Assembly (NCBI GenBank): GCA_021323535.1
Contig: JAJONO010000003.1
Location: 1 to 64,000, forward strand
Origin: Bacteroidota bacterium
GTDB taxonomy: Bacteria > Bacteroidota > Bacteroidia > B-17B0 > Aurantibacillaceae
DNA: 64,000 bases
Direction: 5' to 3'
The position numbers and the translations under genes were made by a program. Under the pieces are notes generated by a model. That model searched no databases. It worked only from the letters and a program-made list of their open reading frames with translations, and had not been told where the DNA came from. This document shows, in pieces, positions 1 to 64,000 of the stretch. How positions within the stretch are numbered: the first letter of the stretch is position 1; each line of letters begins with the position of its first letter.

Positions 1-23
1 CTTTACGGTTCAACATCAGGGCT

Positions 24-560
24 GTGTTTTACGAAGTATCTAAAGAAGATGAATACCTATTTAAAGGGAAGCGAAAACGTTTAGTTGAGCAATTAAAAAC
101 CAAGGGAATAAAGAACGAAAAAGTGCTGGCAGCGATTGAAAAAGTGCCACGACACCTGTTTTTTGATCATAATACGGCACGTCCCGCTTTGCTTGATCAT
201 GCATACAGCGACAAGGCACTGCCGATAGGGGCAGGACAAACCATTTCACATCCTTACACGGTGGCGTTTCAAACCGAGCAGCTGGATATAAAACCCGGAG
301 AAAAAGTACTTGAAATAGGAACCGGTTGCGGATACCAGACGGCCGTATTAATTGAAGTAGGCGCCAAAGTGTATAGTATTGAGCGTCAGAAAACATTGTT
401 TGACAAAACCAGGGTTTTTCTTCCGCATATTGGTTATAGTGGGGCCAGACTAATTTATGAAATGATCTGGTTAAAAAAGAACAGCGCCACTGGTTTTGAC
501 AAAAAAACACTTGGAAGCTTTAAGTTTGTACCTTTATTACAAAACAAATCAGGCAGTTAA
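24..560 (+). CDS. pcm: Protein-L-isoaspartate O-methyltransferase with internal deletion (probably inactive)
   Basis: Pcm enzymes use S-adenosylmethionine to methylate isoaspartyl residues and so start repair of aged cytosolic proteins. The N-terminal part fits the family: PRHLFFDH, the PIGAGQTISHPYTVAFQ block and SAM motif I (VLEIGTGCGYQTAVL). After GARLIY (tyrosine codon at 456) the protein jumps directly to EMIWLKK and the normal family C-terminus FKFVPLLQNK. The central GDGY / VTAxAP / LKxGG-IPVG section, roughly 45-50 residues, is missing, so the product is 178 residues against about 215 usual. The join keeps the frame. GTG at 24 is taken as start because the family N-terminus begins close to it, but the frame is open to the window edge and an upstream start is possible. 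The family assignment is firm; loss of activity is inferred. Confidence 0.82.
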   Translation: MFYEVSKEDEYLFKGKRKRLVEQLKTKGIKNEKVLAAIEKVPRHLFFDHNTARPALLDHAYSDKALPIGAGQTISHPYTVAFQTEQLDIKPGEKVLEIGTGCGYQTAVLIEVGAKVYSIERQKTLFDKTRVFLPHIGYSGARLIYEMIWLKKNSATGFDKKTLGSFKFVPLLQNKSGS

Positions 561-595
561 CATCCTGTTGTTAAAAAAGCTTTAGTGATTGGGTT

Positions 596-622
596 TTGAC
601 ACCTGAAAATCACATAACTTTG
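596..622 (+). promoter_or_regulatory. Bacteroidota-type promoter of the barrel protein gene
   Basis: TTG at 596-598 (-33 element) and TAACTTTG at 615-622 (-7 element) are separated by 16 bases, matching the phylum's TTG / TAnnTTTG pattern. The predicted leader before the ATG at 653 is about 24 bases. Confidence 0.55.
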
Positions 623-652
623 TACCATTAATTTTTAATTAAACAAACAAAT

Positions 653-1606
653 ATGAAAAAATCAATTGCACTAGTGGCGTTAGCGTTTGGAGTAACAAAC
701 GCATTTGCCCAGGATTTGACATCAAAAAAAGGTGAGCCCATGTTGCCTGAAGCAGGTGATTGGGGTATAGCTATTGATGCGACTCCATTCTTAGACTATG
801 CTGGTAATTTCTTCGGGAAATCAGCAAACAACACTTCTCCTACCTGGAACTTCTTTACTTCAGCGCAAACCATCACTGGTAAATATTTCGCTGATCCGGC
901 TATGGCTTACCGTGGCTCATTAAGAATTGGTATCCAAAGTGCTACTACACGCACAATGGTTACAGACCAGTTAAAGTCTGCAGCCCTTTCTCCAACTGCT
1001 AATGGTTACCCTGCTGCAGATCCAATGGTTGAAAACAAATGGAAACGTTCTAACACTGTTATCGGTTTATCTGGTGGTATTGAAAAACGTAAAGGAAAAA
1101 CCCGTTTACAAGGATACTATGGTGGCGAGGTTGGAATTTACATGGATATGCAAAAAGATAAATTCGAATACGGTAACACTTTAGCTGCTACTGCTTCAGC
1201 TTCAACTAACGTAAACGTAACCGCTGCTGATGATTTTGGTACTCCTAACAACGTTTCAGCTACTGCTCCTATTTCTGGTCTTATCGGTTCTGCACGTGCT
1301 ACTGAAATTAAACGTGGTACTATTTTCTCTTTCGGAGTTCGCGGATTTATTGGTGCTGAATATTTTGTTCTTCCTAAAATGAGCATCGGTGGTGAATTTG
1401 GTTGGGGTCTTGGTATCTCTTCACAAGGTAAAAGCGAAACTCAGTGGGAATCAGTTGGTGACAACGGGAACCCTGCTAACACTACAAACTCAGTTGGTCA
1501 GACAACTATCGAAGGATCTAAAAACGGTGGTTTCTGGTTAGATACTGATAACAGAAACTCAATGTGGGGTCCTACAGCGTCTTTACGCCTGAACTTACAC
1601 TTCTAA
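653..1606 (+). CDS. Predicted outer-membrane beta-barrel protein, unknown function
   Basis: The 317-residue product starts with a signal peptide (MKKSIALVALAFGVTNAFAQ) and is then rich in alternating hydrophobic/polar strands such as YRGSLRIGIQS, TIFSFGVRGFIGAEYFV and MSIGGEFGWGLGIS. It ends in LRLNLHF, with the terminal aromatic residue typical of outer-membrane barrels. I do not recognise a specific family. It stands alone between its own promoter (596-622) and a strong terminator (1625-1658), as expected for an abundant monocistronic surface protein. An outer-membrane barrel location is inferred from strand pattern and C-terminus; a porin, transporter or structural role cannot be told apart. 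Confidence 0.75.
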   Translation: MKKSIALVALAFGVTNAFAQDLTSKKGEPMLPEAGDWGIAIDATPFLDYAGNFFGKSANNTSPTWNFFTSAQTITGKYFADPAMAYRGSLRIGIQSATTRTMVTDQLKSAALSPTANGYPAADPMVENKWKRSNTVIGLSGGIEKRKGKTRLQGYYGGEVGIYMDMQKDKFEYGNTLAATASASTNVNVTAADDFGTPNNVSATAPISGLIGSARATEIKRGTIFSFGVRGFIGAEYFVLPKMSIGGEFGWGLGISSQGKSETQWESVGDNGNPANTTNSVGQTTIEGSKNGGFWLDTDNRNSMWGPTASLRLNLHF

Positions 1607-1624
1607 TAATTAACTTCTTAATAT

Positions 1625-1658
1625 AAACCCCGTAGCATAAGCGCTACGGGGTTTTTTT
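1625..1658 (+). terminator. Rho-independent terminator after the barrel gene
   Basis: A perfect 9-bp stem CCCCGTAGC (1628-1636) / GCTACGGGG (1643-1651), extended by A-T pairs, has a 6-base loop and is followed by a run of T. Confidence 0.9.
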
Positions 1659-1831
1659 GTGCCCGCAAGTATGGGTTATCAACAAAAGAACATCGGTTAT
1701 CAACAAAAGCGACAAATCTTGTAACATACTGATTTAAAGTATATTGCAAGCAAAATTTTTTTAACCCTTTTTTTTATAGCCGTTTGTAAGTGATTAATGT
1801 TAAAGTTTAGTCTTTTTGTCGAATGTCCGGC

Positions 1832-1859
1832 TTTGAGATTTTTACATTTATTAACTTTG
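1832..1859 (+). promoter_or_regulatory. Promoter of the first giant T9SS gene
   Basis: TTTG (1832-1835) and TAACTTTG (1852-1859) are 16 bases apart, the same spacing and the same -7 octamer as the promoter at 596-622. The leader to the ATG at 1887 would be about 20 bases. Confidence 0.55.
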
Positions 1860-1886
1860 TTGGATTAATTATTTAAAGATTTGGAA

Positions 1887-4800
1887 ATGAAAAAAATTAG
1901 TTTATTACTAACTGGCCTTGCCATTACTGCATGTGTCGGTGTCTCGAAGGCACAGATCGCGGGAACCTTCTCGGTACCTGCAACCTACACTTCGATCGCC
2001 GCTGCTATCAGTGATATCAATACCCAGGGTGTTAGCGGTCCGGTTACAATTCTGGTTGATGCCGGTTATACCGAAACCGCTCCTATGGGAGGTTTTACCT
2101 TCACCGCTACCGGAACTTCAGCAAACACAATTACTTTTCAGAAAAATGGTCCGGGTGCAAATCCGCTCATTACTGCTTTCACAGGTACTGCAACGCCGGC
2201 TTCGGCTCTTCAGGATGGTGTGTGGAAGTTCATAGGTTCTGATTATGTTACTATTGATGGGATCGACATTAATGACCCTAATACAAGCAACCCGGCAACA
2301 ATGGAGTATGGTTATGGCTTTTTTAAAGCCAGTGCTACAAATGGTTGCCAGAACAACATGATAAGAAACTGTACTATCAGTTTAAGTATCGTGAATAACG
2401 TTCTGGGTTCAGGTCCTGCCGTGGATGGATCGAGAGGTATTGACATGGTTAACGCCCTGTATACTTTACACACTACCAATGTGGTAGTGACTTCAGCCGC
2501 GGGAACCAACTCAAACAATAAGTTTTATTCAAATACCATTCAGAACTGTAACATTGGTATTGCACTTATAGGATATGCTGCAGCATCGCCATTTACAAAC
2601 GCTGATACCGGTAATGATATCGGGGGTGGTGTTTCTTCAAATGGTAACACCATCATTAATTTTGGTGGGGGCGGAGTACTTCCTGCAAATCCTGCAGCTG
2701 GTATCAGAACGCTTGCTCAGTATAATATTATTGTTTCCAACAATATGCTTAACAGCAACAACGGTTCAGGAACATTACACCCCGGAATCATCCGCGGTAT
2801 CTACCTGAATACTGCTACAAGCGCCAATGCAACAATTTCCAATAACACGGTAACAATTAAAGGTGGTGGCACATCGCAGAGCAACAACGCGATCGAAAAC
2901 GCTTCTGGTTCTACTGCATCCAACAACACCATTACAATTGCAAACAACCTCATCACCGGTTGTACTTATACAACGGCTACCACAGCCAGCAGCTTCTATG
3001 GCATTTATAACAACGGAGCGTCGCCTGCTGTTCTGGCAATTACCGACAATACAATTACAGGTAACTCGACTAATGGAACTACCGGAAGTTATTATAACAT
3101 CTATAATAACGGTTCAGTTGCTCAAACTATTAACATGAGTAATAACAAGATCAGTGCAGTTACATTTTCAGCAACGTCTACTTCTATGATTACTTATAAC
3201 ATTTACAATAGTAGTGCCGGAGCCAATGCAACTCTTACAATCGCAGGTAATGATATTCAGAATCACACGTACTCAGGCTCAACCGGTGGAACCGGCGCAT
3301 GGTATGGTGTGTATGCATTATCAACATCAACGGTTTGTAACATTCAGAATAACACTCTCACCAATCTTAGCTTAAAAACAACCGGAACTGTTTATTTCAT
3401 TTATAACAGTCACACGAGTGCGACAACTAATGTTAGCAATAACTCAGTTGTAGGAACTTTTGCAAGAACAGTTGCAGGATCGGGAGCACTCTATGGAATT
3501 TATAACGGATGGTTTGGTTCGTCGGGAAATGTTGCCAATATTAACGACAACAACTTCTCGAACATTTCCAATGGTTCAAGTACCGGAGCCATGTACATGG
3601 TATATTGGACAACTCACCTGAACCTGAACATTTTCAATAATACGTTCTCGGCTATTACGGCCACCGCAGGTACCAGTACTTTCTACGGTTTATATCCATA
3701 TTATTATTCTTACGTTACCAATGTTTATAATAATACTGTATCTAACGTAACATACGGGTCTACTTCAGGAACAATTTATGGATTGTATTTCTATGAGTAT
3801 AACGGAACTTCCGGAAACGTATATCAGAATACTTTTTATAACCTGAAAAACGGAGGTTCTACAAATGTGGGAATGTATATTTATTATACAGGAAACGCTG
3901 CTGCATCAGGACCTTTTAATTTCTACCAGAACAAAATCTCTGATATAGGATCTTCTAATGCTAATGCAGCTGGCGTAGCGGGTATCAATTTATTCTCTTT
4001 AAACGGTGGTATTGCTAACATTTATAATAACCTCGTTGGAAATATTACTGCTACAGCTTCAAGCAACGGTAACGCTGTTACCGGTATCAACATCTCAAGT
4101 TCTTCTTCTGCTCTTACTGCTAACCTGTATTATAACACGGTTCACATTGATGGTACAAGTTCGGCGCTTGGCTTTGGTTCAGCTGCTGTTTGGGCAAACA
4201 CTGCTCCAACAACTACATTTAAGAACAACATCTTTGTAAATAATACTTCTCCGACCGGAACAGGTCTTGCATCTGCTTACAGAAGAACAGGCGCTTCATT
4301 TGCAACTTACTCTTCTGCTTCAAACAATAACCTGTTTTACGCTGGTCTTCCATCAGCGAGTAGCGCAGTCTATTTCGATGGAACAACTCCTTACTCAACG
4401 CTTTCTTCTTACCAGGCTTTCTCAAGTCCTGCCGACGGAGCTTCAGTAACTGAGAACCCTCCATTTTTAAGTATTGTAGGAACAAATCCTAACTTCTTAA
4501 ACATTAACCCTGCAACTCCAACACAGGTTGAAGGATGGGCAACTCCTATCACTACAATTACAACGGATTATGTGGGAACAACAAGAAACGCAAGTGCTCC
4601 TGATATCGGAGCCTGGGAAGGAAACTACATTTCTTCTATCCCGGTTTGTTCAGGAACGCCAGGTGCAAACACAGTAGTTGCAAGTTCAGCGACGATCTGC
4701 CCTAACACCAACGCCAATCTTGCATTAAGTACTTCATATACCAATACTGGTATGTCTTATCAGTGGATGGCTTCGGCAACTGGTGCTGTGGGGTCTTATA

Positions 4801-7800
4801 CAAATATTCCGGGAGCTAATGCTTCGGTGTATACTTCAGGCGCGCTTACTTCCAACACTTACTTCCAGGCAGTAATTACCTGTACAGCCAGCGCAGCCAG
4901 TACGACTGCTACATCTATTATGATTACCGTAAGCGGTAACCCTTGCGGATGCCTTGCTTATTGTGCTTCTGCTGCTACAAGCTCGGCTGACGATGAGATC
5001 TTCAATGTTACCATCGGGTCATTAAATAATACATCAAACTGTACTCAGACAGGCGGACCGGGTTCAACTCTGAATATGTATTCAAATTATACTGGTATGG
5101 TTGCGGCACCAACACTTGTTGGAGGAGCTACCTACAACATGTCACTTACAGTGGGACAGTGTGGTGCTACGGCATACTCTGGCGGAGCTGTGGTTTACAT
5201 GGATTTCAATCAGAATGGTTCATTCCTTGATGCCGGTGAGCAGGTTTATGTTTCTCCAAGCACGCTTTTTGCAGTTGCGGGAACAATGCTTACGGCTAAC
5301 GTTACAATTCCAACAACCGCATTGGCAGGTATTACACGTATGCGTGTAATTGCTGTTGAAAGTAGTGTGGGATATGCTTCCTGCGGAACTTTCTCATGGG
5401 GTGAAACAGAAGACTATTGTATCGATATTCAGGCGCCAGTTCCTTGTTCGGGAGCTCCTGCATCCAATACAGCAGTTCCAACTGTTACATCAGTTTGTCC
5501 GAACGGAAGTGTTACTTTAAACTTAGCAAGTACCTATACAACAGTTGGTCTTACTTACCAATGGAGCACATCAACCAGTTCGCTTGGTCCATGGACTCCG
5601 GTATCTTCGGCTACATTAGCAAGCTTTACTGCAACCAACTTAACTGCTAGCACCTGGTTCCAGGCTGTTATTACATGTACTAACGGTCCTGCAAGCACAA
5701 CAGCTTCTGCAGTTGAGGTACAGGTAAACGGCAATCCTTGTTCATGTCTTGCTTATTGTACTTCTTCAGCAACATCTACCGGCGATGATGAAATTTTTAA
5801 TGTATCTATTGGAACATTAAATAATACATCAAGCTGTAGTCAGACTGGCGGCCCTGGTTCAACTTTGAACCAATACTCGAATTACACGGGTATTGTAGGA
5901 GCCCCTACACTTATTGGTGGTAACAACTACACATTCTCTGTTACGGTTGGTCAGTGTGGTGCCGGCGCTTATAGTGGTGGTGTTACAATTTATATGGACT
6001 TTAACGCTAACGGTTCATTTGCAGATGCAGGTGAGCAGGTTTTTGTTTCTCCAAGTACTCTTTTCCAGATTGCGGGAACTGTATTAACAGGTAATATTTC
6101 AGTTCCTCCTACGGCTGTGCCGGGCATTACACGTATGCGTGTGATCGCAGTTGAAGGCGGTATAGGACAAGCTCCTTGTACTAACTTCACATGGGGTGAA
6201 ACTGAAGACTACTGTATCGATATTCAGGCTCCAACGCCTTGTGCTGGTGCTCCTGCGTCAAACACAGTTATAGCTGTATCTCCGGTTGTTTGTCCTGGTG
6301 GAAGCACAACTTTAAATCTTGCCAACTCATATACACTTGGTGGTTTAACTTATCAGTGGGCTACTTCAACAAGTTCGCTTGGTCCATGGACTCCGGTAAC
6401 AACAGCTACTTTATCAAGTTTTACAGCAACTAACATTACTGTAACAACCTGGTACCAGGCTGTAATTACATGTACTAACGGTCCTGCTAGCACAACTGCT
6501 GTAGCAGCGTCTGTTAATCCTGGAGGTAACCCTTGTCTCTGTGCTGCATATTGTGCTTCAAGTGCAACATCGGTAGCAGATGATGAGATCTTTAACGTTT
6601 CTATCGGAACATTAAACAACACATCAAATTGTACTCAAACCGGTGGTCCGGGTTCAGTATTGAATCAGTACTCTAATTATGCGGGTATGATCGCTGCACC
6701 TAACTTAACAGTGAACCAAACGTATACTTTATCGTTAACTGTTGGTCAGTGTGGTGGTGGTGCTTATTCAGGGATTGTAACCACTTATATTGATTACAAC
6801 CAAAACGGTTCATTCACCGATTCAGGTGAGCTTGTTTATACTTCTACATATACTACATTCGCCATTGCCGGAACAACATTCACTACGAATATAACCATTC
6901 CTGTAAGTGCAGTCGGTGGAGTTACACGTATGAGGGTGGTTGCTGTTGAATCAACAATTCCAGGCGCTTCATGCGGAGCATTTACCTGGGGTGAGGTAGA
7001 AGACTACTGTGTGAACATTGATCCAGGTCCTCCTTGTACTTCTGCTAATGCAGGAACAATTACAGCTCCTTCATACAGTGCTTGTAATAACCAAACCGTT
7101 TCTCTTACATCAACAAGTGTAACAATCGGAGCAGGTACAACGTACTCGTGGATGGTATCATCTACTCCAGGTGGTCCGTACAGCCCGGTAAGCGGTGGCT
7201 CAGGATCAGCAACGCCATCTTACATGAGTCCTGTTCTTACTGCAACAAACGTTTATTACTATGTGTTGCAGGTTGCATGTGCAAGCACATCAATGACAGC
7301 CACTTCAAACGAAGCTACTGTATCAGTTAATGGTTATCCAAGCGCTTCTGTAGCTCCTACATCAACTATCTGCGCAGGACAAAACCTTGTATTAAACAGC
7401 GGTACCGACTTTGGTAACGTATTCTACTGGACCGGCCCAAGCAGCTTTACATCGAGTGTGCAAAATCCTACGATCGTAAATGCTCCGGCTTCGGCGCAGG
7501 GTAACTATACTCTTATTGTGTCGGCAAATGGCTGTTCTGCAACACCAGTAGTTGTTACTACTACAATCAACAATACATCACTTGGTATTCAGAGTAACCC
7601 GGGATCTTTATGTCTTGGTAACACAGCAACATTAACGGCAGTAGGAAATGCTACAACCTTAATGTGGTCACCGGGAAGTTCGACTTCTAATTCAATTACG
7701 GTGTCACCTACATCAACTTCGATTTATACAGTAGTTGGAACAGGAACCTCGAACTGCCAGCAGACTACTGAATATACATTAACGGTTTACAATCCTACGA

Positions 7801-9209
7801 TTGCTACCACAAATGCAACGATCTGTAACTCTCCTGGAACGAGTACACTTACGGCAACAGGATTTACAACATCGGTGATCAACTGGTATGCAAGTCCAAC
7901 CTCTACAACTTCATTAGCATCAGGTGGTACTTTTGTTCCGCCTCTCGCATCATCAACTACAACTTATTATGCACAAGCAGCTAATTCAAGCACGAACAGT
8001 TTATTTGTTTCGCTTGCTGCAGGTAATGGCCAGCAAGGTAATATGTTTGACATTGTTGCTCAGCAGAACATTGAGGTTAACGCCTTTGATATACACCTGA
8101 GTAACACTATTACAAATACAGTTGAGATCTGGTACAAACCGGGTACATGGGTTGGATTCAATACTTCTAACGCAGGATGGACCAACGTAGTAACAACAAC
8201 TGTTGTAGGTTTAGGTAACGGTGTTCTAACGCCAGTACCTTTAACATTTACTGTTCCAATCTCTGCCGGCCAGACTTACGGATGGTATGTAACCTGTAAC
8301 GGTGGTGGGAATGTGAATTACACAAACGGTACAGCTATTGGAGCAATGTGGGCATCTAACAGTGATCTTCAGGTTCTTCAGGGTAACGGAGGAACTTACT
8401 TCGGTGTTACATTTAGTCCAAGATGTTTCAACGGACAGGTTTATTACTCTAAACCTGGATGTACTTCACCTATGACAGCAGCGGTATTGAATGTAGGAGC
8501 TGCGATCAACGTAACAGCCAGCGCCTCTTCAGGAACTGTTTGTGCTGGTGGATCAACTGCTCTTAACGCTGGTGGAGCTTCAACATATACCTGGATGCCA
8601 GGTGGAGCAACCGGCGCAATTATTGCGGTAACACCGGGCTCAACCACTATTTACTCTGTAACAGGAGATAACGGTGCAGGTTGTGTTGGAACAGGAACAG
8701 TTGAGGTGTTTGTTAACTCTCTTCCAAGTGTAAGTTTAACTGCTGCGCAAACAACAGTTTGTACAAACGGACCAACGGTAGCTCTTACAGGATCGCCTGC
8801 CGGTGGAGCATACACAGGTTCTAACGTTACAACAGGAGTATTTACTCCTGGTGCAACAGCCGGAACGTTTATGCCTTCTTATAATATTACAAGTTCAGTA
8901 ACAGGTTGTTCTAACTCTGCTTCTGTAACCATTATTGTAAGCACATGTACTGGTATTGACAATAGTGTAGCAAGAATAAACGGTCTTTCAGTTTATCCGA
9001 ATCCTAACCTTGGTGAATTCGTTATTGAACTCAACAATGGTTTTGTGAAAACTTACGAAGTAACTGATCTTACAGGAAGAGTTATCATGAATGGATCAAC
9101 TGCTAAAGACAAAATGAATGTAAACATTAACGCGTTTGCGAATGGTGTTTACTTTGTAAAAGTGAAGAGCAATGATACCGTTGAAATAATTAAGATTGTA
9201 AAACAATAA
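1887..9209 (+). CDS. Giant T9SS surface protein: beta-helix, three GEVED modules, Ig-like repeats, sorting domain
   Basis: The product is 2440 residues. A signal peptide (MKKISLLLTGLAITACVGVSKAQ) leads into a long right-handed parallel beta-helix with recurring YGIYNNG / NNTI-type turns (about residues 100-900). Three tandem Ig-like plus GEVED modules follow (about 919-1713), each ending in GETEDYC or GEVEDYC. Next come more cysteine-paired Ig-like repeats and an unnamed beta-rich module (about 2036-2194, NSLFVS to SPRCFNG). A type A T9SS sorting domain closes the protein (VYPNPNLGEF ... IKIVKQ). ATG 1887 is preferred over the in-frame TTG at 1881 because it gives a standard signal peptide. 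The protein should be exported through T9SS and anchored or released at the surface. An adhesin or matrix role is inferred. It is a clear paralogue of the genes at 9433 and 15575. Confidence 0.9.
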   Translation: MKKISLLLTGLAITACVGVSKAQIAGTFSVPATYTSIAAAISDINTQGVSGPVTILVDAGYTETAPMGGFTFTATGTSANTITFQKNGPGANPLITAFTGTATPASALQDGVWKFIGSDYVTIDGIDINDPNTSNPATMEYGYGFFKASATNGCQNNMIRNCTISLSIVNNVLGSGPAVDGSRGIDMVNALYTLHTTNVVVTSAAGTNSNNKFYSNTIQNCNIGIALIGYAAASPFTNADTGNDIGGGVSSNGNTIINFGGGGVLPANPAAGIRTLAQYNIIVSNNMLNSNNGSGTLHPGIIRGIYLNTATSANATISNNTVTIKGGGTSQSNNAIENASGSTASNNTITIANNLITGCTYTTATTASSFYGIYNNGASPAVLAITDNTITGNSTNGTTGSYYNIYNNGSVAQTINMSNNKISAVTFSATSTSMITYNIYNSSAGANATLTIAGNDIQNHTYSGSTGGTGAWYGVYALSTSTVCNIQNNTLTNLSLKTTGTVYFIYNSHTSATTNVSNNSVVGTFARTVAGSGALYGIYNGWFGSSGNVANINDNNFSNISNGSSTGAMYMVYWTTHLNLNIFNNTFSAITATAGTSTFYGLYPYYYSYVTNVYNNTVSNVTYGSTSGTIYGLYFYEYNGTSGNVYQNTFYNLKNGGSTNVGMYIYYTGNAAASGPFNFYQNKISDIGSSNANAAGVAGINLFSLNGGIANIYNNLVGNITATASSNGNAVTGINISSSSSALTANLYYNTVHIDGTSSALGFGSAAVWANTAPTTTFKNNIFVNNTSPTGTGLASAYRRTGASFATYSSASNNNLFYAGLPSASSAVYFDGTTPYSTLSSYQAFSSPADGASVTENPPFLSIVGTNPNFLNINPATPTQVEGWATPITTITTDYVGTTRNASAPDIGAWEGNYISSIPVCSGTPGANTVVASSATICPNTNANLALSTSYTNTGMSYQWMASATGAVGSYTNIPGANASVYTSGALTSNTYFQAVITCTASAASTTATSIMITVSGNPCGCLAYCASAATSSADDEIFNVTIGSLNNTSNCTQTGGPGSTLNMYSNYTGMVAAPTLVGGATYNMSLTVGQCGATAYSGGAVVYMDFNQNGSFLDAGEQVYVSPSTLFAVAGTMLTANVTIPTTALAGITRMRVIAVESSVGYASCGTFSWGETEDYCIDIQAPVPCSGAPASNTAVPTVTSVCPNGSVTLNLASTYTTVGLTYQWSTSTSSLGPWTPVSSATLASFTATNLTASTWFQAVITCTNGPASTTASAVEVQVNGNPCSCLAYCTSSATSTGDDEIFNVSIGTLNNTSSCSQTGGPGSTLNQYSNYTGIVGAPTLIGGNNYTFSVTVGQCGAGAYSGGVTIYMDFNANGSFADAGEQVFVSPSTLFQIAGTVLTGNISVPPTAVPGITRMRVIAVEGGIGQAPCTNFTWGETEDYCIDIQAPTPCAGAPASNTVIAVSPVVCPGGSTTLNLANSYTLGGLTYQWATSTSSLGPWTPVTTATLSSFTATNITVTTWYQAVITCTNGPASTTAVAASVNPGGNPCLCAAYCASSATSVADDEIFNVSIGTLNNTSNCTQTGGPGSVLNQYSNYAGMIAAPNLTVNQTYTLSLTVGQCGGGAYSGIVTTYIDYNQNGSFTDSGELVYTSTYTTFAIAGTTFTTNITIPVSAVGGVTRMRVVAVESTIPGASCGAFTWGEVEDYCVNIDPGPPCTSANAGTITAPSYSACNNQTVSLTSTSVTIGAGTTYSWMVSSTPGGPYSPVSGGSGSATPSYMSPVLTATNVYYYVLQVACASTSMTATSNEATVSVNGYPSASVAPTSTICAGQNLVLNSGTDFGNVFYWTGPSSFTSSVQNPTIVNAPASAQGNYTLIVSANGCSATPVVVTTTINNTSLGIQSNPGSLCLGNTATLTAVGNATTLMWSPGSSTSNSITVSPTSTSIYTVVGTGTSNCQQTTEYTLTVYNPTIATTNATICNSPGTSTLTATGFTTSVINWYASPTSTTSLASGGTFVPPLASSTTTYYAQAANSSTNSLFVSLAAGNGQQGNMFDIVAQQNIEVNAFDIHLSNTITNTVEIWYKPGTWVGFNTSNAGWTNVVTTTVVGLGNGVLTPVPLTFTVPISAGQTYGWYVTCNGGGNVNYTNGTAIGAMWASNSDLQVLQGNGGTYFGVTFSPRCFNGQVYYSKPGCTSPMTAAVLNVGAAINVTASASSGTVCAGGSTALNAGGASTYTWMPGGATGAIIAVTPGSTTIYSVTGDNGAGCVGTGTVEVFVNSLPSVSLTAAQTTVCTNGPTVALTGSPAGGAYTGSNVTTGVFTPGATAGTFMPSYNITSSVTGCSNSASVTIIVSTCTGIDNSVARINGLSVYPNPNLGEFVIELNNGFVKTYEVTDLTGRVIMNGSTAKDKMNVNINAFANGVYFVKVKSNDTVEIIKIVKQ
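4642..7026 (+). repeat. Three tandem 795-bp (265-residue) Ig-like + GEVED modules
   Basis: The GETEDY-coding anchor occurs at 5401, 6196 and 6991, exactly 795 bases apart. Within each unit an Ig-like part (SxTYxxxGLTYQW type) precedes CLAYCxSxATS-DDEIFNV, then SGxxxYMDFNxNGSF-type segments and GE(T/V)EDYC. Copies diverge at synonymous and some amino-acid positions, so the triplication is not very recent. Confidence 0.9.
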
Positions 9210-9230
9210 CCTTACTTTAACTTTATAAGA

Positions 9231-9264
9231 ACCCGGCTTTTAACAAAAAGGCCGGGTTTTTTTA
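9231..9264 (+). terminator. Rho-independent terminator after the first giant T9SS gene
   Basis: ACCCGGC (9231-9237) pairs with GCCGGGT (9251-9257), with A-T extension towards the loop and a T-rich tail. Confidence 0.85.
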
Positions 9265-9432
9265 TTTGGATAAATGTTAAATCTGAAAACTAAAACATCT
9301 TTAACAGACTGAAAACGTGTTAAAACATTTAAAATTGACTGGTTTTTCCTGTGTTTTACCTCAATTTCAAGAATATACTGAGTAAATAACAGCTTTAATT
9401 GAGTAAATTCGCCAGATTATATTTTATTGGAA

Positions 9433-12192
9433 ATGAAAAAAATTCTATTATTGGCGGCTACTGTTTTAATGACAGGAACTGCATTAAAGGCGCAGGTAAC
9501 GGTTACTGGTGGAGCAACTGCAAGTTATACTTCATTGGGTGCTGCTTTTGCCGCAATCAATGTGGGCACGCATACGGGTGCAATTACGGTTGATATATCA
9601 GCCAGTATTACAGAAACGGCAAGTGCTATTTTAAATTCAAGCGGAGAAGGCGGTTCAAGCTATACTTCGGTATTAATATTTCCGTCTGTAGACGGAGTTG
9701 TGATTAATGGACCATCCACCGCTGCTTCGGGTCGCGGTGTAATTGAGTTGAACGGTGCAGATAACGTGACAGTTGATGGAGACAACCCGAATACTCCTGG
9801 GATTAATAAGAACCTTACGATTGTAAACAATAATCCTAATACGACTACCTATGCGTCTGTTATTCGTGTAGCAACGCATACAGTAACTCCTCAGTATAAT
9901 AACGCTGATAATATTGCAATTAAAAATCTGATTCTAAATGGAAATGCGACAGGCAGGAATGTATCAGGAACTACCAGCACAACAGGTTCAGAGAATACAA
10001 CCTTTGGTGTTGTTGTAGGTCCGAATGGTGGTTCCTCTGTTTCTGCGCTTACCTCAGTTACAGGCGTAATGAATACAACAACAACTGCAAATGCTTTTTC
10101 AGTAGATAATTGTTCTATTAACTCAGTAGCTAGAGGAATTGTTTTTAACGGCAATACTTCAGCCTCATCTAGCGGCGTAGCTTTTACAAACAACGTTATC
10201 GGAAGCGCGGGAACATTAACAGGAAACCCTCCTTATAACAGTCCAGCTACAACGGTGTATTCTAAAGCAATATTTATTCAGGGGGTTAGTTCTGCTGTTA
10301 TTACAGGTAACATCATTCAGAATATTCTTTCATATGTTGGAACAACTTTTAGTGGAATTGAACTTAATACCGCTATTGGCGCGGGAAATGTCACAATATC
10401 TTCAAATACTATTACAGGCGTTGTAAATAACGGGTCTGGCGCGGTAAATGCAGTGTCGCTTCTTGCTTCAACAGGTGCTTACATGATAACTTCAAATATT
10501 ATTAATAATATACAAAGTTCAACATCAAGTGTAATGGGTGTTAATATTAGCTCTGGAGCAACTGCGGGATTAATTGAAAATAATAAGATATCTTATGTGT
10601 ATGCAAGAAGTACATCAGGATTTGCTGCCCGTGGAATTTTACTTGGCGGTGGAAATGCAATTACTGTAAGAAATAATTTTATCTGGGACCTGAACGCTGT
10701 TTCTAATAATAACACTACAGGCACAACTTTTGGTGTTAGAGGCATCAGTATCACTTCCGGAACGAATCACTTTATCCATCATAATACTATATCATTAAGT
10801 GGGCCAATGCTTTCAGGCGGTTCATCGCCTGATATTACAACTTGTCTTTCAATAGCCGGCACCGGACAAACCGGTATTGATGTAAGGAATAATCTTTTTT
10901 CAAATACAATGAGCGGTGGAAATTCCGGAGCTATCCATACCATCATTCAGTTACCAACAGGTGGTACCAGTGCAATGAACTTAAGTATTAATAATAACGC
11001 TTATTTTGGTTCATCAACGGTGAATGTTGGTTTAACTACAAACCCTACAGCATACTCAATTTCAAATTTTAACTCAGGCGCAACTACTCCGGCAACAAAC
11101 TGGAGAGCTTATACGAGCACATTGGGTAACACAAACAATGATAATGCTTCATTCGCACTTACTACAGCGGCACCTTTTATATCAGCATCAAATCTTCATA
11201 TTAATAATGCCTTGCCTGTATTTCTTGAATCAGCAGGGGCTACAATCGGTGTTACTTCGGATATTGACGGTGATGTTAGACCAGGACCGGTTGGTTCTGT
11301 AAACGGTGGAGGAACAGCCCCTGATATAGGAGCAGATGAGTTTGATGGTATTCCATTAGTAGCTAATGATATTGCTGCGACTGCATTTGTTTCTCCTACA
11401 AATGGAGGCGGAGTAGGACAAAGTATGAACTTTTCCCCACAAGCTTCATTTTCAAATTTAGGTTCCTCAGGTCAGACAAACTTTAATGTTATCTATAGAA
11501 TCATCAACTCTTCAAACGCGGTTGTTTACACACAAACCAACGTTGTAGCTTCATTAAACTCTCTGGCGACAACAACTGTTACATTCCCTGTAACTAGTCT
11601 GGCTACAGCCGGGACCTATACGATCCGCGCTATTGCTAGTCTTGCAGGAGATATGGCTACAGTTAATGACTCTATCAGTGGAACAATGTCCATACTCGCT
11701 CCATTGTGTGGTACTTATAATATCGGTGCTGCACAGGCGTTTCCATTTAATACGTTAACAAACGCTATTACACGTTTAAATCAGGTTGGTGTTTCATGTG
11801 GCGTTACATTTTTATTAGATGATGCATCTTATTCAACCTCTGAAACATTTCCATTAGTAATTAATCCTGTTCTTGGAGGAAGCTCAACAAATACAGTTTT
11901 AATCAGGCCAAATGTTGGTGTTACATCAACTGTTACCGGATCAGGTTCTTCCATCTTCAAATTATTCAATACATATTATGTAACTATTGATGGTATGAAT
12001 GCAGGTGGTAGTAGCTTAACTTTAAATAATACCAATTCGGGTGCATCTGCTGTGGTTTGGTTGGCAAGTACAGCTTCTACCGGCCCCGGCAACAACAACA
12101 TTGGAATTAATAACATTACGGCTATCGGCGGGGGAACAACCAGCTCCAGCAGTTTTGGTATTGTTGCCGGTGTTGATGGAGCTACTCCTTGA
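9433..12192 (+). CDS. Giant T9SS surface protein, N-terminal part (frameshifted gene)
   Basis: Signal peptide MKKILLLAATVLMTGTALKAQ, then an Asn/Ser/Thr-rich parallel beta-helix to about residue 600. A CARDB-like beta-sandwich follows (about 650-755, from SPTNGGGVGQ to GTMSILAP). A second beta-helix then begins (GTYNIGAAQAFPFNTL). The frame ends at 12192, directly after GVDGATP, with no sorting domain. The paralogue at 15575 continues at this point with a DNDNITIQ motif, and here that motif resumes in another frame at 12191. The two parts were therefore one gene of about 5.9 kb. ATG 9433 is chosen over in-frame TTG 9427. Without the downstream part the product would lack T9SS sorting. Confidence 0.85.
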   Translation: MKKILLLAATVLMTGTALKAQVTVTGGATASYTSLGAAFAAINVGTHTGAITVDISASITETASAILNSSGEGGSSYTSVLIFPSVDGVVINGPSTAASGRGVIELNGADNVTVDGDNPNTPGINKNLTIVNNNPNTTTYASVIRVATHTVTPQYNNADNIAIKNLILNGNATGRNVSGTTSTTGSENTTFGVVVGPNGGSSVSALTSVTGVMNTTTTANAFSVDNCSINSVARGIVFNGNTSASSSGVAFTNNVIGSAGTLTGNPPYNSPATTVYSKAIFIQGVSSAVITGNIIQNILSYVGTTFSGIELNTAIGAGNVTISSNTITGVVNNGSGAVNAVSLLASTGAYMITSNIINNIQSSTSSVMGVNISSGATAGLIENNKISYVYARSTSGFAARGILLGGGNAITVRNNFIWDLNAVSNNNTTGTTFGVRGISITSGTNHFIHHNTISLSGPMLSGGSSPDITTCLSIAGTGQTGIDVRNNLFSNTMSGGNSGAIHTIIQLPTGGTSAMNLSINNNAYFGSSTVNVGLTTNPTAYSISNFNSGATTPATNWRAYTSTLGNTNNDNASFALTTAAPFISASNLHINNALPVFLESAGATIGVTSDIDGDVRPGPVGSVNGGGTAPDIGADEFDGIPLVANDIAATAFVSPTNGGGVGQSMNFSPQASFSNLGSSGQTNFNVIYRIINSSNAVVYTQTNVVASLNSLATTTVTFPVTSLATAGTYTIRAIASLAGDMATVNDSISGTMSILAPLCGTYNIGAAQAFPFNTLTNAITRLNQVGVSCGVTFLLDDASYSTSETFPLVINPVLGGSSTNTVLIRPNVGVTSTVTGSGSSIFKLFNTYYVTIDGMNAGGSSLTLNNTNSGASAVVWLASTASTGPGNNNIGINNITAIGGGTTSSSSFGIVAGVDGATP

Positions 12193-15100
12193 CAACGATA
12201 ACATAACTATTCAGGGAAATGCAATCCTGAAATCCTATTATGGAATTTACGCAAATGGAACAGCCTCCGTAGCCGCAGGTGCATTGGATAACCTTTCTAT
12301 TACAAGCAATACTGTCGGTCCTGTTACAGCCGGTGCCAGCAACCTTGCAGGTACAGGTATTTATGTTCAGAATGCTCCCGGAGTAACAGTGAACAACAAC
12401 CTGGTAAGAAACATTTTTACTTCTTCTGCAGATATATCAGGTATTTACCTGAGCTCAGGAATCAATGTTGCGACAGTATCGCAAAACACTGTGAACAATA
12501 TTGTTTCATCTGCGAGTTCATCGAGTCTCAGTGCTATTTCCGGTATTCACAGTGGCACCAATGTTATTAATGTAACCATTTCAAAAAATACAGTAACATC
12601 GGTTTACAACACGAATTCCGGAGGTTATGGGGCGCGTGGAATTAACATGGGCTCGGGGATTGCAGCCAGCAACAACTCTATTCAGAATAACATGGTATCT
12701 GATGTATACGCTTACGGCGATGTTGGACCAAGATACTGGCCTATTGGAATTGCATTAGAGGGCCCTATGGGTGGAGTGAACGTTGAGTTTAACACGGTTA
12801 ATCTTTACGGTCCTCATACCGGTTACGCATCAACGAGCACATCGTTGAGCTCAAGCGCATTTTATCAAAACTCATCAGGCGGAAACATTGTTCTGAGAAA
12901 CAATATTTTTTCCAACTCTTATGATTTCTCAAACAAAACCAATGATGTTCCTTATGCCATCACTTCAACAATCACAACAACTTATTTTTCTACGATCAAC
13001 TATAACGATTACTATGTAACTGCATCCGGGACCAGTAATCCTGCATTAGGCTATGCGGCTGGAGCGGTTCAGTTAACTCTTCCTGCTATCCAAACCAGTT
13101 TTGGGCAGTATGTTAACTCAATGACAGTAGCTCCCGTTTACGTTGCAGCTAACGACCTGCACCTTGTACCTGCAAGTAACGTTGCATTAGACAACTTCGG
13201 AACTCCTGTAGCCGGAATTACAACAGATATCGATAACCAGACACGTAACGTAACAACTCCTGATATGGGGGCTGATGAATTTACTTCTCCGGTTTGTACA
13301 GCTGCCGACGGAGGAACGATCACTACAACTTCTTATGCGGCCTGTGCAGGACAAACCCTTGCGATTACTTCAGGTGGTGTTAGTACAGGTATTAATACCG
13401 TTTACCAGTGGAAAATTTCGACGACTCCTGGTGGTCCATACTCTAATGTGTCTGGTGGTGCAGGCGCTACAACAGACTCTTATACAACAGGTGTTCTTCC
13501 TTTTGGGATTTACTATTTTGTTCTCGAAACACAATGTACCAGTTCTTCTTTAACGGATATTTCAAATGAAGCAACCGTTACAATTAACCAGGTACCTACA
13601 GCTTCGATTACAAGCAATGCACCAATTTGTTCGGGTACAAACCTGAATTTAATGGGTGGTAGTGATATTGGAACTAATTTCTCATGGACAGGTCCTGCCG
13701 GTTTTGTATCTGCCAGTCAGAATCCGGTGATCACAAATGCTCCGAATAACGCTGGCGGAACTTATAATTTAATTGTTTCAACAGCCAATTGTACTGCTGC
13801 TGTGGTTAGCGCATCTATTGCGGTGAACATAACACCCGGAGCTCTTACAATTACACCTTCGTCAGCCGCGATATGTTCGGGAGATTCTCAGACATTAACC
13901 GTTACTGGTGGTGTTGTTCCAAATGCGACATTAAACTTTGGTACCGGAATAAATCAGAACTCATCAACCTCTTATCCTGCTCCGTTTACAGCTTATTATG
14001 GAGGACAAAGAATGCAGATGTTGATTCTAGCCAGCGAAATGACCGCTGCTGGTTTCAGCGCTAACTCTTCAATTAACAGCATAGAGTTCCCGGTTGTTTC
14101 TTTAGGGGCTAACTGGGGTACATCAATTACCAGTAACCAGAACTTCCAGGTAAATATCGGAACAACGGCTTTAACTACATTAACTTCTTTTCAGACTGGT
14201 TTAATAAATGTGGTGGCTCCTCAGAACTTTACACCAACTGTTGGTTTCAATATGTTAACTTTTTCATCGCCTTTCATTTGGGATGGAGTAAGCAACGTGA
14301 TATTAGAAACTACATTCTCCAATAACTTCTCGGGCGTAGGAGCTGATGCGGTTTTCAGTTACACTACAGGAACAGGATTCAGTGCTACTATTGTTCACCG
14401 TGCAGATAGTCAAACTGCGGCTACAATTGCTGCAGCTACTACAGTGGATGTAACAACATCGTCACGTCCTGATTTTAAACTTAACAGTACTGGTTTTGGT
14501 TCTTATACATGGAGCCCTCCAACCGGACTTTCAACAACTACAGGAGCAACTGTAATTGCTACACCTTCGTCTTCACAAACTTACACGGTTGATGTTATGA
14601 ATGGTACATGTTCTTCAAGCACAAACGTGGCGGTGAATGTTACAGCTACACCTACAGTTAATATAGCTTCTACCAATACTTCGGTTTGTGCTGGTAACTC
14701 AGCAACATTTACTGCGAGTGGTGCAACTACTTATAGCTGGAATAGCGGTGCAACAACAAATACAATTGTTGATTCTCCTGCAACAAGTACAACCTACACA
14801 GTAACCGGATTTAACGGTGCTTGTACAGGCATTGCAACAGCTTCAATTACAGTTAACACCTTACCTTCTGTTACCTTAACAGCATCTAATCCAACAGTAT
14901 GTGCCAGCGGCCCTTCTGTTGCATTAACAGGATCGCCTGTGGGTGGCGCTTATTCAGGGTCTAACGTAAGCGGACCAATGTTTACGCCTCCTTCAACGGC
15001 AGGTACATTTGTAGCTACATATTCTTATACCGACGGAGTAACCGGTTGTGCGAACACCGCAACAACTTCTATTGATGTGAGTATCTGTATTGGCATCGAA

Positions 15101-15349
15101 AACATAGGAAAAGAACTTAATGGTTTACAGGTTTATCCTAATCCTAATGCCGGAGAATTTGTTGTTGAATTGGGCAACGGACTCGAAAAAACGGTTGAAG
15201 TATGTGATGTAACGGGAAGAGTTATTCTTTCATCGGTTTCGGATAACGATAAAGTTGAAATGAATATAAGTTCACTCGCAAACGGAGTATACTTTGTTAA
15301 AATTCAAAGCAATAATAAAGTAGAAATCATTAAAATAGTGAAACAATAA
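12191..15349 (+). CDS. Giant T9SS surface protein, C-terminal part (frameshifted gene)
   Basis: Homology to the paralogue at 15575 begins at 12191 with DNDNITIQGNAI and runs to the end. The part holds the rest of a beta-helix (SYYGIYANGTASV ...), Ig-like repeats with paired cysteines and an inserted beta-rich module (NFGTGINQNSSTSYPAPF to about RPDFKL). More Ig-like repeats and a type A sorting domain (QVYPNPNAGEF ... IKIVKQ) follow. No start codon or signal peptide belongs to it. The frame is open upstream to a GTG at 12041, but those first 50 residues are out-of-frame sequence of the 9433 gene. It is either the second half of a pseudogene, the result of a base-calling error, or reached by ribosomal frameshifting. 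The first two are much more likely. Confidence 0.8.
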   Translation, partial: DNDNITIQGNAILKSYYGIYANGTASVAAGALDNLSITSNTVGPVTAGASNLAGTGIYVQNAPGVTVNNNLVRNIFTSSADISGIYLSSGINVATVSQNTVNNIVSSASSSSLSAISGIHSGTNVINVTISKNTVTSVYNTNSGGYGARGINMGSGIAASNNSIQNNMVSDVYAYGDVGPRYWPIGIALEGPMGGVNVEFNTVNLYGPHTGYASTSTSLSSSAFYQNSSGGNIVLRNNIFSNSYDFSNKTNDVPYAITSTITTTYFSTINYNDYYVTASGTSNPALGYAAGAVQLTLPAIQTSFGQYVNSMTVAPVYVAANDLHLVPASNVALDNFGTPVAGITTDIDNQTRNVTTPDMGADEFTSPVCTAADGGTITTTSYAACAGQTLAITSGGVSTGINTVYQWKISTTPGGPYSNVSGGAGATTDSYTTGVLPFGIYYFVLETQCTSSSLTDISNEATVTINQVPTASITSNAPICSGTNLNLMGGSDIGTNFSWTGPAGFVSASQNPVITNAPNNAGGTYNLIVSTANCTAAVVSASIAVNITPGALTITPSSAAICSGDSQTLTVTGGVVPNATLNFGTGINQNSSTSYPAPFTAYYGGQRMQMLILASEMTAAGFSANSSINSIEFPVVSLGANWGTSITSNQNFQVNIGTTALTTLTSFQTGLINVVAPQNFTPTVGFNMLTFSSPFIWDGVSNVILETTFSNNFSGVGADAVFSYTTGTGFSATIVHRADSQTAATIAAATTVDVTTSSRPDFKLNSTGFGSYTWSPPTGLSTTTGATVIATPSSSQTYTVDVMNGTCSSSTNVAVNVTATPTVNIASTNTSVCAGNSATFTASGATTYSWNSGATTNTIVDSPATSTTYTVTGFNGACTGIATASITVNTLPSVTLTASNPTVCASGPSVALTGSPVGGAYSGSNVSGPMFTPPSTAGTFVATYSYTDGVTGCANTATTSIDVSICIGIENIGKELNGLQVYPNPNAGEFVVELGNGLEKTVEVCDVTGRVILSSVSDNDKVEMNISSLANGVYFVKIQSNNKVEIIKIVKQ

Positions 15350-15370
15350 TAATTTTAGTTTCTTATTTAA

Positions 15371-15399
15371 AAGCCCCGTCGAAAACGGGGCTTTTTTTT
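15371..15399 (+). terminator. Rho-independent terminator after the second giant gene
   Basis: Perfect stem AAGCCCCGT (15371-15379) / ACGGGGCTT (15385-15393), 5-base loop, followed by eight or so T. Confidence 0.92.
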
Positions 15400-15539
15400 G
15401 TTAAAAACTAAGGGTTTTTACTAGTCAAAATAGGGGTTTTCCCTTAGAAGAAACAGATTTAACGGAATATATATTTGATACTTGTTGTTAAAATCGGTAA
15501 TGTTGGTCGAATGTTCAGAATGTTACCTAAACAATTTAG

Positions 15540-15547
15540 TAATTTTG
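15540..15547 (+). promoter_or_regulatory. Probable -7 box of the third giant T9SS gene
   Basis: TAATTTTG fits TAnnTTTG and lies 27 bases before the ATG at 15575. I see no convincing TTG -33 element at the usual distance, so this is a weaker call. Confidence 0.4.
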
Positions 15548-15574
15548 AAGAAATAATTTTTTAAACTTTTGGAA

Positions 15575-18500
15575 ATGAAGAAAATTTATTATGTGCTTAC
15601 CTTTTTTGCCCTTACTTTACTTGTAAATACGGCGAAATCACAGTTGTCGGGAACCTATTCCGTACCTGCCAGCTACGCTACCATTGATGCTGCAATTACT
15701 GCATTAAACACGCAGGGTGTAAGCGGGCCGGTGACTATTTTAGTAAATGCGGGTCACACAGAAACTGCACCGGTTGGTGGATTTTCAATGACAGCTACCG
15801 GTACAGGAGCCAATCCTATTATTTTTCAGAAAAACGGGGCAGGAGCCAATCCTTTAATAACAGCGTATACAGGAACTGCCTTACCTAATACAACTACTAC
15901 CCAGGATGGCGTTTGGCGCTTAATAGGGTCGGATTATATTACCATTAATGGAATTGATATCGTTGATCCAAATACTTCCGGCAACGCCATGATGGAATTC
16001 GGATATGGTTTGTTTAAGGCGAGTACGAGTAACGGTTGCCAGAATAATACCATAGCCAATTGTGTGATTACACTCAATAAAAATAACAATACAGCCGGGG
16101 CAGGAGTTGCTGTGGAGGGTAGCAGAGGTATTGAGATAATGAACACTTTAAGCAACGCTCATACTGCTGGGCTGACAATTGTAGCTGCTTCAGGGGCCAA
16201 CTCCAATAATAAAATCTATTCTAACACTATTCAGAATTGTAATTATGGTATTGCGCTTATCGGATTCGCTGCAACAACGCCGTTTACGTTTGCCGATACT
16301 GGAAATGATATTGGAGGTAGTTCTGTTTCTACAGGAAATACAATTATTAATTTCGGAGGCGGGCCTACTACAGGTATTGCTTCGGCCGGTGTAAGAACTC
16401 TGGCGCAGTACAATATCAACGTGGCTTATAATTATGTAAACAATAATAATGGCTCGGGGGCCCCTAATGTATCAACATTACGTGGAATTTACCTTAACAC
16501 CGCTGTCAGCGCTAACTCGTCTATCACTAACAATACCGTGACAATGAATTCAGGCGCCAACACCTCTGCGGTTTCTGCGATTGAAAACGTTGCCGGATCC
16601 ACTGCCGCCAGTAACTCTGTTGTTATTTCCAATAACCTTATTGCTAACGGAACAAGTTCTACAACGTCCGGAGCCTTTAATGGAATTTATAACACAGCTT
16701 CTTCTGCTACCCTCATCATGTCGAATAATACCTTTACCAATAACAGCAGTAATGCTACCACAGGTATTTCGTATCTTCTCCGTACCTCAGGGGCTGTAGC
16801 ATCGCTAATAGATATAAGTAATAATAATTTCAGTCATTCCCTCACGGGTCCATTGCTTACTTCGGCGGATATTCAATGTATTTATACATCAGGAACTGGC
16901 ACAACCACCAATGTCTTTATCACAAACAATAATTTCATTTCTTTTAATCATGGAATTACCGGAACCGGTGATGTGTATTGTGTTCGATGTGAAAAGGATG
17001 CTGTGAATATGAGCATTACCGGTAATATGATGAATAACTTAATCCTGAACCATACAGGAGGAGAGTATTTCATTTATAATAGTCTTGCCGGAGTTTCGGG
17101 CTCTTTAACCATTGCAAATAACTCTATCAATAACATTACAAGAACCGGCGCTTCTACCGGATCGTTTTACGGGTATTACAACTCAGCTGGGAGCATTGGA
17201 ACTTCGATGCAGTTCATATATAACAATCTTCTTTCTAATATTTCGTCTACCGTTTCAGGAGCGGGAAGCTTTCATGGAGTTTACAATTCAAGCGGTGGAA
17301 ACTGGCCTTACCCGTTAAAAGCTATTTACAACAATACAGTCACCAACGTGAATTATAATGGCACAGGTACGGGTTACGGTCTTTACGCCACAAGTCTTGG
17401 TGATGCAGGTGGAGCTTCAGGTTCATCGGTGTATAATAATACTGTAAACAACTTAACGTATGGTGACCTTATGTATGGAATGTACATTGCCGCACCAACA
17501 TCAACAAACAACAGTACCAACATTTATTCCAATTCAATTAATAATATCACCACAACAGGTTCATCTACTGTATTCGGAACTTATTTAGGAAGCGGTGGTT
17601 CTGGTATAAACTATTATAAAAATAAAATCAGCGATATTACTTCAAACGGTACAACAGGAATGGTTCATGGTATTTACGGACCTGCAACCACAACAACTAA
17701 TATTTACAACAATCTGGTAGGTAATTTATATGCTCCAAACGCAACCGGATATACAAGGGTGAACGGAATATATATCAATACGGGAACTGTTGTAAATGTA
17801 TATTATAACACAGTATATCTTAATGCAACAAGTACAGGAGCCGATTTTCATACCAATGCCGTGTATTCAAGTACACTAACCAATTTAACTCTCCGTAATA
17901 ATATTTTTGTGAATCTTTCAACTCCAACCGGAACAGGATTAGCAGTTGCATACAGAAGACAGAATATTCAGATAGGGAATTACAATCTGGCATCTAATGA
18001 TAATTTATTTTATGCAGGAACGCCGGGAGCATCTAATCTTATTTTTACTGACGGAACAAACAACTATCAATCCTTATCAACTTACATCAGTGCATTTGCT
18101 CCCGCGGATGCTTCTTCAATTACAGAAAATCCTACTTTCGTTTCTACGGTGGGTTCAAATGCCAACTTTTTAAATATTAATGCAGTTACCCCAACTCAGA
18201 TCGAGTCATCGGGTACAGCCATTGCAGGTATCAACGATGATTATATCGGAACAGTTCGCTCGGCTACTCCGGATATCGGGGCATGGGAAGGAAACTATAC
18301 ACTCGCCCAGGATAATAATGCACCTACATTTTTACAGGATGGATTTACAACTTCGGCTTGTAATCTTACTTCACGTACTTATACAATTAACATGACGGAT
18401 GTAAGCGGTGTTGCAAGTGGCTCACTTTCGCCGCAATTGTATTACAGCGTAAATGGTGGTCCTTATACGAGCGTATCGGGTACTTTAACTTCTGGTGCTT

Positions 18501-21500
18501 CTATCAATGGTGTGTGGACATTTAACTTAACCTATGCCGGAAATGCATTGGATGTTATTTCTTACTATGTGGTCGCTCAGGATATTGCACCAACTCCGAA
18601 TATTGGCGCGCTTCCTGGAGGTGGTTTTACGGCAGTGGATGTTAACAACGTTACAACTCCGCCAACAACTCCGTTTACCTATACGCTCAACGCCACGCTT
18701 AACGGGACATACACTGTTGGTGCGGCTGGTAACTTTACAACTTTAACACAAGCTGCTAACGTTTATAATCCTGCCTGTTTAACGGGTCCTGTGACTTACG
18801 TTTTAACTGATCCGTCTTATTCTACCAATGAAAATTTCCCGATCGTGTTTTTAAATAATACAGATGCAAGCGCAACAAATTCTTTATTGATCGTTCCTGC
18901 AACCGGAAATTCAGCGACAGTTACAACAGGATCGACATTTACGAATACCACAATGAAATTCTTAAACGCACGATTCATTACCGTAGATGGTTTAAATACA
19001 GGAGGAAGCGCTTTAACGATTGCTAATACCTGGACAACTACCAACTCAGCAGCGATTTGGTTAGCAAGTACGCCAACAACAGGTCCAGGGAATAATACTC
19101 TTGAATTTAAGCGTCTATCAATTGTAGGACCTTCAACAACCTCAACTGCAAGATATGGTATTCTTGCTTCTGCCGAATCAGGTAATCCTGTAACAACTAC
19201 GGGGCCCGACAACGATAATATTACTATTCAAAGTAATACAATCACTTCAACTTATTATGGTATTTACGCAACCGGTACTGCCACAATAAACGTAGGTGGA
19301 TCGAATAACTGGATTATTGATAATAATAATATCGGAACCGCAACATCCAATATTGGTTTCCGTGGAATTTTCGCAACTAATGCTCCTTCTATAACAATTA
19401 CTAATAACACTATTCAGAACCTTACACCTGGAGCTTCGGGAATGAGTGGGATTTTCCTGAGTTCAGGTCTTAATAATGCAGCGGTTTCTCAAAATACAAT
19501 TTCGAATATTACATGTACCGCTATAGCTTCAGGAGCTACTGGTGCTGCAACCGGAATTAATATCGGAACGAATGTAATGAACTCGGTCATCGAGAAAAAC
19601 GTGATTTTAAATGTTACTAATACGCATACAGCAGGATACTCTGGTCGTGGAATTACCATTAATACCAGCGCAAACAGTAATACAAGTGTTCGTAATAATA
19701 TGATATCCGGTATTTCCGGAACCGGTGATAACACTGTAGGTACTGTGTGGCCTTTGGGAATTACTTTGGAAGGCTCTTCAGGCGGTGTAAACATTGAAAA
19801 CAATAGCGTTAATCTCTCTGCATCAATTGCCGGTTTACCAACTGCTTCAGCCTCTGCAGCCATGTACATTGCAACTACAGGAACCAACAATGTTATCAGA
19901 AATAATATTTTCTGTAATACATATGATAATACAAATTCTGCAACCGACGTGGCGTTTGGAGTTTATTCTTCAGCTGCAACGGGAACAAATATATCCATCA
20001 TGAACTACAACGATTATTATGTTGGTGGAACAGGAAATATTCCGGTAATGGGTTATGTTGCATCAACACAGCAATTGAGTTTACCTGCTATGCAGGCGAG
20101 CTTTGGTGGAAACTTAAACTCACAGAATGTGCTTCCGGTGTTTGTATCTCCGACTGATCTTCATCTCCAGTCAGTATTTGCTAACGGACTGATTGATAAT
20201 ACCGGTACCCCGGTAGCGGGAATTACAGTGGATATCGATAATCAGATCCGTAATGTAACTACTCCTGATATTGGCGCTGATGAATTCAGTACGCCATCAT
20301 GTACAGCAGCTGTTGGAGGAACAATTACATCAGCTTCAGTTAATCTTTGTAACGGACAATCAACCTCAATTACTTCCAACAGTACGAGCGTGGGTTCAAC
20401 CAGCACTTATCAATGGATGTCATCAACAACTCCAGGTGGTCCTTATACAAATGTTAGCGGTGGAACAGGTGCCAACTCAACATCGTACAACTCCGCGGCG
20501 CTTTCAACAGGAACATTGTATTTTGTTTTAGAGGTTGGATGCGGTGCTGCGTCACAGACCATGACTTCAAACGAAGCCACGGTGGTTATTAATCCTATTC
20601 CGACTGCCTCTATTGTTTCAGGTACATCGGCGTGTTTAGGGCAAACATTAGCTCTTGATGGAGGTTCAGATATTGGATCTAATTATAACTGGTCAGGTCC
20701 TAACTCTTTCACATCAGCAAGCCAGAACAATACTGTTACAAATGTTACAGCTGCTGCTGCCGGACTTTATACATTAATTGTTTCTACAGCAAATTGTACG
20801 TCTACCCCGGTTACAGCAAGCGTAACTGTAAATTCAACCAGCGTTAATATTACTGCCAGTCCGTTTGCTATATGTACTGGCGGAACTACTACATTAACCG
20901 CTGTTGGAACGGCTACGTCTTATGTATGGAGTACAAGTGCCATTACAAATTCAATAGTTGTTTCACCAGCATCTGCTACAGTTTATTCAGTTACCGGCAC
21001 GGGAACAACCGGTTGTACCGCAGGCGCATCCTATTCGCTTTCAATCACCAGTCCGACAATCAATGCAGTAGGAGCCTCAGTGTGTTCGCCGGGAACAACC
21101 ACTATTTCGGTAAATGCTTTTGCAAATAATGTAAACTGGTATGCAACCCCTACTTCAACCACTACTATTGCAACAGGAACCGCATATGTGCCTCCAACTG
21201 CAGTAAATACAGTGACTTATTATGCCGAAGCCTACAGTACTCCTTCAAACAGTTTATTCGTTTCTTCTGCGGCAGGGAATAGTTCTGCAGGGAATATGTT
21301 TGATATTGTTGCACTCGATAATATTGAGATCAACGGATTTGATGTTCATGTCGGAACGGCTACATATACACTCCAGGTGTGGTACAGGCCAGGATCCTAT
21401 GCAACCTTTACAAACAGTACAGCTGGTTGGACGATGGCTGGAACAACTACAATTACAGGTATGGGAAGTGGAAACATTACACCTGTTCCTATGACAATTT

Positions 21501-22447
21501 CTGTTCCTATGAGTGCCGGACAGACGTATGGTTTCTGTGTGACGTTAACGGGTTCAACCATGTATTATACGAACGGAACAACTGTTGGTTCAGTTTGGGC
21601 TGCCAATAGTGATCTTCAGTTATTGCAAGGGAACGGTGGAGCTTATTTCAACTACAACTTTAGTCCGAGATGTTTTAATGGCGTTGTGAAATATTCAAAA
21701 GCGGGCTGCATATCTCCGTTGGTTCCTGTAGTACTTACTGTAAATCAAAATCCTACGGTAACCATTTCAGCCTCTAACGGTACAATTTGCGCAGGGAATA
21801 CATCCACCTTAACTGCAAGTGGTGCAACAACATATTCGTGGAATACATCAGCCACTACAACCGTTATAACTGTGAGCCCTTCTTCAACCACCATTTATAC
21901 TGTAACCGGTGATAATAGCGGATGCACAGGAACGGAAACTGTTGCGGTAAACGTTAACGCTCTTCCTTCATTAACCTTAACCGCGGCGCAAACTACAGTT
22001 TGTACAAATGGCCCAACGGTAACGTTAACCGGATCACCTGCAGGTGGAGCGTATTCAGGAACCAACGTAAGCGGAAACGTATTTACTCCGGGAGCATCTG
22101 CCGGGACATTTAATCCGGTGTATTCATATACCAGCCCTGTTACTGGGTGTTCTAACACAACTTCTGCAAGCATTGTTGTAAGTACATGTACCGGATTGGA
22201 TAAAATTTCGGGGTTCAAAGGACTTTCGGTTTATCCAAATCCAACAGCAGGTGAAATTACAATTGAACTGAACAATGGTATGGATAAAACTGTTCAGGTG
22301 ACTGATTTAACAGGAAGAATCATTTTCACTGCAAAAACAACGAAAGATAAATTAAATGTTAGTTTGAATGAATTTGCAAATGGTGTTTATTTTGTAAAGA
22401 TCCAAAGCAACGAAGTTGTTGAAATCGTTAAAGTGGTAAAACAATAG
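15575..22447 (+). CDS. Giant T9SS surface protein with two beta-helix regions and Ig-like repeats
   Basis: 2290 residues. Signal peptide MKKIYYVLTFFALTLLVNTAKSQ, then a first beta-helix (to about 900) whose N-terminus is very close to the 1887 gene (GVSGPVTILVNAGHTETAP). A beta-sandwich spacer (about 910-1030) and a second beta-helix (about 1045-1540) matching the 9433/12191 gene come next. Cysteine-paired Ig-like repeats, the same unnamed module as in the 1887 gene (about 1892-2048, NSLFVS to SPRCFNG) and a type A sorting domain (VYPNPTAGEI ... VKVVKQ) complete it. The protein is effectively a mosaic of its two upstream neighbours without the GEVED modules. ATG 15575 gives a normal signal peptide; the TTG at 15569 is in frame but unlikely. 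Surface export by T9SS is well supported; adhesion or matrix function is inferred. Confidence 0.9.
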   Translation: MKKIYYVLTFFALTLLVNTAKSQLSGTYSVPASYATIDAAITALNTQGVSGPVTILVNAGHTETAPVGGFSMTATGTGANPIIFQKNGAGANPLITAYTGTALPNTTTTQDGVWRLIGSDYITINGIDIVDPNTSGNAMMEFGYGLFKASTSNGCQNNTIANCVITLNKNNNTAGAGVAVEGSRGIEIMNTLSNAHTAGLTIVAASGANSNNKIYSNTIQNCNYGIALIGFAATTPFTFADTGNDIGGSSVSTGNTIINFGGGPTTGIASAGVRTLAQYNINVAYNYVNNNNGSGAPNVSTLRGIYLNTAVSANSSITNNTVTMNSGANTSAVSAIENVAGSTAASNSVVISNNLIANGTSSTTSGAFNGIYNTASSATLIMSNNTFTNNSSNATTGISYLLRTSGAVASLIDISNNNFSHSLTGPLLTSADIQCIYTSGTGTTTNVFITNNNFISFNHGITGTGDVYCVRCEKDAVNMSITGNMMNNLILNHTGGEYFIYNSLAGVSGSLTIANNSINNITRTGASTGSFYGYYNSAGSIGTSMQFIYNNLLSNISSTVSGAGSFHGVYNSSGGNWPYPLKAIYNNTVTNVNYNGTGTGYGLYATSLGDAGGASGSSVYNNTVNNLTYGDLMYGMYIAAPTSTNNSTNIYSNSINNITTTGSSTVFGTYLGSGGSGINYYKNKISDITSNGTTGMVHGIYGPATTTTNIYNNLVGNLYAPNATGYTRVNGIYINTGTVVNVYYNTVYLNATSTGADFHTNAVYSSTLTNLTLRNNIFVNLSTPTGTGLAVAYRRQNIQIGNYNLASNDNLFYAGTPGASNLIFTDGTNNYQSLSTYISAFAPADASSITENPTFVSTVGSNANFLNINAVTPTQIESSGTAIAGINDDYIGTVRSATPDIGAWEGNYTLAQDNNAPTFLQDGFTTSACNLTSRTYTINMTDVSGVASGSLSPQLYYSVNGGPYTSVSGTLTSGASINGVWTFNLTYAGNALDVISYYVVAQDIAPTPNIGALPGGGFTAVDVNNVTTPPTTPFTYTLNATLNGTYTVGAAGNFTTLTQAANVYNPACLTGPVTYVLTDPSYSTNENFPIVFLNNTDASATNSLLIVPATGNSATVTTGSTFTNTTMKFLNARFITVDGLNTGGSALTIANTWTTTNSAAIWLASTPTTGPGNNTLEFKRLSIVGPSTTSTARYGILASAESGNPVTTTGPDNDNITIQSNTITSTYYGIYATGTATINVGGSNNWIIDNNNIGTATSNIGFRGIFATNAPSITITNNTIQNLTPGASGMSGIFLSSGLNNAAVSQNTISNITCTAIASGATGAATGINIGTNVMNSVIEKNVILNVTNTHTAGYSGRGITINTSANSNTSVRNNMISGISGTGDNTVGTVWPLGITLEGSSGGVNIENNSVNLSASIAGLPTASASAAMYIATTGTNNVIRNNIFCNTYDNTNSATDVAFGVYSSAATGTNISIMNYNDYYVGGTGNIPVMGYVASTQQLSLPAMQASFGGNLNSQNVLPVFVSPTDLHLQSVFANGLIDNTGTPVAGITVDIDNQIRNVTTPDIGADEFSTPSCTAAVGGTITSASVNLCNGQSTSITSNSTSVGSTSTYQWMSSTTPGGPYTNVSGGTGANSTSYNSAALSTGTLYFVLEVGCGAASQTMTSNEATVVINPIPTASIVSGTSACLGQTLALDGGSDIGSNYNWSGPNSFTSASQNNTVTNVTAAAAGLYTLIVSTANCTSTPVTASVTVNSTSVNITASPFAICTGGTTTLTAVGTATSYVWSTSAITNSIVVSPASATVYSVTGTGTTGCTAGASYSLSITSPTINAVGASVCSPGTTTISVNAFANNVNWYATPTSTTTIATGTAYVPPTAVNTVTYYAEAYSTPSNSLFVSSAAGNSSAGNMFDIVALDNIEINGFDVHVGTATYTLQVWYRPGSYATFTNSTAGWTMAGTTTITGMGSGNITPVPMTISVPMSAGQTYGFCVTLTGSTMYYTNGTTVGSVWAANSDLQLLQGNGGAYFNYNFSPRCFNGVVKYSKAGCISPLVPVVLTVNQNPTVTISASNGTICAGNTSTLTASGATTYSWNTSATTTVITVSPSSTTIYTVTGDNSGCTGTETVAVNVNALPSLTLTAAQTTVCTNGPTVTLTGSPAGGAYSGTNVSGNVFTPGASAGTFNPVYSYTSPVTGCSNTTSASIVVSTCTGLDKISGFKGLSVYPNPTAGEITIELNNGMDKTVQVTDLTGRIIFTAKTTKDKLNVSLNEFANGVYFVKIQSNEVVEIVKVVKQ

Positions 22448-22468
22448 CGTTTATAATAAGATAATTTA

Positions 22469-22501
22469 AAACCCGTCATGAAAACGTGACGGGTTTTTTT
22501 A
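22469..22501 (+). terminator. Rho-independent terminator after the third giant gene
   Basis: Perfect 10-bp stem AAACCCGTCA (22469-22478) / TGACGGGTTT (22487-22496) with an 8-base loop and a T tail. Confidence 0.92.
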
Positions 22502-22593
22502 TTTCCCTTTTTGAATTAACGAATTGGGTTGCCTGATTAACGTAAAACTGATTCGTGGGAAAGCCATAAAGTACCTTCGTGCAAAAATTAACT

Positions 22594-24654
22594 ATGATCA
22601 CTAATTACTTTAAGAAAACAAAAACACTTCTTGCTATCGGGTGTTTATTAGCGGTACAATCTGTAACCTCGCAGGTAGCAACAAATTATACGTTCTCGCT
22701 GTTGAGCGGTTCATTTAATCAGATCAGTGGCGGAACTGTGGCAGGCGGACCAACAGATGATGATGCAAAATATCAAAACCTTGATATTGGCTTTACATTT
22801 CATTACAATGGCAGATGTTACACCAAATTTGGTATGGCATCAAATGGTTATGTTGTTCTTGGATCAAACAATTGGCAAGATGACTATTTTATGATTTCAA
22901 ATAATGTGATCGATTCAAATTTTATTGCGGTTCTTAACAGTGACACGCAACTTGGATTTGTTACAAATGGTACAGTTACCTCGGGAAGCGCTGATGTTTT
23001 GGTTAGTTCTACAGTAGGAATTACCCTTGGAGCGCCTATCTCAGGTTTACCTGGTAATCTATTCGGGTTCCCTGTGGGTACAACCGTTTCTTCAATAGGA
23101 ACAAACAGTTTTGTGGCTTCTGTTTCAGCAACATCAAATTATGTAAACGAAATTTATTTCGCTAACGGAGAAATGCGCTACCAGACTCTTGGTTCGGCTC
23201 CGAATCGCACACTTGTTGTACAATGGTTAAGAGAAAGAAAATTCGGATCGGGAATTGGAGTTGATGAGTGTTTCAATTATCAATTGCATTTGTGTGAAAC
23301 AAGCAATGAGATATCTGTTGTATATGGTGATTGTCTGAACGGTACTACCGTGGGTACGTACGAGGTTGGTTTGCGTGGTGGTAACTTTTTTGATTTTAAT
23401 AATTGCGATAATTTTAACGGCTGGCTCAATACCGTTCCAGGAGTTAACAGCTTCGACTTCTGCGCGCTCGACTTTGGATACGAACCTCCTTCAGGTTTAA
23501 CTTTCAGATGGAACACAACTACTTCCGCTACTATACCTGTTATAACTGCAAGTTCGCCTGGTGGAACAGTTGTATGTTCAACGTCCGCCAGTACGCTTAC
23601 AGCAAGTGGGGCCAATACATATTCATGGAGCAATGGATCAGTCGGAGCAACAATAAATCCGGTTATTTCAGCAAATACAATATATACTGTAACAGGAACC
23701 GCTAATAATGGTTGTATTGCATACGCTCAGTTGAGTATGTCGGTAATAGCCGGACCAACAGTTACAACATCCGGAACTTCAAGTATATGTTCAGGCTCTT
23801 CAGGATCAATAACGAGTTCGGGTGCAACAACCTACTCGTGGAGCAACAGCGCTACTGGATCTTCAGTGACTGTATCACCACTCACAAATACCACATACAC
23901 GGTTTATGGAACTGATGTTGTTTCGGGTTGCACATCTCAGGCTATTCATAACATGCTGGTATATGCTTTGCCAACAGTTTCGGTTTCGGCAAGTTCGGGC
24001 ACGTTATGTGCCGCACAATCGGCAACTGTATCTGCCAGCGGAGCAAACACGTATTCATGGAACACGGGGGCAACTTCTTCATCCATTTCTGTTTCATCGG
24101 CAGGCACTTATACCGTATACGGAACAAACGTTGCAGGTTGTACTTCATCGATTACGCAATCTATTGTGGCTTCAACCCCGTTTGTTGTAATCTTAACAGC
24201 AAGTTCATCTACTTTATGTGTTGGACAAACAGTAACTCTGACAGCTAACGGAGCTGCCACTTATAGCTGGAACACAAGTGCTACGGGTTCTGTTATTACA
24301 GATTCCCCGATTACTAATACTACCTACACTGCCACAGGAACTTCTTCTGAAGGATGTAGTCAAATTGCAAGTTATTCTGTAAACGTTTCTCCGTGTACAG
24401 GAGTAGAGAGTTATTCGTCATTATCAGGAGTAAACGCTTATCCAAATCCAACTTGGGGTGAGTTTACAATAACATTCAATACTTATTCTGAAAAAACTAT
24501 TGAAGTGCTGGATATGACTGGAAGAATTATTTTCTCTGAAACTACGAACGAAGGGAAAATAAGATTGAATCTTGGTCAGTTTTCAAATGGCGTTTATTTT
24601 GTAAAGATCCAAAGTAATGACCTTATGGAGATCATTAAAGTGGTGAAACAATAA
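22594..24654 (+). CDS. T9SS surface protein with four Ig-like repeats
   Basis: 686 residues from ATG 22594. Signal peptide (KKTKTLLAIGCLLAVQSVTSQ), then an unnamed N-terminal domain of about 300 residues with FTFHYNGRCYTKFGMASNGY and VGVDECFNYQLHLCE-like segments. Four consecutive Ig-like repeats of about 80 residues follow, each with a C...LTASGAxTYSWNTGAT...YTVTGT..GC pattern. A type A sorting domain (AYPNPTWGEF ... IKVVKQ) ends the protein. An in-frame GTG at 22579 would add five residues, but a -7-like TACCTTCG at 22572-22579 overlaps it, which favours the ATG. It closes the + strand array of giant T9SS genes and shares their repeat type, though it lacks a beta-helix. Likely surface-exposed; ligand unknown. 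Confidence 0.87.
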   Translation: MITNYFKKTKTLLAIGCLLAVQSVTSQVATNYTFSLLSGSFNQISGGTVAGGPTDDDAKYQNLDIGFTFHYNGRCYTKFGMASNGYVVLGSNNWQDDYFMISNNVIDSNFIAVLNSDTQLGFVTNGTVTSGSADVLVSSTVGITLGAPISGLPGNLFGFPVGTTVSSIGTNSFVASVSATSNYVNEIYFANGEMRYQTLGSAPNRTLVVQWLRERKFGSGIGVDECFNYQLHLCETSNEISVVYGDCLNGTTVGTYEVGLRGGNFFDFNNCDNFNGWLNTVPGVNSFDFCALDFGYEPPSGLTFRWNTTTSATIPVITASSPGGTVVCSTSASTLTASGANTYSWSNGSVGATINPVISANTIYTVTGTANNGCIAYAQLSMSVIAGPTVTTSGTSSICSGSSGSITSSGATTYSWSNSATGSSVTVSPLTNTTYTVYGTDVVSGCTSQAIHNMLVYALPTVSVSASSGTLCAAQSATVSASGANTYSWNTGATSSSISVSSAGTYTVYGTNVAGCTSSITQSIVASTPFVVILTASSSTLCVGQTVTLTANGAATYSWNTSATGSVITDSPITNTTYTATGTSSEGCSQIASYSVNVSPCTGVESYSSLSGVNAYPNPTWGEFTITFNTYSEKTIEVLDMTGRIIFSETTNEGKIRLNLGQFSNGVYFVKIQSNDLMEIIKVVKQ

Positions 24655-24669
24655 GATGCCAGACAAAAT

Positions 24670-24718
24670 AAAAGCCCTGAAGCAGAAGTTGCAAAACCAA
24701 TCGCTTCAGGGCTTTTTT
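24670..24718. terminator. Bidirectional terminator between the T9SS array and purC
   Basis: Long stem AAGCCCTGAAGC pairing with GCTTCAGGGCTT (24703-24714) is flanked by A-rich sequence on the left and T-rich on the right. It can therefore serve both the + gene ending at 24654 and the minus-strand purC ending at 24735. Confidence 0.85.
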
Positions 24719-24734
24719 ATGAATATAAAAAAAG

Positions 24735-25700
24735 TTACATTTTGCTGAGCGCCGAATTAATCGCCGCCTCAACTTCTGCAAGAATATTTTGTGAATTTGC
24801 TTTTACAAATTTTTTACCCGTCACTTTTTCGTATAGTTCAATGTAACGGTCGCTGATCTCGTTGATCCAGGCATCGCTCATAGCGGGAACAGTTTGTCCT
24901 TCTTTTCCCTGGAAACCGTTTTCTATGAGCCAGCGTCTCACAAATTCTTTACTGAGTTGTTTTTGTTCTTCACCTTTTTGTTGTCTTTCTTCATAACCTT
25001 CCTTGTAAAAATAACGCGACGAATCAGGTGTATGAATTTCATCCATTAACGTAATTTCTCCATTGAATAAACCGAATTCATATTTTGTATCTACTAAGAT
25101 CAACCCCATTTTGTTGGCGATTTCCTGTCCGCGAGCATACAGCGCCAGAGTGTATTTCTCAAGTTGCTCGTAATGTTCTTTACTTACAATTCCTTGTTTA
25201 ATAATTTCTTCGCGGCTGATATCTTCATCATGGCCTTCGCTTGCTTTTGTAGTAGGTGTAATAATAGGCGCTGGAAGTTTATCGTTCTCTTTTAATCCTT
25301 CCGGTAAAGTAACGCCACAAAGCGTTCTTAAACCGCTGTTATAGGTTCTGGCGGCATGCCCGGCAAGATAACCCCTTACTACCATTTCCACTTTAAAAGG
25401 TTGACACATTTTGCCAATGCTTACATTCGGGTGAGGAGAGGAGAGGAGCCAGTTTGGAACAATATCTCTTGTTGCATTTAAAAACTGTTCTGCGATCTGG
25501 TTAAGCACTTGCCCTTTGTAAGGAATTCCTCTCGGAAGTACAACGTCAAATGCACTGATGCGGTCGCTGGCAATCATCACCAGTGTTTTTCCGTTAATGG
25601 TATATACATCGCGGACTTTTCCCTTATAATACGCGGTCTGGTTTTTAAATGTAAAATTTGTTTTATCGAGTGTGTTCATCTTTTCTGTTATATTGTCCAT
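24735..25700 (-). CDS. purC: Phosphoribosylaminoimidazole-succinocarboxamide synthase
   Basis: SAICAR synthetase joins CAIR and aspartate with ATP in de novo purine synthesis. Family marks are [10 protein letters not shown] (nucleotide-binding start), [32 protein letters not shown], and [14 protein letters not shown] followed by [11 protein letters not shown]. At 321 residues it belongs to the longer bacterial/yeast-like PurC class. The ATG at 25700 overlaps the upstream kinase gene by 13 bases; a second in-frame ATG at 25679 (MNTLDKTNF) would leave an 8-base gap and is equally acceptable. Co-directional overlap suggests cotranscription with the GHMP kinase at 25688-26710. No other purine genes are nearby. 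Confidence 0.95.
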
Positions 25701-26710
25701 GTAACTAATCCTTGTTGTGTAAATTTAAATGGCTGAACCCTTCCACCCGAAGTTTCGATAGCGCGGGCGACTTTTATTTTTGTAATGCCGGGGCAATAGA
25801 AGAACATGAATCCGCCACCGCCTGCTCCTGATATTTTTCCACCAGTGGCGCCGGTTTCACGGGCTTTTGCATAAATTGAATCTATTAAATTGTTTGAAAT
25901 ACTATGCGCCATTTGTTTTTTATTCTGCCAGCCAAAGTGAAGAATTTCCCCGATCTTATTCAGCTCCCCTCTCAGCAACGCGTCTTTCATCTGATGCGAT
26001 TGTTCTTTGAGATTATGCATGGCTTCAACGCTCTTCGTATTTTTTTCGTTCACGTTCTTTACCTGTTCGTTGATAATGTTTGCAGATACACGTTGGGTCT
26101 CTGTAAAGTATAACAACAAATTAAACTCAAGCTCATTAATGATCTCAGGTTTTAACTGAAGCGGATTAACAATGACTTTATCATTCGGAAGAAATTCCAT
26201 GTAATTGATTCCACCAAATGTAGCGGCGTATTGATCCTGTTTTCCTCCGGCCATGTTAAGATCCACACGTTCTATTTCATAAGCAAGGTGCGCTATATCG
26301 TATTTTCCCAATGGAAGTTTGAGCCATTCGACAAAAGCCCCGAGCAATGAAACCACAATGGTGGAAGAAGTTCCCAATCCCGAGCCCTGTGGCGCTTCAA
26401 TATGTGAGGTTAAGCGAAACGAAAGAGCTTCGAGGTTAAATTGTTTTATCACACGGTTATAAACGCCAACGAATAATTCGAATCCCTCTTCTATTTTTAA
26501 TTCTTTTTGAGATGTAACGCTAAAACACTTGTCGGTACCATCGATACAGAATTCAATCTTTCCGTTGTCCATTGGCTCCAGAGAAGCGTATGCATAAAGG
26601 TCGATGGTGGCATTTAAAATGGCGCCGCCGTATAAGTCGGAGTAAGGACTTACATCTGTGCCTCCACCGGCCATTCCAATTCTTAGGGGTGCTTTGCTTC
26701 TTATTATCAT
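25688..26710 (-). CDS. GHMP-family sugar kinase, heptose-7-phosphate kinase-like
   Basis: 340-residue GHMP kinase that phosphorylates a sugar (or sugar phosphate) with ATP. The substrate-binding start [14 protein letters not shown], the ATP loop [14 protein letters not shown] and the C-terminal motif [15 protein letters not shown] are all intact. Closest resemblance is to D-glycero-alpha-D-manno-heptose 7-phosphate kinases (HddA-type) used for GDP-heptose and surface polysaccharide synthesis. Related fucokinase-like enzymes share these motifs, so substrate is uncertain. Its 3' end overlaps purC by 13 bases. No lipopolysaccharide or capsule genes lie beside it, so the context does not settle the pathway. 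Confidence 0.82.
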
Positions 26711-26719
26711 CGTAGATGT

Positions 26720-26790
26720 TTAGCCACTGATTTCACAGATTCACGCGGATTAAAATTTATCTGTGAAAATCTCCGAAATCTGCGGCTTTT
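26720..26790. repeat. Dispersed imperfect palindrome, copy A
   Basis: Intergenic element of about 70 bases. The left arm AGCCACTGATTTC and the right arm (reverse complement AGCCGCAGATTTC) are near-complementary, with internal CACAGAT-type units. Related copies are at 32439-32500 and 33036-33097. Confidence 0.75.
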
Positions 26791-26803
26791 TTTGTAGAGA
26801 TTG

Positions 26804-27292
26804 TTATTTCATATTGATAAATTGTAACGGAACATCATAATTTCCTTTTCTGCAAAGAGCGATCACAGCCTGAAGGTCGTTGATGTTTTTACTGCTCACA
26901 CGGATAATGTCGTCCATGATCTGAGCCGTTACTTTTATTTTACTGTCTTTTATGTCCTTCATTATTTTTTTAGAAGCTTCCTTCTCAATTCCCTGCCTTA
27001 CCTTAATATCTTTTTTAATAAGAGGGCCACTTGGATAATGTTCTTTACTTTCGTCTAACCCACGCGGATCGAGCCCCTGCTTGATCATGCGGGAGTGAAT
27101 CGCATCAAGAATAGCATCCAGTCTCATGTCATTTTCAGTAGAAATATTGATCAGAAGGTCCTTTTTATTCAATTCTATCGTACTTTTACTATCCCTGAAA
27201 TCCCAACGGTTCAGAATGTCTTTCTTTGCAACATTAATGGCATTGTCGAGCAATTGGCCATCTAATTTACTTGCTATGTCAAATGAAGGCAT
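26804..27292 (-). CDS. yajQ: YajQ family nucleotide-binding protein
   Basis: 162 residues beginning MPSFDIASKLDGQLLDNA, the standard YajQ N-terminus. Later family blocks include NRWDFRDSKSTIELN, LDAILDAIHSRMIKQGLD and KVTAQIMDDIIRVSSKNINDLQ. The fold is two ferredoxin-like domains. Members bind nucleotides or RNA, and one from Xanthomonas is a c-di-GMP-responsive transcription cofactor. The open frame extends 20 codons further upstream to 27352, but the family start is the ATG at 27292. It is divergent from the dipeptidase gene, with only 67 bases between start codons. The cellular role here is not clear from context. Confidence 0.93.
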   Translation of the reverse strand: MPSFDIASKLDGQLLDNAINVAKKDILNRWDFRDSKSTIELNKKDLLINISTENDMRLDAILDAIHSRMIKQGLDPRGLDESKEHYPSGPLIKKDIKVRQGIEKEASKKIMKDIKDSKIKVTAQIMDDIIRVSSKNINDLQAVIALCRKGNYDVPLQFINMK

Positions 27293-27359
27293 AATGTTAA
27301 ATTTGTAAGGCAAAATAAAGCTTTTTGAAGAGAATTCGGAACCCAAAATCACCTAATTT

Positions 27360-28130
27360 TTGAAATTTTATAAGACATATTTTTACGTTCTTTTTACTGT
27401 TCTGGCGGGTTGCGATTCTGCTTCCTATAAGCGGCCCGATCATCTTGTGAAACACATCGTTTATGTTATAGAACATTCCATGCAGATTGGTCCGCCACCG
27501 GCTGTAAATACGGATACATCTTACCTTGAAACTGTTTTTGAAATGTATAATTTGGTAGATGTACGGTCCCTGGATTCTTCCATCAGGGTAAAACTTCAAT
27601 ATGCCGACAGTACCAATTTTCTTCACCGCGATTTTTACGACGGCCTCAAAAAAGCCTATTTTCCCTGTGAAGTAGCTACAAGAATTGCCAATGCGCAGTA
27701 TTTCCTGAAACAGATAGATTCTAACCTTACATTGATCATTCTCGACGCGGCGCGTCCCATGCACGTTCAGCAAATGATGTGGGACAGCCTGGATATGCCA
27801 CCTGACCAGAAGTTCAAATACCTGGCGCCTCCCTGGAACACCTCGCTTCACAATTACGGCTGCGCGGTGGATCTTTCTATTATGAATCTTTCTACAGGAA
27901 AATTGCTGGACATGGGCACGGATTTTGATCATTTCGGAAAATTATCGGAACCTATATTTGAGATACATTTTATAAGTACCGGGGAACTCAGCAAAGATGC
28001 TCTTGAAAACCGGAAGCTTCTGAGAAAGGTAATGCAGGCTGCAAAATTAAATCCTATCACAACAGAATGGTGGCACTTTAATTTCTGTTCGAAGGAATAC
28101 GCCGCTGCGGCTTTTAAATTGATAAAATAA
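27360..28130 (+). CDS. D-alanyl-D-alanine dipeptidase (VanX/DdpX family, M15D), lipoprotein
   Basis: 256 residues. The N-terminus is a lipoprotein signal with lipobox VLAGC (cysteine 18), so it is probably membrane-anchored in the periplasm. The catalytic region shows LIILDAARPMHVQ, then the zinc-site sequence HNYGCAVDLSI and the EWWHFNF motif with the third ligand, as in M15D dipeptidases that cleave D-Ala-D-Ala. The start is TTG at 27360; an in-frame stop at 27354 excludes anything further upstream. No vanH/vanA-type ligase or vanRS genes are present, so a role in peptidoglycan recycling or D-Ala-D-Ala use is more likely than glycopeptide resistance. Confidence 0.88.
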   Translation: MKFYKTYFYVLFTVLAGCDSASYKRPDHLVKHIVYVIEHSMQIGPPPAVNTDTSYLETVFEMYNLVDVRSLDSSIRVKLQYADSTNFLHRDFYDGLKKAYFPCEVATRIANAQYFLKQIDSNLTLIILDAARPMHVQQMMWDSLDMPPDQKFKYLAPPWNTSLHNYGCAVDLSIMNLSTGKLLDMGTDFDHFGKLSEPIFEIHFISTGELSKDALENRKLLRKVMQAAKLNPITTEWWHFNFCSKEYAAAAFKLIK

Positions 28131-28144
28131 CTAACTTTATTCTC

Positions 28145-30175
28145 ATGTCTTTTCAGCTCACATCAGAATTTCAACCCACAGGCGACCAGCCTGAAGCCAT
28201 AAAACAACTTGTAGCAGGATTAAATTCCGGAGCGAAACACCAGGTACTTTTAGGAGTAACGGGTTCAGGAAAAACATTTACCGCCGCGAATGTTATTCAG
28301 CAGGTGAACAGACCAACCCTGATCCTTAGTCATAATAAAACACTCGCCGCGCAATTGTACAGTGAATTCAAACAGTTTTTTCCCGATAACGCGGTGGAAT
28401 ATTTTGTGAGCTATTACGATTATTACCAGCCCGAAGCTTATGTTCCTTCGAGTGGCACATATATCGAAAAGGATCTCGCCATTAACCAGGAAATTGAAAA
28501 GCTGCGTTTGAGTACAACGTCTGCCCTTCTTTCGGGGCGGCGGGATGTGATTGTTGTGAGTTCGGTGAGTTGCATTTATGGTATCGGAAATCCGACAGAT
28601 TTTAAAAAGAATATTATTTCAATTAAGGTGGGACAACTGGTTTCAAGAAATAAATTACTTCATCAGTTCGTAAGCTCTTTATATTCCAGGACAACCGGAG
28701 ATTTTCTTCGCGGAACGTTCCGGGTAAAAGGCGACACGGTGGACATCAATCTTCCTTATGCGGATTATTGTGTGCGAATTGTTTTTTTTGGAGATGAAAT
28801 TGAAAGCATTGAAACATTTGATTCTGCGAATAATCATGTTATTGGTAAGTTTAATTCGTATACGGTTTATCCGGCTAATATATTCGTTACCTCCCCTGAT
28901 ACAATGAAAGATGCCATGGTGGAAATTCAGGACGATATGGTGAAGCAGGTAGAGTTCTTTAAATCTCAGGGAAAAATCCTGGAAGCGAAACGTCTCGAAG
29001 AACGTGTAAACTACGATCTGGAAATGATGCGTGAGTTAGGATATTGCAGTGGTATTGAAAATTACTCGAGGTATTTTGACGGACGTTTGCCCGGAACACG
29101 ACCTTTTTGTCTTCTTGATTATTTTCCGGATGATTTTATCATGATGATTGATGAGAGCCACGTAACGTTGCCGCAGGTACGCGCCATGTTTGGCGGTGAT
29201 TTAAGCAGGAAACAAAATCTGGTAGAATACGGTTTTCGTTTACCCGCCGCCCTGGATAATCGCCCGCTGAAGTTCGAGGAGTTTTACGCGATGCTTAACC
29301 AGGCCATTTACATCAGCGCAACACCCGCAGATTATGAATTACAGGAAGCGGAAGGAATTGTAGTGGAACAATTAATACGCCCTACAGGAATTCTTGATCC
29401 GCAGATCGAAGTGCGTCCGTGTGCTAATCAGGTAGATGATCTCCTGGACGAAATTCATAAAGTGGTAGAGAAAGACGAACGTGTACTGGTAACTACACTT
29501 ACAAAACGTATGGCAGAGGAGTTGACAAAATACCTTACCAAATTGAATGTGCGTTGCCGTTATATTCATAGTGAAGTTGAAACACTGGAGCGGATTGAAA
29601 TTCTCCGCCAGCTTCGTGTTGGCATGTTTGATGTGCTCATTGGAATAAATTTATTGCGCGAAGGGTTGGATCTTCCTGAAGTGAGCCTTGTTGCTATTCT
29701 GGATGCCGATAAAGAAGGTTTCCTCAGGAATGTGAGAAGCCTTGTACAAACTGTGGGACGTGCCGCGAGGAATGTGAATGGCAGAGTGATCATGTATGCC
29801 GATAGAATGACAGACAGTATGAAGTCCACTATTGAGGAAACAGAAAGAAGAAGGAAGAAACAGATCGAATATAACTTCAAACACAACATTACACCTGTTC
29901 AGGCAGGAAAGAAAAAACTGATACAACCGCAGATGGGTGGAGTAGAAGTGAGTGTGGACGGAAAACTGGTAAAAGCTTACGTGGATCCTTTCTTAGAAGG
30001 AGGATTGAATGTAGCCGCTGATCCTGTTGTACAATATATGAGTCCTGATGAACTGAAAAAACAAATTGCCAAAGTAAAATCACAGATGTTACGCGCGGCG
30101 AAGGAAATGAACTTTATGGAAGCCGCGAGATTAAGGGATGAGATGTACGCGCTGGAGAAGATGATGGAGAAGTAG
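28145..30175 (+). CDS. uvrB: Excinuclease ABC subunit B
   Basis: UvrB is the damage-verifying helicase-like subunit of nucleotide excision repair, working with UvrA and UvrC. The 676-residue protein is full length. It starts FQLTSEFQPTGDQPEAIKQL and contains Walker A LLGVTGSGKTFT, the beta-hairpin YYDYYQPEAYVPSSGTYIEK, and the DEAD-like box MMIDESHVTLPQV. Helicase motifs ISATPADYE and INLLREGLDLPEVSLV follow, then QTVGRAARN. A C-terminal UVR coil (ELKKQIAKVKSQMLRAAKEM) binds UvrC. Fourteen bases separate it from the dipeptidase stop. A TAACTTTA -7-like box at 28132-28139 sits in that gap, so it may have its own very short-leader promoter. Confidence 0.97.
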   Translation: MSFQLTSEFQPTGDQPEAIKQLVAGLNSGAKHQVLLGVTGSGKTFTAANVIQQVNRPTLILSHNKTLAAQLYSEFKQFFPDNAVEYFVSYYDYYQPEAYVPSSGTYIEKDLAINQEIEKLRLSTTSALLSGRRDVIVVSSVSCIYGIGNPTDFKKNIISIKVGQLVSRNKLLHQFVSSLYSRTTGDFLRGTFRVKGDTVDINLPYADYCVRIVFFGDEIESIETFDSANNHVIGKFNSYTVYPANIFVTSPDTMKDAMVEIQDDMVKQVEFFKSQGKILEAKRLEERVNYDLEMMRELGYCSGIENYSRYFDGRLPGTRPFCLLDYFPDDFIMMIDESHVTLPQVRAMFGGDLSRKQNLVEYGFRLPAALDNRPLKFEEFYAMLNQAIYISATPADYELQEAEGIVVEQLIRPTGILDPQIEVRPCANQVDDLLDEIHKVVEKDERVLVTTLTKRMAEELTKYLTKLNVRCRYIHSEVETLERIEILRQLRVGMFDVLIGINLLREGLDLPEVSLVAILDADKEGFLRNVRSLVQTVGRAARNVNGRVIMYADRMTDSMKSTIEETERRRKKQIEYNFKHNITPVQAGKKKLIQPQMGGVEVSVDGKLVKAYVDPFLEGGLNVAADPVVQYMSPDELKKQIAKVKSQMLRAAKEMNFMEAARLRDEMYALEKMMEK

Positions 30176-30191
30176 CTGAAAGTTCAAAATA

Positions 30192-30250
30192 GTTTAAAAT
30201 TGTTTAAAGTAGCAAGAGGATTCAATTATGCTACTTTAAACTATTTAAAC
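30192..30250. repeat. Long A/T-rich inverted repeat between uvrB and the Thg1-like gene
   Basis: The left arm (30192-30214) and right arm (30229-30250) are complementary over about 22 bases around a 14-base loop; both contain GTTTAAA and GTAGCA/TGCTAC. The element sits between convergent genes and may act as a bidirectional transcription stop, although it lacks a GC-rich core. Confidence 0.7.
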
Positions 30251-30254
30251 AACT

Positions 30255-31016
30255 TTAATCCTTTTGTAATAGTTTCAGAATAAAATCATTGTAGGCATCT
30301 TTCATTGGAAGATCGAAATCAGTTTCCAGTTGCCGTCTTTTTACAACAACACTTTTCTTAGATTGGGGATTGTATCCTTCCTTTTCAAAATCTTTCCAGT
30401 AAATACCTATTCCTCTTTTTTGCCAGGATGGAAGCGTGTTGAAATTTGTTCCGTATTTAAAAAGAAGCTCGTTCTTTTCCGATGTTGTTAGTTTTTCAAT
30501 ACGTTTTGTAGCTGCTGAAGCTGAAACGCCATCTTTGCGTAATGTCCAGTAACAATGAGCATTCAATGAATTTCTGTGAGCGTCTTCATTGCGCCATCTG
30601 AAATAATCAACCACAAGATTGTAATTAGGGAACTCGCATAATCTGCAATCGAAAGCGCCTACATCGCCAAGTAAGGTCGAAAATTTAGCGCTGGCTTCTC
30701 CTGCAAGAACCGAATTATATTTTCTGTGTTTTCTTCCAAAACTAATTTCGTTGAAATCAAACAATAAAGAAATCTCATCGCTTTGTGTAAAACCGTATGT
30801 GATCTTAAAACCGCAATTCATTAAATGTTTTGTGGTGTCGATCATGTAATCTCTGAAACGCTCATCGAACGGGGCATTGAAATCGTGTTTTTCTTTCGTA
30901 AGTTTAGTAAAACTACGACCATCAATTCGGGCCACCATATACATTTCCGGCAAAACACTCACATCGTGAAATGTTTCGTAGTGTCTCATTTTCGCGTCTA
31001 ATTCATCAAATTTCAT
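30255..31016 (-). CDS. Thg1-like 3'-5' RNA polymerase (tRNA 5'-end repair)
   Basis: 253-residue member of the tRNAHis guanylyltransferase superfamily, enzymes that add nucleotides to RNA 5' ends in the 3'-to-5' direction. The palm-domain carboxylates line up with the known metal ligands: D32 in ARIDGRSFTKLT, and D80/E81 in TQSDEISLLFD. Where eukaryotic Thg1 has the HINNLYN motif used for tRNAHis, this protein has WRNEDAHRNSLNAHCYW. That points to a Thg1-like protein (TLP) of the tRNA-repair type rather than a tRNAHis-specific enzyme. Its start overlaps the upstream kinase-like gene by 11 bases, so the two are almost certainly cotranscribed and probably act together on damaged RNA (inference). 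Confidence 0.92.
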   Translation of the reverse strand: MKFDELDAKMRHYETFHDVSVLPEMYMVARIDGRSFTKLTKEKHDFNAPFDERFRDYMIDTTKHLMNCGFKITYGFTQSDEISLLFDFNEISFGRKHRKYNSVLAGEASAKFSTLLGDVGAFDCRLCEFPNYNLVVDYFRWRNEDAHRNSLNAHCYWTLRKDGVSASAATKRIEKLTTSEKNELLFKYGTNFNTLPSWQKRGIGIYWKDFEKEGYNPQSKKSVVVKRRQLETDFDLPMKDAYNDFILKLLQKD

Positions 31017-31452
31017 TTGTCCATTTTTTTACAGTGAAAGCATTGTTTTCAATTTCTACATAAAAAAGCTCGTCGAACCCTTCAGTAAATTCAGGTAACT
31101 CAAGGCGGTTATAGGTACCTTTGATACCCACCTCAGGAATATTTTCTTTTCCGCTCCTGCTGCTGTTACGTACAAGAGATTCCTGAAGTTTGGACTGAAA
31201 ATAATAACCAATCACTTTGAATTTATGTTCTTTTGCCCTGGCAATATATTTCTGTCTTTCTTCTTTGGTAGGATTTGTGTTATCAATAACGAAAGGTTGC
31301 TGAGTTGTAAAACACACTTCCAGAAATCTATTTTCCTTGTTTCGGGTGTTTAGCTGGTCCATAGAAATACGGATGTGGGTTTTAAAAAAATTGTCTTTAA
31401 AGAACGAAGTCTTCCCTGTAGCCTGTATTCCGCAAAAAATGATCGCTTCCAT
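31006..31452 (-). CDS. P-loop kinase, polynucleotide 5'-kinase-like
   Basis: 148 residues. Walker A is CGIQATGKTSFF (G8 to T15), followed by ISMDQL with D32 as a likely catalytic base. FVIDNTNPTKEERQKYI carries the DNTNP motif characteristic of the kinase domain of PNKP/T4 Pnkp-type enzymes. The tail NRLELPEFTEGFDELFYV also matches the end of that domain. There is no phosphatase or ligase domain. It overlaps the Thg1-like gene downstream by 11 bases and follows the GNAT gene with a 2-base gap. I infer an RNA or DNA 5'-OH kinase; a general small-molecule kinase of the AAA_33 group remains possible. Confidence 0.82.
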   Translation of the reverse strand: MEAIIFCGIQATGKTSFFKDNFFKTHIRISMDQLNTRNKENRFLEVCFTTQQPFVIDNTNPTKEERQKYIARAKEHKFKVIGYYFQSKLQESLVRNSSRSGKENIPEVGIKGTYNRLELPEFTEGFDELFYVEIENNAFTVKKWTNEI

Positions 31453-31454
31453 AT

Positions 31455-31946
31455 CTATTTATTCCATACCATTACGAAATCCTCCATGAAATAACCGTTT
31501 CCGATATCAAAATCTTTTACGTCGTGGATCATGAAATCATTTTTAAAGTAGAAATTAATAGATTTATAATTTTTGCGGTTAACTGTGAGCGTAACTTTTG
31601 AAGGTTGGAGCTTATCCATAAGAAGATGAAATGCCCTGCTTCCCATTCCTTTGGCAGAAAGTGTTTGATCGATATAAAATTTATTCAGGAACCATTCGTC
31701 GCCATCGACGTTATTCACCGAAATAAAACCAATGTTCTGGTTTTTAAAACTGATAAGAAAAAATGAATGTCCTTTTTGGGAAAGTTGTTCCTGAAGGCTT
31801 TTTTCGCTGTACATCATTCCCAGCATATAATCTACCTGCTGTTGCCCGATAATGGCAGGGTAGTGCTGGTTCCATATAACGGTGGCCAGGCGTGAAATAA
31901 GCGGAATATCTTTTTCGCTTGCGGGGATAAGCTTTAAATCCTGCAT
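31455..31946 (-). CDS. GNAT family N-acetyltransferase
   Basis: 163 residues with the GNAT layout: an N-terminal beta-alpha (LKLIPASEKDIPLISRLA), a central sheet (FFLISFKNQNIGFISV), and the acetyl-CoA loop region FYIDQTLSAKGMGSRAFHLLMDKL. The late strand/helix VTLTVNRKNYKSINFYFKN is typical of RimI-like acetyltransferases. It is the first gene of a three-gene minus-strand unit with the kinase-like and Thg1-like genes (2-base gap, then 11-base overlap). The substrate is unknown; a small molecule, peptide or RNA-linked group are all possible. Its start is only 21 bases from the divergent smpB start. Confidence 0.88.
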   Translation of the reverse strand: MQDLKLIPASEKDIPLISRLATVIWNQHYPAIIGQQQVDYMLGMMYSEKSLQEQLSQKGHSFFLISFKNQNIGFISVNNVDGDEWFLNKFYIDQTLSAKGMGSRAFHLLMDKLQPSKVTLTVNRKNYKSINFYFKNDFMIHDVKDFDIGNGYFMEDFVMVWNK

Positions 31947-31955
31947 TATTAATTG

Positions 31956-31963
31956 TAATTTTG
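31956..31963 (+). promoter_or_regulatory. -7-like box immediately before smpB
   Basis: TAATTTTG matches TAnnTTTG but lies only 4 bases before the GTG start at 31968, so transcription would begin at about the start codon. Either smpB is leaderless from this promoter or the match is fortuitous. No clear TTG element is seen upstream. Confidence 0.3.
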
Positions 31964-31967
31964 CGCT

Positions 31968-32420
31968 GTGCCTAAGTTAAGCAATACAATTAATATTGAA
32001 AACCGCCGTGCTAAATTCGACTACCTGTTTCTCGACAAACTGATAGCGGGGCTTGTACTGCAGGGAACGGAGATCAAATCCATACGGGAAGGGAAAGCTG
32101 CCCTGTCTGACAGTTATTGTTTTTTCAGGAATGGAGAACTGTATGTGAGAAACATGCATATAACGGAATATTCCGAGGCCTCGTTCAGAAATCATGAACC
32201 TTTAAGAGAAAGAAAACTGCTTCTGAGCAAGAACGAACTCAATAAACTCAGTAAAAAAATGAAAGACCAGGGACTGACCATTGTTCCGGTTCGGCTATTT
32301 ATTACTGAAAAAGGATTCGCTAAGCTTGAAATTGCTCTCGCGAAAGGTAAAAAACTTCACGATAAACGCGACGATATAAAGAAAAAGGATTTGGAGAGAG
32401 AGATGAATCGAAAGTTCTAA
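31968..32420 (+). CDS. smpB: SsrA-binding protein SmpB
   Basis: SmpB binds tmRNA and delivers it to stalled ribosomes for trans-translation. The 150-residue product starts at GTG 31968 ([19 protein letters not shown]). Family blocks include [22 protein letters not shown], a strand [12 protein letters not shown] region, [12 protein letters not shown], the [26 protein letters not shown] core and a basic C-terminal tail ([19 protein letters not shown]). No ATG is available at the right place, and GTG aligns with the family start. It is divergent from the GNAT-led operon by 21 bases. tmRNA itself is not in this window. Confidence 0.96.
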
Positions 32421-32438
32421 TTACTTCTGCTTTTTTCT

Positions 32439-32500
32439 GCCACAGATTTCACAGATTTACAGGATTTTTAATCTGCGAAAATCTGCGTCAATCCGCGGCT
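32439..32500. repeat. Dispersed imperfect palindrome, copy B
   Basis: Intergenic; starts GCCACAGATTTCACAG and ends in CAATCCGCGGCT. The arms are related to each other in inverted orientation, and the element resembles the copies at 26720-26790 and 33036-33097. Confidence 0.75.
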
Positions 32501-32512
32501 AAAGAATCGGGA

Positions 32513-32983
32513 TCATTTCTTCAACCCCAACAGATCTTCAATAATACTCCAGGCGTTATTACGGGCAGTATCATACTTGGTAATATCGCTTTTGTTTTTA
32601 GTCTCCACATAATTTTTAAAAGCATTGGCTTCTTCCTGTAAATGCCCGGCGCATTTAATGGCTTTACGAATAAATGCTTTATCATCTTCGCTTTCAAGAA
32701 AGCCGCTGTCGAGGAGTTTTTTATAGTTGGTCACAATCACATTTATTCCATTGGATTGTTCTCCAAGCAATGTTGAAACAGTTTCTTTAGTGCTTACCTT
32801 ATCGTAACCATCAGCAATTGATCCAATGCAGATGTAAGTATTATAAAGCAGCATAGCCGAAGTAGCACCCAGTGTTTCAAGGGCGGCGTCTTTCGCTTTT
32901 GTTTTTGAACCAAGCGCATCCTGGGCTTTTACTGAATTAAAACAGGCAACTGTTATAAGTAGAATAATGGTGATTTTTTTCAT
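32513..32983 (-). CDS. Secreted hypothetical protein
   Basis: 156 residues from ATG 32983, chosen because MKKITIILLITVACFNSVKAQ is a clean signal peptide; an upstream in-frame start at 33028 would add 15 residues. The mature part is helical (KDAALETLGATSAMLLYNTY, AIKCAGHLQEEANAFKNYVETK) and has two cysteines. No family is recognised. It lies between two copies of the dispersed palindrome. A periplasmic location is inferred. TATCTTTA on the minus strand (32998-33005) could be its -7 box. Confidence 0.75.
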   Translation of the reverse strand: MKKITIILLITVACFNSVKAQDALGSKTKAKDAALETLGATSAMLLYNTYICIGSIADGYDKVSTKETVSTLLGEQSNGINVIVTNYKKLLDSGFLESEDDKAFIRKAIKCAGHLQEEANAFKNYVETKNKSDITKYDTARNNAWSIIEDLLGLKK

Positions 32984-33035
32984 GGTAGTATTTTGAATAA
33001 AGATAGGAATATTTTTGAGCGGCACCATTTTTTTC

Positions 33036-33097
33036 AGCTGCAGATTTCGCAGATTTTCAGGATTCGATCTGTGGAAATCCGCGCTAATCTATGGCTA
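33036..33097. repeat. Dispersed imperfect palindrome, copy C
   Basis: Intergenic; contains GCTGCAGATTTCGCAGATTTT, then ATCTGTGGAAATCCGCG and a closing ATGGCT. It shares its arms with copies A and B. Confidence 0.75.
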
Positions 33098-33104
33098 AAA
33101 GAAT

Positions 33105-34121
33105 TCAGTTTTTATTCCCCTTAATCCTCTCAATGAGTTTCGACATCACATCCGGATCAAAGGACTTGAATCGTCCCTGTTGAAGTGCCACGCGGTTATC
33201 GACTGTTTTTGCAACGTTGAAATTAAAAACGAAAGGAGAATTTTCCTTGTACCATCCGCCTAGTTGACCAAAACGAATATCGCTGAACATTAAAGCAGAA
33301 TCTTCACGATGAATGTTGTAATATCCTTTCGAGAAACGGATCAGTTTTTTTATTTCATCATCGTTTCTTATCGGGTCAAGCAATGAATCATTTCGTTTGA
33401 ATAACTCATATTTAATGGCCGGGGCCTTATCAAACACCGAATAATAACCCACGTAACAATTCTCGTCTTTTCGCGCAACAATATAATATAACAGGTTGTT
33501 GAGTGGGGTAGGAGTGAACATATATTCATCATGAATGATATTCTGAGCTTCGAGATCTTTTTCGATTTTAGATTTCGCGTAAAGTTTATTGAAAACACAG
33601 ATGCATAAATAAAGTCCGCTGATAATAAGCGCGGCATTCGCCCATTTGGTTCTTTTCTCAGATGTTTTTTTAGCAATTACAAGAACACTAGCGGGAATAA
33701 GCAGCGCTATCATGAAAAAAGGATCAAGGATGAACATCGCGTTGAAACTAACCCTAAAATTATTGAAAGGCTCGAACCATCCCGTACCATAAGTGGTGAA
33801 AGCATCGATGAGAATATGCGTGAACAATCCGCTCGAGATCAGAATCAGCCATCGTTTGTATGACATGGAATCGTTCTTAATGTATTTTTTAAAAACAGCT
33901 GCGAACAAAAATGAAAAAATAACGTTGCAGAGAATTGAATGTGTAATTCCGCGATGGGTTAGGAGGGAAGAAGCCTGGGTTGTAAAGAAGTTAAAGATCA
34001 CGTCAATATCCGGAAAATTATGGGCCAGGGCTCCTATTAGCATGGCTTTCTTTCCCATTTGCTTTCCTGCGATGGCTTCTCCCATGCAGGCTCCGAGAAC
34101 GGTATGTGTTAACGAATCCAT
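33105..34121 (-). CDS. Membrane-bound metal-dependent hydrolase, YdjM/DUF457-like
   Basis: 338 residues. The N-terminus carries the family signature MDSLTHTVLGACMGEA, NFPDIDVIFNF and LLTHRGITHSI, whose His/Asp residues are presumed metal ligands. Transmembrane segments follow (LILISSGLFTHILIDAFTTYG, FMIALLIPASVLVIA, ALIISGLYLCICVF). The last 150 residues are soluble and family-specific to Bacteroidota. YdjM in E. coli is an SOS-induced inner-membrane protein; substrate is unknown. It overlaps the phospholipase D gene by one base (TAATG), so they form a translationally coupled pair, consistent with a joint membrane-lipid role (inference). Confidence 0.88.
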   Translation of the reverse strand: MDSLTHTVLGACMGEAIAGKQMGKKAMLIGALAHNFPDIDVIFNFFTTQASSLLTHRGITHSILCNVIFSFLFAAVFKKYIKNDSMSYKRWLILISSGLFTHILIDAFTTYGTGWFEPFNNFRVSFNAMFILDPFFMIALLIPASVLVIAKKTSEKRTKWANAALIISGLYLCICVFNKLYAKSKIEKDLEAQNIIHDEYMFTPTPLNNLLYYIVARKDENCYVGYYSVFDKAPAIKYELFKRNDSLLDPIRNDDEIKKLIRFSKGYYNIHREDSALMFSDIRFGQLGGWYKENSPFVFNFNVAKTVDNRVALQQGRFKSFDPDVMSKLIERIKGNKN

Positions 34122-35266
34122 TAATTGCGATGTCTTTTTCGTGTTACAGTGAGGTTCATTAAAGTACGGAAAAAATTATAAGCCAGCCACATTTTCACTT
34201 GCGTGAACCATTGCTTTTTTTTGAAAGGCGTTTCAAGATCCACCTTACGACAGAAATTGGTTGTAATGTCATGCAAATGGTCGCTGAATTCTTTTACAAA
34301 AGCCTTGTCAATGACATCGGTGTTTAATTCAATGCTGATATAATGACTGAGAAAATTGAGGTTATACGATCCGATGGTAGCCCAGCGATTATCAACGATC
34401 ATGGCCTTGCCGTGCATAACGGTGTTGGTCCATTCAAAAAGCGTGATGTTGTTCCGCAGATAAAAATCGTAGAGATAACTTTCAGCCAGTCGTACAGAAT
34501 CTGAATCTGATTTTCCTGCAAGAAGGATATTCACTTTAACCCCTCTGGAACTGGCTTCTGCCAGAAGTTTTCGTAGTGTGAGGCCGGGTAAAAAATAACT
34601 TGCCACAATAGTAATACATTCTTTGGCTTTGATAATTTCTTCCACATAACTTTTATGAATTTCATTTTTTCTCCTGATCCAATCGTTGCGTCGAAAACGG
34701 ATAAGATGATCGCTTTGTGAAACAGTCTGAGTAATTTTTTCCCACTTACGGAGAATGCCGGGTTTTTTCCGGTTAAACAGTTCTTCACAGAGCAAATGCA
34801 GAAATTCGCAGGCCTTGCCTTTCGTTTGAACCGCATAATCCAGCCAGGGTTCTTCCCGTTCGGTATGATTGTATTTATCAGCTATATTGATGCCTCCGGT
34901 TAAGGCAATATTTTTGTCGCACACAATGATCTTGTGATGTAATCTTCTTCCGAAATAAATACTTTCTGAAGAGAAAAGCGGCGCAAATCTTCTGAACTTT
35001 ATTCCGCACTCCTCAAGTTCCTTCTGAACATCTTTTGAAAATGCCAATGAACCAAAAGCGTCGATCAGCACAAATATCTTTACATGTCTTTTCGCGGCAC
35101 GTTTAAGGGCATCTGTGATTTTTAATCCGGTTGAATCTGTGTTGAAAATGTATGTCTGAACATGAATAACCTCATTGCTCTGATCGATCATGTTTTCAAG
35201 CAGATCGAAATAATTATGACCGCTATAAACAAGGTCAATTGTATCGGCAGACAAGTACTGCTTCAT
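34121..35266 (-). CDS. Phospholipase D family protein, cardiolipin synthase-like
   Basis: 381 residues with two HxKxxxxD motifs: HHKIIVCDKNIALTGGINIA (H110, K112, D117) and HGKAMIVDNRWATIGSYNLN. This is the arrangement of bacterial cardiolipin synthases and related phosphatidyltransferases. It lacks the N-terminal transmembrane helices of ClsA and so resembles the shorter ClsB/ClsC type; a basic C-terminal tail (NLTVTRKRHRN) could aid membrane contact. It is coupled by a one-base overlap with the downstream YdjM-like gene. A nuclease activity cannot be excluded by motif alone, but the length and motif context favour phospholipid synthesis. Confidence 0.88.
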   Translation of the reverse strand: MKQYLSADTIDLVYSGHNYFDLLENMIDQSNEVIHVQTYIFNTDSTGLKITDALKRAAKRHVKIFVLIDAFGSLAFSKDVQKELEECGIKFRRFAPLFSSESIYFGRRLHHKIIVCDKNIALTGGINIADKYNHTEREEPWLDYAVQTKGKACEFLHLLCEELFNRKKPGILRKWEKITQTVSQSDHLIRFRRNDWIRRKNEIHKSYVEEIIKAKECITIVASYFLPGLTLRKLLAEASSRGVKVNILLAGKSDSDSVRLAESYLYDFYLRNNITLFEWTNTVMHGKAMIVDNRWATIGSYNLNFLSHYISIELNTDVIDKAFVKEFSDHLHDITTNFCRKVDLETPFKKKQWFTQVKMWLAYNFFRTLMNLTVTRKRHRN

Positions 35267-35317
35267 GAGAATACATTCATCTCATTATGCAAATAAAAAA
35301 ATATGCCGTTTAAGAAA

Positions 35318-35836
35318 CTACTTTTTGTTATCGTAGGCGTCGCCATAAGATATAAAGTCGCTCTCGAGCCAATACATGTGTTTCCCTTCATTCTCCAGCA
35401 AACGTGTGAGTAATTCCGTAAAGTCGAGAGCTATGATCGGCATGTCTCCCTGGAGTCCGTAATTTTCGTGAAAAGCGTCGAGACAAAAACCATGACGTTC
35501 CTCTTCAAGATCAATAACGAGATAATCGCCGTTATCATCTTCTACAATAGTAAAGAAATGATTGGTGGGATCACCTTGCGGAATATCACGTTTAAATTCT
35601 TCCATGCCCTGGGCACCAAAAATAATTGGAGTGGCTGGTTTTACCCTGTCGGGCGGAACAACAGAATAAGGAAAATCAGAGTCGGTGTAGAGTTCAACAC
35701 CTCCGCACAAGGTATAAAATTCGATCACGTCTTTTGGTAAAGAATAATTCTTTCCTACTTTAGGTAAACCCGATGGTGTAAGCACCACACAGTTTTTTTT
35801 AGATGCAATTATTTCAATGAGTTCCTTTATTTTCAT
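35318..35836 (-). CDS. SMI1/KNR4 (SUKH) family protein
   Basis: 172 residues. The N-terminal part KNYSLPKDVIEFYTLCGGVELY is the SUKH signature (LPxDYxxFYxxxNGG-like). A FFTIVEDDNGDYLVIDL strand pair and a conserved C-terminal LTRLLENEGKHMYWL follow. Many SUKH proteins are immunity partners of secreted nuclease toxins, but others are regulatory. No toxin is adjacent: the upstream neighbour is a glycine-rich T9SS protein with no recognised toxin domain, and the downstream one is a cardiolipin synthase-like enzyme. The family assignment is fairly firm; the role is open. Confidence 0.8.
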   Translation of the reverse strand: MKIKELIEIIASKKNCVVLTPSGLPKVGKNYSLPKDVIEFYTLCGGVELYTDSDFPYSVVPPDRVKPATPIIFGAQGMEEFKRDIPQGDPTNHFFTIVEDDNGDYLVIDLEEERHGFCLDAFHENYGLQGDMPIIALDFTELLTRLLENEGKHMYWLESDFISYGDAYDNKK

Positions 35837-35859
35837 AAGCAGAGCGTTGAAGAACGGAG

Positions 35860-37332
35860 TTATTTAGTGACTATTATTTTTTGTTTTATTGTTGAACTAG
35901 TATTCTTTTCTGTGATAAAATAAATGCCAGGAGCCAGATCTTTAATTTCAGAACGAAAATCATTTTTCGAATTCAGTGAGATCAGTTTTATGAGTTGTCC
36001 GATTTCATTTACCAGTTGAAGAGTTATTTCTGTTGAAGCTTGTATTGTAAACTCTCCGTTACCAGGGTTTGGAAATACAGTTAGTTGAGGGTTGAGAGTT
36101 AAGAGTTGGGAGAGGCCTGCGCAGATGGAAACATTTTGTGTTACTGTCGCGGTGTTCACACATCCATTAGCGTCTGTTCCGGTAACCGTATAATTTGTGG
36201 TTGTGGTTGGACTAACCGTGATAGCTGTAGTTGTTGCAGCGGTGTTCCATGTATACGACGAAGCGCCGCCCGCAGAAAGCGTTGCAGTTTGTCCTGTACA
36301 AAGAAGGCTTGTATTTGATACCGCTGTTACAATTGGATTTGGATTCACTGTAACAGAAATCGCGGTACGTGTAATACTTGTTGCGCAGGTCATTGCTTCA
36401 ACATAATAAGTTGTAGACACTGTAAGAGAAGGCGTGGCAAAATTGGTTCCTGATCCTAATGCTGTTGTACTTGTTGCACTTGCAAACCAGCTTAGCGTAC
36501 CAGAACCTGTAGCAGAAAGTGTTGTTGTATTTCCCGAACAAATGATCAGGTTAGAAGCTGTATTGCTTCCTGTTGGGGCGGGAGGAGGAACACATCCGCC
36601 ACCCCAGGTGATTTCGCAAAATCCACCTGCACCCGCGGCTCCAGGATAACCATTTCCGTTTCCGCCGCCGCCGCCACCACCAAAAGCGGATCCGCCAACT
36701 GAAGGATCTGGGTTTGAACACGACGCATCGGTGAATCCGGCGCCTTTACCGCCATTGCCACCGGGAGCGCCACCACCGAGACCAGCGGTTCCACCAGGAG
36801 TGAGGCAATTACTTCCGTTATAGGCAGGCGTTGCGCCTCCGGTTGAACCATTTGCCAATGAACCACCAGCTCCGCCGCCACCGCCACCGAAATAAGTATA
36901 ATATCCACCACCGCCTTGTCCGCCTGTGCGATTTGCAATATTGCCGCCTGTACCGCTTCCGCCAGCACCACCGCCTCCAACAGCAGGATTGGAAACAGAA
37001 ACACCATTAGCTCCTCCTGAAGCAGAAATGAGTCCTGCAACGCTTGAAGTTCCGGCTGCTGCACCAGATCCGCCTGTTCCTACCTTAACAGCAAGTGTTG
37101 CTCCCGGAGTTACAGCATAAGAACCTTTTGCGTAGCCACCGCCTCCGCCACCACCGGTACCGTTGCCGCCCCCGCTTCCGCCGCCGCCAACAACTTCAAT
37201 AGTAATGGTTGTAACTCCTAATGGAACGGTAAAGGTGTAAAGCCCCGGAGTTGTATAGGTCATTGGGCTAACCTGGGCCAGAATTAAATTAAAAGCGAAT
37301 ACAAAAAGGGTGAGTGTAAATAATTTTTTCAT
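35860..37332 (-). CDS. Glycine-rich T9SS surface protein
   Basis: 490 residues. After a signal peptide (MKKLFTLTLFVFAFNLILAQ) comes TYTTPGLYTFTVPLGVTTIT, the start of a glycine-rich beta domain that continues to about residue 250 with long Gly runs and repeated GGxGGxG. Two cysteine-paired Ig-like repeats follow (ICSGNTTTLSATGSGTLSW, LLCTGQTATLSAGGASSYTW), the same type as in the giant T9SS array. The C-terminus is a type A sorting domain (VFPNPGNGEFTI ... KQKIIVTK). It is thus a separate T9SS cargo gene; a sticky or matrix role is inferred from composition only. High GC in the Gly-rich part produces long overlapping false frames. Confidence 0.85.
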   Translation of the reverse strand: MKKLFTLTLFVFAFNLILAQVSPMTYTTPGLYTFTVPLGVTTITIEVVGGGGSGGGNGTGGGGGGGYAKGSYAVTPGATLAVKVGTGGSGAAAGTSSVAGLISASGGANGVSVSNPAVGGGGAGGSGTGGNIANRTGGQGGGGYYTYFGGGGGGAGGSLANGSTGGATPAYNGSNCLTPGGTAGLGGGAPGGNGGKGAGFTDASCSNPDPSVGGSAFGGGGGGGNGNGYPGAAGAGGFCEITWGGGCVPPPAPTGSNTASNLIICSGNTTTLSATGSGTLSWFASATSTTALGSGTNFATPSLTVSTTYYVEAMTCATSITRTAISVTVNPNPIVTAVSNTSLLCTGQTATLSAGGASSYTWNTAATTTAITVSPTTTTNYTVTGTDANGCVNTATVTQNVSICAGLSQLLTLNPQLTVFPNPGNGEFTIQASTEITLQLVNEIGQLIKLISLNSKNDFRSEIKDLAPGIYFITEKNTSSTIKQKIIVTK

Positions 37333-37493
37333 GTGCTTAAGATTTAAATAAAAAAAATCAGGACCTGCTTGCTATACGAAATTTACAAAATTTTTTTTTG
37401 GAAGTCAAGAAGATCAGGAAATGTTAAAAGATAAATGTTGAATTAAAAATAGAGCCAATTAATTTTACATTTAAAATTTTTAATTTCTCATTT

Positions 37494-37784
37494 CTATCCA
37501 GCTCCTTCAACAACGATCATATCCGTTGTGGCGATTCTTTGCCTCAGTGCTTTGGCAGGTGCGTATTCGGGGGAGTCCCACCATTTCTTCGCCGTTTCAA
37601 GGTCGGCAAATTCCAGTACCACAACTCTCTTTGGTTTCCAATCTCCTTCCAACGTTTCGGTTTTCCCACCTCGTATTACAAAGCGACCATTATAGGCTGC
37701 TATGCTGGCTGGTGTGAGACGTTTATATTCCTCGTATTGCGCGGGTTCGTGGATGTCGATTTCGACGATAACGTAAGCAGGCAT
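37494..37784 (-). CDS. DUF1330 domain protein
   Basis: 96 residues covering the full DUF1330 ferredoxin-like fold: AYVIVEIDIHEPAQYEEYKRL, RGGKTETLEGDWKPKRVVVLEF and AKKWWDSPEYAPAKALRQRI. The family resembles dimeric alpha/beta-barrel proteins and its function is generally unknown. It stands alone and is divergent from the sensor-kinase gene at 37853. An A/T inverted repeat (37441-37450 with 37476-37485) just beyond the stop may end transcription. Confidence 0.92.
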   Translation of the reverse strand: MPAYVIVEIDIHEPAQYEEYKRLTPASIAAYNGRFVIRGGKTETLEGDWKPKRVVVLEFADLETAKKWWDSPEYAPAKALRQRIATTDMIVVEGAG

Positions 37785-37852
37785 AGGTAAAGGTTTAGGC
37801 TAAGTTAATAAAAATGTACAGATCAACATTATCATAAATTATAAAGCTATTG

Positions 37853-40819
37853 ATGTTATGTTTTTTTTTGTTATTTTCATTTGTTATCTCCCGCCTCATA
37901 AAATATTTTCTACTTATTGCATTTCTGACATTACAGCTTATCGCTTATTGCCAGGAACCTGTATTTAAACAATACACTACCAGAGAAGGTTTGCCAAGCA
38001 ATGAGGCGCACTATGTACTCTCCGACAGCAAAGGGTATGTGTGGATATGCACCGACGGCGGAATTGCACGTTACAATGCCAATGACTTTAAGATTTTTTC
38101 CACATCGAACGGAATGCCGGATAATACTGTGTTTGAAGTAAAGGAAGACAGTAAGGGAAGAATATGGTTCAGAACCCTTGCTAATAAAATAGGATTTATA
38201 CTCAATGATTCGGTTCACACCATTGCCGCCAATGCTTCAATCCCCTCTTACATACAGGAAGGGCGCATAATTTCCTTCGGTATTTCTGCCAATGATGAGC
38301 TGTTCATTGGTAAGCAGAACGCTGCTTCTACGGGTTTCCTGAAAATTTCTCCTCCGTATGATACTGCGCATGTTTCTGTTCTTAAAAGTCAGTTCGACCG
38401 GAAAAATGGCATGGAAATTATGCTGCTTGATAAAAAAAATGTGGTGTTTACCGAGATCCGCGAACGCAGTTTTGGATTGAGATACGGAATAAAAATAGTG
38501 AATAAGAACAAACAACTTCTACTTGAGGATAGTATTCTGCATACGGAAACATTTCCCGTTACGCGCGTATGCATTTGTAGAAACAACCTGTTGTATGCGA
38601 CTAAAAATACCCTGATATGTTACGATCTGGATAAGAAAAGAAAGACTTCGCAAAAGGAAGATTTTCAGATATTGGGAATGGGCGTGATTAATGACTCAAC
38701 GCTTTACATAGGCGGGTACAGCATAGGAATTCGCTGTTATAACACAAACCTTGAACCATTGAACAGAAGTTTTCTCAATGGAGTATCTCCAACGTCTTTT
38801 AATTACGATTTTCAGAATGGACTCTGGATATCCACACTTGAATCGGGAGTGTATTATCATGCTCACGATGATGTTGTAAAATACAGGCTGGCTGAAGAAA
38901 AAGATGCAACCATTCTGGCAATGACAGTACAGGGAAACAGTTTTTATTTAGGTTACAGCAATTTCAATTCCTATAAAATTACTCCTGGCGTTGCACAAAA
39001 TATTCAGGTTAAAAAAATCAGTGGAAAAGAATTTGATTCAGGGATCGAACCAGCGAGTGTAACCGGCCTCATGCCAATTACAGAAAACGCTGTATTTATA
39101 AGCTCTTCAGGGAATAACCATCTCTATGAATTTAAAACAAACCGCACACGCGCCATCAAAGATCCGCGCAGTACTTTTAAATCGGGATTATGGTTTAAAA
39201 ACAGGTTCATTCTGTTTGCTTTAAGCGAGGCGTATTCTGTAGATATTAATTTTTCGAACGCGACTCTTCTTGGTAAAATCAAGGACAGAATATCTGACGC
39301 AGTAATTTCGCGCGATACCCTTTACGTATCAGGACTGAATGGACTTTATAAATACAACGAAAAAACAAAAACCTTTATCCTCGATTCAAGATGTTCAAAA
39401 CGCATCGATGACCTTGCAGAAAACAAAGGAACGCTCTTTCTTGCAACAAAAACATCAGGACTTTTAATATTGAATGGAACCAGGGTTGACAGTGTTTCAG
39501 AAAAAAGCGGGCTCATCAGCAATATGTGTAAATCGGTACTGGTAAATAACAACGAAATATGGGTAGCGTCGAACAGGGGCTTAAGTAAAATAACTAAAAC
39601 GCATGCCGGCGATTATGATGTATACAATTACTCCATCGATTATTTTGCTGACCTTGTTGATATCCGGAAACTTCATAACATAGGAGATACCTTGTTGTTC
39701 TTTTCAGGAAATTCGGTTTATTTCTTTAATGCTAAAATGAGAAACCCCGATAAAAGATGTTCTGTCATCAGGATTTCAGCCGATGGTTCTATAAAAGATA
39801 AAACAAAGGAAATTAATCTTTCTTATCACACAAAAGAGATCAAAATTATGTTTGAAGCTTTGTTCTATAATCTGAAAGGAAAAATACTGTACAGATACAG
39901 TTACGGCGATAATTGGGTTTATACAAATGAAAATGAGATCACGCTTGCATCGCTGGCCCCGGGCGACTATCATTTCAGAGTAGAAGCCCTTAATGTAAAC
40001 AATGAATGGATACCTGCACCTGAAAAAATACTCATCAGGATTCAGAAACCTTTCTGGCAACAAGCTGCATTTATTATAGCAAGTGTAATAATTCTGGCGC
40101 TTATGCTCAGTTTCTTGTTTTATAACATTAACCGCAGGTCGCTTAACCGTGAAAAACAAAAAAACGAAATAAGCAGAAGAATGATGGAGCTTGAATCGCA
40201 GGCGGCGCGTTCGTTAATGGGACCTCATTTTATTTTTAATTCGCTGAACACGTTGCAACGTTTTATATTGGAGGCCGACCTTGAGAACGCGGAAAACTAT
40301 CTTTCTAAATTCGCCAAAATGCTCAGGAAGCTCCTGGAAAACAGCGCTGCCGATAAAATTTCATTGTACGATGAAGTGGATATTCTCAACAAATACATTG
40401 ACATTGAACGGATACGTTTTGATAAATCATTTGATTTTAAAGTAGAACTCAATGTAGCAAATCCGAGGTTTGTAAACATACCATTCATGTTTATACAACC
40501 TTTTGTAGAAAACGCTATCTGGCATGGTTTAATTCCTAAGGAAGGAACCAAATGGCTGAGTCTTGTAATTTCAAGAAAAGATGAAAAAAGCATCAGGTGC
40601 ATTGTTGAAGATAATGGCGTAGGCAGACAGAGCCACGTGAAAAAAACACAGATCCTTCTTAAGGAAAAATCATTGGCAATGGATCTTATTAAACAACGGC
40701 TCGAACTTTTATCGAGAGCCAAAGATGTAAACTGTTATTATGAGATCACAGACAAGAAGAATGAAAACGGAAATAGTACAGGAACAAGAATAGAAATTGT
40801 ATTACCTATAATTAACTGA
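37853..40819 (+). CDS. Beta-propeller sensor histidine kinase of the LytS/YehU type
   Basis: 988 residues. A hydrophobic leader (FFLLFSFVISRLIKYFLLIAF) precedes a periplasmic propeller of two-component-regulator repeats, e.g. YVLSDSKGYVWICTDGGIARY and VKEDSKGRIWFRT. A Y_Y_Y-type beta-sandwich follows (LAPGDYHFRVEALNVNNEW), then one transmembrane helix (AAFIIASVIILALMLSFLFY). The cytoplasmic kinase has the H-box GPHFIFNSLNTLQ (phospho-acceptor His about 792) and an ATP-binding IVEDNGVGRQS. Usual family text is NPHFIFN; here N is replaced by G. ATG 37853 is taken over the TTG three bases earlier. The gene is separated by one base from the LytTR regulator, so the two form an operon and a signalling pair. 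The ligand is unknown; related systems sense glycans or cell-wall cues. Confidence 0.9.
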   Translation: MLCFFLLFSFVISRLIKYFLLIAFLTLQLIAYCQEPVFKQYTTREGLPSNEAHYVLSDSKGYVWICTDGGIARYNANDFKIFSTSNGMPDNTVFEVKEDSKGRIWFRTLANKIGFILNDSVHTIAANASIPSYIQEGRIISFGISANDELFIGKQNAASTGFLKISPPYDTAHVSVLKSQFDRKNGMEIMLLDKKNVVFTEIRERSFGLRYGIKIVNKNKQLLLEDSILHTETFPVTRVCICRNNLLYATKNTLICYDLDKKRKTSQKEDFQILGMGVINDSTLYIGGYSIGIRCYNTNLEPLNRSFLNGVSPTSFNYDFQNGLWISTLESGVYYHAHDDVVKYRLAEEKDATILAMTVQGNSFYLGYSNFNSYKITPGVAQNIQVKKISGKEFDSGIEPASVTGLMPITENAVFISSSGNNHLYEFKTNRTRAIKDPRSTFKSGLWFKNRFILFALSEAYSVDINFSNATLLGKIKDRISDAVISRDTLYVSGLNGLYKYNEKTKTFILDSRCSKRIDDLAENKGTLFLATKTSGLLILNGTRVDSVSEKSGLISNMCKSVLVNNNEIWVASNRGLSKITKTHAGDYDVYNYSIDYFADLVDIRKLHNIGDTLLFFSGNSVYFFNAKMRNPDKRCSVIRISADGSIKDKTKEINLSYHTKEIKIMFEALFYNLKGKILYRYSYGDNWVYTNENEITLASLAPGDYHFRVEALNVNNEWIPAPEKILIRIQKPFWQQAAFIIASVIILALMLSFLFYNINRRSLNREKQKNEISRRMMELESQAARSLMGPHFIFNSLNTLQRFILEADLENAENYLSKFAKMLRKLLENSAADKISLYDEVDILNKYIDIERIRFDKSFDFKVELNVANPRFVNIPFMFIQPFVENAIWHGLIPKEGTKWLSLVISRKDEKSIRCIVEDNGVGRQSHVKKTQILLKEKSLAMDLIKQRLELLSRAKDVNCYYEITDKKNENGNSTGTRIEIVLPIIN

Positions 40820-40820
40820 T

Positions 40821-41576
40821 ATGTTACACGCGATAATAATCGACGATGAACCAAATGGCATCGTTAGTCTTGAACTAATGATAAAAAAATACACTCCCGA
40901 AGTGAAAGTGGTGGCTAAAACCGTTAATGCGGTTGAAGGAGTGGAACTTATTGATGATTATCGTCCCGATATTGTTTTTCTTGATATAAACATGCCGGGC
41001 CTTAATGGTTTTGAAGTTCTTGAAAAAGCCGTGTTCAGAAATTTTCAACTCATCTTTACCACGGCCCATCAGGAATATGCCTTAAAGGCCATAAAGAAAA
41101 ACGCGCTCGATTATTTATTAAAGCCAGTAGACAGTGAAGAATTGAAAAAAGCGATTGCACGTGCGGAGTCCAATATTAAAAAACCGGATTTCATTCAGAA
41201 TGCGTTCGATATGCTTAGTGATCTGAAGGAGAACGAAGAAATCAAGATCAGTGTCCCCGGAAAATCTAGCATTGATATGGTGGTGGCGAATGATATCATG
41301 TATGTTGAAGCCAGCTCCAATCAATCGGTTGTTGTGTTAAAAGATAAAAGTAAAATTCAGGTGAACCGCTCGCTCAAGGAATATGATCAGCAGCTTTGCA
41401 GCAAAAAGAGTAGTTTCATAAGGCTTCATAATTCGTTTATTGTAAATGTAAATTACGTAACGCGTTACGTACCTGAGAACGGCGGTTTTGTATTGTTGCA
41501 AAATGATAAATCAATTCCTGTTTCAAAACATAAAAAAGAAGAATTTCTTGCCATGATCAATTTTAAGAACCGCTGA
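40821..41576 (+). CDS. LytTR-family response regulator
   Basis: 251 residues. The receiver domain (1 to about 120) has the acidic pair IIIDDEP, the phospho-acceptor D55 in IVFLDINMPG, and the switch residues IFTTAHQEYA and YLLKPV. The C-terminal LytTR DNA-binding domain (about 145-245) shows MYVEASSNQSVVVL and SFIRLHNSFIVNVNYV. It begins one base after the kinase stop. It should be phosphorylated by the kinase at 37853 and bind promoter repeats. The surface genes that follow at 41737 and 43245 are natural candidate targets (inference). Confidence 0.95.
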   Translation: MLHAIIIDDEPNGIVSLELMIKKYTPEVKVVAKTVNAVEGVELIDDYRPDIVFLDINMPGLNGFEVLEKAVFRNFQLIFTTAHQEYALKAIKKNALDYLLKPVDSEELKKAIARAESNIKKPDFIQNAFDMLSDLKENEEIKISVPGKSSIDMVVANDIMYVEASSNQSVVVLKDKSKIQVNRSLKEYDQQLCSKKSSFIRLHNSFIVNVNYVTRYVPENGGFVLLQNDKSIPVSKHKKEEFLAMINFKNR

Positions 41577-41736
41577 TCTTCTAAACCGATTTTTTATTTT
41601 TTGATGTTTTCACATCATTTTATTTCCGCATTAAAAAAGTAACCAGTTATTAAGCCGTTCAGGAATTTCGCATTCAAGCACTTTTAAGAATTTGTTGTGT
41701 CATCTAGTTTAGCTGAAATCTTAAACTATAATACAC

Positions 41737-43245
41737 ATGAAAAAACAAATTTTATTAGGAGGTTTAATAGCGTTATCTGCTTTAGGATATAGCCAGGCAA
41801 CCTGGAATGTAAGCGGAAATGACATCACAAATCCAAATACCGGAAATGTGGGGATTGGAACCAATCCGTCTCAAAAATTACACATAAATGGAAATTTTCA
41901 ATGTGACAACGGTACTCTGATGTGGGGGCTCAACCACATGAGAACAGAGGTAAGGAACGATGCGAACCTCCTTGGTAATGCAGGTGCAAAAAGCGGTTGC
42001 TTTGAAACTTCTGCACCAGTTAACTATCCTGCAGGCGCCAGTGGCTGGTGGCATTTGCTCGATGTTCGACATAGTAATCCCGGTAATAATTATGCCATGC
42101 AAATTGCCGGAGATTTCGACGATCAGGATATGTATTTTCGCAAGACAAGCAATTCAGCCACTACCTCATGGAGTAAAATAGTAGCCAATAATGGAGGAAG
42201 AGTTGGAATTAACCTGGTTGTTAGTGCTACCCCTTCAGGGTATTTGCATGTGAAGAACGCTGTTAATAATAACGATGTCCCAACTTTATTAATTGAAAAT
42301 ACTTCGCAGGGAATTTATCAGGATATCAAGGCACAGTTAAACAAAGTAATGAAAGCGGAGAACAAAGGATTTGTTATAGAAAATACGATGAGTGCTCCGG
42401 GAGAGGTGTTTAAGGTCTATGGTGAGGGACGAACGCTGATAGGATCGAGTGCTAACACCGAAGTACCTACCTCCATGTTACAAATTAAAAGTCCGATTGA
42501 AAGAGAAACCTTCAGATTATATAAGACCGGAAACACAACCAATTACCTGAGTCTTTGGCAAGGTGTAGGCGGAGCGGCAATAGATCCGATTGGAACAGGA
42601 AAACTGCATATAGGTTATGATCCTGCAGTTGATGTTCTTATCGGCGGCAATAACAATGGTTCAAATAACTACAGTAAACTTGGTATCGGAACAGCTGCTC
42701 CTAATGCTTTTCTTCACATCAGTACGCCAAATGTTACATGGCATGGGTTCCTGTTAGAACAAAATTCTACAGCTGCGACTGTTGCCCAGGAGACAAGAGT
42801 TAAAAATGATGCATCTGCAGGTTTGATAATCGCAAATACGGTGAGTACGTATAAAGAAGTTTTTAAAGTACTTGGTAATGGAAGAACGATCATAGGATCA
42901 AAAACTTCTGTTGCGCATCCAACAGCCAGTTTAACTGTTGGAGGAAAAATTGTATGCCAGGATCTTTACGTTACCGCTATTACGGATTGGCCGGATTATG
43001 TGTTTGCGGATAATTATAAATTACCATCGCTAAGTGAGGTTAAATCATATTATTCATTAAATAAACACTTACCAGGTGTTCCAACCGCAAAAGAGATCGA
43101 AGAAAAAGGAATTAGTGTATCGGAGACATCAACTATTCAAATGCAAAAAATTGAAGAATTAACCATCTATATGGTTCAATTGAAAGAAGAAATTGATCAG
43201 TTGAAAAAGGAAAATAAAGTGTTAAAATCTAAACTTGAAAAGTGA
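41737..43245 (+). CDS. Secreted knob-and-coil protein, tail-fibre-like
   Basis: 502 residues with signal peptide MKKQILLGGLIALSALGYSQ. Repeated NVGIGTNPSQKLHINGN / LGIGTAAPNAFLHIST units are the short fibre repeats seen in phage tail and Bacteroidota surface proteins. A segment from GWWHLLDVRH to ATTSWSKIV resembles the pyocin-knob domain. The C-terminus (DWPDYVFADNYKLPSLSEV, KHLPGVPTAKEIEEKGI, then a coiled coil EELTIYMVQLKEEIDQLKK) is the common Bacteroidota end that resembles S74-type chaperone regions. It has no sorting domain. The stop overlaps the next start (TGATG), so it is translationally coupled to the glycoside hydrolase. A trimeric surface fibre or carbohydrate-recognition role is inferred. 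Confidence 0.82.
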   Translation: MKKQILLGGLIALSALGYSQATWNVSGNDITNPNTGNVGIGTNPSQKLHINGNFQCDNGTLMWGLNHMRTEVRNDANLLGNAGAKSGCFETSAPVNYPAGASGWWHLLDVRHSNPGNNYAMQIAGDFDDQDMYFRKTSNSATTSWSKIVANNGGRVGINLVVSATPSGYLHVKNAVNNNDVPTLLIENTSQGIYQDIKAQLNKVMKAENKGFVIENTMSAPGEVFKVYGEGRTLIGSSANTEVPTSMLQIKSPIERETFRLYKTGNTTNYLSLWQGVGGAAIDPIGTGKLHIGYDPAVDVLIGGNNNGSNNYSKLGIGTAAPNAFLHISTPNVTWHGFLLEQNSTAATVAQETRVKNDASAGLIIANTVSTYKEVFKVLGNGRTIIGSKTSVAHPTASLTVGGKIVCQDLYVTAITDWPDYVFADNYKLPSLSEVKSYYSLNKHLPGVPTAKEIEEKGISVSETSTIQMQKIEELTIYMVQLKEEIDQLKKENKVLKSKLEK

Positions 43246-46052
43246 TGATTAAACTAAAATTAAAAGCTGTTTTACTATTGTTAATAGTAAACCAGATAAT
43301 GCGTGGGCAAGTACCCAATGACGTACTTGTAGATTGCTATGATGTGTTTTCTCCATACTATGGAACCCCATGGTGGGGTAATGCTTATGATTACACAACA
43401 TTAAGAAGCAATTCACAGGTAGTAAAAAATATTCAGTTTATAGACTATTCAAGAACCGAATTGAAAAGCGCCGTTTCTGTGAGGTTAAGCTCTGGTGTTC
43501 ATGTAGGGAATTTAATGCCGGCCACCTGGGAATGGACTTCTTATTTTCACGCGGGAATAGATCCGACTATTCTGGAAATTGCATCTTTTCATCCTGGTAT
43601 ATGGTCGTGCGCACAATATGATAAATTCGAAGTAGGAATTAAATTACCTCCAGCCATCGATCAGCAGGTAGAGACTTTTTTAAATGGCGGAACAGGTATA
43701 AATCCGTATAATCCTGATGAGTTAAGGATTGAAGCTAATTTTACGCACATGGCTTCTTCTACTAACTACTATAGGGAAGGATTTTATTACCGTGAGATAG
43801 TAAACAATGAAACTAATACAGGATACGTTCAGTCAAAATCCACATATCCGTTTCGTGTGCGAATAGCGCCACCTAATTACGGCACATATTATTACAATAT
43901 TAAATTAAAACATCTTGGAAATGAAATTGGTTCAACAGAAGGATTAATGGAAGTTGGACTCAGCAACAAGAAAGGTTTTTTACATGTTGGTAACGATAAC
44001 TATCTGAAAGATGATCATAACAACCCGTTTTTTGTAATGGGGCAGGATTTCGGTGAAATTTTTCATGATTACAATCTGCCAAATACTTGTGGAGGCCCTA
44101 TACAACCAGGCGACATAATTACATATAGAAATCGTATAAATAATCTCGCCGATAATGGTGGTAATTTTATCAGGGTGCCAATGCAGGTTGAGAATTTTGA
44201 AATAGAATGGGGTGAATTAGGTGTATATGGAAGTAACAGGACTGGTGGAAATAATTTCGACAGGCAATACAGAGCAAAGGAATTAGATAATGTATTCAAT
44301 ACCTGTGAAGCACGCGACGTTTATATTCAATTACTAACTGAATTGGACCAGAAATTTCAACATCCTAACTTCATTCATTATGTTTGTGGACTTCCAAATG
44401 TATGGCCGGCGTCTCCCTATTCATCTATTCCTGGAGTGAGTGGTTATCTGGATTATTTTACCAACCAGAATGTTTTTAATCAGTATTTAAAGAGGTTAAG
44501 ATATATTAATGCGCGGTTTGGTTATTCACCTAATCTTGGGATCTGGGAAACCTGCAATGAAATCAATAATATAGGACATGGTTATTCAAATTCTTATATG
44601 AATAGTTTAAGTACAAGGCAAGCTATACATACTTGGGCAATCAACATGGATAATACAGTAAAATCCTTTTATCCAAAACATCTTACTACAATAAGTATGG
44701 CCGATAATCAATATATGGAACCAAATAATCTTGAAAATCCAACCCGGTTGACAAATTACGATATTCGTAGCCCGCATCATTACGGACATGACAAAAATGT
44801 ACCTAAAGTGAGGTGGGAAAAATCCGGGATTCAGATAGGAGGTTTATTAGGTACAGAAAGAAAGCCAGCTCTGTGGGGAGAACTGGGTATTACAGACGGT
44901 GTTGAAGTGGATGATTGCAGCGATGTTGAGTTTCATAAGGCGCTTTGGCTTACAAGTATGTCTGGTTGTGCCGGAGCTGGTTTATACAGGTACGCATATG
45001 AACTGGATCCTTATAGAGTTCATTTTAAACCCATCAAAGCTTTTTTTACAAATTTTCCATTCTTCACAAATACTTTTAGTCAGAAGCATGATAAATTTCC
45101 TGAAGCTTCTACGGCTAATAATGTTGAAGCTTTTTATAATGTAAATGAAAGCGGAACAAGAGCATACGCTTGGATTCATAACCGTGATTTTTATTGGGCG
45201 AATGATCCTCAGTTTGTTCCTGTACCTGATTTTTGTCCGAAAGACTGGAAGAGTCAAACTCAGGGAGTTGCTCCTGTTTATATGGAAGAAATTAAACTGG
45301 GTGGATTTAATATCGGTCAGCAATACAAAGTGGATCGTTGGAGTTGTTATGGTGAAGGAGGTTTTGAGACAAGCGCGACTATAACCGCAAATCTTTTTCA
45401 AAAAATTACTTTCATGCATATTTTTGGTAACGAACGTCCTCCATTTGCTGATCCGGCAGTGGCTCCGGATTTCGCCTTTAAAATTTACCCTAAAGACGAT
45501 GCGAATTTCAAGACCATTGGAAACTCATACACAAATAATCACTCAGGTACAGTGATTTTACCAAATGATTCATCTGTTGTAAGTAATGTTCCTGTTCAGA
45601 TTGATCTTCATAACAATCAGACAATAAAATATCATTACTGGGATTTCGGAAACGGGGTAACTACCACAGAAACAAAAACGGTTGTTGTGTACGATAAGCC
45701 AGGTACGTATCATGCTTTGTATTCAACATTAAATTCAAAAGGAGATACAGTAACTTATAAGCAAACCTTTTTTGTGAAAAATCCGAATAAATTCAAAAAC
45801 GGAAGTGTTGCAGATAAAGTCAATGTTGTTGTTTATCCTAATCCGGGAAAAGGTTCATATACTTTAAGGACTGAAAAAGAAGATACTTATGCTGTTGAAA
45901 TATTCAACATGTATGGCGCTCTGGTTAACTCAACACAATTTACAGGCACCGAACAACAGATTAATATTGAAAATCTGAGTCATGGGGTTTATATGTTTTA
46001 TATTAAGCGCAAGGATGGAGTTGGGCAATACATAAAAGTAATTAAGCAATAA
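43245..46052 (+). CDS. T9SS-exported glycoside hydrolase (clan A-like) with PKD domain
   Basis: 935 residues. Signal peptide (LKLKAVLLLLIVNQIMRGQ), then an N-terminal beta domain resembling DUF5060. A TIM-barrel hydrolase follows: NNPFFVMGQDFGEIF, NGGNFIRVPM, the acid/base site IWETCNEINNIG (E439) and the nucleophile site PALWGELGIT (E546), the spacing of clan GH-A enzymes. A PKD domain (YHYWDFGNGVTTTETK, about 795-850) and a type A sorting domain (VVYPNPGKGSY ... YIKVIKQ) follow. ATG 43245 is preferred to GTG 43242; it overlaps the stop of the fibre gene. The enzyme should act on extracellular polysaccharide; exact GH family and substrate are not resolvable by eye. Confidence 0.87.
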   Translation: MIKLKLKAVLLLLIVNQIMRGQVPNDVLVDCYDVFSPYYGTPWWGNAYDYTTLRSNSQVVKNIQFIDYSRTELKSAVSVRLSSGVHVGNLMPATWEWTSYFHAGIDPTILEIASFHPGIWSCAQYDKFEVGIKLPPAIDQQVETFLNGGTGINPYNPDELRIEANFTHMASSTNYYREGFYYREIVNNETNTGYVQSKSTYPFRVRIAPPNYGTYYYNIKLKHLGNEIGSTEGLMEVGLSNKKGFLHVGNDNYLKDDHNNPFFVMGQDFGEIFHDYNLPNTCGGPIQPGDIITYRNRINNLADNGGNFIRVPMQVENFEIEWGELGVYGSNRTGGNNFDRQYRAKELDNVFNTCEARDVYIQLLTELDQKFQHPNFIHYVCGLPNVWPASPYSSIPGVSGYLDYFTNQNVFNQYLKRLRYINARFGYSPNLGIWETCNEINNIGHGYSNSYMNSLSTRQAIHTWAINMDNTVKSFYPKHLTTISMADNQYMEPNNLENPTRLTNYDIRSPHHYGHDKNVPKVRWEKSGIQIGGLLGTERKPALWGELGITDGVEVDDCSDVEFHKALWLTSMSGCAGAGLYRYAYELDPYRVHFKPIKAFFTNFPFFTNTFSQKHDKFPEASTANNVEAFYNVNESGTRAYAWIHNRDFYWANDPQFVPVPDFCPKDWKSQTQGVAPVYMEEIKLGGFNIGQQYKVDRWSCYGEGGFETSATITANLFQKITFMHIFGNERPPFADPAVAPDFAFKIYPKDDANFKTIGNSYTNNHSGTVILPNDSSVVSNVPVQIDLHNNQTIKYHYWDFGNGVTTTETKTVVVYDKPGTYHALYSTLNSKGDTVTYKQTFFVKNPNKFKNGSVADKVNVVVYPNPGKGSYTLRTEKEDTYAVEIFNMYGALVNSTQFTGTEQQINIENLSHGVYMFYIKRKDGVGQYIKVIKQ

Positions 46053-46073
46053 TTGTTTTTAATTTTTAAAAAG

Positions 46074-46107
46074 AAGATCCGTAATTATTCATTGCGGATC
46101 TTTTTTT
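46074..46107 (+). terminator. Rho-independent terminator after the glycoside hydrolase gene
   Basis: AAGATCCG (46074-46081) pairs with CGGATCTT (46095-46102), and the stem is followed by a T7-type run. It also covers the 3' end of the minus-strand small gene at 46106. Confidence 0.85.
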
Positions 46108-46348
46108 ACATACACGAACACTCTACCATCTCCAGTGTAAACTTCCAGATCTTCAGGGCGTATTTATTGTCAATGTTCATGAATAATCCTCTTGCAGGAT
46201 ACCATACGTCCCAGTTATCGGTGTCGCAGGTAAAATAAAGATTGGGTACGCCTTTTAGTTTCGCAAAAGTGATCTGCTGTGTTTCGTTATCGCAGTACCA
46301 GCTACATGCGTTTCTGCAATCGCTGCCTTTTTTAAGCAACTGTATCAT
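46106..46348 (-). CDS. Small cysteine-rich hypothetical protein
   Basis: 80 residues beginning MIQLLKKGSDCRNACSWYCD, with six cysteines in total and aromatic-rich stretches (LYFTCDTDNWDVWYPARGLF, KIWKFTLEMVECSCM). There is no signal peptide or membrane helix and I do not recognise a family. The amino-acid composition is that of a folded protein, with Trp, Cys and Tyr well represented, which argues for a real gene. It lies downstream of the minus-strand membrane gene cluster and ends in the shared terminator at 46074-46107. Confidence 0.6.
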   Translation of the reverse strand: MIQLLKKGSDCRNACSWYCDNETQQITFAKLKGVPNLYFTCDTDNWDVWYPARGLFMNIDNKYALKIWKFTLEMVECSCM

Positions 46349-46511
46349 TATCTACCATAGCGGGGCAGGTCTTGTTTAATACAAACGCTGTTCTTTTGAG
46401 TTTTTATAAAAAGAAGGTTTTTTAGAAACGTTGTATACAATAACCACAAGAAGAACCAGTGCTGTTGAAGCTATAAGTGGGATATGTTTTCTTGTTGGTT
46501 TTAGAGGTAAT

Positions 46512-47132
46512 TTACCAGGATGTTAACTCTTTTTGTTTCGCAATCATCAACGAAGAAGTTCCCATTAAAAAACTCATCCAGAAGATAGGATAACCCATCT
46601 TTACAATGTCCACCCAATTAGTTCCGGTTCCAAAACCAGAATTGATATGAATAGTAATATTGCTTAATGGAAATGTTGCCAGTGAAAATAAGAGAATGAT
46701 AGGCATGTTGGATTCTTTATTCTTTTTTAAGAGCTTGTGTATAACCATCCAGTACATTAGAACAAGAAATGGAAAAATAAGTACTACAATAGATGACAGT
46801 ATCAATGCTTCGGATCCGGAAATGAACCATCGTCTATAAATATTGAAATTGACGAATTTACCTGCTTCAAAACAAATGAGATTGATGATATAAAAAAATA
46901 AAACAGAAAATAGAATGTTTGTTGTCACGGTTTGTTCCCTTCCTATAAATGGTACGCTACAGGCAATTGCTGCAATTAAAAGCGAAATATAAGGAGAGTA
47001 CAAGGTCACGAAAAGCCAGTTCAGTCCTTCCCATCCCGGTCTGTATAAAATTTCCCAGATCCAGATTCCCCAGGCTGTTAAGGACAAAATGAAAATCAGA
47101 ACCAAAGAAATAATGAATCTCTTCGATGTCAT
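46512..47132 (-). CDS. Integral membrane protein, unknown function
   Basis: 206 residues with about six predicted transmembrane segments, including FIISLVLIFILSLTAWGIWI, LYSPYISLLIAAIACSVPF, ALILSSIVVLIFPFLVLMYW and YPIFWMSFLMGTSSLMIA. No family is recognised. It follows mscL with a 4-base gap and is probably the last gene of the minus-strand operon from 48890. A short hydrophobic reading frame in the +1 phase continues past its stop (46376-46522). Confidence 0.75.
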   Translation of the reverse strand: MTSKRFIISLVLIFILSLTAWGIWIWEILYRPGWEGLNWLFVTLYSPYISLLIAAIACSVPFIGREQTVTTNILFSVLFFYIINLICFEAGKFVNFNIYRRWFISGSEALILSSIVVLIFPFLVLMYWMVIHKLLKKNKESNMPIILLFSLATFPLSNITIHINSGFGTGTNWVDIVKMGYPIFWMSFLMGTSSLMIAKQKELTSW

Positions 47133-47136
47133 TTAA

Positions 47137-47553
47137 TTAATTTTTATTTTTGAGAAGGTCGCGGATCTCGGTAAGTAACAGTTCTTCTTTAGTAGGTTCA
47201 ACCGGAGCGGGAACTTCTTCCTGTTTCTTTTTCATTTTATTAATGGTCTTTACTACCAAAAACATGCAAAAGGCAACAATGACAAAGTCAAGAATATCGG
47301 TAATAAATTCTCCGTACTTGATCGAAGCTTCAGGAACATCTTTTCCGGAAGCATCTTTGTGCGCTTCGGTAAGAACATATTTCATGTCTTTAAAGTCCAT
47401 GTTGGCTGTAATTTTTCCAATCAATGGCATCACTATTCCCTGGATAAAACCCGTAACTATTTTTCCAAACGCGGCACCCATTACAAAAGCAACGGCCATA
47501 TCAATGAGGTTGCCTTTCATGGCAAACTCTTTAAATTCTTTGATGATTCCCAT
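47137..47553 (-). CDS. mscL: Large-conductance mechanosensitive channel
   Basis: MscL opens under membrane tension to release solutes during hypo-osmotic shock. The 138-residue protein has the N-terminal helix MGIIKEFKEFAMKGNLIDMA and the pore helix VAFVMGAAFGKIVTGFIQGIV. A periplasmic loop, the second helix (YGEFITDILDFVIVAFCMFLVV) and the charged C-terminal bundle (TKEELLLTEIRDLLKNKN) follow. Length is normal for the family. It sits 6 bases after the SRPBCC-membrane gene and 4 bases before the next membrane gene, so it is inside an operon. Confidence 0.97.
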   Translation of the reverse strand: MGIIKEFKEFAMKGNLIDMAVAFVMGAAFGKIVTGFIQGIVMPLIGKITANMDFKDMKYVLTEAHKDASGKDVPEASIKYGEFITDILDFVIVAFCMFLVVKTINKMKKKQEEVPAPVEPTKEELLLTEIRDLLKNKN

Positions 47554-47559
47554 AATGTG

Positions 47560-48492
47560 TTATTTTTTGTATTTGTTTTTAAGATCTTTTTCCAGGTTAT
47601 TGAACACATAATCATGTTCCTGTTCAATCCCTAATTTTTCCATGGGCTCCCAATAAAAACGCGGTGTAAGTTCTGAAGTGTAAGTTGTAATACGGATAAG
47701 TTTACATTTAGTATTATCTACTTTTTCAAAATAGTAGATGGCTTCTTTAAACCCAAGCCAGGTACGACCTGTAAGATCATAGTCGATCACATCCATCTTT
47801 AATACTTTTCCCTTTTCAATCTGCGTGACTTTCTCTGTGATCGTTCCGCCGCCAAACTCAAAACGGCTCAGATTTCCGCTTTTAAAATAACAGGTTCGCA
47901 GCGCACCCACTTCTTCTTTTTCCAAAACGCATTTTGTTGGTACAGGCAAATCAAAATGCATCAGGAATGGTTTTTCCGCGTCCAATGTATCTACCGATTT
48001 AATGGCGTCATAAACTTCTTCGCAGGTATAATTAAATACTTTTTCAGTTTTTATTTCCAGTACTTCTTTTCTGTCTTTATTTAAAAACTGTTCGGCAGGC
48101 GCGGCAATCAGAAAAGGAATTAAAGGCAGGAACAGAACAGGAAGTTTATCGTGTTTAATTTGCCGGTAACGTTTTATGAGGTGCATGATGATACTTACAA
48201 TAAATAAAATGGAAATAATAAAAGGAAGCGCCATCACAATACAAATGAAACCCGAAAATCCGAATGCTCCCAGGCATACCAAAAGTATGGCTGTTGCTGC
48301 AAAAGCGCCCCACATCGCAGTTTTACGGTTAGGCAAGGCGCCTATTGAAATGCCAAGGGTAATTGGTAGCAGTACAAATAATATCCAGCTTAAACTGGCA
48401 AGACCCAGGAAAAGGAAAATAATACCTATACCGAAAAATACGGAGGTTAGAATAATAGAAATTTTAAAACTTCTGTCTCTTAGCAAACTCAT
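47560..48492 (-). CDS. Membrane protein with C-terminal SRPBCC-like domain
   Basis: 310 residues. About four transmembrane helices occupy the N-terminal half (ILTSVFFGIGIIFLFLGLA, ILFVLLPITLGISIGAL, ALPFIISILFIVSIIMHLI, PVLFLPLIPFLIAAPA). A soluble domain then begins with EIKTEKVFNYTCEEVYDAI and continues through GGGTITEKVTQIEKGKVLKM to ITTYTSELTPRFYWEPME. That is the helix-grip SRPBCC/polyketide-cyclase pattern used for hydrophobic ligand binding. The start overlaps the DUF1801 stop by four bases (ATGA). Function is unknown. Confidence 0.78.
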   Translation of the reverse strand: MSLLRDRSFKISIILTSVFFGIGIIFLFLGLASLSWILFVLLPITLGISIGALPNRKTAMWGAFAATAILLVCLGAFGFSGFICIVMALPFIISILFIVSIIMHLIKRYRQIKHDKLPVLFLPLIPFLIAAPAEQFLNKDRKEVLEIKTEKVFNYTCEEVYDAIKSVDTLDAEKPFLMHFDLPVPTKCVLEKEEVGALRTCYFKSGNLSRFEFGGGTITEKVTQIEKGKVLKMDVIDYDLTGRTWLGFKEAIYYFEKVDNTKCKLIRITTYTSELTPRFYWEPMEKLGIEQEHDYVFNNLEKDLKNKYKK

Positions 48493-48890
48493 GATTTTTT
48501 CTTTGCTGTTTTTTTCTTTGTTTTTTTCAGGGACTCTTTTTCAGTATTTTCTTTTACACGAAACTTAACCATGTCTGTAATTAACTTCACAGGTACTTTT
48601 GTTCCGTACGGAAACTTAATGGTTCCTTTACTCGTTTCATATTTCTTAAGTTGTTCCTTGAATTTTTCAACCAGGCTGCCGGAGCCAGGAAAAAAACTAT
48701 AATGCGTTTTAAAATTACCAAAATAAACTAATGGGCCGGCCAGTTTATACGATGGCATTCCGTAACCGATCCCTTCTTCGGCTTTCGGCGCTGCTTTTTT
48801 AATCACGAGGCGAAGATGCTCCAGTGTTTCGCGGATCTCTTCAGGTTGATCGGCTATGTATTGGTCAATGTTTTTATATTCTGTTTTCAT
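48489..48890 (-). CDS. DUF1801 domain protein (YdhG-like)
   Basis: 133 residues with the family pattern YIADQPEEIRETLEHLR, EEGIGYGMPSYKLAGPLVYF, THYSFFPGSG and KGTIKFPYGTKVP. The Lys-rich tail (KKTKKKTAKKKS) suggests nucleic-acid or acidic-surface contact. It is first in the operon with the SRPBCC membrane gene (4-base overlap), mscL and a membrane protein. The family is widespread but functionally uncharacterised. Confidence 0.9.
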   Translation of the reverse strand: MKTEYKNIDQYIADQPEEIRETLEHLRLVIKKAAPKAEEGIGYGMPSYKLAGPLVYFGNFKTHYSFFPGSGSLVEKFKEQLKKYETSKGTIKFPYGTKVPVKLITDMVKFRVKENTEKESLKKTKKKTAKKKS

Positions 48891-49002
48891 ATTGTGCTGG
48901 TAAAATCGTCTTTCATTACTTAAATGTAACGAAATTTATAGAAACAGAAATCAGGTTTTGTTTCTGAAGTAAAAATGGCATATTTTTTTATACCAAAGAA
49001 AC

Positions 49003-49371
49003 ATGATCACGAAATTGGAAAATCTTCCTTCAAATATGGTTGGCTTCAGAGCCGAAGGAGAAATTACGGAAAAAGACTTTAACGAAATTGTAATGCCTGA
49101 AGTTGACAGAATGGTTAATTCGGAGGGAGAACTGAACTATCTCCTGGTACTTGACACTTCTCTTAAAAATTTCACCATGGGCGCATGGTTAAAAGATGCC
49201 GCAATGGGAATTAAGCATCTTCTCAAATGGAACAGAGCTGCTATTGTAACGGATATTGAAAGTGTGCGAACTTTTACCAAAGGTTTCAGTTGGTTCATGC
49301 CCGGCGAGTTCAAGGGCTTTGCTCAAAAAGATTTACAGAACGCGATTGACTGGGCATCGGGTAAGTCCTGA
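49003..49371 (+). CDS. STAS/SEC14 (SpoIIAA-like) domain protein
   Basis: 122 residues matching the SpoIIAA-like family: VGFRAEGEITEKDFNEIVMP, LNYLLVLDTSLKNFTMGAWLKD, and KWNRAAIVTDIESVRTF with a late FMPGEFKGFAQKDLQNAIDW. Members have a STAS-like fold but lack the classical phosphorylatable serine site; function is mostly unknown. It is a single gene between two minus-strand genes, without a partner kinase or sigma factor in the vicinity. Confidence 0.88.
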   Translation: MITKLENLPSNMVGFRAEGEITEKDFNEIVMPEVDRMVNSEGELNYLLVLDTSLKNFTMGAWLKDAAMGIKHLLKWNRAAIVTDIESVRTFTKGFSWFMPGEFKGFAQKDLQNAIDWASGKS

Positions 49372-49406
49372 TCATCTAAAGTAAATTCTGAATTATACCG
49401 TTTGAA

Positions 49407-50024
49407 TTAAAACGAATATCCGAGACTTACATTCAGGCGGGGATCTAATTTGGTTGGAATATCATTGGTATAAGGTCCGCTGTGATCGGCGTTGGAAAAT
49501 AATTTATAAGCGACCCTGTGTAGAACACCAAAACCAATACCGGCATCTACCTGAAAATGTTTTCCGAAAGTTTCCTGGAAACCAATCGCGCCTCCTCCGC
49601 CAATATGGAGTTCTTCCTCTTTGGCGAAATAAGCCAGGTCATATGTGTTTTGAGGAAAAGTGTTTATGCGAAAACGATGCTTGTTAAATTTTGCATACGC
49701 CCCACAATAGAAACCGCTTTGGGGTTTTTCTTTTCTCCAGAATAATTTATACTGTACAATGAAATTGTCGTACCGGCTGGTGTAATTTTGGGTAGGTCTG
49801 GTTTCGTAAAACCTATTGTAATTCCACGTTGCCATTATTGCGTGGCGTTTTAAGAAACCAAGTTCGATTGATATTCCGGCAGCTTCATAACCGGAAATGA
49901 AATTCAAGGTATAGTAGGCAAGATCTGTTTTAATGGTAAATATAGGATTCTTACGGGAGGAATCAATTTGTGCTTTGACGATTAATGGGAATAAAGCGAT
50001 CAGGAATACAAATTTTAAATTCAT
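49407..50024 (-). CDS. Predicted outer-membrane beta-barrel protein
   Basis: 205 residues. Signal peptide MNLKFVFLIALFPLIVKAQ is followed by alternating strands (YTLNFISGYEAAGISIELGF, HAIMATWNYNRFYE, FHVDAGIG-like FQVDAGIGFGVLHRVAY) and a terminal NVSLGYSF with final Phe. The pattern resembles small DUF3575-like outer-membrane proteins. The function is unknown. It is not obviously coupled to either neighbour. Confidence 0.72.
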   Translation of the reverse strand: MNLKFVFLIALFPLIVKAQIDSSRKNPIFTIKTDLAYYTLNFISGYEAAGISIELGFLKRHAIMATWNYNRFYETRPTQNYTSRYDNFIVQYKLFWRKEKPQSGFYCGAYAKFNKHRFRINTFPQNTYDLAYFAKEEELHIGGGGAIGFQETFGKHFQVDAGIGFGVLHRVAYKLFSNADHSGPYTNDIPTKLDPRLNVSLGYSF

Positions 50025-50097
50025 GGTCTAAAATAGATTTAATCTTTTAAATACAGACATCAGGTTTTTATCTGGTTTCCTAAAATGATTTATATGG

Positions 50098-50126
50098 AAT
50101 AAAAAAGGCGCCGTTTCCAGCGCCTC
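50098..50126 (-). terminator. Terminator after the T9SS metalloprotease gene
   Basis: GGCGC (50107-50111) pairs with GCGCC (50120-50124); on the minus strand a T6 run follows. The element is nearly identical to the terminator at 55364-55394. Confidence 0.8.
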
Positions 50127-50148
50127 TTATTAAAGTAGGATTTAAAAC

Positions 50149-53100
50149 TTATTCAATGATCAGTTTCTGACTACCGATCGTTTTATTACCTTCTGTTATT
50201 TTTACAAGGTATAAACCACTTTTAAGTTCTTTGGTGTTTAATACATGAGTAGAAGTTCCGGTTGAAAGTTGTTGCTGAATCACAATTTTTCCAGTGATAT
50301 CCATTACCATAACTTCGGTTGTATTTGTAAGTCCACGTGTATCAAAATACAGGTTGGTGTATTCTTTAGAAGGATTAGGATACAACTTGAACGATTTCAT
50401 TTCTGATGCCGACCAATTATTATTTGCCGGTTTAGGAGATGTTTTCGCCTGTGAAGGAAGATCAATGAATTCGAAATGCCTGCCATCATTGATCAGTTTG
50501 TTCAATGCTAAAGCCGAAGGATAGGCCACATCTGCCTGGTTTCTGAGAACAGATGCAATTACTGACTGAAGCTGACCGTCTTTTTTCATATCGTTGATTG
50601 AAGCACCATTCTTTTTCGACTGAAGAAGTAGTTTCTGAATAGCCATGTAATTAACGTATTCGTCTTTTGTTTCTATTGTAGAAAGCAGCTGACCTGCTTC
50701 AGAAAGTTTGTTATATGAAAGATAAGCTGCCAACAGATGGTATTTTGCATCAGGTCTGTCGTCTGTTTTCATAATTTCAAGAATATTATTTTCATCGCTT
50801 TCCTGCTCCAGCATGGTTCTGATCATTTGATCGATCATAACGCCTTTTTCATGATTGAGTTCAGATAATTCACTGGTAATAGCTGAACTGTTATCGGTTT
50901 CCGCTTTTTTCAACAGTTCTGCAATTCTTGTGTTTTTTTCTGCAATAACCTGTTTTATATCTGAAGGCATCGTTTTTTGGCTACTACCGCTACCGCTACC
51001 GCTACCGCCACCAAGTACTGCAGGACACATAGATGATACATAACCGGTGGAAAGAGGCGAATTCACAAATAAAGAATTGTCATAATAAAATGGTTGTGTC
51101 CATGAACCGCTAACCGGGTTGTAATAATACTGGATAGAGTTTGCGGCCCCTGGTGATCCGAAGAAACCATTATCCATATAATCCGACATAAGCGCGGGAT
51201 TAGAATTATTGGTATGAGAAAAGAAGTTGTTCGCTCCACCGCTCGTAGAACCCTGAGCTTTATCTATTCTGCCATTATAACCGAGCGTGGCATCCCATGC
51301 CATGTATAAATCGGTATAGTTTAAACCGTTCACACCTTGGCCGTATTGGTTACATTTAAATTTAAGTCCGTCGCCGGGATTTGTTCCCTGGTTATCGCCG
51401 TAAACAGTTGAACCCGCTCCCATCATGTTTATATTGTTGCGGTACACCAAATTATTTAAACCATTCGATTTATTAATACATATTCCGGTAGCAAGACTAA
51501 GATTGTAGTTTGATGTTTGCGTTGTCCAGATAGTATTATTAGAGATGTCGTAAGCGGAAGAGTTTTCAAAATAAATTCCGTACGGAAGAAATGGAATACT
51601 GTTTAATCCCTGGCCCACATTTATTCTGTTGTTGGTTGCTACTGTGTAATAAGTTCCTCCAATGTAAATGGACCTGTTACAGTTAGTAAAATCATTATTG
51701 TTTACAATAACATTTGATGCGGGAACACCATTCTGTACCTGTACGCCATAATGAAGGTTATTGAAGGTGGAAGGATTGTTTGTTGAATAAGCGGCACATC
51801 CGTTCGGACCCCATAACGAACACACCTGGTAGCGGTCTACAGTATAACTTGCGTCGATGCTGTAAAAACCACTACCTCTTTTATCGATTGCCGGTAACGG
51901 ACTTCTTGTGTTCTGATATGTATTCCCCCTGTATTGAATACCACGAACTTCCCACATAGAAATGAATACATTAGGATCAGGATTTCCGGCCATTTTTAAA
52001 ACGTCATTTGTTTCAAATAAAGAATTTCTTATATAACCGATATTTGCAATGATTGTTGTGTAGGTTGGATTGTAATTCTGATAGCTCAGATATTGAATGG
52101 CTTTGATGTTATTGATAAATTGTGCGCCATCACACTGTATAATTCCTCCTGTATATCCACCCCAGTCCCAGTTTCCATTCTCATCGTACTTGATGGTGGT
52201 AATTGCATTATCTGCATCTTTCACAGTTCCCTGGTTTATGATACGTACAATTCCCTGGTCGGTGCTTAAGCCATTGCTTCCAATCAACTGGCGTATGCTG
52301 CTTGTTCCCCAAACTTGTATCCCCTGCCAGCCTTTGCACCACGAATAAATTTCACCGCCGTCAATAATAAGACGTGCGCCGCGTTCAACAATGATCCTGC
52401 CTGCATTTGCCATTCCAACTTTACATTTAATTGTAAGAGTGGCTCCGGGTTTTACAATAATGTCCCTGTACATTTGAATATCAAAATCCCACGTTTCATT
52501 TGCTGTAATGTTCCATGGTGCCTGGTAACTCGACGTCATTTCTTTAGCGAATTTTCTTAGACCGTTTCCGCCTGTGCCCGGGGCGAGATGCAGGTTACGA
52601 ATGCGACGCCCCATTTGAAGAGGAGTGATCCAACCCATACCAAGACAGCCACCACCGCTCATTACGTTATTGGTACAAATGGTAGATCCGTTCTCATAAC
52701 AAACATTGCAAGGATTAGTACCGGTTGGACAATTTGGATTATTGATCGGGAAAAGATCGCTTAAGAAATCCGGGGTTGCACACGGCGCATCCGGACAACA
52801 ACTTGTTCCGTAAGTATGTCCCCAACCACAGGTATGACCAATTTCATGACGTAAATGTTCGCCACACCACCAAAGACCCATAGGTGGAGCAACCACAAAT
52901 GTATGAACGAAAGGCCCGTTAGAATTAGCGCTGGCATAACCGGCAGCACCAAGATAATATCCATTGTTGAAAATGATTGGTAAGCCTTCGTTAAGTCGGG
53001 CAGGATCGGCAGCTGTTATTGCATTGAAAATATGCGTGTCGTTATATGTACTGCTAACGGCGGCAACATTCAGATTATCGTCGTTATAAAAGTAAATGTT

Positions 53101-53544
53101 AGTGAGTTCGTAATTTACTTTTGAGTCGCTGATAAACGGTGGAGGAACAAATCCAGGCACAGTGTAGTTCGCATTCCTTGGATCAGAATAACGGTCGTAA
53201 CCATTGTGGATCCAGTTGGCTATCTGTGTGAGATTAGCAATTCCCATTGGTGTATTTGGCCAGCTTCCGGTCCCGTTCGTTTTATTAAAAACGTGAAACG
53301 TAATTTTAATGGTGATCACCGGATCGTTGGTTGTTGGTACGTAAGTAGATTGTTTACTGTACTTATTTGTATAGTCTGATGATGTTGCGGTACATACCAG
53401 GGCTTGTGTTGAAGGAGAATTATCTGTCTGCACAAAACCGCCACAGTTTATCCCTTGCGGCTTTGCCAGTCTGTCGCTCTGGGCCCACATGCCTGTTCCC
53501 AGAACAAGGCCGAGCATAATTAATTTTATTGATTTTAAATTCAT
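50149..53544 (-). CDS. T9SS-exported M43-type (pappalysin-like) metalloprotease with beta-helix
   Basis: 1131 residues. The signal peptide (LKSIKLIMLGLVLGTGMWAQ) is followed by a protease domain with the extended zinc motif HEIGHTCGWGH (residues 233-243), HExxHxxGxxH as in pappalysin-like M43 enzymes. Cysteine-rich CCPDAPCATPDFLSDLFP and NPCNVCYENG segments follow. A right-handed beta-helix begins around ADNAITTIKYDENGNWDWGG and covers about residues 400-760. A Gly-Ser linker (GGGSGSGSGSS), a helical region and a type A sorting domain (KLYPNPSKEYTNL ... SQKLIIE) complete it. It should act outside the cell on proteins or peptides. Specificity is unknown; the beta-helix may bind carbohydrate or the cell surface (inference). 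Confidence 0.88.
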   Translation of the reverse strand: MNLKSIKLIMLGLVLGTGMWAQSDRLAKPQGINCGGFVQTDNSPSTQALVCTATSSDYTNKYSKQSTYVPTTNDPVITIKITFHVFNKTNGTGSWPNTPMGIANLTQIANWIHNGYDRYSDPRNANYTVPGFVPPPFISDSKVNYELTNIYFYNDDNLNVAAVSSTYNDTHIFNAITAADPARLNEGLPIIFNNGYYLGAAGYASANSNGPFVHTFVVAPPMGLWWCGEHLRHEIGHTCGWGHTYGTSCCPDAPCATPDFLSDLFPINNPNCPTGTNPCNVCYENGSTICTNNVMSGGGCLGMGWITPLQMGRRIRNLHLAPGTGGNGLRKFAKEMTSSYQAPWNITANETWDFDIQMYRDIIVKPGATLTIKCKVGMANAGRIIVERGARLIIDGGEIYSWCKGWQGIQVWGTSSIRQLIGSNGLSTDQGIVRIINQGTVKDADNAITTIKYDENGNWDWGGYTGGIIQCDGAQFINNIKAIQYLSYQNYNPTYTTIIANIGYIRNSLFETNDVLKMAGNPDPNVFISMWEVRGIQYRGNTYQNTRSPLPAIDKRGSGFYSIDASYTVDRYQVCSLWGPNGCAAYSTNNPSTFNNLHYGVQVQNGVPASNVIVNNNDFTNCNRSIYIGGTYYTVATNNRINVGQGLNSIPFLPYGIYFENSSAYDISNNTIWTTQTSNYNLSLATGICINKSNGLNNLVYRNNINMMGAGSTVYGDNQGTNPGDGLKFKCNQYGQGVNGLNYTDLYMAWDATLGYNGRIDKAQGSTSGGANNFFSHTNNSNPALMSDYMDNGFFGSPGAANSIQYYYNPVSGSWTQPFYYDNSLFVNSPLSTGYVSSMCPAVLGGGSGSGSGSSQKTMPSDIKQVIAEKNTRIAELLKKAETDNSSAITSELSELNHEKGVMIDQMIRTMLEQESDENNILEIMKTDDRPDAKYHLLAAYLSYNKLSEAGQLLSTIETKDEYVNYMAIQKLLLQSKKNGASINDMKKDGQLQSVIASVLRNQADVAYPSALALNKLINDGRHFEFIDLPSQAKTSPKPANNNWSASEMKSFKLYPNPSKEYTNLYFDTRGLTNTTEVMVMDITGKIVIQQQLSTGTSTHVLNTKELKSGLYLVKITEGNKTIGSQKLIIE

Positions 53545-53881
53545 AGTATGAGGTTTAATTGATTTTTAAAAATGAAAATTCGATAGGTTTAAACTACCTA
53601 TGCATCCGAAAAATATACCCGTAGTTTCCCCATGTAGATGTAACTTGTTTATACCGCGCCGGGGAAAATGACGCTGCGTTGTAATATGTTGTTACAAAAG
53701 TACCGCACACCTGCGGTACTTTGTTTTTTCATTCGAGGGGATTTACCTGGGTGAAAACCCAGATATTAAATGAAGTACCTCACGAAACTATAAATAAACA
53801 ATGTATTATAGTATTCCAAATTAGCATCTGTGTGGTTTGAATGTATAAGTGGTTGGTTCTTTTGAGAATTCAGATTATAAA
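53545..53881. other. Gene-free stretch upstream of the metalloprotease
   Basis: No credible reading frame. It holds an imperfect palindrome TAGGTTTAAACTACCTA (from 53585) 40 bases before the metalloprotease start. A strong hairpin AAAGTACCGCA (53697-53707) / TGCGGTACTTT (53712-53722) is followed by T-rich sequence. A second small hairpin CTGGGT (53747-53752) / ACCCAG (53757-53762) follows. The first may be an operator; the second looks like an orphan + strand terminator. Confidence 0.5.
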
Positions 53882-53921
53882 TAAAAAAACATCCCGTAGT
53901 TTTTTATTCTACGGGATGTTT
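53882..53921 (-). terminator. Terminator after the T9SS propeller gene
   Basis: AACATCCCGTAG pairs with CTACGGGATGTT (53909-53920); read on the minus strand, the stem is followed by a T7 run. Confidence 0.9.
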
Positions 53922-53943
53922 AAATTTTAGAGAAGAGGGGGAA

Positions 53944-55212
53944 TTATTCAGTAATAATAAGTTTTCCATTAATTGATTTACCAGAGTAAATCAACTCATA
54001 AAAATAAATTCCTGTTTCCAGATTTTCATTTTTCAGTTCAAAAGAATTGCCATTGACATTACTTATTGTTTTTACTTTTTGCCCCATGGAATTATAAATC
54101 AAAATTTCTCCATCGTTGATCGATTCATTAAATCGGAATGTGGTTGAGGAATTAAACGGATTCGGATATAATTTAAGACTATTTTTAGATGCTTCATTTG
54201 AATTGATCCCCACGATCTGCGAAGCATTTGCAGTTTTCCATACACCACAATCTGTTCCGGCATAAAGTGTGGTTCCTACCATTACAAAAGCACGAACGTT
54301 GATCTGGTTGCAATACCAGTTTCCAAAACTGTCTTTAAAACCCTGGTTGTAATCAACCCACGTTACACCATTATCATTCGATAACAGAACACCTGCGCCT
54401 TCGGTTCCGGCATAAATACTTGTGTCACCCGCATAAATGGCATACACAGGTTTGTTGTTGAATAATGAGTTGTTTGACTGAACCCAGTTGGTGCCCATGT
54501 CAGATGAACGGTACATAACAGGTGATCCTGAAATATTTCCAGCTAAGAAGTTAGAATCTTTTACCGCGATGGCTTGAATGTAATCGTCATAAGTTCCCAT
54601 ACCATTTGAAATGGAAGTAAAATTATCCGCGCTGGTTGGTGAAGTAAAAACACCATGGCCATATAGCCCCACAATAATATTGTTACCGCTTATTGCCATT
54701 GATCGAACATCTATATTTGCGCCTCCGATAGTATTTGAAAACCCATTTACGAAAGAATTCCAGGTTGAAGAACTTATATTGGTAAGTGAGGATTTCATAA
54801 CACCTGCACAACCACCGAAGGTTCCTATATAAATATCGTTTCCTTCAATAAGAATAGCTCTTACATCGCAATTTAATCCTGGTGGTGTAATTTCAGTCCA
54901 GTTTAAACCCAGATCGCTGGATTTAAATACCTGTGATCCTGCTCCGACAAAAAGATCGCTGCCTAAAGAGGTAATACAATAAACCTGCATTCCGGGATAA
55001 GCTCCATTTCTTTGTTGCCAGGTCGTTCCATTATCGGATGAATAGTAAACCCCACCATTCGAGGCGCCTGCGAAAATATCGTTTCCAATGGCTGTGAGTC
55101 CCCATATGCTGCCTCCTGGAGGCGTTGTGGTTTGTTGCCAATTCGCATTTTGTGAATGACTAATAATCGTTGTAAGAACGAATACAATAAGTAGGATAAA
55201 GTTTTTTTTCAT
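53944..55212 (-). CDS. T9SS protein with Asp-box (sialidase/photosystem-like) propeller
   Basis: 422 residues. The signal peptide (MKKNFILLIVFVLTTIISHSQ) is followed by a beta-propeller with regularly spaced Asp-boxes: SSDNGTTWQQRNG, SSDLGLNWTEI, SSDMGTNWVQSN and SNDNGVTWVDYN, alternating with GNDIFAGASNGGVYYS-type strands. A type A sorting domain ends it (KLYPNPFNSSTTF ... NGKLIITE). Asp-box propellers occur in sialidases, but I see no catalytic sialidase arginine triad pattern, so a binding or structural role is as likely. It has its own terminator and is the second T9SS cargo gene of this minus-strand pair. Confidence 0.85.
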   Translation of the reverse strand: MKKNFILLIVFVLTTIISHSQNANWQQTTTPPGGSIWGLTAIGNDIFAGASNGGVYYSSDNGTTWQQRNGAYPGMQVYCITSLGSDLFVGAGSQVFKSSDLGLNWTEITPPGLNCDVRAILIEGNDIYIGTFGGCAGVMKSSLTNISSSTWNSFVNGFSNTIGGANIDVRSMAISGNNIIVGLYGHGVFTSPTSADNFTSISNGMGTYDDYIQAIAVKDSNFLAGNISGSPVMYRSSDMGTNWVQSNNSLFNNKPVYAIYAGDTSIYAGTEGAGVLLSNDNGVTWVDYNQGFKDSFGNWYCNQINVRAFVMVGTTLYAGTDCGVWKTANASQIVGINSNEASKNSLKLYPNPFNSSTTFRFNESINDGEILIYNSMGQKVKTISNVNGNSFELKNENLETGIYFYELIYSGKSINGKLIITE

Positions 55213-55363
55213 GGGTTTGGTTTAAATGTCAAAATACAAATACGTGTTTTAAGAGGCAAAGGTTGGTTCAATGCCGGAACTAAAATAAAGTTAAACAAAA
55301 GTTCTCTTTCCTGTATTTATTATGTGGTGGGGTTTAGTTTATAAGTGGTTTAAGGATCATGAA

Positions 55364-55394
55364 ATAAAAAAGGCGCCGTTTTACGGGCGCCTCA
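55364..55394 (-). terminator. Terminator after rny
   Basis: AGGCGCC (55371-55377) pairs with GGCGCCT (55386-55392); on the minus strand it is followed by a T6 run. Confidence 0.88.
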
Positions 55395-55422
55395 TTTATC
55401 ATTTAAAATTTATAATTCAACA

Positions 55423-56979
55423 TTACTTGGCATAGCCGGTAGCTCTCGTTTCCCTGATCACAGTCACTTTCACCTGACCCGGGTAAGTCATTTCGGTTTG
55501 AATGCGTTGCGAAATTTCGAAAGCAAGTTGTTCCGCTCTTCCGTCACTTACTTTATCGCTTGAAACAATCACACGTAATTCTCTTCCTGCCTGTATAGCG
55601 TAAGTCTTTTCAACGCCATCATAACTCTGAGCCAATGCTTCTAGATCTTTTAGACGTTTCATATATTGTTCAGCGATCTCGCGGCGTGCACCCGGACGGG
55701 CACCGCTGATAGCATCACACACCTGGATGATCGGCGAATACAACGATGTCATTTCAATTTCATCGTGGTGAGCTCCGATCGCGTTACATACTTCAGGTTT
55801 TTCTTTATACTTCTCGGCCAGCTTCATTCCAAGAAGAGCGTGTGGTAACTCTGGCTCGTCATCAGGAACTTTTCCGATATCGTGTAACAATCCGGCACGC
55901 TTGGCTACTTTAGGATTCAGACCCATTTCGCTGGCCATAATACCACAAAGGTTAGCCACTTCGCGACTGTGTTGTAATAAGTTTTGTCCGTAAGACGAAC
56001 GGTATTTCATTCTTCCAACCATACGGATCAGCTCCGGATGTAATCCATGAATACCGAGATCAATGCAGGTACGTTTTCCTGTTTCAATGATCTCTTCTTC
56101 AATCATCTTTTTAGTTTTCTCAACTACTTCTTCAATACGCGCCGGGTGAATGCGCCCGTCTGTTACTAACTGATGTAAAGCAAGGCGGCAGATCTCACGA
56201 CGGATAGAATCAAAACAACTTAATGTAATGGCATCAGGAGTATCGTCTACAATGATCTCAACACCGGTTGCTGCTTCCAACGCGCGAATGTTACGTCCTT
56301 CACGTCCAATGATACGTCCTTTTGTTTCGTCACCTTCAATATGAAATACCGAAATAGAATTTTCAATAGCGGCTTCTGTTGCAACACGCTGAATGGTTTG
56401 AATAACAATTTTCTTAGCTTCTTTGTTGGCCGAAATTTTAGCTTCGTCCATAATATCTTTGATGTAAGCCATCGCCTGGGTTTTGGCTTCACTCTTGATC
56501 GATTCTACCAGCTGTATTTTAGCGTCTTCTGCTTTAAGTCCGCTGATTTTCTCGAGCATTTCTACCTGTTTACGGTGACCTTTTTCAACTTCTTCGTGGC
56601 GTTGCTTGTAAATTTCAATTTGCTGTTGCGCCTGGCTCTTGATGTTCTCAACTTCTTTGTCCTTTCGGTTAAGGTCCTCAATTTTTTTATTGAGGTCGCC
56701 TTCTTTTTGCTTGAGTTTGTTTTCGGTCTGGGCTATCTGGCTGTTTTTTTCCTGAACGGCTTTATCGTGTTCCGATTTCAGCTGAAGAAATTTTTCTTTG
56801 GCTTGTAGGATCTTTTCCTGTTTGGTGGCTTCAGCTTTTACTTCGGCCTCTTTGATCATGTTCTCTTTTTCTTTTTTAGCTGCTTTGTTCAGTTTACTGC
56901 CGGCTAAGATGTAGCCAACGATGATTCCTACAATGAGAGCTCCGCCTCCGGCAATTAAAGCTATTGTCAATATATTCAT
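55423..56979 (-). CDS. rny: Ribonuclease Y
   Basis: RNase Y is a membrane-bound endoribonuclease that starts mRNA decay. The 518-residue form from ATG 56979 ([20 protein letters not shown]) is preferred because it puts the membrane helix at the N-terminus, as in the family; the frame extends ten codons further. A long coiled coil (about 30-200) is followed by the KH domain ([20 protein letters not shown]) and the HD domain with its metal site ([20 protein letters not shown]). The family C-terminus [20 protein letters not shown] is intact. It lies downstream of zapA, a gene order common in Bacteroidota. Confidence 0.96.
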
Positions 56980-57040
56980 ATTCTTCTTTCTTTTTTTAAA
57001 CTCAGTCACCTTCGCGGGGGCTTAGATGAGTAAGCTGGGG

Positions 57041-57126
57041 TTATTAAAATAAAAAACGCACAAACTTTATTTCCGGGTTAACGGCTCTAAAATTTGTGCG
57101 TGAAATCCCGATAACTATCGGGAGGC
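57041..57126 (-). ncRNA. Structured RNA candidate (6S-Flavo-like) or elaborate terminator after zapA
   Basis: Read on the minus strand, a hairpin TCCCGATA-GT-TATCGGGA (57106-57123) is followed by a 9-bp stem ACGCACAAA / TTTGTGCGT (57093-57101 with 57056-57064). That stem encloses a symmetric 8+8 internal bubble, a short CCG/CGG stem and a T-rich tail (57041-57055). A long hairpin with a large symmetric bubble is the general form of the Bacteroidota-specific 6S-Flavo RNA, and 6S RNA lies beside zapA in some other bacteria. The structure is directly visible; the 6S identity is only a hypothesis. At minimum it should terminate the zapA transcript. Confidence 0.45.
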
Positions 57127-57139
57127 AGAGTTTAATCTG

Positions 57140-57448
57140 CTATTCGGTTAATTTGTTAATGTCTTGGACATGTTGCTGTAACATTTCCTCCACACTGGCA
57201 AACAGTTGTTTTAAATCACTTAATTCTCTTTCGGCTGTATTGGCCTGTTTGTATAGCTGTGATACCAGCTGCAACATAACCATACTCAACACATCCTTCT
57301 TATCTTTAACCGGATAATTCCTTTCGAACTCACCCAGTTTAGTATTTATTAAGTTAACAGCCTCTTTAATGTTTTGCTCGTCGGTCGAATCCACTTTCAA
57401 GGGAAAGATGCTTCCGGCAATTTCAACTTTTATGTTTACTTCGCTCAT
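57140..57448 (-). CDS. zapA: Cell division protein ZapA
   Basis: 102 residues. ZapA crosslinks FtsZ filaments at midcell. The globular head (NIKVEIAGSIFPLKVDSTDEQ, then IKEAVNLINTKLGEF) is followed by the dimerising coiled coil (ANTAERELSDLKQLFASVEEMLQQHV). Length and pattern match Bacteroidota ZapA. It begins 18 bases after the stop of the hendecad coiled-coil gene, so they are probably cotranscribed. Confidence 0.9.
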   Translation of the reverse strand: MSEVNIKVEIAGSIFPLKVDSTDEQNIKEAVNLINTKLGEFERNYPVKDKKDVLSMVMLQLVSQLYKQANTAERELSDLKQLFASVEEMLQQHVQDINKLTE

Positions 57449-57466
57449 TTAAAGAGGGCGTTAAAA

Positions 57467-59929
57467 TTAAGCACTCAACAACGCTATGCACTTATCAATT
57501 TCACGCACCAAATCGTTTATTTGTTTTTTCATCTGCGACTTTTCAGTCCCATTTGAATTACCTGCTAAAATAATATTTTTACGGTGATTATTCAAGTCTG
57601 TTACATCAATATTCTGACTATCAACATGTTGCGATAAACCGCTAATAACGTCGTTCATTTTTAACAATTGAGTTGCCATCTGTTCTTTTTCGTTTAAAAG
57701 ACTTAAACGTTCGTCGTTCAGGGCATCAATTTGTTTGAAGAGTCGGTCAATAAAAGCTTCCTGTTCCTCAGCATTGCTCGAATTCCTTAACAGATCGAGT
57801 TCGGTTTCATAACCCGACATTTTTTCGTTCAGTTCAGAAACACTTGAGTTTAATCCACCAATTGTGTTTTGCAACATATTGATTTCCGATAAGAGATTGT
57901 GTTTCTCAGAATTAAGGATATCGTAGTTATGTTGTAACGAAGTTAACTGTTCGCTTGATTGCGAAGAAAGTTCGGTCTCGGCCCTTAAACTTTCAATCTC
58001 CAGTTTTAAAGAAGTGATCTCGGTTTCAAGAGCGGCATTTGTTCCCTGGAGATTGGTGATCTCAAAGTTTTTAGAGCTTAATGTTTCTTTTAATTCTTCA
58101 ACTCTGCCAACACTTGAAGCGTTCAACTCGTCTAATTCTGTTTTCAGCAAAGCAATTTCAGATTCCTGCGCTTCTACTTTATCCTGCGCAAGGTCAATTT
58201 CATTGATCAGGTTGGTGTTTTCTGCCAGTAATTTCTGAAATTCTACATCTTTACTTTGTAATTGTTGTTGCGAAGATGTTTCAAGTTCTGATTTAAATTC
58301 TTCAAAAGCCTGTTCTTTTTCAGAAACAGATGCATGAAGGTTATTGATCTCGGCGTGTAATTTCTGAATGGCTTCTTCCGAATTTTCTAATTCAAGCGAT
58401 TTCAAATCAAGTTTAGATTCAGTTTCCGCAAGCACATTGGTTGTGTTTTCAAAAAGAAGGCCAAGGTTCTGGATCTCTGAATTCAGATTTTCGATCTGTG
58501 AATTTAACTGATTCACCTGCTCTGAAGAAGATAAAGAAGAAGTTTGTCTGAAGCTTTCAAATTCTGAAGTGATAGAGCTTACTTTTTCTGCTTCTGCTTT
58601 TAATAAGGTTTCAAAATGACTGATCTGATTGTTCAATGTTTCAATGACAGAATTCTGTCCGTCGATGTGAACCACCAGTTCTCTCACTTTTTCTTTAAAA
58701 TGATCGTTCTCTAATTGCGCTTTGCTGAGTTCTTCTGTTAGTTTAGAGTTTTGTGAGTTGGAATGAATTAAAGTATTCGATAATTTCTCTTCATAAGAGT
58801 TTGTGATCCCGTTGATCTTTGATTCGTGAGATGAGATCATTTCAGAAACAATTGATTCGTGCGACGATGTTAATTCACTGATTCTTGTTTCATAAGAAGA
58901 AGTAAGTTCGCTGATGTTTGTTTCATGCGTACTTGTAAGATTGCTTACAATAGAATCGTGCGATGCTTTCAGTTCTGCAATATGCGATTCAAAAGAAGTG
59001 GTCAATCCTTCAGAAGTAGAGGTAGAGCTTGCTCTTAATTCGTTTATCTGGTTTTCATAATCAGAAATTAATCGTTGTTCTCTATTAGAAAATTCCTGTG
59101 TTAATGTGTCAAGCCCCGATTTAAGATCATTGGTTAATGTATTACGCTGCTCTTCCATCTGAAGTTTCAGTGTAGAGATCTCATTCTGGTAAGCGTACTT
59201 AATAGCATCGATCTTTGTAGAATATGTTTCTTCAAGATTAGCAATGGCCGTGGCGTGAGACTGGGTTAAAGAACTGATCTCAGTTTCGCTTCCGATTGTA
59301 AGTTTACTGATCTGTGAACTGTAATCGTTCTTTAAAAAAGTGATTTCTTCCTGGTGCGATGATTTAAGAGAAAGAAGTTCTTCGCTATGTTTTAAGTTAA
59401 TACTTTCTTCTCTGTCGGCCCAGCCTGAGCTGAGTTCGTTCACACGATTTTCAAATTCTTCTTTAAGACCAAGCTCTTTGTAATGGATATTGGAACGAAG
59501 TTCGTTGATCTGGGTAGTATATTCTTCGGTAACACGTTCAAGTTCTGTGGCGGCTTCAGTTTTAACCGATTCAATACGACGTTCGTAAACAGAGGCAATA
59601 TCATTAAGTTCGCTGCGAAGCGATTCGATCTCGCTTAAACGAAGCTCTATTTCTTCCTGCTTGGCGTTAAGTTGTTCTTTAATGGTTCCGCGTAATTCCT
59701 TGAATGCGGCCAGTTCTGCTTTGTAGTTGGTATTGTCACGCTCCATTACCGAAAGCTTGGTGTTCAGCACGTCAATCGTCACCTGCAATCTTTTGCAGTC
59801 CTCGTCGCGAAGAATTAACTGGTTGCGATAGTCGCTCAGGGAGCGTTTCAACTCATTAAATTCCTTGCGGAGGGCCATATCACTGTCTAAAACTTGTTGT
59901 AATTCTGTTTTTAGGCTTTCAGCATTCAT
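57467..59929 (-). CDS. Large coiled-coil protein upstream of zapA
   Basis: 820 residues from ATG 59929 (MNAESLKTELQQVL); the TTG nine bases earlier is a less likely start. Nearly all of it is predicted coiled coil. Residues 112-386 form 25 consecutive 11-residue units with hydrophobic residues at fixed positions 4, 8 and 11. The remaining C-terminal half is more ordinary heptad coil. There is no signal peptide, membrane helix or cysteine-rich part, so it is probably cytoplasmic. The C-terminus KKQINDLVREIDKCIALLSA resembles the end of the short coiled-coil protein usually encoded before zapA in Bacteroidota, suggesting this is a greatly enlarged version. A filament or division-linked scaffold role is inferred from architecture and position. 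Confidence 0.88.
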   Translation of the reverse strand: MNAESLKTELQQVLDSDMALRKEFNELKRSLSDYRNQLILRDEDCKRLQVTIDVLNTKLSVMERDNTNYKAELAAFKELRGTIKEQLNAKQEEIELRLSEIESLRSELNDIASVYERRIESVKTEAATELERVTEEYTTQINELRSNIHYKELGLKEEFENRVNELSSGWADREESINLKHSEELLSLKSSHQEEITFLKNDYSSQISKLTIGSETEISSLTQSHATAIANLEETYSTKIDAIKYAYQNEISTLKLQMEEQRNTLTNDLKSGLDTLTQEFSNREQRLISDYENQINELRASSTSTSEGLTTSFESHIAELKASHDSIVSNLTSTHETNISELTSSYETRISELTSSHESIVSEMISSHESKINGITNSYEEKLSNTLIHSNSQNSKLTEELSKAQLENDHFKEKVRELVVHIDGQNSVIETLNNQISHFETLLKAEAEKVSSITSEFESFRQTSSLSSSEQVNQLNSQIENLNSEIQNLGLLFENTTNVLAETESKLDLKSLELENSEEAIQKLHAEINNLHASVSEKEQAFEEFKSELETSSQQQLQSKDVEFQKLLAENTNLINEIDLAQDKVEAQESEIALLKTELDELNASSVGRVEELKETLSSKNFEITNLQGTNAALETEITSLKLEIESLRAETELSSQSSEQLTSLQHNYDILNSEKHNLLSEINMLQNTIGGLNSSVSELNEKMSGYETELDLLRNSSNAEEQEAFIDRLFKQIDALNDERLSLLNEKEQMATQLLKMNDVISGLSQHVDSQNIDVTDLNNHRKNIILAGNSNGTEKSQMKKQINDLVREIDKCIALLSA
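58772..59596 (-). repeat. 25 consecutive 33-bp / 11-residue (hendecad) repeats
   Basis: From ASVYERRIESV to TNSYEEKLSNT the protein divides into 25 units of 11 residues without insertion or deletion. Examples are KTEAATELERV, KSSHQEEITFL, TSTHETNISEL and TSSYETRISEL. Position 11 is almost always Leu or Ile, position 8 usually Ile, Val or Leu, and position 4 often Tyr, His or Phe. The last seven units are closest to each other. Confidence 0.85.
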
Positions 59930-60376
59930 TGAATACAATTTTTGATTTTCATAAAATTATGCACTCACCATGCAGTAAAAGCCTGTATACTATAATATAA
60001 GTAAACATAGCAATGTTAATTAAGACGAACGTTATTAAAAGTGTTTTGTTAATTAAGTAGATGAGGATTTTTTGTAGTTACCACAAGGCTTTCACATGCT
60101 TTTTTGAACAAAAAGATGCCTTTTTGGATAAACTTTTTGTTAAATTAATCAGGTTTAAAAGCTGGGAAATGTGCATTTTAAGACCGTGCCAGAAAAATAA
60201 ATTCTTCCGGAAAGCGAAATTTTAATTTGCAATTGATTGATAATTAAGTCGCATTTTTTTTACGGATTAACTAAATAAACGCCATTTTTTGCTAAAAAAT
60301 TTAGGTTTTCGAAACTTTTCGTTGCTAAATGCGTTATACTATCATAGAAAGACCGAAAAAAAGCCTATTTTTTTTG
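59930..60376. other. A/T-rich intergenic region between divergent coiled-coil and rpoD genes
   Basis: No reading frame or repeat of note. The region contains two TTAATTAA-like stretches (TTAATTAAG near 60015 and 60051) and must hold the promoter of the minus-strand coiled-coil / zapA unit, but I cannot place it with confidence. The unusual length for this compact genome suggests regulation of rpoD or zapA. Confidence 0.5.
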
Positions 60377-60384
60377 TATCTTTG
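60377..60384 (+). promoter_or_regulatory. -7 box of rpoD
   Basis: TATCTTTG, preceded by a T-rich run ending in TTTTTG, matches TAnnTTTG. Predicted leader to the ATG at 60420 is about 29 bases and contains AAAGGAAAAG just upstream of the start. No TTG -33 element is seen. Confidence 0.55.
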
Positions 60385-60419
60385 CAAATTATATTCACAC
60401 ACATACCTAAAGGAAAAGA

Positions 60420-61283
60420 ATGAGACAGCTAAAAATCACCAAATCAATCACCAATCGCGAAAGTGCTTCACTTGATAAGTACCTTCAGGAGATTGGACGC
60501 GAAGAGTTAATAACAGCAGAAGAAGAAGTAATTCTCGCGAAAAAGATTAAAGATGGTGACCAACGAGCTTTAGAAAAATTAACCCGCGCTAACTTACGTT
60601 TCGTGGTTTCAGTTGCAAAACAATATCAGAACCAGGGTTTAAGTCTTCCAGATCTTATCAACGAAGGAAACTTAGGTCTTATTAAAGCGGCCCGCCGTTT
60701 CGATGAAACCCGCGGTTTTAAATTTATTTCTTATGCCGTATGGTGGATTCGTCAGAGTATCCTCCAGGCTTTAGCAGAACAAAGTCGTATCGTACGTTTA
60801 CCATTGAACCAGGTTGGTTCTTTAAATAAGATCAATAAAGCTTATAGTAAATTAGAACAGGAATTCGAACGCGAACCAAGCGCAGAAGAACTGGCAGATA
60901 TTCTTGACCTGCCTATCGATAAAGTAAGCGACACTATGAAAGTAAGTGGCCGCCACGTGAGTATGGACGCTCCATTCGCTAACGGCGAAGAAAGCAGCCT
61001 GCTTGATGTACTTGTGAATCTTGATTCACCTAAAGCTGATAGCGGATTAATGAACGAAAGTCTCAGTCGCGAAATCGACCGTGCTTTAAGTACATTAACT
61101 GAAAGAGAACGCGACGTAGTTAAATTATTCTTCGGAATTGGTCTTAACCATGGATTAACGCTTGAAGAGATCGGAGATAAATTTGATTTAACACGCGAGC
61201 GTGTTCGACAGATCAAAGAAAAAGCCATCCGCCGTTTACGTCACAGCAGTCGTAGCAAATTATTACAGCAATATTTAGGATAA
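60420..61283 (+). CDS. rpoD: Primary RNA polymerase sigma factor (RpoD/SigA)
   Basis: 287 residues, the short form typical of Bacteroidota, lacking region 1.1. Region 1.2 ([22 protein letters not shown]) is followed by region 2 with the core-binding and -10 segments ([51 protein letters not shown]). Region 3 and region 4 follow ([40 protein letters not shown]). The altered promoter consensus of the phylum (TTG / TAnnTTTG) is read by this factor. It is monocistronic with its own promoter and terminator. Confidence 0.96.
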
Positions 61284-61310
61284 TATCCAATTAAATTAGA
61301 TAAACCAAAG

Positions 61311-61342
61311 AGGCCTTGACAGAGATGTCGGGGCTTTTTTAT
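61311..61342 (+). terminator. Rho-independent terminator after rpoD
   Basis: GCCTTGACA (61313-61321) pairs with TGTCGGGGC (61326-61334) using two G-T wobbles; a T6 run follows. Confidence 0.85.
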
Positions 61343-61359
61343 TTCTATTCAATATTTTT

Positions 61360-61835
61360 CATATTCTTTTGTCTTGATACAAAAGAACCAAAAAATCAAG
61401 GCTGCAAATAAATTCCTTGATTTGTAGTTTTTTGATTTTTGTAGTCGCCTGCGAACTTGTCCCGCCTCCATTTACTTGCTGCCGGACTTCGAACAATGCA
61501 GGCTCGCGGAAACTCCCTGCTAAATCCAAAACCTGCCAAATGCAAGGACTTTCCGATGCCGATAAAAATCAAAAACACAAATTGTACGGAATTTCTTTGA
61601 GGCCGACATTATCTATACCCACAAAACTTAAAAGCTAAGCGGTTAGTTGGTTGTCGAACTGTTTTTTGGCCTTTTGCAGAAATAGCTGCGATCAGACTTC
61701 CAAGGCCCATTGTGGGCTTTGTTCATGGTCTGATCGACAGCGATTTTCTTTCGCTGCCTCTACATCGCGAAAGAAAAAATTCCTACAAAATGGCCAAAAG
61801 CGTTTTGCCTACTTTTTCGCGCGAAAAGTAGGAAA
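61360..61835. repeat. Multi-hairpin intergenic element
   Basis: Non-coding stretch of about 475 bases packed with inverted repeats. These are CTTTTGT/ACAAAAG (61366-61385), AAATCAAGG/CCTTGATTT (61393-61423), GCTGCGATCAGAC/GTCTGATCGACAGC (61685-61741, one bulge) with inner GGCCCA/TGGGCT, TTTTCTTTCGC/GCGAAAGAAAA (61744-61777, perfect 11 bp), and a palindrome CCTACTTTTTCGC/GCGAAAAGTAGG (61808-61832). Short frames inside it (minus 61396-61578, plus 61651-62034) have no protein-like pattern. It looks like a dispersed intergenic repeat of the kind scattered in Bacteroidota genomes, but only one copy is in this window. Confidence 0.65.
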
Positions 61836-61873
61836 GATGATTTTTTGGAGACTGACTACAAGAGAATTCTTAT

Positions 61874-61881
61874 TAAATTTG
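61874..61881 (+). promoter_or_regulatory. -7 box before the DoxX/thioredoxin gene
   Basis: TAAATTTG matches TAnnTTTG and lies 10 bases before the ATG at 61892, implying a very short leader. A TTTG at 61844-61847 is somewhat far away to serve as -33. Confidence 0.4.
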
Positions 61882-61891
61882 ACTCACCCAA

Positions 61892-62851
61892 ATGAACTCT
61901 ACCCTCATAAAAAAAATCCTTGCAATCCTCATCTCAGCAGGCCTGGGATTAATCTTCATCTATTCAGGTTATACCAAGCTTCTTCCAGTCATCGAAACAT
62001 TCGAATTTACTTTTGTAGATATTGGAATCGGTAACTGGTACACCGCACCGGTGATTGCACGCTTATTAATCGGACTTGAATTTTTTGTAGGCTTGCTGCT
62101 CATTCTCAATTACAACTTAAAAAAATTTACGCTTCCCTTAACAATAGGTTTGCTGGCGTTCTTCATCATTTATCTTATCATTCAGATCATGGTAAGCGGT
62201 AACGAAGGAAACTGCGGTTGTTTTGGCGAACACCATAAAATGACACCCTTGCAGGCTATTATCAAAAACGTGATCATGATAGCCTTATCATTAGTCGTGT
62301 ATTTCTTTTATGAAGGCTGGAAAATTAAATTCAATAAATTATTTCTGAGTTTTATTTTTCTGACATGTGCAACTGTAACAATGATGATAAATCCTATTGA
62401 TTACAGCTATACTTCCAATAACATGGAGGAAAAAATAAATTATCCTCTTGAGCTGAACCTGCTGTATCAACCCGAGGATACTTCAAAAGTAGAAATTCCG
62501 AAAGTTGAACTCAGAAAAGGAAAACATGTTCTGGCGTTTATGAGTTTAACCTGCGCGCATTGCCGCATTGCCGGAAAAAAATTCCGACTCATTAAAAAAA
62601 ATAATCCCGAACTACCGATCTATTTTGTATTGAACGGCGATAAACCTAAATTGAAAGAATTTCATGACGATACCAACTCCGACAATATTCCGTATTCGTT
62701 TTGCCTCGGTAAATCGTTTATTCAATTAGCCAGTGCGCACTTACCACGTATTTATTATCTCGATAATGGAATCGTTGTGAAAAAAGTGGATTACTTTGAA
62801 CTGAACCAATACCATATTGAAGAGTGGATAAAGTCGGGAAAAGTCGATTGA
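61892..62851 (+). CDS. DoxX/MauE-like membrane protein fused to a thioredoxin-like domain
   Basis: 319 residues. Four transmembrane segments form a DoxX/MauE-type module (ILAILISAGLGLIFIYSGYTK, VIARLLIGLEFFVGLLLIL, LTIGLLAFFIIYLIIQIMV, KNVIMIALSLVVYFFYEGW) with a NCGCFGEHHKMTPLQ loop, a motif common in Bacteroidota members. After a fifth hydrophobic segment, a thioredoxin-like domain carries the redox pair C221-A-H-C224 in LAFMSLTCAHCRIAGKKF and ends in IYYLDNGIVVKKVDYFEL. The fusion suggests electron transfer across the membrane to a periplasmic Cys pair, or thiol maintenance outside (inference). A rhomboid gene follows 27 bases downstream and may be cotranscribed. Confidence 0.87.
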   Translation: MNSTLIKKILAILISAGLGLIFIYSGYTKLLPVIETFEFTFVDIGIGNWYTAPVIARLLIGLEFFVGLLLILNYNLKKFTLPLTIGLLAFFIIYLIIQIMVSGNEGNCGCFGEHHKMTPLQAIIKNVIMIALSLVVYFFYEGWKIKFNKLFLSFIFLTCATVTMMINPIDYSYTSNNMEEKINYPLELNLLYQPEDTSKVEIPKVELRKGKHVLAFMSLTCAHCRIAGKKFRLIKKNNPELPIYFVLNGDKPKLKEFHDDTNSDNIPYSFCLGKSFIQLASAHLPRIYYLDNGIVVKKVDYFELNQYHIEEWIKSGKVD

Positions 62852-62878
62852 TCATCATTAAAAGAAAACAGGGTTAAT

Positions 62879-64000
62879 ATGGCATTTGGTTTTAATCCAA
62901 AACACGAACAGGAAATTTTGCTAAAAGATTGCACAAGGGAAGAATTTTTAATACTGGCCGTTGAAACAGCAAAAAGACTTGAGTGGGACATACATTACAT
63001 AAGTAACACGGGTTTTATTGCTTATACGAATAACCGAACGTTTTCATGGAATAGGGAAGTCACTATTAAAGTGATGGAGAACAGCGCTTTGTTAAGGAGC
63101 GCTTCTACCGGTTCGGAAATGGCCGACTGGGGAAAGAATAAAAGAGTCATTGAAGATTTTATAACTATTTTCGAAAGAAGTAAAGCGGAACTTCCGAAAC
63201 AGGAACTGCACAACCGTTACAATGCTATGCAGGAGCATCTTTCAGGCATGCAGGAAGATCTTTTACAAGCTCCCCCTCCTACAGCAAAAGAAAAAATCAG
63301 GAATTTCTTTTCCATTTTTAAACCCGTTGAAGGATACTTTATTACTCCTGTTATCATTAATGTGAATGTGTTGATCTTCCTTGTGATGATCTCAACAGGA
63401 ATTAATTTTCTTTTCCCAAATGGCGAAAGTCTTCTCAGGTGGGGCGCTAATTTTAAACCCTATACCCTTGAAGGCGAATGGTGGCGAATGATTACAAGTA
63501 CATTCCTGCATTTTGGAATTATTCATCTTTTAATGAACATGTACGCCCTTCTTAATGTGGCTATTTTACTGGAGCCCTTATTGGGCGCTAAGAAATTTGC
63601 AACGGCCTATCTTCTTACGGCGTTAACTGCCAGTGTAACCAGTTTGTGGTGGAACGACTATGGTGTGAGTGCAGGAGCCTCGGGCGCAGTGTTTGGCATG
63701 TATGGTGTTTTTCTTGCACTGCTAACAACACATCTTATAGAAAAAACAACACGGAAAGCGTTACTTACAAGCATTGGTGTTTTTATTGTGTATAATCTTG
63801 CTTTTGGACTGCAATTAAAAATTGTTGACAACTCAGCGCATATCGGAGGTTTAATTGGAGGGATCCTAATTGGTTATGCCTTTGTACCTGCCCTTAAAAG
63901 CCGCGAAAATAAAAGAGTTGAAGGTATAAGTATTACAATTGTAACAGTTGTTATTGTAATGGCGGCCATTTTTGCATGTAGTAAAATCCCAAATGATATT
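62879..64000 (+). CDS. Rhomboid family intramembrane serine protease (3' end beyond window)
   Basis: At least 374 residues, open to the window end. A soluble N-terminal part of about 150 residues (MAFGFNPKHEQEILLKDCT ...) has no recognised domain. The rhomboid core follows: VNVLIFLVMISTGINFLF, then WWRMITSTFLHFGIIHLLMN (the conserved His/Asn-bearing helix). The catalytic serine is S268 in GVSAGASGAVFGMYG and the catalytic His is H321 in DNSAHIGGLIGG. Both members of the dyad are present, so it should be active and cleave transmembrane substrates. A further hydrophobic helix begins at the window edge (ISITIVTVVIVMAAIFA). Substrates are unknown. Confidence 0.92.
   Translation, partial: MAFGFNPKHEQEILLKDCTREEFLILAVETAKRLEWDIHYISNTGFIAYTNNRTFSWNREVTIKVMENSALLRSASTGSEMADWGKNKRVIEDFITIFERSKAELPKQELHNRYNAMQEHLSGMQEDLLQAPPPTAKEKIRNFFSIFKPVEGYFITPVIINVNVLIFLVMISTGINFLFPNGESLLRWGANFKPYTLEGEWWRMITSTFLHFGIIHLLMNMYALLNVAILLEPLLGAKKFATAYLLTALTASVTSLWWNDYGVSAGASGAVFGMYGVFLALLTTHLIEKTTRKALLTSIGVFIVYNLAFGLQLKIVDNSAHIGGLIGGILIGYAFVPALKSRENKRVEGISITIVTVVIVMAAIFACSKIPNDI

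Follow-up and report, generated by a model that had tools for sequence, protein, structure and literature searches.

A long coiled-coil protein encoded before zapA in one family of Bacteroidota carries a hendecad array that varies largely in steps of eleven residues

The ZapB protein of Escherichia coli is 81 aa long and binds ZapA and MatP. It consists entirely of coiled coil, is tied to FtsZ through ZapA and reaches inwards; it lies some 40 nm to the inside of FtsZ, with MatP about 30 nm further in (PMC4388696). In beta- and gamma-proteobacteria zapB precedes zapA (PMC7641849). Another ZapA partner, ZauP, is described as a functional homolog of the E. coli protein (PMC7188993, PMC7858052), and in Caulobacter zapA and zauP bear the consecutive locus tags CCNA_03356 and CCNA_03357 (PMC7188993). 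Long coiled coils of 11-residue units (hendecads) are known in bacteria as well: FilP and Scy of Streptomyces, the latter of over 1000 residues and nearly all hendecads, occur near the polarity and division machinery and form dimers with Ala-rich cores (PMC9858780). One core residue per hendecad faces the axis, and higher oligomers or small residues avoid clashes there (PMC9858780). The remark in the sequence-only reading of the present locus that hendecad coils are rare at such length has to be tempered by these examples.

The gene described here was found in a 64,000-nucleotide stretch of DNA from uncultured Bacteroidota, which was analysed whole and is referred to as the window. It is located on the minus strand (57467..59929, with the ATG at 59929 and the stop codon ending at 57467), encodes a coiled-coil protein of 820 aa and directly precedes the co-oriented zapA, from which 18 nt separate it (zapA, 57140..57448, minus; PF05164, 55.6 bits against a cut-off of 23.8). 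The gene for RNase Y, rny (55423..57009, minus), lies after zapA, and the region 50149-55212 (minus) encodes two large secreted-looking proteins whose C-terminal sequences resemble type IX sorting signals of Bacteroidota. Scanning the window for Rfam families and tRNAs gave no matches, and a promoter and terminator scan gave no more than shuffled sequence did. Pfam and NCBIfam returned only sub-threshold coil matches for the long protein, and PDB sequence searches with the array described below and with the last 100 residues returned none. The reading preferred here, with a probability of roughly 55%, is that a ZapA partner of the ZapB or ZauP kind has been enlarged into a strut of modular length.

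One third of the protein, residues 112-386 (58772..59596, minus), is made of 25 hendecads with zero insertions or deletions, which bears out the unbroken 25-fold register first read from the letters. The Fourier power of this segment at a period of 11/3 is 39.1, compared with a top value of 13.7 over periods of 3.3-4.0 in 20,000 residue shuffles and with 6.2 for the runner-up among the window's 22 open reading frames of at least 275 aa. Outside the array the 11/3 power is 2.5 (residues 1-111) and 0.3 (residues 387-820), and the periodicity there peaks near 3.5. The N-terminal head and heptad coil that precede the array (59597..59929, minus; residues 1-111) are the best-conserved region, with a mean column identity of 84% over 33 orthologues and some invariant columns, while conservation is lowest in the columns of the array (mean 48%). 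In 32 of 33 orthologues, the main hendecad run starts at residue 102 when the sequence is segmented simply into heptads and hendecads. Tandem Repeats Finder reported no DNA repeat over 57400-60000; a tandem duplication visible in the DNA was thereby ruled out for this region, and the hendecad units are therefore old or diverged.

The expectation of hydrophobic residues at positions 4, 8 and 11 of each unit fitted position 11 (the d position; 24 of 25 units have I, L, V, M or F there) and position 8 (the a position; 20 of 25), but only loosely position 4 (the h position), which holds I, L, M, V, F, Y or W in 15 units, His in 7 and Ala or Ser in 3. It is called loose because all three positions fit jointly, even with His allowed, in only 17 of the 25 units. 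Over 964 units from 45 proteins, I, L, V, M and F make up 76% of position a and 89% of position d, with Ala at 0-2% in both, and position h is occupied by Tyr (35%), Phe (14%), His (14%), Ser (11%), Leu (9%) and Ala (5%). The geometry worked out in this analysis for 11/3 residues per turn points position h at the axis, and the large aromatic residues that occupy it suggest a coil of three or more chains or one that is packed unusually.

An AlphaFold2 model built on an alignment of 27 rows is helical nearly throughout the 820 residues (mean pLDDT 73.1, pTM 0.23). A single helix runs from residue 154 to 334, with breaks at 145-153 and, at low confidence, at 335-358, and shorter ones downstream. 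The array is thus unbroken in its register, but its helix may be interrupted at two places within it according to the model. Beside the first break Y150 and G154 are nearly invariant, and this Tyr/Gly block in the fourth unit (residues 145-154; 59468..59497, minus) is probably a conserved hinge. The distance from residue 20 to an anchor at residue 156, just past the block, is constant in 48 of 49 orthologues.

The C-terminus carries the KINELVREIDKCIALL motif of the coiled-coil protein linked to zapA in Bacteroidota, and its resemblance to that usually short protein, claimed earlier, was confirmed by profile comparison. The last 100 residues match the short-protein profile over 61 columns (hhalign, 98.7%, E 2.5e-16), and other segments give weaker values of 7.4e-5 to 0.2. 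A C-terminal profile gave E 4.9e-22 to the window, a value that is not independent since the window's own end is among the profile rows. Residues 780-820 alone give E 2.6e-17 against the short protein; the direct match rests on the last ~40 residues, because residues 700-800 yield only 0.079. The C-termini of sister genera form a bridge between the two, with E 4.2e-19 (95 columns) to the short protein and 1e-27 (99 columns) to the long one. In 20 of 20 loci read from 20 other families an open reading frame of 89-108 aa lies at most 183 nt before zapA, and 14 of these short frames show the C-terminal motif by pattern. With the ZapB family PF06005, six short relatives reached 22.2 bits at best (gathering score 31.5), and the long protein gave no match at E up to 0.01. 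The terminal segment MKKQINDLVREIDKCIALLSA (57470..57532, minus; residues 800-820), which contains REIDKCIALL and shares homology with the short protein's end, is proposed as a ZapA-binding helix.

In the window's genus, 36 genomes (the window's included) have a zapA match; the gene before zapA is an open reading frame of 540-889 aa, 13-20 nt away, in 33 of them, and three were excluded because the upstream gene is cut by contig ends. Complete members read across the window's family have 415-910 aa, and the gap to zapA is about 13-44 nt in the genera with hendecads and 4-33 nt in their sister genera. A profile built on the final 58 columns matched in 289 of 395 genomes of the class; among the matches listed (150 places), the open frames measure 434-889 aa in the 15 from the window's family and 66-182 aa in the 135 from other families. 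The same profile matched in 61 of 296 genomes of a phylum sample, all within the window's class, the 60 besides the window having open frames of 92-150 aa. Similar orthologue length throughout the phylum, named beforehand as telling against an expansion in this lineage, was not seen in these class and phylum samples. The first 101 residues matched in 22 of 395 class genomes, 14 of them strongly and all in the window's family; the remaining 8 (E 1e-3 to 1e-2) fall in other families and were taken as coil noise. Within the family this segment matched in 71 of 87 genomes. As far as was seen among the genomes sampled, the long form thus appears limited to the window's family.

On a tree of RNase Y (86 rows, quick method, long branches flagged) the window's family is one clade (SH-aLRT 99), in which genera g1, g25, g200, g202, g203 and g198 form an inner clade (SH-aLRT 99) and g26, g199, g201 and g197 lie outside; g1 is not a single clade, G440 of g202 falling inside it beside G024. 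Hendecads mark one subclade of the family. The best 132-residue window of the hendecad proteins has an 11/3 power of 9.0-28.9 (median 19.8; 73 rows, duplicates included), with 14.3 and 18.5 in g198 and 15.2 in g202. Ten forms read from the outside genera, of 415-665 aa and located beside zapA (L182, L189 and others), reach 1.9-5.0, except G421 with 9.3, whose peak near residue 383 is away from the array's place; the two ranges touch at G421 and G024. Because the forms of 415-665 aa in these four sister genera have no array at the position that it takes in the window, the protein was lengthened before hendecads arose in it. The proposal that a short division-linked coil was expanded in this lineage agrees with the ~90-110 aa found elsewhere with the same end motif, with the hendecads as a later step. 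A block with the sequence KVRELVVHIDGQN, referred to as KIREL-HID (58652..58690, minus; residues 414-426), is common to the array-less genera, where it lies at residues 106-135 in 10 of 10 forms. Of 77 rows of long forms the pattern matches 38, with the block at 326-502, and at 414 in the window. Since the block lies at 106-135 where there is no array, the array appears to have been inserted, or to have grown, in the stretch that separates the head from the block. The FIDRLFKQID block (57725..57754, minus; residues 726-735) is also found in sister genera, a FIDKL pattern being present in 9 of the 10 outside forms. Homology between the heads of the long and the sister-genus forms was not above coil noise in profile comparison.

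Genus g198 separates the rod from zapA. In G425 and G426 a coil of 672 and 727 aa, respectively, lies directly before rny, with zapA missing (L201:1995-5824 and L202:1998-6006), and neither PF05164 nor a family ZapA profile matches in any of the four g198 genomes; FtsZ is present in three of them. G427 and G428 have no rny match and may be incomplete there. The g198 C-termini resemble those of the long proteins (95.3%, E 6.7e-9, a comparison made without a control), but they end without REIDKCIALL. Because motif and zapA are both absent in this genus, the simplest reading is that the REIDKCIALL helix binds ZapA; because the rod is kept where zapA is missing, its role is probably not ZapA binding alone, and a second one is indicated. 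The persistence of the rod would also suit a self-assembling cytoplasmic filament in the manner of FilP, Scy or intermediate filaments, forming a network by lateral and end-to-end contacts with ZapA binding as one attachment, as would the length of the protein, its almost wholly helical prediction and its hendecads, which FilP and Scy share (PMC9858780). This explanation is considered unlikely: the long protein has no DivIVA match with E up to 0.01, its score of 18.4 bits for the intermediate filament family PF00038 falls short of the cut-off of 40, and sequence conserved at both ends equally suits a linker with two ends.

The length of the array provides an argument for the strut. Between anchors at residues 156 and 386 the array was measurable in 47 of the 50 orthologues collected; in all 47 the difference in length from the window is an exact multiple of 11, and ten array lengths occur among them. 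From residue 20, with more genera and duplicates removed, this holds for 60 of 63 measurable orthologues (66 collected), with 13 in-phase lengths. The three out of phase are G035, which is much shortened, and G440 and G425, which are diverged and whose anchors are uncertain; G426 was scored in phase and, being as diverged as G425, carries little weight. Array size spans from ~6 units in G035 to ~33 in G463. On the RNase Y tree at least 24 changes of length are required across 54 leaves, and at least 20 across 50 leaves once G035, G440, G425 and G426 are removed. Downstream, the segment 392-465 has the same length in 45 of 47 orthologues and is 7 or 14 residues shorter in two, and later segments are less regular (multiples of 7 in 31 of 47 for 465-590 and in 34 of 48 for 590-745). 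Because the length of the array changes between species almost only by exactly eleven residues, the protein looks like a strut of modular build that belongs to the division machinery. Drift of a coiled coil, with hendecads as an easy route of lengthening and length itself without function, would account for the low conservation of the array columns and the wide span of sizes; it is decidedly improbable, given that most of the subclade preserves the register, the start point, the chemistry of the core and the flanks on either side.

Other loci in which zapA seemed to be missing were also inspected. G053 has no PF05164 match; a diverged short partner and an overlapping ZapA-like frame sit before its rny (L225:580-1409), so that it was rejected as a true absence, and the Pfam ZapA model misses diverged forms such as this one. 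In G049, G427, G428 and G420 neither ZapA nor rny matched, and the locus is unreadable for zapA. In G043, from another family, neither the short partner nor zapA is present before rny (L224:1-1500). That the rod serves mainly RNase Y or another neighbour, with zapA in between by operon inheritance alone, would fit the position of the long gene directly before rny in g198 but is most improbable, since the C-terminal motif is lost exactly there, as expected for a ZapA-binding site, and since G043 lacks both partner and zapA before rny.

In the preferred strut, the C-terminal REIDKCIALL helix would dock on ZapA at the Z ring, and the helical rod would hold the N-terminal head away from it, linking ZapA to inner layers as ZapB or ZauP does. 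With a helix rise of 0.1485 nm per residue, full extension amounts by arithmetic to ~120 nm for the whole protein and ~41 nm for the hendecad segment. This segment, whose register and stepwise length are seen directly, would be near-straight and barely supercoiled, judging from its period, and could gain or lose whole units with the register of the flanking coils undisturbed. The head, being the best-conserved part, is the likely docking site for a second partner. A filament-like scaffold at the division site was proposed in the sequence-only reading and stays a proposal here. In favour of the strut were counted the order of long gene and zapA, which zapB shares in beta- and gamma-proteobacteria (PMC7641849), the C-terminal match, the largely constant length of segment 392-465, the short frame in 20 of 20 loci of other families, the 11-residue steps, the conserved head, the fixed start of the array, the loss of motif and zapA in g198 and the spacing of ZapB and MatP inside FtsZ in E. 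coli (PMC4388696). Against it were counted the g198 rod that outlives ZapA beside rny, the ZapB Pfam scores of the short relatives below cut-off, the 3 of 63 arrays off multiples of 11, the confinement of the direct short-protein match to the last ~40 residues and the head homology at the level of coil noise. A more specific version, tentative and with the odds against it, is a molecular ruler anchored on ZapA, in which a single protein and not a polymer would bridge the gap between the Z ring and an anchor further inside, its reach tuned in evolution by 11-residue (~1.6 nm) steps of a straight coil; the stacked Tyr/Phe/His axis of such a ruler would call for unusual packing or for at least three chains.

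These proteins offer a natural series that links coiled-coil periodicity to division, from the short partner through medium rods to a hendecad rod of quantised length, and including a genus in which the rod is kept while zapA and the C-terminal motif are missing. The series makes testable the idea of a protein ruler that sets how far inner layers lie from the Z ring, and it offers a hendecad core of aromatic and His residues in place of Ala.

A survey of hendecad families is reportedly due to Martinez-Goikoetxea and Lupas. Hendecad scaffolds and zapA-linked coils are each known already; their combination was not met in the literature searched, nor were an expansion across the family, lengthening by 11 residues at a time or an aromatic layer at the axis, and among the matches listed no Bacteroidota zapA-linked coil appeared in titles or abstract beginnings on hendecads and division. 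Caulobacter ZauP is likewise a coiled coil adjacent to zapA, a likeness of gene position and description; it differs in being short (26 kDa with a His-SUMO tag) and proteobacterial (PMC7858052), and the parts of the sources drawn on here do not mention a hendecad array. ZapB is also short and works as a polymer, whereas the Bacteroidota protein would act as one long molecule in the proposed strut. FilP and Scy have a DivIVA-like N-terminal motif and an Ala-rich core, unlike the long protein, whose axis is made of Tyr, Phe and His with Ala at 5%. The unnamed short zapA-linked coil of Bacteroidota shares the gene position and a homologous C-terminal end with the long protein, but at 89-108 aa in the 20 loci read, compared with 415-910 aa, it has no room for hendecads.
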